Of a DNA stretch of 32,086 nt, positions 1 to 32,086 are shown in pieces (position 1 is the stretch's first letter; each line of letters opens with the position of its first letter). The DNA comes from Chitinophagales bacterium (GTDB lineage: Bacteria > Bacteroidota > Bacteroidia > Chitinophagales > JADIYW01). Location of the stretch: positions 1 through 32,086 of the forward strand of contig JADLAJ010000360.1 in the NCBI GenBank assembly GCA_020848255.1, given 5' to 3'. The position numbers and the translations under genes are program-made. Under the pieces are notes generated by a model that saw only the letters and a list, made by a program, of their open reading frames with translations, made no database searches and was not told where the DNA came from.

Positions 1-2
1 AA

Positions 3-1391
3 ATGATGGAAGCGAAGGAGTTCTTTTTAAAACAAAAAGAAGAACACAATAAGGAAATCGAGCAGCGCAACCGCAAAATGCTGGAAGCGGAAAACCGTGC
101 AAAGCAAATCGAACAATCGCTGAAAGACAAATTAACCAGTGCCAATAAGCAGGAAAAAGAAACCGAAGCACTTAAAACCCGCCTGAACGAACAGATTGAT
201 TTGGCAACAGTAAAACGTACCGAACTGGAAAAAGCTCATGAAGTGCATATTGCCAAACTGGAGCAGGTGGCACAATTATCTGCGGAAGAAGCAAAAGCAC
301 AACTGGTTGAACAACTAAAAGGCAAAGCACAATCCGATGCGATGGCGCATGTGAAAATGGTGATGGATGAAGCAAAACTGAAAGCAACGAAAGAAGCAAA
401 GAAAATCGTTATTCAATCTATCCAAAGAACAGCAGCAGAAACAGCTATCGAAAATACAGTATCTGTGTTCAACTTATCCAGCGACGAGCAAAAAGGACAA
501 ATTATCGGTCGTGAAGGTAGAAACATCCGTGCGCTGGAAGCAGCAACGGGCGTAGAAATCATCGTGGATGATACACCGGAAGCGATTATCATTTCCGGAT
601 ACGATGCGTACAAAAGAGAAATTGCTCGTTTGTCGCTGCAGCGCTTAGTGGCGGACGGACGTATTCACCCTGCGAGAATTGAAGAAGTGGTAGCAAAAAC
701 AGAAAAACAACTGGAAGGACAAATCATGGAAATCGGTGAACGTACCGTAATTGATTTAGGTGTGCATGGTCTGCACCCTGAATTGATTCGTCTGGTAGGT
801 AAGATGCGTTTCCGTTCTTCATACGGACAAAACTTATTACAACACTCCCGCGAAGTAGCCAATTTATGTGCTATCATGGCGAGCGAGCTGGGCTTGAATT
901 CCAAAATCGCAAAACGTGCAGGTTTATTGCATGATATAGGTAAAGTATCGGATGAAGATCCGGAATTATCACACGCTTTGTTAGGTGCCAAATTATGTGA
1001 GAAATACGGTGAAGCACCGGTAATCATAAATGCAGTAGGAGCACACCATGATGAGATGGAAATGTTGTATGTGGTTTCTCCAATCATTCAGGCATGTGAT
1101 GCCATTTCAGGTGCACGTCCGGGCGCACGTCGTGAGATTATGGAAAGCTATATGAAACGTATAGACGAGCTGGAAAAATTAGCTGTTTCTTATCAAGGAG
1201 TACAAAAAGCCTATGCGATACAGGCAGGTCGTGAGTTGCGTGTGTTAGTAGAAGCAGAAAAAATTGACGACAAACAAGTGGAGGAAATCTCTTTTAAAAT
1301 AGCACAGCAAATCCAGGATGAAATGACCTATCCGGGACAAATCAAAGTAACCGTAATCCGCGAAACACGAAGTGTGTCTGTAGCGAAATAA
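3..1391 (+). CDS. rny: Ribonuclease Y (5'-truncated by the window edge)
   Basis: Coiled-coil N-terminal region, KH motif [33 protein letters not shown] domain with LLHDIGK and AHHDEME; highly characteristic of RNase Y. The N-terminal TM segment lies outside the window. Confidence 0.96.
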
Positions 1392-1402
1392 AAATAATTG
1401 AT

Positions 1403-1417
1403 TTACCTTTAAGGTAA
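1403..1417. repeat. Small palindrome ttacctt-t-aaggtaa between rny and the RHS tip
   Basis: 7-bp arms around a 1-nt centre, 12 nt after the rny stop. Confidence 0.5.
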
Positions 1418-1424
1418 GAGTTCT

Positions 1425-2396
1425 TTGAATAAATACCGCTTCGGGTTCAACGGTAAAGAACAAGACAACGAAATAGCAGGTCAACAAGATTATGGTTTAA
1501 GGATTTATGATAACCGTCTAATTCGTTTTAAATCCATTGACCCTTTAACATCAAAATATCCATATTTAACACCATACCAATTTGCAAGTAATTCTCCAAT
1601 AGCGGGTGTTGATTTAGATGGTGGTGAATTTAAATATTATGCATTAGATAATAGAGTTGTACCATCTGTATCTGTTGTAAATAATAAGAAAATTACAACA
1701 TATGTAAACGATGGTCTGATAGCCAGAAGTACTGAAGTCATATATGACCCGATAGTAATAAATGGTACTGTGACTATCAGTTTGACAGTTGAAGGATTTC
1801 CTATTATTGGAAGTGATATCCCTTTCTCATTTAGCATGTCTGATTTGGGCATAAGTGCAACAATTGTTAATATTGGCGATGGAGTTAAAAGAGTTTTGCC
1901 TTCTGGCGCAGATTTAAAGAACTTACCACCAGTAGATGATGAATATTGGGACGGATTAGAAACGGAAGATGAATACTTAAGTAGAATCCAAAATTCAGCC
2001 TATACACAAGGAGATAAATTATTGAGTTCAATCCCAGTTACAATGGGTGGCAATAAGAGCAAAATAAGAAATGCTTTTAAGTCTGAACTCGCAAAAAGTT
2101 CAAAACCTATTCAAATTCATCATTATGCAACAAATAAAAGTAAAAAGTTTACAGCTCAATTGAAGAAAATTGCTGATAAATTTGGCTTGGACTTGGATGG
2201 AAGCTGGAATAAAGAAGCTTTACCACATCAAGGTAGACATCCAAATAAATATCACGAGTTTGTATTAAATGGCATGAGAAAAGCATCAGCACAAGCAGGT
2301 AAAAGTGCAGAGAAGTTTAAAGAATTATTTGATAAATATGTTAAGGAGCCAATAAGAAAGAATCCTGAAAAACTGACAAAAGATGGTTGGAAATAG
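1425..2396 (+). CDS. Orphan RHS-repeat C-terminal tip with HNH/Endo VII (AHH-like) nuclease toxin domain
   Basis: RHS core signature YRFGFNGKEQDNE...YGLRIYDNRLIRFKSIDPLTSKYPYLTPYQFASNSPIAGVDLDG, then a variable tip ending in IHHYATNKSKKFTAQLKKIADKFGLDLDGSWNKEALPHQGRHPNKYHEFVLNGM, which resembles the AHH nuclease family. TTG start; no upstream RHS repeats. Confidence 0.82.
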   Translation: MNKYRFGFNGKEQDNEIAGQQDYGLRIYDNRLIRFKSIDPLTSKYPYLTPYQFASNSPIAGVDLDGGEFKYYALDNRVVPSVSVVNNKKITTYVNDGLIARSTEVIYDPIVINGTVTISLTVEGFPIIGSDIPFSFSMSDLGISATIVNIGDGVKRVLPSGADLKNLPPVDDEYWDGLETEDEYLSRIQNSAYTQGDKLLSSIPVTMGGNKSKIRNAFKSELAKSSKPIQIHHYATNKSKKFTAQLKKIADKFGLDLDGSWNKEALPHQGRHPNKYHEFVLNGMRKASAQAGKSAEKFKELFDKYVKEPIRKNPEKLTKDGWK

Positions 2397-2398
2397 CT

Positions 2399-2926
2399 AT
2401 GAATAAGAAATATTATAATTTACATATATTAGACAACGATAAAGGTGTTGTATCAGAAGTTCAAAATAATATTGAGTTTGATTATTATTTTTCGTTAGAT
2501 ACCGCTAAAGATTTTGGGATATTGTTTAAAATAACAGAAAAGGGTATTATTGAAGATTACTTAGCAAATGATTTAGGGTGGCCATTAATGTCAGATAGTA
2601 TGATGGCTATTTTTAAAAAATATGTTTCAAAAGATTGTAATTGGATAAAAAGCAGTGTATTTGATACTTTTAATAAAAAGGAGTATGAATATAATATCTT
2701 GTATTTTAATAAGAAAATAGATGTTTTAGATAATAAAAAGAGTGTTTTTCATGATAATGAAATATTACTTGAATCTGTATTCTCATTAGAAAAAATAGAT
2801 AATTTAGATTACTTTCCTCAGGCTGATGAATATGATTTTAATATTGTTATTTCAGAGAATTTAAAGAATGAATTGAAGAAAAATAAAATAACAGGGGTTG
2901 ATTTTTCAATTGCAAAAGTTAATTAA
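2399..2926 (+). CDS. Putative cognate immunity protein (Imm11/DUF1629-like)
   Basis: Starts 3 nt after the toxin stop (ATG 2399 preferred over the listed TTG 2387). C-terminal FNIVISENLKNELKKNKITGVDFSIAKV resembles the DUF1629/Imm11 ending. Position is typical of toxin-immunity pairs. Confidence 0.65.
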   Translation: MNKKYYNLHILDNDKGVVSEVQNNIEFDYYFSLDTAKDFGILFKITEKGIIEDYLANDLGWPLMSDSMMAIFKKYVSKDCNWIKSSVFDTFNKKEYEYNILYFNKKIDVLDNKKSVFHDNEILLESVFSLEKIDNLDYFPQADEYDFNIVISENLKNELKKNKITGVDFSIAKVN

Positions 2927-2986
2927 ATCCAACTGGCGCAAGCAAGCAGTAAAAAGCAGTAAGCGTGGCGTGTTTACACAAATAAC

Positions 2987-3086
2987 ACCCACTCTGGCGC
3001 AGGTCTTCCGTAGGGCGACCTGTGTCTACTAAATCAGGCGGTCTGTGACCGCAACCGAAAAGTTAAGAAAGGGTCACAAGCGGTCA
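2987..3086. repeat. Structured direct repeat copy 1 (~100 bp)
   Basis: accc[c/a]ctggcgcaggtcttccgtaggg... ~90% identical by eye to 3491-3588. Contains hairpins caggtc/gacctg and gcggtc-tgt-gaccgc. Confidence 0.85.
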
Positions 3087-3434
3087 AAAAATAAGAACGT
3101 GAAATGTTAAAATTTAACATAAAAACTGCAGCTGGTGCAGTAGAAGTCGATGTTATATACTCGACAATTGGAAAACAGGCACAGGGTGTATATGTTAAAA
3201 TTTGTGTCATATTGGCACTTGGCGGTATATGTTATAGTACAAATACCGAACAAATAAATGAAAGTATAGATGAGAGCTTTCAACACCCATAAACCGATAC
3301 ATTAAAAAATAGATGATTATTAAACCCCTGAAAAATAGAAGTTTATAAATTTTACTTTGAAATGTCGTAGAATAAATAAATCCATAGGAGCAAAATCGGG
3401 TTATTTATTAAAGGTAGGATTTTTATGTATTGTC

Positions 3435-3456
3435 ACTTTTTGTCTTTACAAAAAGT
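3435..3456. repeat. Perfect 9-bp hairpin actttttgt-cttt-acaaaaagt
   Basis: Self-complementary arms read directly; followed by the related string aaccaaaaag. Confidence 0.6.
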
Positions 3457-3490
3457 AACCAAAAAGAAAAGGGTTTATATGTTTAGGTGA

Positions 3491-3588
3491 ACCCAATCTG
3501 GCGCAGGTCTTCCGTAGGACGACCTGTGTCTACTAAATCAGTCGGTCTGTGACCGCCCGAAAAGCTAAGAAAGAGTCACAAAAGGTCA
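3491..3588. repeat. Structured direct repeat copy 2 (~98 bp)
   Basis: Same orientation as 2987-3086; about 8-9 substitutions and one 2-nt indel by eye. Confidence 0.85.
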
Positions 3589-3597
3589 TGAAATATT

Positions 3598-3626
3598 CGT
3601 CCTCGCCGGGTTTTGTAACCCGTGAG
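3598..3626. repeat. REP-like palindrome, left member of an inverted pair
   Basis: cgtcctcgccgggttttgtaacccgtgag, with cgggtt-ttgt-aacccg stem. Inverted partner at 3821-3850. Confidence 0.65.
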
Positions 3627-3820
3627 AATATGAAGAATTATGTTCAAAACAAGTGTTTTTACAAAATTTGAATATAGCTGCCAGAATGCAATAAGTGCTG
3701 GTTCATGTACCTTGCAGAAATATGTATATATTTTAGCGTACGTTATAATGAAAATGTAATTAAGGATTGAATTTTATAACACATTATGGTGATTGATGAA
3801 TTGTTTAAAACCAGCTTTAG

Positions 3821-3850
3821 TCGACGGGTTACAAAATCTGTCGAGGGCGT
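3821..3850. repeat. REP-like palindrome, right member of an inverted pair
   Basis: Reverse complement acgccctcgacagattttgtaacccgtcga matches the left member at about 22 of 26 core positions by eye. Confidence 0.65.
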
Positions 3851-3939
3851 AGATTTAGAAAGGAAATTAAACACGTTTTTTTGCAAATAATAAAAAAAAC
3901 ATTAAATTAGATTATTATAAACTATAAAATTAAATAAAA

Positions 3940-4131
3940 ATGAAAAAACTAATGATTTTAGCTGTTGTAGCTACACTTGCTTTGGGTTCATCTTCTTGCA
4001 AGAAAAATGGAGACTGTGTTTGTGAAATTGGTGGTATAGAAATATCTTCTACACCAGGCATTTCTAAAGCAGATTGTAAAACTTTAGATGATGCTGCTCA
4101 AGCAGGTGGCGGAAGTTGCTCATTAAAATAA
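3940..4131 (+). CDS. Small Cys-rich lipoprotein (63 aa)
   Basis: MKKLMILAVVATLALGSSSC signal and lipobox, four further Cys, AT-rich leader, strong terminator downstream. Confidence 0.7.
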   Translation: MKKLMILAVVATLALGSSSCKKNGDCVCEIGGIEISSTPGISKADCKTLDDAAQAGGGSCSLK

Positions 4132-4147
4132 ACAAAGATACTAAGTT

Positions 4148-4183
4148 AAAAAAAACGGCTTGGTTTATCCAAGCCGTTTTTTT
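4148..4183. terminator. Bidirectional intrinsic terminator between convergent genes
   Basis: aaaaaacggcttgg-tttat-ccaagccgtttttt: GC-rich stem with A-run and T-run. Confidence 0.9.
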
Positions 4184-4193
4184 ATTGCTCACC

Positions 4194-4454
4194 TTAAGCA
4201 TTTTGCATCGCAAAATTGACACTCAGCCAGCTACCGCCGTTTTCGCAGTTGATACCCTGATTGCGCAGAAACATCATGGCTTGTCCGCTTCTGTTGCCGG
4301 AAGCACAGCATAAGATGATAGGTTGTGGCATTGACTTGATTTCATCCAGGTGTTGAGGAAGATCCTGCAGCGGAATATTGATGCTGCCAGCTACGTGGCC
4401 TCCCATGTACTCAGCGTAGCTTCTTACGTCGATAATGGTTTGTTTGTTTTGCAT
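4194..4454 (-). CDS. Single-domain rhodanese (sulfurtransferase)
   Basis: IIDVRSYAEYMGGHVAGSINIPL and active-site loop LCCASGNRSG. Confidence 0.9.
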   Translation of the reverse strand: MQNKQTIIDVRSYAEYMGGHVAGSINIPLQDLPQHLDEIKSMPQPIILCCASGNRSGQAMMFLRNQGINCENGGSWLSVNFAMQNA

Positions 4455-4460
4455 GATTTG

Positions 4461-4673
4461 TTATTTAGGTGTTGAAGTATCATTTTTGTCTTTCTGAAAA
4501 ATATTCAGCAGTAAACCGCCAAGCAGGGCGCCATAAAGCGTACTATTCAACGGCCTTGAGGTGATGGCACAGGTGCCGCTTGCACACCCCACATAGAAAT
4601 AATAGGCAAAGCCTCCGGCCGCACCCAGCAAAATTCCTAGCAGGGTGAGTTTGTATTTTAGTATGTATTGCAT
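4461..4673 (-). CDS. Small membrane protein, DUF6132-like
   Basis: MQYILKYKLTLLGILLGAAGGFAYYFYVGCASGTCAITSRPLNSTLYGALLGGLL; CASGTCAI motif and two TM segments. Internal ATG start preferred. Confidence 0.75.
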   Translation of the reverse strand: MQYILKYKLTLLGILLGAAGGFAYYFYVGCASGTCAITSRPLNSTLYGALLGGLLLNIFQKDKNDTSTPK

Positions 4674-4678
4674 AATTT

Positions 4679-6103
4679 TTAGAGTAAGGTGGACGGGCAA
4701 ACATAATCCGTAATCTTAAATTTGCCTGATTTTTTGATGGCTGCAAAACCACCGTCCACATCTATGAGATTGTCAAAACCTCTTGCCCTCAGGATAGAAG
4801 CAAATATCATGGAGCGGTAACCGCCGGCGCAATGTACGTAGTAGGTTTTGCTTTTGTCTATCTGCGACATGCTGTTATTGATGAAGTCCAGCGGAGCATT
4901 CAGTGCATTTTCTATATGTTCGGAATCGTATTCGCTTTTTTTGCGCACATCCAAAATAAGGATGTGCGGGTCTTTCTCTTCCGCATTGGCAAATTCTTCC
5001 GCACTCACCGAAACGATGGAATCCGTTTCTTTTCCAGCATTTTTCCAGGCATCAAAACCGCCGTCCAGATAACCGATGGCATGGTCGTAGCCCACACGTG
5101 CCAGACGGGTAATCACTTCCTGTTCTTTGCCCGGTGTGGTCACCAGTAATATATTTTGTTTGATGTCGGTAATCAAAGTGCCCACCCAAACGGCGAAACT
5201 TCCGTCCACTCCGATATTGATGGAGTTGGGAATAAATCCTGCACCGAACTCAGACGGTTTTCTGGTATCCAGAATAACCGCATCCGTTTCGTTGGCAGCT
5301 ACTTCAAAAGCATCCGCAGATAAGGCATGTGTTCCTCTGGAAATTACTTCATCTATGCTGTCATATCCCTGAATATTCATCAGCACGTTTTTAGGGAAAT
5401 AGCTTGGTGGAGCGACCAGACCATGCAGCAAATCTTTTATGAAAGCCTCTTTGGTCAATAAAGGGTTCAGGGCGTAATTTGTATTCTTCTGATTACCGAG
5501 GGTATCTGAGGTTTCCTTACTCATGTTTTTACCGCAGGCACTGCCCGCGCCATGTGCCGGGTAAACGATGATATCATCTGCCAGCGGCATGATTTTATTG
5601 CGCAGGGAATCAAATAAATGAGCAGCTAGTTTTTCTTCCGTTAAATCAGCAACGACATGTTGCGCCAAATCCGGTCTTCCCACATCGCCGATGAATAGAG
5701 TATCACCGGTAAATAAAGCTGTTTCTTTTCCAGATTCATCTATTAGTAAATAGCAACTGCTTTCCATGGTATGTCCGGGTGTATGGATGAGTCTGATGCG
5801 TGCATTTCCCAGTGTGAACTCTTCACCGTCGTAAGCAATATGGGCGGCAAAACCCGTTTCCATTTTAGTAGGACCATAGATGATGGGCGCTTCCACTTTT
5901 CTGGATAAATCCACATGGCCGGAAACAAAGTCGGCATGGAAATGTGTTTCAAAAATGTATTTGATTTTGGCACCTCGTTTTTCTGCCATATCAATATAAG
6001 GTTGCACCTCGCGCAACGGATCAATAATAGCCGCCTCGCCGTTGCTTTCTATGTAGTAAGCACCTTGTGCAAGACATCCGGTATATATTTGTTCTATTTT
6101 CAT
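4679..6103 (-). CDS. MBL-fold (persulfide dioxygenase-like) hydrolase fused to two rhodanese domains
   Basis: THFHADFVSGH, HTPGHTMESSC, FTGDTLFIGDVGRPDL, YPAHGAGSACG; then rhodanese 1 (VILDTRKPSEF) and rhodanese 2 (ILDVRKKSEYDSEH...VHCAGGYRS). Start MKIEQIYTG preferred over the listed 6124. Confidence 0.9.
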   Translation of the reverse strand: MKIEQIYTGCLAQGAYYIESNGEAAIIDPLREVQPYIDMAEKRGAKIKYIFETHFHADFVSGHVDLSRKVEAPIIYGPTKMETGFAAHIAYDGEEFTLGNARIRLIHTPGHTMESSCYLLIDESGKETALFTGDTLFIGDVGRPDLAQHVVADLTEEKLAAHLFDSLRNKIMPLADDIIVYPAHGAGSACGKNMSKETSDTLGNQKNTNYALNPLLTKEAFIKDLLHGLVAPPSYFPKNVLMNIQGYDSIDEVISRGTHALSADAFEVAANETDAVILDTRKPSEFGAGFIPNSINIGVDGSFAVWVGTLITDIKQNILLVTTPGKEQEVITRLARVGYDHAIGYLDGGFDAWKNAGKETDSIVSVSAEEFANAEEKDPHILILDVRKKSEYDSEHIENALNAPLDFINNSMSQIDKSKTYYVHCAGGYRSMIFASILRARGFDNLIDVDGGFAAIKKSGKFKITDYVCPSTLL

Positions 6104-6140
6104 AAACATATAATTGTACAGCAAAAATATACAGTATTAG

Positions 6141-6186
6141 TAAACTTTTACGCAACTTATGTTACAAAACTCATAATAAAAGTTTA
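6141..6186. promoter_or_regulatory. Dyad upstream of the MBL-rhodanese gene
   Basis: taaactttta (6141-6150) and taaaagttta (6177-6186), a perfect 10-bp inverted repeat, with nested ttatg/cataa arms. Confidence 0.4.
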
Positions 6187-6333
6187 TTGAAATTTAGTTG
6201 GCATAATAAATAGTTAAACTTTCTGGATATTATAAAAATAGTGTAATTCATAATTATGATTATATTCGTTCTGCTATAAGTTTTTTATAGTTTATTACTA
6301 ACATAAATCAGGGTAGATCCTTTATTTACACGT

Positions 6334-6996
6334 ATGATTTTTAACCTACAAAAAACACTCAGTTACTTTTTCGAATTTTCAATAGAAAAAAGACAAAGTG
6401 AATTTAGCGGTGAGGTCGTGGTTTCTTTAAGCAAAGGGGAATACATGCTCAGTACACAAAACGCCATTTACTCTTACGGTAGAAATTATACCTCATTTGG
6501 TATGGCATTCAATGCTATCGAGATTCAGCAGCAAAAAGTGGAAAGTGTTTTAGTGCTGGGTTTCGGCTTAGGCAGTGTAGTGGATTTGCTGGAAAATCAT
6601 CCAACTATAAAAAATATAACAGCGGTAGATGCAGATGCAGTCATTATTGAGTTAGCAAAAAAGTATCTGCAATCGAATCTGAAAAGCAAAGTAACATATG
6701 TATGCGGCGATGCAGAGCAATTTGTGTTAAACGAACAACATCAGTTTGATTTAATCTTGTTTGATGTATTTATCGAAGAACTGACTCCCATGCAGTTTAT
6801 GCAGCCTGTTTTTTTTACAGCATTAAAAAAATTAGTGGCTCCAAATGGTATTTTATTGTTTTCAAAAATCAATGACTCCTTCAGAAGTAAAATTGAAAAC
6901 GAGCAGTTTGAAAAAAACTTTTCATCCGTTTTTTCAGAAGCTTTCTCTATTGACGCCAACGGCAATAAAGTGTTTGCCTGGTACAATAAACCATAG
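6334..6996 (+). CDS. Spermidine-synthase-like SAM-dependent methyltransferase
   Basis: VLVLGFGLGSVVDLL, NITAVDADAVIIELAKKYL, VTYVCGDAEQFV, FDLILFDVFIEE. Confidence 0.8.
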   Translation: MIFNLQKTLSYFFEFSIEKRQSEFSGEVVVSLSKGEYMLSTQNAIYSYGRNYTSFGMAFNAIEIQQQKVESVLVLGFGLGSVVDLLENHPTIKNITAVDADAVIIELAKKYLQSNLKSKVTYVCGDAEQFVLNEQHQFDLILFDVFIEELTPMQFMQPVFFTALKKLVAPNGILLFSKINDSFRSKIENEQFEKNFSSVFSEAFSIDANGNKVFAWYNKP

Positions 6997-7015
6997 TTTT
7001 CTTGATAAGACCACC

Positions 7016-7047
7016 GTCATTCTGAACTTGTTTCAGAATCCCATGAC
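7016..7047. repeat. Dispersed-type intergenic hairpin gtcattctgaacttgtttcagaatcccatgac
   Basis: ttctgaa/ttcagaa inner arms and gtcat/atgac outer arms, between convergent genes. Confidence 0.7.
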
Positions 7048-7055
7048 AAATAAAT

Positions 7056-7808
7056 TTATTTTCTTCTGAATTCCCTGCGGTGAAGGAATGGCGTTAAGGT
7101 TCCTACAAGCGCACCTACAGCATACCCGGTGATGACATCTGTCCAATAGTGTTTGCCTGCTTTTACACGTGTAATACCTGTCAGTGCGGGAAGTATGGCT
7201 GCTCCTGTCCACATCAAAGGTTTCCAGCGGGAATGCGGATGATAATCTGCATATACCATGGCCATAAAGTAAGTGCTGGCTGCTGTTATAGAGGTATGCC
7301 CGGACCAGAAAGAAGACCTTGCATCTTTGCTGCTTTTGTTGCCATTGTCATAATCAGAATACACATAAGGACGATTCCGTTTGGCTAATTCTTTAGTAAA
7401 CATCGTCAGTGCAGAGGTCATCGCAAACGTTTCCATCCATATCGGTAATACGGTGTTCCAATCTTTGCGAATATCTTTATCAATAAATAATAATGCCGGA
7501 CTTACCATTGCCGTGTATTGAAATACATCACTTGCTATGGCAGAAGCTTTAGAATGCTGGTAGATAGCATACCTGTCAAATTTGTTGATATCCGTCGGTT
7601 TTAAGTTGCTTAATTCGGTAAATGAAAGCGGTAGCTTTTTTTTGCGTAAAATCAGGCTCGTGGCTCCTGTACCAAGTGTAATTAACCCAATCGGAATATC
7701 TAAACCCAGACGGTATTTATAAACGCTTTGTCTTTTTAATGAATCCTGTGAAAAGGCTTCAAATCCGATTGCAAATGCAATAATTAATAAGATATACTTT
7801 TTCATCAC
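7056..7808 (-). CDS. PAP2-family (type 2 phosphatidic acid) phosphatase
   Basis: Signal peptide; KELAKRNRPY, FWSGHTS and RVKAGKHYWTDV match the three PAP2 motifs. Confidence 0.9.
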   Translation of the reverse strand: MMKKYILLIIAFAIGFEAFSQDSLKRQSVYKYRLGLDIPIGLITLGTGATSLILRKKKLPLSFTELSNLKPTDINKFDRYAIYQHSKASAIASDVFQYTAMVSPALLFIDKDIRKDWNTVLPIWMETFAMTSALTMFTKELAKRNRPYVYSDYDNGNKSSKDARSSFWSGHTSITAASTYFMAMVYADYHPHSRWKPLMWTGAAILPALTGITRVKAGKHYWTDVITGYAVGALVGTLTPFLHRREFRRK

Positions 7809-7884
7809 GTTAAAATTAGCACAATTTTTGTTTTAAAAATATAAATATCAAACTATAACTTTACATTAGAGTAAAATGTAGCGT

Positions 7885-8829
7885 ATGAAACTTCTGTACA
7901 CCTTTATTATCTGCTTGTGTTGCGTATCTGTATTTGCTGAAGGCATGCACATCAAAGGTGTGATAAAAGACATGGATACTCAACAACCCGTAAGCGGAGC
8001 TTTTATATTAATAACCTTCTATAAAGGGATAGAATTTTCTGATGTCACGGATTCTCTTGGTCAATATGATATAACTACCAAAACTTTATTTCCTGTAGGG
8101 TATTATTCGGTTGAAATTGAAGCAAAGAATTATAATACACGCAGTGGATTTGCAAAAATATTGAAAGAGAGTTTTTTGGATTTTACAATTAAAAATAAAG
8201 ACCCCAAAGTGGTTACAGCAGCAGCGCCCCTTATATTGAAGCCCGAACCGGTAAAACCAGTCTTGGAAGGATATGCAACGAACAATCTTGTTTTTCTAAT
8301 AGATATTTCTTCTTCTATGAACACAGCAGAAAAAATGCCCTTACTGAAGGAATCCTTGAAATATCTGGTGAATGAATTACGACCCACCGACATAGTGGCA
8401 ATTCTAACGTTCTCTAATTTCGTGAAAGAGGTATTGCCATCCACAGCTGCTACAGACAAAGCATTAATTACGAAAACAATTGACGGACTGACATTTGGTA
8501 GCACCTCACAGGGCGGATCCGCATTGGATGTTGCATACAAAACAGCTCTTAAGAATTTTGTGCAAAAAGGAAACAACCGTATTGTACTTGCCAGCGACGG
8601 TATATTCACTTCCGGTGAAAAGGATTACAAAAAAATGCAGCAGGTCATTGAATCCGGAGCAGATAAAAATATTACCTTGTCTGTGTTTTGTTTCGGAAAA
8701 AATACGGAGTATGTAAAAACCAAACTGAAAAAACTGACAGCCACTGGAAACGGGAACTTTGCAATAATTACCAGTTTAGAAGAAGGAAAACAACATATGC
8801 TGGAAGAAGCCAAAGCTGTAAAGAATTAA
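7885..8829 (+). CDS. VWA-domain protein with N-terminal carboxypeptidase-regulatory-like domain
   Basis: Signal peptide; HIKGVIKDMDTQQPVSGAFILI...; MIDAS FLIDISSSMNTAEKM; ASDGIFTSG. Confidence 0.88.
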   Translation: MKLLYTFIICLCCVSVFAEGMHIKGVIKDMDTQQPVSGAFILITFYKGIEFSDVTDSLGQYDITTKTLFPVGYYSVEIEAKNYNTRSGFAKILKESFLDFTIKNKDPKVVTAAAPLILKPEPVKPVLEGYATNNLVFLIDISSSMNTAEKMPLLKESLKYLVNELRPTDIVAILTFSNFVKEVLPSTAATDKALITKTIDGLTFGSTSQGGSALDVAYKTALKNFVQKGNNRIVLASDGIFTSGEKDYKKMQQVIESGADKNITLSVFCFGKNTEYVKTKLKKLTATGNGNFAIITSLEEGKQHMLEEAKAVKN

Positions 8830-9443
8830 CTGCAGATAACTATCTTTTTTGTTTCAAAGAATTCTTCATCAAATAACTCTTTAAGTTCTACAATGCGGAT
8901 ATTTTTTCGAATATGCTGAAACTCTTCTTTTAAATCTCCGCCTTTCAGGGCAATTATTTTTTTCGGATGCTTGTTTTTACTCCAGAAAATAAGGTCGCTC
9001 ATTTTTGCCACAGCGCGTGTTACTACATAATCCATATCGTCTCTTATGTTTTCCGCGCGTTCCACCACTGCCGTTACATTTTTTAATTGTAAGGCTCCTG
9101 CAACTTCTTTCACCACTGTAATTTTCTTTGCGATGGAATCTGTCAGGATGAAATTCGTTTCAGGAAAAAAGATAGCTAATGGAATGCCGGGAAAGCCGCC
9201 GCCAGTACCGATATCTAAAATAGTTTCACCTTTTTGAAAAGTAATGACTTTTGCAATAGATAAGGAATGCATCACATGACGTTCGTAAAAGTTTTCTACA
9301 TCTTTACGCGAAATCACATTTATTTTTTCATTCCATTCCGTATATAACGGCAATAACTGTTCCAGCTGTTTTAATTGCTCGACAGATAAGTCAGAAAAGT
9401 ATTTTTGTATAATGTCCAATATTTTGTTTTTTAGTAATGTCAT
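8826..9443 (-). CDS. rsmG: 16S rRNA (guanine-N7) methyltransferase RsmG
   Basis: LYTEWNEKINVISRKD, ERHVMHSLSIAK, ILDIGTGGGFPGIPLAIFFPE, RAENI, VTRAVAKM. Confidence 0.95.
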   Translation of the reverse strand: MTLLKNKILDIIQKYFSDLSVEQLKQLEQLLPLYTEWNEKINVISRKDVENFYERHVMHSLSIAKVITFQKGETILDIGTGGGFPGIPLAIFFPETNFILTDSIAKKITVVKEVAGALQLKNVTAVVERAENIRDDMDYVVTRAVAKMSDLIFWSKNKHPKKIIALKGGDLKEEFQHIRKNIRIVELKELFDEEFFETKKIVICS

Positions 9444-9517
9444 TGTGTGGTTCGAAGCAATCTCTTGATTTTTTGTTAGATTGCTTCATTTCTTCCGAAG
9501 TTTCGGAACGCAATGAC
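9439..9517. repeat. Intergenic inverted-repeat element overlapping the rsmG start codon
   Basis: Outer gtcattg/caatgac and inner gaagcaatct (9454-9463)/agattgcttc (9478-9487) arms, perfect 10-bp inner stem. Confidence 0.7.
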
Positions 9518-9523
9518 GGTGAA

Positions 9524-10699
9524 CTATTTCGCGTAAGCAAACGCATTATAATTTGCCATCACAAAATCCTGATAACAACGTATCAGTTGTTCTTTTGAAC
9601 GTTCTACCATGTCAAATGAATTGGGGAATAATGCAGGTGGATTTCCGAGTTTGCTCAATGTTGCAGTACTTAATGCATCTCTGTTACCGTATACCTGAAA
9701 ATAAGAATAATCAAATGCCGCGTTTCCGCTGCATTTCTGATTTTTGATATAATCTTTCGTCTGCGCATCATAAATAGTAGCATCACCAAAAACCTGAGCT
9801 GTTTTATTCATGCGGGTCTCTTTCACCTGACAACTTATCTTAGCATATTTCGGAATTTTAATGTCATTACCAAGAGAGTCTTTCTGAACATTTCCTCTGC
9901 TGTCCAGCACATACTGCCAACCGTCTTCAATCGTTTTTTCTTCCACTGTATTAAATTCTTTCAGGGCATCCGGAGAAACCTGAATATCGTATAAGTTCAG
10001 CTTTACAACATAATCATACACCACATTGTCTTTTCTTCTGTAATCTATATTTACCCATTGATCCCTTTGTGTCAGTTTTACATTATCTACAATGCTTTGT
10101 TCAAAAGAAGGAGGCACCATTAGTGTTGGATTCCTTTCTACTATAAGCAATACATAATTTTTTCCCTTAGCCAATGCCTGATCCATCAGCTCGTTTACGT
10201 CTTTATAATTAATATAGAATTTTTTTGACGCAGCAAAATAATCTAAAGACTGGCGGATGGAACTTTTAACTCCCGAATTCAATAATTTTACTCCCTGGTC
10301 ATAATAAAATTGTGCTGCATTTTGTTTTGATTCTTCTAAAACACTGCTAAAATTAAACGTTTCAATAATCGCTTCATCACCATTGGTATAATGCAGCGGC
10401 AGTAATCGTAACACATTATTTTGTCTTGTATTGATTTTTGTATACAGGTCAAATATTTCTTCCCAACGTTCGCCGTTGTTCAGTGATTTTAGCACCGTAA
10501 TCTGTTGTTTATCTCTGTCAAATGCAGCTTTGTACGATTTTTCAAACATGGAAAGCTCCTCATCATCAAAATTATTTGTCTTTAAAAATTGGGATATTAC
10601 ACTGTCATAATCCCGGCTTTCAAAGCTTTTCTTAATGCTTTGACAAGAAAATATGGATATGCTAAGCAGAAGAATGGATAATTGTCTAAAAAATTTCAT
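9524..10699 (-). CDS. Lipoprotein of unknown function with TPR-like N-terminal part
   Basis: MKFFRQLSILLLSISIFSCQS lipobox; 391-aa open frame with normal codon use. Confidence 0.75.
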   Translation of the reverse strand: MKFFRQLSILLLSISIFSCQSIKKSFESRDYDSVISQFLKTNNFDDEELSMFEKSYKAAFDRDKQQITVLKSLNNGERWEEIFDLYTKINTRQNNVLRLLPLHYTNGDEAIIETFNFSSVLEESKQNAAQFYYDQGVKLLNSGVKSSIRQSLDYFAASKKFYINYKDVNELMDQALAKGKNYVLLIVERNPTLMVPPSFEQSIVDNVKLTQRDQWVNIDYRRKDNVVYDYVVKLNLYDIQVSPDALKEFNTVEEKTIEDGWQYVLDSRGNVQKDSLGNDIKIPKYAKISCQVKETRMNKTAQVFGDATIYDAQTKDYIKNQKCSGNAAFDYSYFQVYGNRDALSTATLSKLGNPPALFPNSFDMVERSKEQLIRCYQDFVMANYNAFAYAK

Positions 10700-10967
10700 T
10701 GATATTTTTTTTGTTGTATGGTATAATGAATTATGTGTATAAAAACCGTACCAAATTAGGTAAAAAATCTCCGCGAACTAAAAAATCTTTTTAAAAGTTC
10801 CACAACTTTCTTGTAAAGTCTAAAGAAATGTTAAGCGTACATTAAATTCTTTTTTTTACTGTTTAACTTCTTTTTGAACTATTCTGATAATCAATAAAAT
10901 ACAATTTATTTAAATTCATTCTAAATAGAGAATTATCAACACTTTATGCGAATTAGCGGTTGAATAC

Positions 10968-10975
10968 TATATTTG
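10968..10975 (+). promoter_or_regulatory. Bacteroidota-type -7 element TATATTTG upstream of actA
   Basis: Matches TAnnTTTG 25 nt before the ATG at 11000; no clear -33 TTTG at standard spacing. Confidence 0.45.
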
Positions 10976-10999
10976 CAACCGAGAAAAATTAGATAAATA

Positions 11000-12283
11000 A
11001 TGTATTCTTGTAAACCAATCAGAAAAATCCTCGCTTTAATAGTAATTACTTTATTTCTATCTCTGTCATCCACCTCCTTTGCAGCGGTTGCTGTACCGGA
11101 TGTTGCGGCTACAGACGCAGCAGGTGTGGAAAGAGCTAAGGCAGGTATGGCTTTGTATAAAGCGAACTGTACCTCTTGTCATGCAATTGACAGAAAAGTA
11201 GTTGGACCGGCACTGGCAGGTGTTTGGGACAGATGGGAAAGTGAAGCAAAACTTGTTGCCTGGGTGCAAAACTCTTCTAAACTGATAGCCAGCGGTGACG
11301 CATATGCTAATAAGGTTTTTAATGAGAACAACAAATCTGTAATGTCAGCATTTCCTCAGTTAACAGCTGAGCAGGTTATGGACATCCTGATTTACGTAAA
11401 AAATCCGGGAGTAGCAGAACCGGCAAAAGCAGCAACTTCAACTGATGCTGGAGCAACTGCTGGTGGTGCTGAAAATAAAGGTGCTTCTGCATGGTATATT
11501 TGGGCCTTGGTAGCATTTTTGGTAGTGCTGGCTTTATTGCTGTGGACAGTAACGTCTAAATTAGACAAAGCAGTTAGAGAAAAAGCAGGTGAGGTAGTGG
11601 AAGAAATTCCGTTGGCTAAAAAAGTATTCAGTAATAAAACATTTAAAGTATTAATGCTGATTGGTTCTATATTGTTGGTATTCAATATCTTCGGTGGAGC
11701 TATCGATTTAGGTCGGTCTCAGGGATACGCACCGGATCAACCGATTAAATTCTCTCACGCATTACACGTAGGTCAGAATAAGATTGAATGTCAGTATTGC
11801 CATACCGGTGTGGAGAAAAGTAAACACGCAAGTATTCCGGGTACTCAGATTTGTATGAACTGTCACAAATATGTGCAGCAAGGACCGAAATACGGTAAAG
11901 ATGAGATTGCAAAAATCTACGACTATGCAGGCTGGGATGTGGACAAGCAAAAATTCACGCAAGCTCCTAAGAATATCGAATGGGTGAAAATTCACAACTT
12001 ACCGGATCACGTATATTTCAATCACTCTCAGCATGTAAAGGTGGGTGGTGTTAAATGTCAGACTTGCCACGGTAAAGTGGAAGAGTACGAAGTGATGAAA
12101 CAATTCGCTCCTTTATCTATGGGATGGTGTATCAACTGTCACAGACAAACGGAAGTGAAATTTGCTGAAAATAAATATTATTCCGTATTCCAGAAATATC
12201 AGGACGAATTGAAAAAAGGCACTAAGTCTAAAGTAACAGTAGAAGATATTGGTGGTACAGAATGTCAAAAATGTCATTATTAA
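11000..12283 (+). CDS. actA: Alternative complex III subunit A: N-terminal monoheme cytochrome c domain plus five-heme domain
   Basis: Six CxxCH motifs (CTSCH, CQYCH, CMNCH, CQTCH, CINCH, CQKCH), TM between the domains, followed by actB. Confidence 0.93.
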   Translation: MYSCKPIRKILALIVITLFLSLSSTSFAAVAVPDVAATDAAGVERAKAGMALYKANCTSCHAIDRKVVGPALAGVWDRWESEAKLVAWVQNSSKLIASGDAYANKVFNENNKSVMSAFPQLTAEQVMDILIYVKNPGVAEPAKAATSTDAGATAGGAENKGASAWYIWALVAFLVVLALLLWTVTSKLDKAVREKAGEVVEEIPLAKKVFSNKTFKVLMLIGSILLVFNIFGGAIDLGRSQGYAPDQPIKFSHALHVGQNKIECQYCHTGVEKSKHASIPGTQICMNCHKYVQQGPKYGKDEIAKIYDYAGWDVDKQKFTQAPKNIEWVKIHNLPDHVYFNHSQHVKVGGVKCQTCHGKVEEYEVMKQFAPLSMGWCINCHRQTEVKFAENKYYSVFQKYQDELKKGTKSKVTVEDIGGTECQKCHY

Positions 12284-12313
12284 TATTCAAGAACTCAATT
12301 AACCTATATATAA

Positions 12314-15300
12314 ATGAGTAACAAAAAATATTGGACGAGCTTGGATGAGTTAAATGAAACTCCTCAATACAAAGAACAAGCTGCAAAGGAATTTAATTTT
12401 GAAATCGACGCAAACGATGCGGTAGATAATGGTGGAACAAATCGCCGTGATTTCCTGAAAGCAATGGGTTTCAGTGTATCTGTGGCTGCATTGGCTTCTG
12501 CATGTAAAATTCCTACACACAAAGCAATTCCTTACACACTGGATACCAGAAAAGCAGTTCCCGAAGTTACACCGGGAGTAGCTGATTATTTTGCTACTAC
12601 GTTTTACGATGGTAATGACTGTATTAATATTTTGGTAAAAACAAGAGAAGGTCGCCCAATTAAAATTGAAGGAAATACTGATTCTCCTTTTACATTAGGC
12701 GGAACAAACGCAAGAGCACAGGCTTCTGTATTGAGTTTGTATGATGTAACACGTTTGGCTACACCAACTATTAAGAATAAAAAGGCTGACTGGAAAACAG
12801 TAGATGCTGAAATTACTGCAAAACTGGATGCAATTGCAAAAAGTGGCGGTAAAATCGCATTAGTTACAGGTACTGTGGCTTCTGTGATTACCAAAAAAGC
12901 GATTGAAAAATTTGCAGCAAAATATCCAACCACTACTGTAGTTAGCTATGATGCGATTTCTAACTATGCAACAAGAAAAGCAAACCAGACAAGTATTGGT
13001 GCTGCAATCATCCCTTCTATTAATTATGATAAAGCAGATGTTATTGTTGGTTTTAATACAGACTTTTTAGGTACCGGAATTTCTTCCGTAGAAAATACAA
13101 AGAAATATATCGCAAACAGAGTACCTACAAAAGAAAATCCAAAAATGTCCCGTCACCACCAGTTTCAGTCTACCATGACGATTACAGGTGCAAGTGCGGA
13201 TTACAGATATCCTATTAATCCATCTGAAGAAAAGCAAGCATTAATCAATTTGTTAGCAGCAGTTGGCGGTTCAGTAAGTAGTGTTAAAAACCTTTCAGGA
13301 AAAGACGCTAATGATGGTATTGCTAAAGTGGCTAAAGAATTAATAGCTGCAAAAGGAAAATCTGTTGTGGTTTCCGGTACTAATGATGTAGAGATACAAT
13401 TATTGGTGAACGCGATCAACGGTACTTTGGGTAATTACGGCAGTGTAATTGATACTGCAAACAACTATAATTTAAAATCAGGAAACGATGAAGCATTGGC
13501 TGCATTGGCAAATGATTTAAAAGCAGGTGCATACAAAGGAATTATTTTAATAGGAGCAAATCCTGTTTACAATACACCTTACTCAGAAATATTTAAAGAA
13601 GCTATCAAAAAAGCGGAATTATCCGTTTCTACGGCAGACAGACCGGACGAATCAGCTCAGTTCGGACAGTATATTGCTCCGGATTCACATTACTTAGAGT
13701 CTTGGGATATTATTGCGCCTAAATCTGGTTTCTACGGATTCGTACAGCCTACTATTTCAGCGTTATTTGATACCCGTCAGGTTGCAGAATCCTTATTTAC
13801 ATGGGCAGGAGATACTACACCGATAGCACAAATCGTGCAAAATGAAGTAGCAGCAATCTCAGGTGGAAATTACCAGACAGCAATACAGGCAGGTTTCTTC
13901 GGTAGCGTTGCGGCTGGCAGCGGTGCAGGTGCCAATGTGGGTGCATCAGTAGCAGGTGTAAAAACAGAAACAGCAGCACCGAAAGGAATGGAAGTAATCT
14001 TCTACGAAAAAGTGGGTTTAGGTGACGGAACTTATGCAAATAACCCGTTCTTACAGGAATTACCGGATCCGGTAGCTAAAGTAACCTGGGATAACTATGT
14101 TACGATACCATATTCTTATGCTAAATCAAAAGGTATCGATCCTCAGCCATCTGAGAAAAATGTACCAATAGCAAAAGTAACTATCAACGGTAAATCTATT
14201 GAATTGCCGGTGGTTGTTCAGTTTGGACAGGCAGCAAATACTTTAGCCATTGCTTTAGGTTACGGTCGTGAGAAAGCGGGTAAAGCCGGTGACATGGTAG
14301 GTAAAAGTGTATATCCTTTTGTTAAATCAGCAAACGGTGCCGCTTCTTACTCTACAGATGGCGCAACGATTGAATTAACAGGTAAAACATACGAGCTGGG
14401 ATTAAACCAAACGTATCATACCCTGATGGAAGATAACAGTCTTCCAATGCGTTCTAAAAAATACAGAGGTGAAATCGTTAAAGAAACGACTTTAGCTGAA
14501 TACAAAAAGAACGAGCACGCAGGTAACGAAGACAGAGAGAAAATTAAAGAAGAATTCAGTCATTCATTATACGACGGCTATAAACCAAATGACTACAAAC
14601 AAGGTCATCACTGGGGAATGGTGGTTGATTTAAATGCATGTATCGGTTGCGGTTCATGTGTGGTTTCCTGCAGTATTGAAAATAACGTTCCTGTTGTTGG
14701 AAAACGCCAGGTATACCGTTCACAGGAAATGCACTGGATGCGTATCGACCGTTATTACAACGGTAATCCGGACAATCCGGATGTTTCTTTCCAGCCGATG
14801 ATGTGTCAGCATTGCAACAACGCACCATGCGAAAACGTTTGTCCGGTGAATGCAACGAACCACAGTTCGGAAGGTTTGAATCAAATGGCTTATAACAGAT
14901 GTATCGGTACAAGATATTGTGCGAATAACTGTCCTTATAAAGTACGTCGTTTCAACTGGTTAGATTATCAGGGAGCAGATAGCTTTGGTAAATTCAACGA
15001 CGGTAAACGTTCATTCACAGATACAGAAGCACAATCTTACATGTTCGAAGATTTAACCAGAATGGTATTGAATCCGGATGTAGTAACACGTTCCCGCGGG
15101 GTAATCGAAAAATGTTCTTTCTGTGTTCAACGAATTCAGGAAGGAAAATTAACTGCAAAAAAAGAAGGTCGTCCGTTGAAAGATGGAGATGTGAAATCAG
15201 CTTGTCAGACAGCTTGTCCTACAAATGCCATCACATTTGGTGACCAGAATAATAAAGAAAGCGTGGTAGCAAAAACTTTTGAAACCAGCGGAAGAAATTA

Positions 15301-15412
15301 CTATGTTCTGGAAGAACAACATTTCCTTTCTGCAGTTGGCTATCAGGTAAAAGTTAGAAATAAAGACGAAGAACCGGCACAATATTTCATAGATAAACCG
15401 TCGGAAGTTTAA
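12314..15412 (+). CDS. actB: Alternative complex III subunit B (molybdopterin-oxidoreductase-like plus ferredoxin-like Fe-S domain)
   Basis: TAT signal NRRDFLKAMGFSVSVAALASAC; C-terminal Fe-S cysteine clusters CIGCGSCVVSC, CQHCNNAPCENVCP, CIGTRYCANNCP, CSFC...CQTACP. Confidence 0.96.
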   Translation: MSNKKYWTSLDELNETPQYKEQAAKEFNFEIDANDAVDNGGTNRRDFLKAMGFSVSVAALASACKIPTHKAIPYTLDTRKAVPEVTPGVADYFATTFYDGNDCINILVKTREGRPIKIEGNTDSPFTLGGTNARAQASVLSLYDVTRLATPTIKNKKADWKTVDAEITAKLDAIAKSGGKIALVTGTVASVITKKAIEKFAAKYPTTTVVSYDAISNYATRKANQTSIGAAIIPSINYDKADVIVGFNTDFLGTGISSVENTKKYIANRVPTKENPKMSRHHQFQSTMTITGASADYRYPINPSEEKQALINLLAAVGGSVSSVKNLSGKDANDGIAKVAKELIAAKGKSVVVSGTNDVEIQLLVNAINGTLGNYGSVIDTANNYNLKSGNDEALAALANDLKAGAYKGIILIGANPVYNTPYSEIFKEAIKKAELSVSTADRPDESAQFGQYIAPDSHYLESWDIIAPKSGFYGFVQPTISALFDTRQVAESLFTWAGDTTPIAQIVQNEVAAISGGNYQTAIQAGFFGSVAAGSGAGANVGASVAGVKTETAAPKGMEVIFYEKVGLGDGTYANNPFLQELPDPVAKVTWDNYVTIPYSYAKSKGIDPQPSEKNVPIAKVTINGKSIELPVVVQFGQAANTLAIALGYGREKAGKAGDMVGKSVYPFVKSANGAASYSTDGATIELTGKTYELGLNQTYHTLMEDNSLPMRSKKYRGEIVKETTLAEYKKNEHAGNEDREKIKEEFSHSLYDGYKPNDYKQGHHWGMVVDLNACIGCGSCVVSCSIENNVPVVGKRQVYRSQEMHWMRIDRYYNGNPDNPDVSFQPMMCQHCNNAPCENVCPVNATNHSSEGLNQMAYNRCIGTRYCANNCPYKVRRFNWLDYQGADSFGKFNDGKRSFTDTEAQSYMFEDLTRMVLNPDVVTRSRGVIEKCSFCVQRIQEGKLTAKKEGRPLKDGDVKSACQTACPTNAITFGDQNNKESVVAKTFETSGRNYYVLEEQHFLSAVGYQVKVRNKDEEPAQYFIDKPSEV

Positions 15413-15442
15413 TAATTAATAAAAGTCGTAAAGTAAGATATA

Positions 15443-16882
15443 ATGGCAAGTCATTTTGAATCACCACTACGCGAACCGTTAATATTCGGTAATAAAACGT
15501 ATAAACAAATTACAAACGATATCGTTGGGCCAACTACCGGTAAAGTACAGCCTAAATGGTTGTTCTGGACTTTGGTATCTGCAGCTGTTGCGGGATTGTT
15601 TGTGTTTTGTATCACCTGGGAAGTTTGTTTTGGTATTGGTACCTGGGGTGCCAACAAAACGGTAGGTTGGGCTTGGGATATCACCAACTTCGTTTGGTGG
15701 ATCGGTATCGGTCACGCAGGAACGCTGATTTCAGCTATCTTATTATTATTCCGTCAGAAATGGCGTACAGGGGTTAACCGTGCAGCGGAAGCGATGACGA
15801 TTTTCGCGGTTGTCTGTGCAGGTCAGTTTCCTATTTTCCACATGGGACGTGTTTGGGATGCATTTTTCATCTTCCCTTATCCGAATACAAGAGGACCACT
15901 TTGGGTAAACTTTACCTCTCCCTTACTTTGGGACGTATTTGCGATTTCTACTTATTTTACCGTTTCTTTATTATTCTGGTATACAGGTTTAGTTCCGGAT
16001 TTCGGTACTATTCGTGACCAGTCTAAAACACCAGGCAGATGGAAATTCTACAATTTCTTAAGTTTCGGATGGGTAGGAAGTGCTAAACACTGGGAACGAT
16101 GGGAATCACTTTCATTAATTTTAGCAGGTTTATCAACTCCATTAGTATTATCCGTACATACGATAGTATCCTTTGACTTCGCAACTTCCGTTGTTCCTGG
16201 CTGGCATACCACCATCATGCCTCCATACTTCGTAGCGGGTGCGATTTTCTCAGGATTTGCGATGGTATTAACGTTAATGTTAGTGGCTCGTCACGTAATG
16301 AATTTACAGGATTACATCACACTGGCTCACATTGAGTCGATGAATAAAGTAATGTTGTTAACCGGTACTATGGTAGGTATAGCTTATTTAACAGAACTTT
16401 TCACAGCTTGGTATTCCGGAAATATGTATGAAAGTTATGCATTCGCCAACAGAGCATTTGGTCCTTATTGGTGGGCATACTGGAGTATGATGTTCTGTAA
16501 CTTAGTATCACCGCAGGTGTTCTGGTTCAGAAAATTAAGAAGAAATCTTTGGGTTACTTTTGCGATGTCTATTTTGATTAACATAGGTATGTGGTTCGAG
16601 CGTTTCGTGATTATCGTAATCTCTTTGCACAGAGACTATTTACCATCAAGCTGGGTTTACTATTCTCCAACATGGGTAGAAATAGGCATTTTCGTAGGAA
16701 CAATTGGATTATTTATGACCTTGTTCTTATTATTCTGCAGATTCTTCCCGGCAATTGCTATTGCAGAGGTGAAATCTATCCTGAAAGTATCAGGTAATCA
16801 GTACAGACAAGGACAATTAGATGAAGTAAAAGATCAGGAAGTATACAAAAATACATCAGTAGAAGCTGGAACCTGGGATTAA
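15443..16882 (+). CDS. actC: Alternative complex III subunit C (NrfD-like)
   Basis: Polytopic NrfD/PsrC-like sequence (NFVWWIGIGHAGTLISAILLLFRQKWRTGVNRAAEAMT), operon position. Confidence 0.96.
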   Translation: MASHFESPLREPLIFGNKTYKQITNDIVGPTTGKVQPKWLFWTLVSAAVAGLFVFCITWEVCFGIGTWGANKTVGWAWDITNFVWWIGIGHAGTLISAILLLFRQKWRTGVNRAAEAMTIFAVVCAGQFPIFHMGRVWDAFFIFPYPNTRGPLWVNFTSPLLWDVFAISTYFTVSLLFWYTGLVPDFGTIRDQSKTPGRWKFYNFLSFGWVGSAKHWERWESLSLILAGLSTPLVLSVHTIVSFDFATSVVPGWHTTIMPPYFVAGAIFSGFAMVLTLMLVARHVMNLQDYITLAHIESMNKVMLLTGTMVGIAYLTELFTAWYSGNMYESYAFANRAFGPYWWAYWSMMFCNLVSPQVFWFRKLRRNLWVTFAMSILINIGMWFERFVIIVISLHRDYLPSSWVYYSPTWVEIGIFVGTIGLFMTLFLLFCRFFPAIAIAEVKSILKVSGNQYRQGQLDEVKDQEVYKNTSVEAGTWD

Positions 16883-16909
16883 TTTTTAAAATTCATTATT
16901 AGAAATAAT

Positions 16910-17440
16910 ATGAGCGATACAAAAAAATATTTAGTAGGAATGTTCGACGACGACGATGTGTTATTACACGCCGTTAAGGATGTGCGAAATGCAGGTTATG
17001 AAATTACCGATGCATTTACACCATTTCCTGTGCATGGTTTGGAACATGCAATGGGTTTAGAACCCACTCGTATTCATACAGCAGGTTTCTTCTTTGGAGC
17101 AACAGGCTTAACCGTTGCATTAAGTATGATTACGTTTATCAATAAGTTTAACTATCCTACAGATTATGGTGGTAAACCAAATTTCGGATTACTGGCATAT
17201 GTTCCGATTACATTCGAACATACCGTTTTGTTTTCCGCAATAGGGATGACTGTTTCTTTCTATTATTTATGTAAACTTTGGCCGGGTAAAAAGCCGAAAA
17301 TCATAGATGAAAGAACAACAGATCATTTATTTGCATTAACATTTGAACTAGACAGTACTAAAGATGCTAACTATGTAAATGCAGTTTCTGAATTACTGAA
17401 AAAAGAAGGCGCTATCGAAGTTTATCAAAAAGAAGTATAA
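16910..17440 (+). CDS. actD: Alternative complex III subunit D (DUF3341)
   Basis: KYLVGMFDDDDVLLHAVKDVRNAGYEITDAFTPFPVHGLEHAMGL; operon position. Confidence 0.95.
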   Translation: MSDTKKYLVGMFDDDDVLLHAVKDVRNAGYEITDAFTPFPVHGLEHAMGLEPTRIHTAGFFFGATGLTVALSMITFINKFNYPTDYGGKPNFGLLAYVPITFEHTVLFSAIGMTVSFYYLCKLWPGKKPKIIDERTTDHLFALTFELDSTKDANYVNAVSELLKKEGAIEVYQKEV

Positions 17441-17444
17441 CATC

Positions 17445-18044
17445 ATGTTGAAACAATATCAAATCATATTTATCGTTTTAGTGCTTGGTCTTACATCTTG
17501 TATCCGAAGTTCTAAACAGCCGGGAAGACAATACATGCCCGATATGGCTGAAGCAGTTGCTTATGAGGCCGGTTCTCCAAACCCTATTTTTAAGGATGGA
17601 AAAACGAATCAACTGGCACCTGCAGGAAGCATGGCAAGAGGAAAGTATATCTATCCTTTATCGGATTCCGATTATGAGAAATCCGCATCAGTGATAACAG
17701 ATCCTTTTACTTTCACGAAAGATGAAATAGAAGGAGAGGGTAAAAATCTGTTCACTGTTAACTGCGCTATTTGCCATGGTGAAAAAGGAGATGGACAAGG
17801 GTATCTTGTTCAGATTAATAAATTCCCGCCACCACCGTCATATTTATCAGAACCATTATTGTCTCTGGCAGATGGTAAAAGATATCATACATTGATGTAT
17901 GGTAAAAATATGATGGGTTCTTACGCATCACAATTAAATCACAGAGAACGTTGGTTGGTATTAAGTTACGTGAAATCACTGCAGGCAGCAAGCAAACCTG
18001 CAGCAGTTTCATCTGAAAAAACTGACTCAACTAAAACTAAATAA
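17445..18044 (+). CDS. actE: Alternative complex III subunit E, monoheme cytochrome c lipoprotein
   Basis: Lipobox GLTSC; CAICHGEKGDGQG; YHTLMYGKNMMGSYASQL. Confidence 0.94.
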   Translation: MLKQYQIIFIVLVLGLTSCIRSSKQPGRQYMPDMAEAVAYEAGSPNPIFKDGKTNQLAPAGSMARGKYIYPLSDSDYEKSASVITDPFTFTKDEIEGEGKNLFTVNCAICHGEKGDGQGYLVQINKFPPPPSYLSEPLLSLADGKRYHTLMYGKNMMGSYASQLNHRERWLVLSYVKSLQAASKPAAVSSEKTDSTKTK

Positions 18045-18065
18045 TAATTTAAACAGATTCTCGCA

Positions 18066-19367
18066 ATGAATACATACGTTTTTGATTCGGGCACCAAAAA
18101 AAATATTTTTATAGCTTTCGGCATAGGAGTACTTTTACTTATACTGGGTGTTGTGTTTTTTGGAAATAGCGAAAGCCATAATAATCATGCAACTGCTACA
18201 CACGGACAGGTGGTAGAAGCTAAAGCTCCTGCTGTTGAACCAGCTGCAGAAGGACATGGTCATGCTGCACCTACTTTGAAAATGACGGTAATTGCAAATA
18301 TTTACAATATTTTCTATTTCGGATTTTATATTGCATTAGCTGCGTTGTTTTTTCTTGCTGCAACAAATATTGCATGGGGTGGCTGGCAGATTCAAATTCA
18401 AAAAATACCATTGGCTATGGCATCCACTATAGTTGTATTTTTAGTTTGTTTATTAGTGATGTTCTTGTTTTTTAATCATGATATTTTTCACTGGACACAC
18501 GAAGAATTGTACATTAAAGGAAGTAAAACTTTTGACGAAACGCTTAACACGAAACGCGATTTCTTAAATATGACGACATTTTGGTCATTTTATGTAATAA
18601 TAGCAGGTTCTTGTTTAGCATTAACATATAAATGGTGGAACACGCTGACAACAATGGATTCCAATCCTACAAGAAAACTATTTTCTACCAGCCGTGTTAT
18701 AGCTGCAACCACAATAGTTTTGATTTCATTCGTTATCAATACATTCGCAACCTGGTTATGGTCTATGTCTATTCAACCACATTGGTATAGTACTATGTTC
18801 ACATGGAACACAATGGCAAGTGCTGCCGTTACCATGTTATCCATTGTAATTCTGTTTATACATTACCTGAAAGGAAAAGGATATTTACCAAAAGTAAATG
18901 ACAACCATAAACATGACGTGGCTAAACTGATGTTTGCTATCAGTGTATTCTGGTGCTATACCTGGTTTGCTCAGTATATGTTAATCTGGTACGCAAATAT
19001 CCCGGAAGAAACAGAATATTTCCGCTTAAGAAGAAACGTAGACAACTATGGTATCTTATTTCACGGAGCATTCTTTTTCAATTTCGTATTACCGTTCTTT
19101 ATCTTAATGACCAGAAATTCTAAAAGAAGTAAAAATGTAACGATAGTTGCAGCTATTATCATAATTCTTGGACAATTTGCAGCATTCTTTTTAATGAATT
19201 GTCCTGCATTATTACCAAAAGGCGGATTTGGATTAATTAGTTTCGGATTGTTTTTGATGATTGGAAGTATATTTGTTTACCTCACTCTTGCAGTTTTAGC
19301 AAAAGTGAAAGACTTAGCGTCAACCACTCATCCATACGTAAATGAAAGTTATCATCATCATATTTAA
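18066..19367 (+). CDS. actF: Alternative complex III subunit F
   Basis: Polytopic, operon position after actE; WSMSIQPHWYSTMF and YANIPEETEYF typical of ActF. Confidence 0.95.
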   Translation: MNTYVFDSGTKKNIFIAFGIGVLLLILGVVFFGNSESHNNHATATHGQVVEAKAPAVEPAAEGHGHAAPTLKMTVIANIYNIFYFGFYIALAALFFLAATNIAWGGWQIQIQKIPLAMASTIVVFLVCLLVMFLFFNHDIFHWTHEELYIKGSKTFDETLNTKRDFLNMTTFWSFYVIIAGSCLALTYKWWNTLTTMDSNPTRKLFSTSRVIAATTIVLISFVINTFATWLWSMSIQPHWYSTMFTWNTMASAAVTMLSIVILFIHYLKGKGYLPKVNDNHKHDVAKLMFAISVFWCYTWFAQYMLIWYANIPEETEYFRLRRNVDNYGILFHGAFFFNFVLPFFILMTRNSKRSKNVTIVAAIIIILGQFAAFFLMNCPALLPKGGFGLISFGLFLMIGSIFVYLTLAVLAKVKDLASTTHPYVNESYHHHI

Positions 19368-19380
19368 AATTTAGTCAGAC

Positions 19381-20871
19381 ATGGCAATTATATTAGGCTT
19401 ATTAACGTTAGTGTTGTTGTACATCGTAATTGTGCAAATAAGCAAGGCATCAGATTTAATTAAATCCTTGCGTTCCGGTGATGAACACGAAGAATCATTT
19501 GGAAATGGTGCATTGTTTACCTCTTTTATTGGCTTTGCAGTACTTATTTACTCTATTGTAACTTGTTTTGTATATGCTCCAACGATGTTACCGAAACCTG
19601 CTTCCGAGCAAGGAGTTTGGATAAACGATTTAATGAATATCACAATTGTGTTAACAGGTGTCGTATTTATTATTACTCAGGTACTTTTATTCTGGTTTGT
19701 ATATAAATATCATTACAGAAAAGGCAGAAAAGCATATTTCTTTGCAGATAATAATAAACTAGAAGTAGCCTGGACAGTCGTTCCTGCTATCGTGCTCACT
19801 TTTTTAATTGGTTTCGGTATACAGAAATGGTTTAAAATATTTTCACCTGCCCCAAAAGATGCAGTTTTAATTGAAGCTACCGGTAAACAATATGCATGGT
19901 CAATACGTTATTCAGGTGCTGATCATACATTAGGAAAAAGAGACTTTTCCCTTGTGAATCCAGATAATGAATTGGGAATAAACTGGAATGATGCTGCAAG
20001 TCATGATGATTTCATGGCGGATGAAATAGTTTTACCGGTGAATAAACCGGTGTCAATAAATGTTGGTGCATTGGATGTTATACATAATTTTTGGTTGCCT
20101 CATTTCAGATTAATGATGTCGGCTGTTCCTGGTGTTCCAACACACCTTTGGTTTCGTCCGACTATAACCACTGAAGAAATGAAAAAGGAAACAAACAATC
20201 CTAACTTCGAATATGTTGTAGCTTGTAATAAACTATGTGGTTCCGGACACTATAATATGAAGAAAAAAGTAAGAGTAGTATCACAGGAAGAATATGAAAA
20301 ATGGTTCAGTGAACAAAAGTCTTATTATACAACTGTAGTTAAGCCGGCAATGGAAAGCGGTGCATTCAAAATGCCGGTTTCTGAAGTTGCAGAAAACACA
20401 GCAGCAGCTTCTGCTAATGGATTTTCCGGCAAACTTTCAACAGGCTTTGAATTAGTGGGTGCTGTGAATGGAGGCGTAGAAAATAAATTGGTTACTTTTA
20501 TTCAAAGTGATAAACAGGTTGCTAAAGATATATGGTTTTCTTTTGACAGATTGTTGTTCGAAACAGGTAAGTCAACATTGAAACCTTCATCGCAGGAACA
20601 GTTAAAAAATATTTCGGAAATAATGAAAGCATTTCCTGCTGTAGAAATTAAGTTAGGCGGATATACCGATAATGTTGGAGATCAGAAAGCTAATTTAAAA
20701 TTATCTGATAGCAGGGCAAAAGCAGTAATGGCAGAGTTGATTAAATTGGGTGTGGCTGCTAACAGAATAAAAGCGGAAGGTTATGGTGATCAGTTTCCTG
20801 TTGCTACAAATGAAACAGATGCCGGTCGTCAGCAAAACAGAAGAATAGATATTAGAGTAACTAAGAAATAA
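19381..20871 (+). CDS. coxB: Cytochrome c oxidase subunit II with C-terminal OmpA/MotB-like domain
   Basis: Two TMs and WTVVPAIVLTFLIGFG; CuA site CNKLCGSGHYNM; then, after a linker, WFSFDRLLFETGKSTLKPSSQEQLKNISEIMKAFPAVEIKLGGYTDNVGDQKANLKLSDSRAKAVMAELIKLGVAANRIKAEGYGDQFPVATNETDAGRQQNRRIDIRV. Confidence 0.96.
   Translation: MAIILGLLTLVLLYIVIVQISKASDLIKSLRSGDEHEESFGNGALFTSFIGFAVLIYSIVTCFVYAPTMLPKPASEQGVWINDLMNITIVLTGVVFIITQVLLFWFVYKYHYRKGRKAYFFADNNKLEVAWTVVPAIVLTFLIGFGIQKWFKIFSPAPKDAVLIEATGKQYAWSIRYSGADHTLGKRDFSLVNPDNELGINWNDAASHDDFMADEIVLPVNKPVSINVGALDVIHNFWLPHFRLMMSAVPGVPTHLWFRPTITTEEMKKETNNPNFEYVVACNKLCGSGHYNMKKKVRVVSQEEYEKWFSEQKSYYTTVVKPAMESGAFKMPVSEVAENTAAASANGFSGKLSTGFELVGAVNGGVENKLVTFIQSDKQVAKDIWFSFDRLLFETGKSTLKPSSQEQLKNISEIMKAFPAVEIKLGGYTDNVGDQKANLKLSDSRAKAVMAELIKLGVAANRIKAEGYGDQFPVATNETDAGRQQNRRIDIRVTKK
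20521..20868 (+). other. OmpA-like peptidoglycan-binding domain encoded within coxB (residues ~381-496)
   Basis: GYTDN...LSDSRA and QNRRIDIRV motifs; Asp430 and Arg445 are 15 residues apart, the spacing of the DAP-binding pair in OmpA-like domains. Confidence 0.93.
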
Positions 20872-20902
20872 TTAAATTTAAGTAGCCTTAAATTAACAAT
20901 AT

Positions 20903-22729
20903 ATGCAAACGACAACAGTACATGAAACGCATGCAGATGTTCACGTTCACGGTCCAGGACACGGTGGCGGTCATCATCACACGGAAACGTTTATTTCAAA
21001 ATATATTTTCAGCTTAGACCATAAAACTATCGGTAAGCAATTTCTGATAATGGGTATGGCATGGGCAATCATAGGCGGTTTCATGTCTGTATTGTTTCGT
21101 GTGCAGTTAGGTTGGCCTGATGAAACATTTCCTGTATTAGAAAGAATTTTTTCTACCTGGTTTACTGATGGAAAATTAAATCCTGAAGCATATTATTCAT
21201 TAATTACAATGCATGGTACCATCATGGTATTCTTCGTATTAACAGCGAGTTTGAGCGGTACTTTTGCAAATGTTTTAATTCCTTTACAAATTGGAGCAAG
21301 AGATATGGCGTCTCCTTTAATGAACGCGTTATCTTTCTGGTTCTTCTTTATTGCAGGTGTTGTAATGTTTGCTTCTTTATTTTTGCCAACTGGTGCTGCT
21401 TCTGCTGGATGGACAATTTACCCACCTTTAAGTGCACTACCACAAACTTCACCAGGTTCTGGTAACGGTATGACTTTCTGGTTGATTGCCATGGTATTAT
21501 TCGTTGCATCTACTTTGTTAGGTGGTTTAAATTATGTTTCTACTGTTTTAAATATGCGTACTAAAGGTATGACGATGTTCAGATTACCGCTGACGGTATG
21601 GGCATTGTTCTTTACAGCTATCATTGGTATATTGTCTTTCCCGGTATTGGTTTCTTGTGTGGTACTCTTAATTTTTGACAGAGGATTGGGAACAAGTTTC
21701 TATTTGTCAAATATTGTAATCGGTGGTAAAGCCTTACCTTATGCAGGTGGTTCACCTATTTTATTCCAGCATTTATTCTGGTTCTTAGGTCACCCTGAGG
21801 TATATATCATCATTTTACCTGCTATGGGTATGGTATCTGAAATTTTAGCAGTACACTCACGTAAACCTATTTTCGGATATAAAGCGATGATTTTTTCTAT
21901 CTTAGGTATCACCGTATTAGGTTTCATCGTTTGGGCACACCACATGTATCTTTCTGGTATGAATCCTTTCTTAGGTTCAGTATTTACATTATTTACACTG
22001 TTAATTGCGATACCATCAGCAGTTAAAGTATTTAACTGGCTAACTACATTGTGGAGAGGTAATATACGTATCACACCACCATCTATGTTTGCTATTGGTT
22101 TCGTGTCTATGTTTATTTCCGGTGGTTTGACAGGTATCTGGCTTGGAAATTCAACTATTGATATTCAATTACATGATACCTATTTTGTGGTTGCACACTT
22201 CCACATTGTAATGGGTATCGCTGCATTCTTTGGAATGTTTGCTGGTATTTATCATTGGTTCCCACGCATGTTTGGCAGAATGATGAATGAAACAATGGCT
22301 TATATTCACTTTGCTATCACATTTATTGGTGCATACCTTATTTTCTGGCCAATGCACTTTATAGGTTTGGCTGGTGTACCAAGAAGATATTACTCTTTTA
22401 ATGAAATAGAAGCGTTCTCACAATACGGTGACTTAAATAAATTAATCAGTGTTGCAACAATCATTGTTTTTTTAGGACAGTTTCTTTTCCTTGTAAACTT
22501 CTTCTGGAGCATGTATAGAGGCAGAAAATCTGTGCAAAATCCTTGGCAGGCAAATACATTAGAATGGACTTCACCTATCGAAGGTATTCATGGAAACTGG
22601 GATGGTGAACTTCCTACAGTACATAGATGGCCGTACGATTATAGTAGAGATCCAAATAGTGATATTGATTTCATTCCTCAAACGGTTCCATTAACAGAAG
22701 AAGAAAAAAAAGATAAAATTCATCATTAA
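20903..22729 (+). CDS. coxA: Cytochrome c oxidase subunit I
   Basis: MHGTIMVFFV, WFLGHPEVYIIILP, WAHHMYLSGM, HDTYFVVAHFHIVMG. His-rich N-terminus. Confidence 0.97.
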   Translation: MQTTTVHETHADVHVHGPGHGGGHHHTETFISKYIFSLDHKTIGKQFLIMGMAWAIIGGFMSVLFRVQLGWPDETFPVLERIFSTWFTDGKLNPEAYYSLITMHGTIMVFFVLTASLSGTFANVLIPLQIGARDMASPLMNALSFWFFFIAGVVMFASLFLPTGAASAGWTIYPPLSALPQTSPGSGNGMTFWLIAMVLFVASTLLGGLNYVSTVLNMRTKGMTMFRLPLTVWALFFTAIIGILSFPVLVSCVVLLIFDRGLGTSFYLSNIVIGGKALPYAGGSPILFQHLFWFLGHPEVYIIILPAMGMVSEILAVHSRKPIFGYKAMIFSILGITVLGFIVWAHHMYLSGMNPFLGSVFTLFTLLIAIPSAVKVFNWLTTLWRGNIRITPPSMFAIGFVSMFISGGLTGIWLGNSTIDIQLHDTYFVVAHFHIVMGIAAFFGMFAGIYHWFPRMFGRMMNETMAYIHFAITFIGAYLIFWPMHFIGLAGVPRRYYSFNEIEAFSQYGDLNKLISVATIIVFLGQFLFLVNFFWSMYRGRKSVQNPWQANTLEWTSPIEGIHGNWDGELPTVHRWPYDYSRDPNSDIDFIPQTVPLTEEEKKDKIHH

Positions 22730-22758
22730 TACAGAAACATTAAATAGCTTATTCTAAC

Positions 22759-23664
22759 GTGAAAACAGAAAGAATATATATTGACAGACCTTCATTCGGT
22801 AAAATACTTTCTTTAAAAATGAAAGACGTCATGGAATTGACTAAATTCCGTTTGTCTTTCCTTGTTGTGTTTTCTGCTGTAATGGCATACCTGGTTGCTA
22901 ATCCACTCTCTGTTGAATGGTTGAAAATCGCTTTACTTTCTTTAGGTGGTTTTTTAGTTACGGCATCTTCCAATACTATCAATCAGTTAATAGAGAAAGA
23001 TACTGATAAGCTAATGGATAGAACAAAAAACCGTCCATTGCCTTCCGGTAGAATGAAGCCAATCGAAGCTTATTTAATTGCAGGATGCACTGGTGTTTTA
23101 GGAATATTTATTCTGGGAGTGGTATTTAATCCAATCAGTGGATTATTAGGCGCATTAGCCCTGATTTCATATGCATTTATTTATACACCGTTCAAGAAAA
23201 TAAGCCCTGTTGCTGTATTTATTGGAGCAATACCAGGCTCCATGCCTTTATTGATTGGTTGGACAGCAGCAACCGGAACAATTGGTTTAGGTGGTGTAAT
23301 CTTATTTACCATTCAATTTTTTTGGCAAATTCCTCATTTCTGGTCTATTGCTTGGTTGTTGAATGATGACTATAAAAAAGCAGGTTATTATTTGCTGCCA
23401 TCTGCTGACGGGAAAAACAGAACAACAGCATTACAAAATATTCCTTATTTATTGTGTTTGATAGCAGTTAGTGTATTGCCATATGTATTTGGTTTTACAG
23501 GAAGAGTTTCGCTAGTGATTACTTTAATAGCTGGATTGTTTTTTTTAATAAACGGAATTCAATTAGCAACGGATATATCAGATAAAAGTGCAAGAAAACT
23601 GATGTTTGCATCTTTTATGTACATTCCGGTAGTATTTATTGCATTTGTTTTAGATAAAGTATAA
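22759..23664 (+). CDS. ctaB: Protoheme IX farnesyltransferase (heme O synthase)
   Basis: NTINQLIEKDTDKLMDRTKNRPLPSGRM, YTPFKKISPVAVFIGAIPGSMPLLIGW. Confidence 0.96.
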   Translation: MKTERIYIDRPSFGKILSLKMKDVMELTKFRLSFLVVFSAVMAYLVANPLSVEWLKIALLSLGGFLVTASSNTINQLIEKDTDKLMDRTKNRPLPSGRMKPIEAYLIAGCTGVLGIFILGVVFNPISGLLGALALISYAFIYTPFKKISPVAVFIGAIPGSMPLLIGWTAATGTIGLGGVILFTIQFFWQIPHFWSIAWLLNDDYKKAGYYLLPSADGKNRTTALQNIPYLLCLIAVSVLPYVFGFTGRVSLVITLIAGLFFLINGIQLATDISDKSARKLMFASFMYIPVVFIAFVLDKV

Positions 23665-23666
23665 AA

Positions 23667-24290
23667 TTGGCAGAGATAACGAAATATAAGATTAATAATC
23701 AGGGAGCACACCGCTTCACGATGTATCTGTTTATAGTGACAACGTCAATGATTTTTGCCGGTTTTACCAGTGCTTTCTTAGTTCGAAAAGGAGGAGGTGG
23801 TGCATGGACTCCATTTGATATTCCGGCAATTTTTAAAGTTTCAACTTTACTGATATTATTAAGTAGTGTTTTTTTACAAGCTGCACATATAGCTAATAAA
23901 AAACAACATAAACTAATGACTGCTGTTGGTTTGTTTTTTACGTTGGTATTAGGTTTGCTGTTCTGTTACTACCAGATACAAGGCTGGAAACAGTTAAATG
24001 ATGCCGGAGTTTATCTTTCCTTTAATCCAAATCCGGCAGGCCCTTATTTTTTAGTAATTACGTTTATACATGCACTACACGTGTCTGTTGCAATATTGTT
24101 TTTATTTATTGCATTTGTGCACTCGGTAATTTTACTGAGAAGATCAAACAGTACGGAAATATTAAACGAGATTGAAACAACAGAAAAAGGAATACTCAAT
24201 ATACGCACAGATTTACTGACCTTGTTTTGGCACTTCATGGGCATACTATGGGTTTATTTATATTTCTTTTTAACCTTGAATTTAAAGTAG
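23667..24290 (+). CDS. Cytochrome c oxidase subunit III (first copy)
   Basis: TTG start; FIHALHVSVAILFLF, LTLFWHFMGILWVYLYF. Confidence 0.9.
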   Translation: MAEITKYKINNQGAHRFTMYLFIVTTSMIFAGFTSAFLVRKGGGGAWTPFDIPAIFKVSTLLILLSSVFLQAAHIANKKQHKLMTAVGLFFTLVLGLLFCYYQIQGWKQLNDAGVYLSFNPNPAGPYFLVITFIHALHVSVAILFLFIAFVHSVILLRRSNSTEILNEIETTEKGILNIRTDLLTLFWHFMGILWVYLYFFLTLNLK

Positions 24291-24304
24291 AAAAAAATAC
24301 TGTA

Positions 24305-25048
24305 ATGGCAGAAATTTTAGAAATACAAGAAGAGCATCACACAAATTTATTGCCTACGCCTGACAATGGCGAAGGAGGTGAAAAAACAGCAATGAATATC
24401 AGTTATGGAAAAACCATGATGTGGTATTTCCTGTTATCAGATGCATTTACATTTTCAGCATTCTTGATTGCATATGCATCCATAAGATTAGCACAGGCAT
24501 GGTGGCCAAATCCAAATTTGGTTTTTAAATCCTTTCCGGGTTTAGGTCATACAAATGCTCCATTGGCATTTGTGAGTGTGATGACATTTATTCTGATTCT
24601 CAGTTCTGTTGCAGTTGTTCGTGCAGTACAGGAAGGTCACAGAATGAATCAGAAAGGAGTTATGCTTTGGATGATTGGTGGTATTGTCGGAGGTGCTATG
24701 TTCTTAGGTTGTCAGGCTTGGGAGTGGAATCACTTGATTGCAGAAGGTTTACGTCCTTTCTATAATCCATTTGGTCCTGATGCAAATGGGGTTACTCATT
24801 TGGTAGAGGAGCATATGGCTGTATCACCTGGACCAATTGCATTTGGTGCATTGTTTTTTGGTATTACCGGATTTCACGGATTCCACGTATTTACGGGGGT
24901 TTGTATTAATATCTGGGCATTCTTTGCAACTGCAAACGGTACATTCCAAAGAAGAGGTCATTATGAAATGATTGAAAAAGTTGGTTTATACTGGCACTTT
25001 GTAGATTTGGTATGGGTGTTTGTATTCTTAGCATTCTATTTAATGTAA
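24305..25048 (+). CDS. Cytochrome c oxidase subunit III (second copy)
   Basis: GITGFHGFHVFTGVCINIW, YWHFVDLVWVFVFLAFYL. ATG 24305 preferred over the listed 24227. Confidence 0.92.
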   Translation: MAEILEIQEEHHTNLLPTPDNGEGGEKTAMNISYGKTMMWYFLLSDAFTFSAFLIAYASIRLAQAWWPNPNLVFKSFPGLGHTNAPLAFVSVMTFILILSSVAVVRAVQEGHRMNQKGVMLWMIGGIVGGAMFLGCQAWEWNHLIAEGLRPFYNPFGPDANGVTHLVEEHMAVSPGPIAFGALFFGITGFHGFHVFTGVCINIWAFFATANGTFQRRGHYEMIEKVGLYWHFVDLVWVFVFLAFYLM

Positions 25049-25079
25049 TCGTTTTATAAAAAAAAATAAAAAGAGAGAT

Positions 25080-25406
25080 ATGTCTAGTCATTTATCAGAA
25101 GAACAATATCAGTCAAGTGTAAAAGCAGTCTGGAGAGCAACAGCTATTCTTAGTATTGTTACCGTGGTTGAAGTTGCAGTTGCATTAATATTAGGACCAC
25201 ATTTACCAAAATTAGTAATGAATACATTCTATGTACTGGCAAGTTTAGCAAAAGCTTTCTTTATCGTAGGTGAGTTTATGCACTTAAAATACGAGAAGCG
25301 TGCCTTTATGCTTTCTCTTGGAGTTCCATTAGTTTTCTTAGTATGGGCAATTATTGCATTTGCTACAGAAGGTCATTACTGGAATATCTTGAACCATCCA
25401 AAATAA
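25080..25406 (+). CDS. Cytochrome c oxidase subunit IV family protein
   Basis: Small three-TM protein with KAFFIVGEFMHLKYEKR, right after subunit III. Confidence 0.88.
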   Translation: MSSHLSEEQYQSSVKAVWRATAILSIVTVVEVAVALILGPHLPKLVMNTFYVLASLAKAFFIVGEFMHLKYEKRAFMLSLGVPLVFLVWAIIAFATEGHYWNILNHPK

Positions 25407-25412
25407 TCTTTA

Positions 25413-26153
25413 TTGAAAAATAATAAAAGAGTCGGGTTTATTGCAGCTGTCGTAGTTGTAGCAATATTTCCTGTCGTGTTTTTTCTGGTATTTAACTATA
25501 AGAATAAACACAGACCTACATTGGAAACAGATAAGTGTTTACCTATTTATGGTCCCAAGCAGCCATTTAAGTCAAAAGATTACAGAGATAGGGATATCAT
25601 TGATACTGCATATTTCAAAGTACCGCCATTTTTATTTTTAGACCAGAATGGAGATACTGTAACAGAGGCTATCATGAACGGAAAAGTGACTGTAGTTGAT
25701 TTCTTCTTTACTACCTGCAAAAGTATCTGTATCGATATGACCAGTAATCTGCATCTTGTTCAGGATAAATTTGTAACAGATAAAGACGTATTAATACTTT
25801 CTCATACAGTAGATCCGGAAACAGATTCCGTAAAACAATTATTCAATTATTCTGTTGAAAAGGATGTTAATTCCAGAATGTGGAGATTGCTGACCGGAGA
25901 CAAGAAAGAACTGTATAAACAAGCTCGTAATGGGTATTTTATTACAGCGATGCAAGGTGATGGTGGTCCGACGGATTTTATTCATGATCAGAAATTTGTA
26001 CTAATTGATAAGGAAAGACGAATCAGAGGTTACTATGACGGTACTGATAAAATATCAGTAGATCAGATGATTAAAGATATTCAGATGTTACTGGTAAGTT
26101 ATATCGTTCCTATGAAAAAGAACGACCCTAAGTACAAGAAAGAGAAAAAATAA
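25413..26153 (+). CDS. SCO1/SenC-family copper chaperone
   Basis: VTVVDFFFTTCKSICIDMTSNL (CxxxC), LSHTVDPETDS, FIHDQKFVLIDKERRIRGYYDGT. Confidence 0.93.
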   Translation: MKNNKRVGFIAAVVVVAIFPVVFFLVFNYKNKHRPTLETDKCLPIYGPKQPFKSKDYRDRDIIDTAYFKVPPFLFLDQNGDTVTEAIMNGKVTVVDFFFTTCKSICIDMTSNLHLVQDKFVTDKDVLILSHTVDPETDSVKQLFNYSVEKDVNSRMWRLLTGDKKELYKQARNGYFITAMQGDGGPTDFIHDQKFVLIDKERRIRGYYDGTDKISVDQMIKDIQMLLVSYIVPMKKNDPKYKKEKK

Positions 26154-26189
26154 ATCAGATTTTATAGATTGTACTAAAATCTTTATTGT

Positions 26190-26726
26190 ATGCTTCAAAA
26201 TACTTCTACCAAAACTATCAATTTTATCATTGCAGTAATTTCAGTTGCTGTACCCAGTCTGGTTATTGCCATGCTGAAATTTGCACCACCAGCGATTACC
26301 CACAATATTGATTTAAGTTTTTTTCCAAAATTTCATGCTGTTGTAAATACAGGAACCACTCTTTGTTTGTTAACGGGATTGTTCTTTATAAAAAATAAAA
26401 ACAGTAGCTCTCACAGAATAGCTATGTTGACAGCATTATTACTTTCCGTTGTTTTTCTGTTATCATACGTTGTTTATCATACGTTAAAGGCAGAGGATAG
26501 CAAGTTCGGAGGAGAAGGCATTATTCGTTTTATTTACTTTTTTATCCTGATTTCACATATTATACTCTCTGCAATTGTATTGCCGTTTGTGTTAAAAACC
26601 TTTTCTTTTGCATTTAAGAACGATTTTATACAACACAAGAAATGGGCAAAATTTACCTTTCCATTATGGTTGTATGTGGCAATCACCGGAGTTTTGGTGT
26701 ACGTGTTTATGGCGCCTTATTATTAA
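26190..26726 (+). CDS. DUF420 membrane protein (CtaM-like)
   Basis: Polytopic, PKFHAVVNTGTTLCLL, SYVVYHTLKAEDSKFGGEG, HKKWAKFTFPLWLYVAITGVLVYVF. Confidence 0.9.
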   Translation: MLQNTSTKTINFIIAVISVAVPSLVIAMLKFAPPAITHNIDLSFFPKFHAVVNTGTTLCLLTGLFFIKNKNSSSHRIAMLTALLLSVVFLLSYVVYHTLKAEDSKFGGEGIIRFIYFFILISHIILSAIVLPFVLKTFSFAFKNDFIQHKKWAKFTFPLWLYVAITGVLVYVFMAPYY

Positions 26727-26772
26727 CGCTAAATTCACTCTTCTAATCCAGTTATTGTGTAATTTTACAAGT

Positions 26773-27003
26773 ATGCAAATCAGAAAATATAGACCATTCA
26801 TTTTTACAATATTATTGTTAAGTATTTCTTATCTCTCACAGGCACAATGTGCCATGTGTAAAGGTACCGTACAAACTTCTCAGTATGCAAAAAGTATCAA
26901 TAATGGTATTGAATATTTATTAATGGCACCTATTCTCTTAGTGGGCGTTATTATTTTTCTCTGGATAAAAAATAAAGAGAAATTCCAAACGAAAGAAAAT
27001 TAG
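26773..27003 (+). CDS. Small membrane protein with CxxC motif, possible oxidase assembly factor
   Basis: MQIRKYRPFIFTILLLSISYLSQAQCAMCKGTVQTSQYAKSINNGIEYLLMAPILLVGVIIFLWIKNKEKF; signal peptide, CAMC, one TM. Internal ATG preferred over the listed 26608. Confidence 0.75.
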   Translation: MQIRKYRPFIFTILLLSISYLSQAQCAMCKGTVQTSQYAKSINNGIEYLLMAPILLVGVIIFLWIKNKEKFQTKEN

Positions 27004-27071
27004 AAATAAATTTTCAACCTCAATTTATTCTCTGCTTCTGATTTCTTAAATTTTCTTTGTACTATTGTAAT

Positions 27072-28325
27072 ATGTCTCCGTCATTTCATATCAAAAAACC
27101 GGCGCAGGATTCTCTTAACGGCTCTATTCAGTTAAATGGTTCTAAAAGTATCAGTAATCGTGTGTTAATTATTGATGCGTTGTGTAATAATCAAATTGCT
27201 ATGGAAAATCTATCCAATGCGGATGATACGGTTTTTCTTAAAAATATACTTCAGTCAAAAGAGAGCGTTTTAGATGCCGGAGCAGGTGGAACCACCTTTC
27301 GTTTTCTTACTGCATTTTTAGCTACACAGGAAGGAAGGGAAGTGGTGTTGACCGGCAGCGATCGAATGCAGCTTCGTCCCATAAAAATCTTGGTAGATGC
27401 CTTAGTGCAATTAGGTGCAGATATCACCTACGAAAAAAATCAGGGCTTCCCGCCACTAAGAATCAGAGGACGAAAATTGAAAGGCGGGAAAATAAGTTTG
27501 CCTGCTGATACCTCTTCACAATTCATTACCGCTTTGTTGTTAATCGCACCAACGCTGGAAGAAGGTCTTGAGCTTGAATTAACAGGCACTATTGTTTCTG
27601 TTCCTTATATTAAGATGACGTTGAAAATGATGGAGTATTTTGGAATTAATACCAAATTTGAAGGAAACAATATAAATGTAGCATCCGGTAATTATACCCC
27701 CAAACCGTTCTATATAGAAGGAGACTGGAGCGCTGCGTCTTACTTTTATGCTATTGCCGTTTTAGCAAAAAACGCATCTATAGAATTAAAAGGATTAACC
27801 AATCAGCAAATACAGGGAGACGCTGTTATTGCTTTTATTTCAAATAGTTTTGGAGTGGAAACAACATGGAAAGAAAATGCTGTTGAAATTCGTAAAGTAA
27901 GCAAGCCGGATTTTAGTGTATTTAATTTTGATTTTCTGGAGTGCCCTGATTTGGCACAGACTGTTGTGGCGTTTTGTGCCGCCTTGAAGATAGAACTGCA
28001 TTGCAAAGGTTTGCAAACTTTGCGAATCAAAGAAACTGACCGGATTGCAGCATTAGATACAGAATTACAAAAATTAGGCTTAGCTTCTTTAGTGGAGCTG
28101 GATAGCAACAACTGGAAATTAATTTCAAACAATCTCACGACTCACGACTCACGACTTACGACTATAAAAACATACGATGATCACCGCATGGCCATGGCGT
28201 TTGCACCCTTATCTTTAAAATTGAATGAGTTGATTATTGAAGATGCCAATGTAGTTTCAAAATCATATCCATTATTCTGGAAAGACCTCGAAAGGCTGGG
28301 CTTTGAAATTACAACAGCGATTTAA
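27072..28325 (+). CDS. aroA: 3-phosphoshikimate 1-carboxyvinyltransferase (EPSP synthase)
   Basis: GSKSISNRVLIIDAL, LRIKETDRIAALDTEL, KTYDDHRMAMAFAPL. ATG 27072 preferred. Confidence 0.96.
   Translation: MSPSFHIKKPAQDSLNGSIQLNGSKSISNRVLIIDALCNNQIAMENLSNADDTVFLKNILQSKESVLDAGAGGTTFRFLTAFLATQEGREVVLTGSDRMQLRPIKILVDALVQLGADITYEKNQGFPPLRIRGRKLKGGKISLPADTSSQFITALLLIAPTLEEGLELELTGTIVSVPYIKMTLKMMEYFGINTKFEGNNINVASGNYTPKPFYIEGDWSAASYFYAIAVLAKNASIELKGLTNQQIQGDAVIAFISNSFGVETTWKENAVEIRKVSKPDFSVFNFDFLECPDLAQTVVAFCAALKIELHCKGLQTLRIKETDRIAALDTELQKLGLASLVELDSNNWKLISNNLTTHDSRLTTIKTYDDHRMAMAFAPLSLKLNELIIEDANVVSKSYPLFWKDLERLGFEITTAI
28134..28161 (+). repeat. Tandem heptanucleotide (ctcacga)x4 inside aroA
   Basis: ctcacga ctcacga ctcacga cttacga; only the last unit differs, by one base. 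Confidence 0.9.
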
Positions 28326-28914
28326 TCTTGGTAAACATATAAAAAGGGCAGTCCACAGAAGATAAATTTGCCAGTACATCCGGAATTCCGCCACCCGGTG
28401 AGCCATATGCCTGATGTATCAACTCAACTTTTCCATTTCCAAGTGGAACAATTTTGAAATAACCTTTTGATTTTGGTATCCGTACGTATTTATCAGTTTT
28501 TGGAATCAAATCAGGAGCACCATCTAAATTAATCATGATTACGCCCTTGCTGTCTGGTGGATAAAAAGTCATGTGCGTAATCGTTTCTCTGGATTTTATA
28601 AGTGGTGCGGAAATGATCATGTACGTGTAGAAATCATTATCGTTAATTTTTTTTAGCACTTTTACGCTACCTGCATCTACTTTGTACATCCATTTTTCAT
28701 ATTGTGAAATGTTTTTTAGAAACGAAACTAATTTTTCAGGTGTAATATTTAAAATAATAGAAGCCTTATATTCTTTAAGAGAAGAATTAGGTGTTTTTCT
28801 GTTCCATATCTTAATTCCGTCTTTATCTTTTTCCAGCTTCCAGGGTTCTTCAGCAGAAGCATATGAAAAACTTAGAACAGATAAAGAAAACAAGAAAAAT
28901 AACAAGTTTTTCAT
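28309..28914 (-). CDS. START/SRPBCC-domain secreted protein
   Basis: Signal peptide; EEPWKLEKDKDGIKIWNRKTPNSSLKEYKA; DLIPKTDKYVRIPKSKGYFKIVPLGNGKVELIHQAYGSPGGGIPDVLAN. Confidence 0.85.
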   Translation of the reverse strand: MKNLLFFLFSLSVLSFSYASAEEPWKLEKDKDGIKIWNRKTPNSSLKEYKASIILNITPEKLVSFLKNISQYEKWMYKVDAGSVKVLKKINDNDFYTYMIISAPLIKSRETITHMTFYPPDSKGVIMINLDGAPDLIPKTDKYVRIPKSKGYFKIVPLGNGKVELIHQAYGSPGGGIPDVLANLSSVDCPFYMFTKIKSLL

Positions 28915-29063
28915 ATTTCACTGTTTAAAAATAATATACAAAGATGATGCCTGAATTTTGCGTTTAATCTGTAACCAACAAAACTATAAAATGTTTAAAA
29001 CAAAATGAAGACGGCTGATTGAATCTTTTATTTCTTAACGAATTTTATGATAATCAATTTTTT

Positions 29064-30101
29064 CTATATCACTTCTTGTGGCTTGTAATTGGGCTGTGTG
29101 GAGTCATCATAGTAAAACTGCTGTGCCCACATTCTGTATTGTGTCACAGGGCCATCCCCTTTAGCTAAAATAGGCGGGTCGATATAAATTTTGTTCTCCC
29201 AGATTTTAAAATCCATACTTACGTCATGGCAATACCCTTTGTAAGCGCCGTTCAGTAGGATTTTATGAACTAATTTTTTTGGCAATAAATTCAATAATGG
29301 AGTGATTTTTTTAAAATCAGACATCTTTTTTACACTTACTCCAATGCGCAGTTTAAGTTTTCCGATATCAGTAGGAGTGGGTAATACAAAGTGACGGGTC
29401 TGCATACCAAGTTCCGGAATTTCTGTGTTAACAAATGAATAGCCCAGGCCATGTACATGCACATTAAACTCGGTTCGGATGTTTCTTTTCTTACCCACAA
29501 AATCAGCTATACGGTGCATAGCATATTTTGCATATAGATAATAGTCGTGTGTTTCCATATCGTGTAAGGTTTCAACACCAGTGTATCCATGTACAATGCC
29601 GAAATGCCCTACATCCACACTGTTTTCTGAAGTTTCCTGTGGATGTGAATTGAAATTGTATTCTGCAAAACGCACTTCAGTCCACTCACTCCAGTCTTCT
29701 TGCGGAATAAACCATGACGGTGCATTATTTTTCTCATCAAACCAGATTAAAATCAAATCATTTTTTTCATCAGCATAGTATGTAGGCAATTTTAATTTTG
29801 AAGATGGTTTTGAGTCGTAACCGGTTTTAGTACAGTCTCCTTTGGTGTCAAAACAAAAATGATGAAAAGGACATTTTATGTTTTCGCCTTCTACTTTTCC
29901 ACCGTATCCGAAATGACCGCCCATATGAGGACAGTAGGGTTCTGTAATTGCAAGTTTACCGGATTCGGTTCTGAATAATAATATGTCTTTTCCTGCAAAT
30001 CTTCTGGTAATGATTTCACCATTCTTCAGTTCATTGGAATGTGCCACAACATACCAGCCATTAGGAAATGGTTTTAATGGAATTCTTTTGTAAGACGCCA
30101 T
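29064..30101 (-). CDS. Rieske [2Fe-2S] non-heme iron oxygenase (KshA/DAF-36-like)
   Basis: CPHMGGHFGYGGKVEGENIKCPFHHFCFD Rieske ligands; SENSVDVGHFGIVHGY mononuclear iron motif. Start MASYKRIPLK preferred. Confidence 0.88.
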   Translation of the reverse strand: MASYKRIPLKPFPNGWYVVAHSNELKNGEIITRRFAGKDILLFRTESGKLAITEPYCPHMGGHFGYGGKVEGENIKCPFHHFCFDTKGDCTKTGYDSKPSSKLKLPTYYADEKNDLILIWFDEKNNAPSWFIPQEDWSEWTEVRFAEYNFNSHPQETSENSVDVGHFGIVHGYTGVETLHDMETHDYYLYAKYAMHRIADFVGKKRNIRTEFNVHVHGLGYSFVNTEIPELGMQTRHFVLPTPTDIGKLKLRIGVSVKKMSDFKKITPLLNLLPKKLVHKILLNGAYKGYCHDVSMDFKIWENKIYIDPPILAKGDGPVTQYRMWAQQFYYDDSTQPNYKPQEVI

Positions 30102-30220
30102 AGCATATGGTTTAACGCAATTTAAAATAGCTTTCTGTTGCAAAAATAATTGAAAAAATTAACAATCAGTATGTCCTCTTGTATAACAAAATTGATAACA
30201 AATACTTAACTGAACCTTTT

Positions 30221-30262
30221 GACCAAACGTTTGTTATTCCAATGCGTGCATTGTAATTTTAG
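30221..30262 (+). promoter_or_regulatory. Candidate operator and promoter upstream of the acyl-CoA dehydrogenase
   Basis: Palindrome caaacgtttg (30224-30233) overlapping TTTG (30230-30233), 20 nt before TAATTTTA (30254-30261); second dyad aatgc-gt-gcatt (30241-30252). Confidence 0.45.
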
Positions 30263-30323
30263 TATGTCATTTCAAACGAAGAAATAATCCTTTTGAATTT
30301 TAAAAAATAAAATCAATAAAAAA

Positions 30324-32086
30324 ATGAGCGAAACATTAGCCGACGTAAAAAACTTACTCAAAGGCGGTGAGTTTTTAGTTAAAGAATCTAACTTCCAGGA
30401 TGTTTTTACACCGGAAGATTTAAACGAAGAACAGCAAATGATTGTCGATACAGTCGTGTCATTTGTTGATACGGAAATTATTCCGATTTACGACCGAATC
30501 GAACATCAGGAACCGGGCCTTACAGAATCATTACTGATGAAAGCAGGCGAATTAGGCTTGCTGGGCTTAGCTATTCCGGAAGAGTACGGTGGGATGGGAA
30601 AAGACTTTAATACTAATTCATTGTTGATTGAGTATCTGGCTAAATCTCGTTCATTCTCCCTGTCTTTAGGAGCGCATATTGGTATCGGTACTTTACCAAT
30701 TGTTTATTTCGGAAATGAGCATCAAAAAGCACACTATTTGCCAAAACTGGCAAGCGGTGAGTTGAAAGCTTGTTACTGCTTGACTGAACCAAGCTCTGGT
30801 TCGGATGCATTAGGAGCTAAAACAACGGCCATCTTAAATGCAGAAGGAACGCACTATATCGTGAACGGTCAGAAAATGTGGATTACCAATTCCGGTTTCG
30901 CAGATGTATTCATCGTATTCTGTCAGATCGGCGGCGATAAATTCTCCTGCCTGATTTTGGAAAAAGGCATGGAGGGATTGACCCTGGGTGCTGAAGAGAA
31001 AAAAATGGGTATTAAAGGTTCTTCTACCCGTCAGGTGTTTTTAGAAAATGTAAAAGTACCGGTAGAAAACTTACTGGGTGAAATAGGAAAAGGTCATTTA
31101 ATCGCTTTCAACATACTAAACGTAGGCCGTTATAAATTGGCAGCAGGTGTTTTAGGAGGTTCTAAATTAGCCTTGGAACAATCTGCAAAATATGCAGTGG
31201 AACGTCAGCAATTCAAAACGCCGATTGCAACTTTCGGTGCGATACAATATAAGATTGCTGAAATGGCTACTCGCATTTACGCATTGCAAAGTTCTTGCTA
31301 CCGTGCATCCGATATGATTGACAATAAAGAAAAAGAATTGGTGGCACAGGGAAAACCTTATCAGGAAGCCATCATGTTAGCGGCTGAAGAATATGCGATC
31401 GAATGTTCATTGTTAAAATTCATTGGTTCAGAAGTATTAGACTACTGTGTAGATGAAAACGTGCAGGTACACGGTGGTATGGGCTATTCAGAAGAGTTAG
31501 GTGCTGCAGGCGCTTACAGAGATGCGCGCATCAACCGTATTTTTGAAGGTACCAACGAAATCAACCGTTTACTTTCTGTAGACATGTTGCTGAAACGTGC
31601 TATGGGTGGTAAAATTGACATGATGACGCCTGCAATGGCTGTTCAGAAAGAATTAATGAGTGTGCCTGATTTTGGTGGTGATGACGATACAACGCCATTG
31701 GCAGCAGAAGTGAAAGCCATCAAAAATGCTAAAAAAGCAATTTTAATGACAGCGGGTGCAGCCGTACAAAAACTAATGACAAAACTGAAACACGAACAGG
31801 AAATCCTGATGAATGTAGCAGATATGCTGGCAGAAGTATACTCCATGGAGTCTGCGGTATTGCGTACACAGAAATTGATTGCTATCAAAGGTGAAGAAGC
31901 TTGTGCTGCTCAAATTGATATGACTAAAGTATTTATTTCTGATGCTATAGAAAGAGTAAATTTACATGGAAAACATGCCTTACAATCTTTCGGCGAAGGC
32001 GATGAATTGCGTATTATGTTGATGGGCTTGAAACGTTACACGAAATACGAAACATTCAATACAAAAGATGCACGCAGACGTATTGC
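30324..32086 (+). CDS. Acyl-CoA dehydrogenase family protein (3'-truncated by the window edge)
   Basis: ATG 30324: MSETLADVKNLLKGGEFLVKES...; LAIPEEYGGMG, CYCLTEPSSGSDALGAKT, MWITNSGFADVF, VHGGMGYSEELGAAGAYRDARINRIFEGTNEINR. Absent from the ORF track, consistent with lacking a stop in the window. Confidence 0.95.
   Translation, partial: MSETLADVKNLLKGGEFLVKESNFQDVFTPEDLNEEQQMIVDTVVSFVDTEIIPIYDRIEHQEPGLTESLLMKAGELGLLGLAIPEEYGGMGKDFNTNSLLIEYLAKSRSFSLSLGAHIGIGTLPIVYFGNEHQKAHYLPKLASGELKACYCLTEPSSGSDALGAKTTAILNAEGTHYIVNGQKMWITNSGFADVFIVFCQIGGDKFSCLILEKGMEGLTLGAEEKKMGIKGSSTRQVFLENVKVPVENLLGEIGKGHLIAFNILNVGRYKLAAGVLGGSKLALEQSAKYAVERQQFKTPIATFGAIQYKIAEMATRIYALQSSCYRASDMIDNKEKELVAQGKPYQEAIMLAAEEYAIECSLLKFIGSEVLDYCVDENVQVHGGMGYSEELGAAGAYRDARINRIFEGTNEINRLLSVDMLLKRAMGGKIDMMTPAMAVQKELMSVPDFGGDDDTTPLAAEVKAIKNAKKAILMTAGAAVQKLMTKLKHEQEILMNVADMLAEVYSMESAVLRTQKLIAIKGEEACAAQIDMTKVFISDAIERVNLHGKHALQSFGEGDELRIMLMGLKRYTKYETFNTKDARRRI

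Follow-up and report, generated by a model that had tools for sequence, protein, structure and literature searches.

How does the gene for a core enzyme come to carry, in frame, a tandem array of seven-base units, and does such an array do anything there? The question is raised by aroA (27072–28325, plus strand) in a window, that is the whole stretch of DNA analysed, of 32,086 nucleotides from a member of the Chitinophagales. The gene has an ATG start and 417 codons and is intact; its assignment as EPSP synthase is based on the open reading frame, on Pfam (EPSP_synthase, E 2.3e-82), on PDB homologues, on a match to the EPSP synthase fold and on the invariant residues, all of which are present. 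A period-7 tract is found at 28134–28163 on the plus strand (TRF score 53, 4.3 copies), where it forms codons 355–364 and encodes LTTHDSRLTT between an N and an I, just N-terminal of KTYDDHRMAM. Directly 3′ of it lies the conserved segment IKTYDDHRMA (28164–28193, plus strand) with the invariant D370, H371 and R372. The original prediction had four CTCACGA units at 28134–28161: the heptamer array is real, but three perfect units are followed by the variant CTTACGA and by a final CT, which makes 30 bp and not 28. The position in frame within aroA and before KTYDDHRMAM is confirmed by the intact reading frame and the Pfam match, and the arithmetic is also correct, as one 7-bp unit gained or lost would shift the frame of aroA. 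Since a 14-mer of the array occurs twice in the window and in none of 100 dinucleotide shuffles (0 occurrences), the array is not a product of chance.

Elsewhere in the window, positions 1425–2926 hold an Rhs-like fragment ending in an AHH nuclease domain (Pfam AHH, E 4.8e-14) and then an Imm11-type immunity gene (E 1e-10), which by sequence are likely to be a polymorphic toxin/immunity pair. What appears to be a cluster for alternative complex III and cytochrome c oxidase, including a SCO1/SenC assembly factor, extends over 11000–26153, its first and last genes assigned with Pfam and the others read from open reading frames. Near aroA, on the minus strand (29064–30143), there is a Rieske oxygenase with a 3-ketosteroid 9-alpha-hydroxylase C-terminal domain (KshA_C, E 1e-31).

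The array occupies a variable loop slot, which in an alignment with relatives runs from W-K-L to T-Y-D-D-H-R (28113–28187, plus strand) and comprises 25 residues here versus 24–25 in 11 relatives (congeners G001–G007 and family members). Therefore there is no net 10-residue insertion in AroA, and the original suggestion of an insertion in this loop is not supported by the alignment of AroA homologues. The array itself is absent from all 11 relatives, where the best 30-nt match has 10–13 mismatches, as for unrelated sequence, and on these grounds we reject an ancestral array that decayed in the relatives. Judging from the alignment, the array appears to have taken the place of former loop sequence with the net length unchanged. 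The companion suggestion, a repeat tolerated in a loop of a core enzyme, fares better. Residues 355–364 sit in a highly variable loop of the AroA alignment, and in an AlphaFold model (28 homologues) with a mean pLDDT of 93.1 they form a coil after the strand 347–352 and before a helix starting at residue 371, with the lowest-confidence block of the model (68) at residues 351–360. As modelled, the array would fill a harmless surface loop, and because it brings no net change in length, AroA with the array is predicted to work normally.

This genome (G000) has at least 50 dispersed copies of such a tract, the aroA array among them, with the consensus (CTYAYNA)4CT. The genome is a draft (3.13 Mb in 381 contigs, 86.6% complete), and the counts come from pattern searches and from sampled contigs totalling about 553 kb, some of them selected for the arrays they bear. 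In the 553 kb there are 36 tracts versus 0 for the reversed control pattern. The genome-wide search for other arrays found many: the consensus has 43 matches with at most one mismatch (5 for the control) and 138 with at most three (22 for the control), while the 14-mer with at most two mismatches has 63 versus 7. When 51 distinct copies were aligned with their flanks, information content was high at positions 0–29 and near background on both sides, the sole flank signal being a preference for A at −1. The tract is not palindromic. An origin from phage was considered and rejected, as no exact 30-mer was found in viral contigs. With degenerate 7-bp units in tandem, typically about four per array, dispersed and enriched over chance, the copies are dispersed heptanucleotide arrays of the STRR-like kind; CTYAYNA is, however, not the heptamer of a described family, and the string ACTCACGACTCACGA was not found in the literature searched. 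Other heptamer types are also seen in open frames of this genome: GTCGACC (L154, 291–329), ACAGTCG (L179, 19859–19889) and AACGATT (L184, 15512–15541), in genes which, reading their motifs, we take to be purD-like, nuclease-like and glycosyltransferase-like, respectively. Copies of the CTYAYNA family are often arranged as divergent pairs 20–60 bp apart, minus then plus (e.g. L193, 2571–2668), an arrangement that resembles two divergent genes with one leader array each.

Non-coding copies are often found in gene leaders, mostly in sense orientation, and their placement there is strikingly precise. There are 22 sense copies whose end is followed by an ATG no more than 12 nt away, and in 13 of them the gap is exactly 5 nt (P ~1e-9 under a uniform 0–12 null); in the congener G002 the mode of this spacing is about 4. 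Such tight spacing suggests a function of the leader copies, of which a purely neutral account falls short, and it suggests that these copies may matter for, or be constrained by, translation start. Comparison with congeners, which covers the leaders located by anchors (all but those of yihY and acs), shows that tracts in the leaders of a MoxR-type gene and a glycosyltransferase are common to more than one species. The asparaginase leader is 36 nt long in G000 versus 14 in G005 and 10 in G002, so insertion does occur outside genes. The aminotransferase leader has a CTYAYNA array in G000 and G002 and an AAATCTG-type array in G003.

Is the tract then an RNA-level element, putatively bound by a regulator that acts on translation or mRNA stability, in leaders and some coding regions? 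Besides the exact spacing and the predominance of the sense orientation, its four phased CT.A..A units would suit such a role, and TAACTGA repeats of Beggiatoaceae, with a similar bias towards start codons, have had such a role proposed (PMC4679880). However, copy number is patchy, from 0 to 10 copies with at most one mismatch in six congeners (with G002 copy-rich), and most orthologous leaders in congeners lack this tract. Moreover, the genes downstream share no common theme, the coding copies lie mid-gene, and a different heptamer can occupy the same slot. We therefore regard a regulatory element of this kind as unlikely, albeit the strongest of the alternatives.

The occupation of one slot by different heptamers is not restricted to leaders. 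Other heptamer arrays are present in 6 of 45 homologous congener loops, the comparison covering the loops located by anchors (all but two of pabB), whereas about 0.2–0.3 would be expected in loops of this total length, an estimate made at the G000 rate for segments of that score, while the density in G002 may be higher. Five of the six come from G002. Examples are CATTCAA and TCACAGA in its thiE loop, CCACAGT and ACCATCG in its pabB loop and ATTACGA in its PLP enzyme; the thiE loop of G004 has an AAATCTG/AAATCAT array. Sister species fill some slots with unrelated heptamer arrays of about four units, so the type of heptamer in a given slot turns over.

A short, fixed-size and dispersed sequence could also be a mobile element moved by an encoded enzyme, either a transposase of the REP/RAYT type or a reverse transcriptase templated by the repeat. 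Y1/RAYT-like transposase domains are indeed found in all eight genomes of the genus, but these include the array-poor ones; the tract lacks the palindrome and has no conserved flanks beyond its 30 bp, and there is no array within 1.5 kb of the Y1 genes read (two for G000 and one for G002), so we reject spread by REP/RAYT. The single array of G001 (L384, 1113–1142) is about 0.4 kb from a Y1/RAYT-like match; this can be counted in favour of a mobile element, but the proximity is probably a coincidence. As for a reverse transcriptase, the RVT_1 domain is absent from the array-rich genomes G000 (87% complete) and G002 (100% complete), and G007, the one genome of the genus in which it is present, has no array, so that RT-templated spread (DGR or DRT-like) is rejected as well. 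Movement by an encoded enzyme is hence quite improbable. Taken together, the absence of RVT_1 from array-rich genomes and the pattern of Y1 genes would favour short templated overwriting or conversion, plus slippage, as the way in which copies arise, rather than a transposase or a reverse transcriptase.

The coding copies of this genome lie in aroA, pheT, nadD, thiE, an E2 acyltransferase, a pabB-like chorismate enzyme, a PLP enzyme, a GHMP-type kinase (two copies), an acyl-CoA dehydrogenase/SCP2 fusion and probably the tail of dnaX; the kinase and dnaX, for which Pfam gives no match, are presumably what their motifs indicate. The coding copies occupy loops or interdomain linkers, those in pheT, E2 and the pabB-like gene lying in gaps between Pfam domains, and the internal tracts of the family fit the 30-bp form in frame. 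Where loops could be measured, their lengths fall in the range seen in congeners or near it, for example 42 residues versus 42–44 in pheT and 38 versus 37–39 at kinase site 2, and none has 10 residues more. Simple loop insertion is thereby rejected (aroA, pheT, nadD, kinase site 2, PLP enzyme and SCP2), and the coding copies, as a group, add no net length. One could still imagine selection at the protein level, with the LTTHDSRLTT peptide itself being useful as a flexible or binding loop, especially as 8 of the 10 mid-gene sense coding copies share one codon phase. However, nadD and the PLP enzyme have their copies in other phases, and in E2 the copy runs antisense, although all of these are in loops or linkers; unrelated peptides are found at the same loops in congeners; and the same tract dominates non-coding leaders. 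This makes selection for the peptide very improbable.

What remains is the size of the tracts. Four units are present in 40 of the 51 aligned copies and five units in 8, with tracts of 2–3 units under-counted here, as the alignment was picked with a 30-bp pattern. A scan for period 7 free of this bias (553 kb) gave 26 segments, of several heptamer types and all 23–39 bp long, versus 0 in shuffles, and other periods gave 0–9 segments; since part of this DNA was fetched for its arrays, the densities are upper estimates, while the length result is independent of that choice. The dispersed copies are therefore near-fixed in size. The limit of about 30 bp is not absolute, given that five- and six-unit tracts are more frequent in G002 (13 of 33). 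In more distant genomes (e.g. G053, G065 and G075) the CTCACCA or CTCACTA arrays are long and give overlapping matches, so the limit is a trait of this genus and not of heptamers generally. One site is shared across the genus: at kinase site 1 the tract is found in five species, always 30 nt long and in one codon phase, with 0, 0, 3, 3 and 7 mismatches to the consensus, which means that unit number was stable there while the sequence drifted.

These results leave the least room of all for the second half of the original prediction, a contingency locus. Such a locus would work by slipped-strand addition or removal of 7-bp units, throwing aroA out of frame and so turning the synthesis of aromatic amino acids on or off. 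Four near-identical units of a length that is not a multiple of three do lie within the gene, but they are not all identical, the instability in unit number that was implied is not borne out either among copies in this genome (none longer than 39 bp in the unbiased scan) or among five species at the kinase site, internal coding tracts keep the in-frame 30-bp form, the AroA loop is as long as in relatives with no array, and aroA encodes a core enzyme and not a surface or variable protein.

We consider it the probable explanation as a whole that a dispersed, length-limited heptamer repeat of the genus overwrote a tolerant loop of aroA. Copies have spread to dozens of places and would persist where harm is small, namely in leaders, surface loops and interdomain linkers, with selection acting as a filter that leaves tracts at such positions. 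In this scenario the coding copies would be neutral, while leader copies may be tolerated or weakly selected as unstructured translation leaders. A bolder formulation would be that the genus carries an active process which repeatedly writes four-unit tracts of about 30 nt, made of interchangeable heptamers, into permissive slots, either in leaders 4–5 nt ahead of the start codon or in protein loops and linkers; in sister species different types would overwrite one and the same slot, with genes keeping their net length. We put this forward tentatively, as something that is rather doubtful as yet.

How does the family compare with known systems? Palindromic elements of Rickettsia also lie in frame inside housekeeping genes, in surface regions, but they are longer palindromic insertions which lengthen the protein, in contrast to the 30-bp, non-palindromic aroA tract with no net added length. 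Phase-variable simple-sequence contingency loci similarly have units that are not multiples of three within coding sequence; here, however, the units are degenerate, the gene encodes a core enzyme and there is no sign of variation in unit number. The closest likeness is to two families of heptamer repeats. The GGGAATC repeats of Xanthomonas are dispersed degenerate 7-bp units with mostly four units per array, found as single arrays and inverted pairs, mainly intergenic (7–11% intragenic) and nearer to the upstream gene; they reach 26 units, and related species have them largely at the same positions (Rehm et al., 2015; PMC4692102). The tracts described here share the dispersal, the degenerate heptamers, the usual four units and the single and inverted arrangement. 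Unlike the G-rich GGGAATC, though, the CTYAYNA unit is rich in C, T and A, so no quadruplex is expected, the tracts stop at about 30–39 bp, and arrays are found 5 nt before ATG and in frame in core enzymes. TAACTGA direct repeats, known from Beggiatoaceae, Cyanobacteria and some Bacteroidetes, occur as 2–6 units close upstream of start codons with no functional theme and few within ORFs; stops occur in their forward orientation, and the copies that do fall in coding sequence are mainly peripheral or belong to hypothetical proteins (MacGregor, 2015; PMC4679880). The arrays here are likewise close upstream of start codons with some inside ORFs, but the sense strand of CTYAYNA is open and copies lie mid-gene in core enzymes. 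The CTYAYNA family is thus set apart from both by its unit sequence, its narrow size, its fixed leader spacing and its filling of core-enzyme loops with no net change in length.

Many bacterial genomes hold more heptamer arrays than expected, and no mechanism for them is settled. One practical consequence is that a heptamer array inside a gene should not be called a phase switch before relatives have been checked. With array size nearly fixed at four units, a spacing of 5 nt to ATG and heptamer types that replace each other in the same protein loops, this lineage offers many natural replicates for asking how the tracts are copied and why the unit has seven bases, and it could show whether translation responds to leader copies in bacteria in which Shine-Dalgarno sequences are seldom used.
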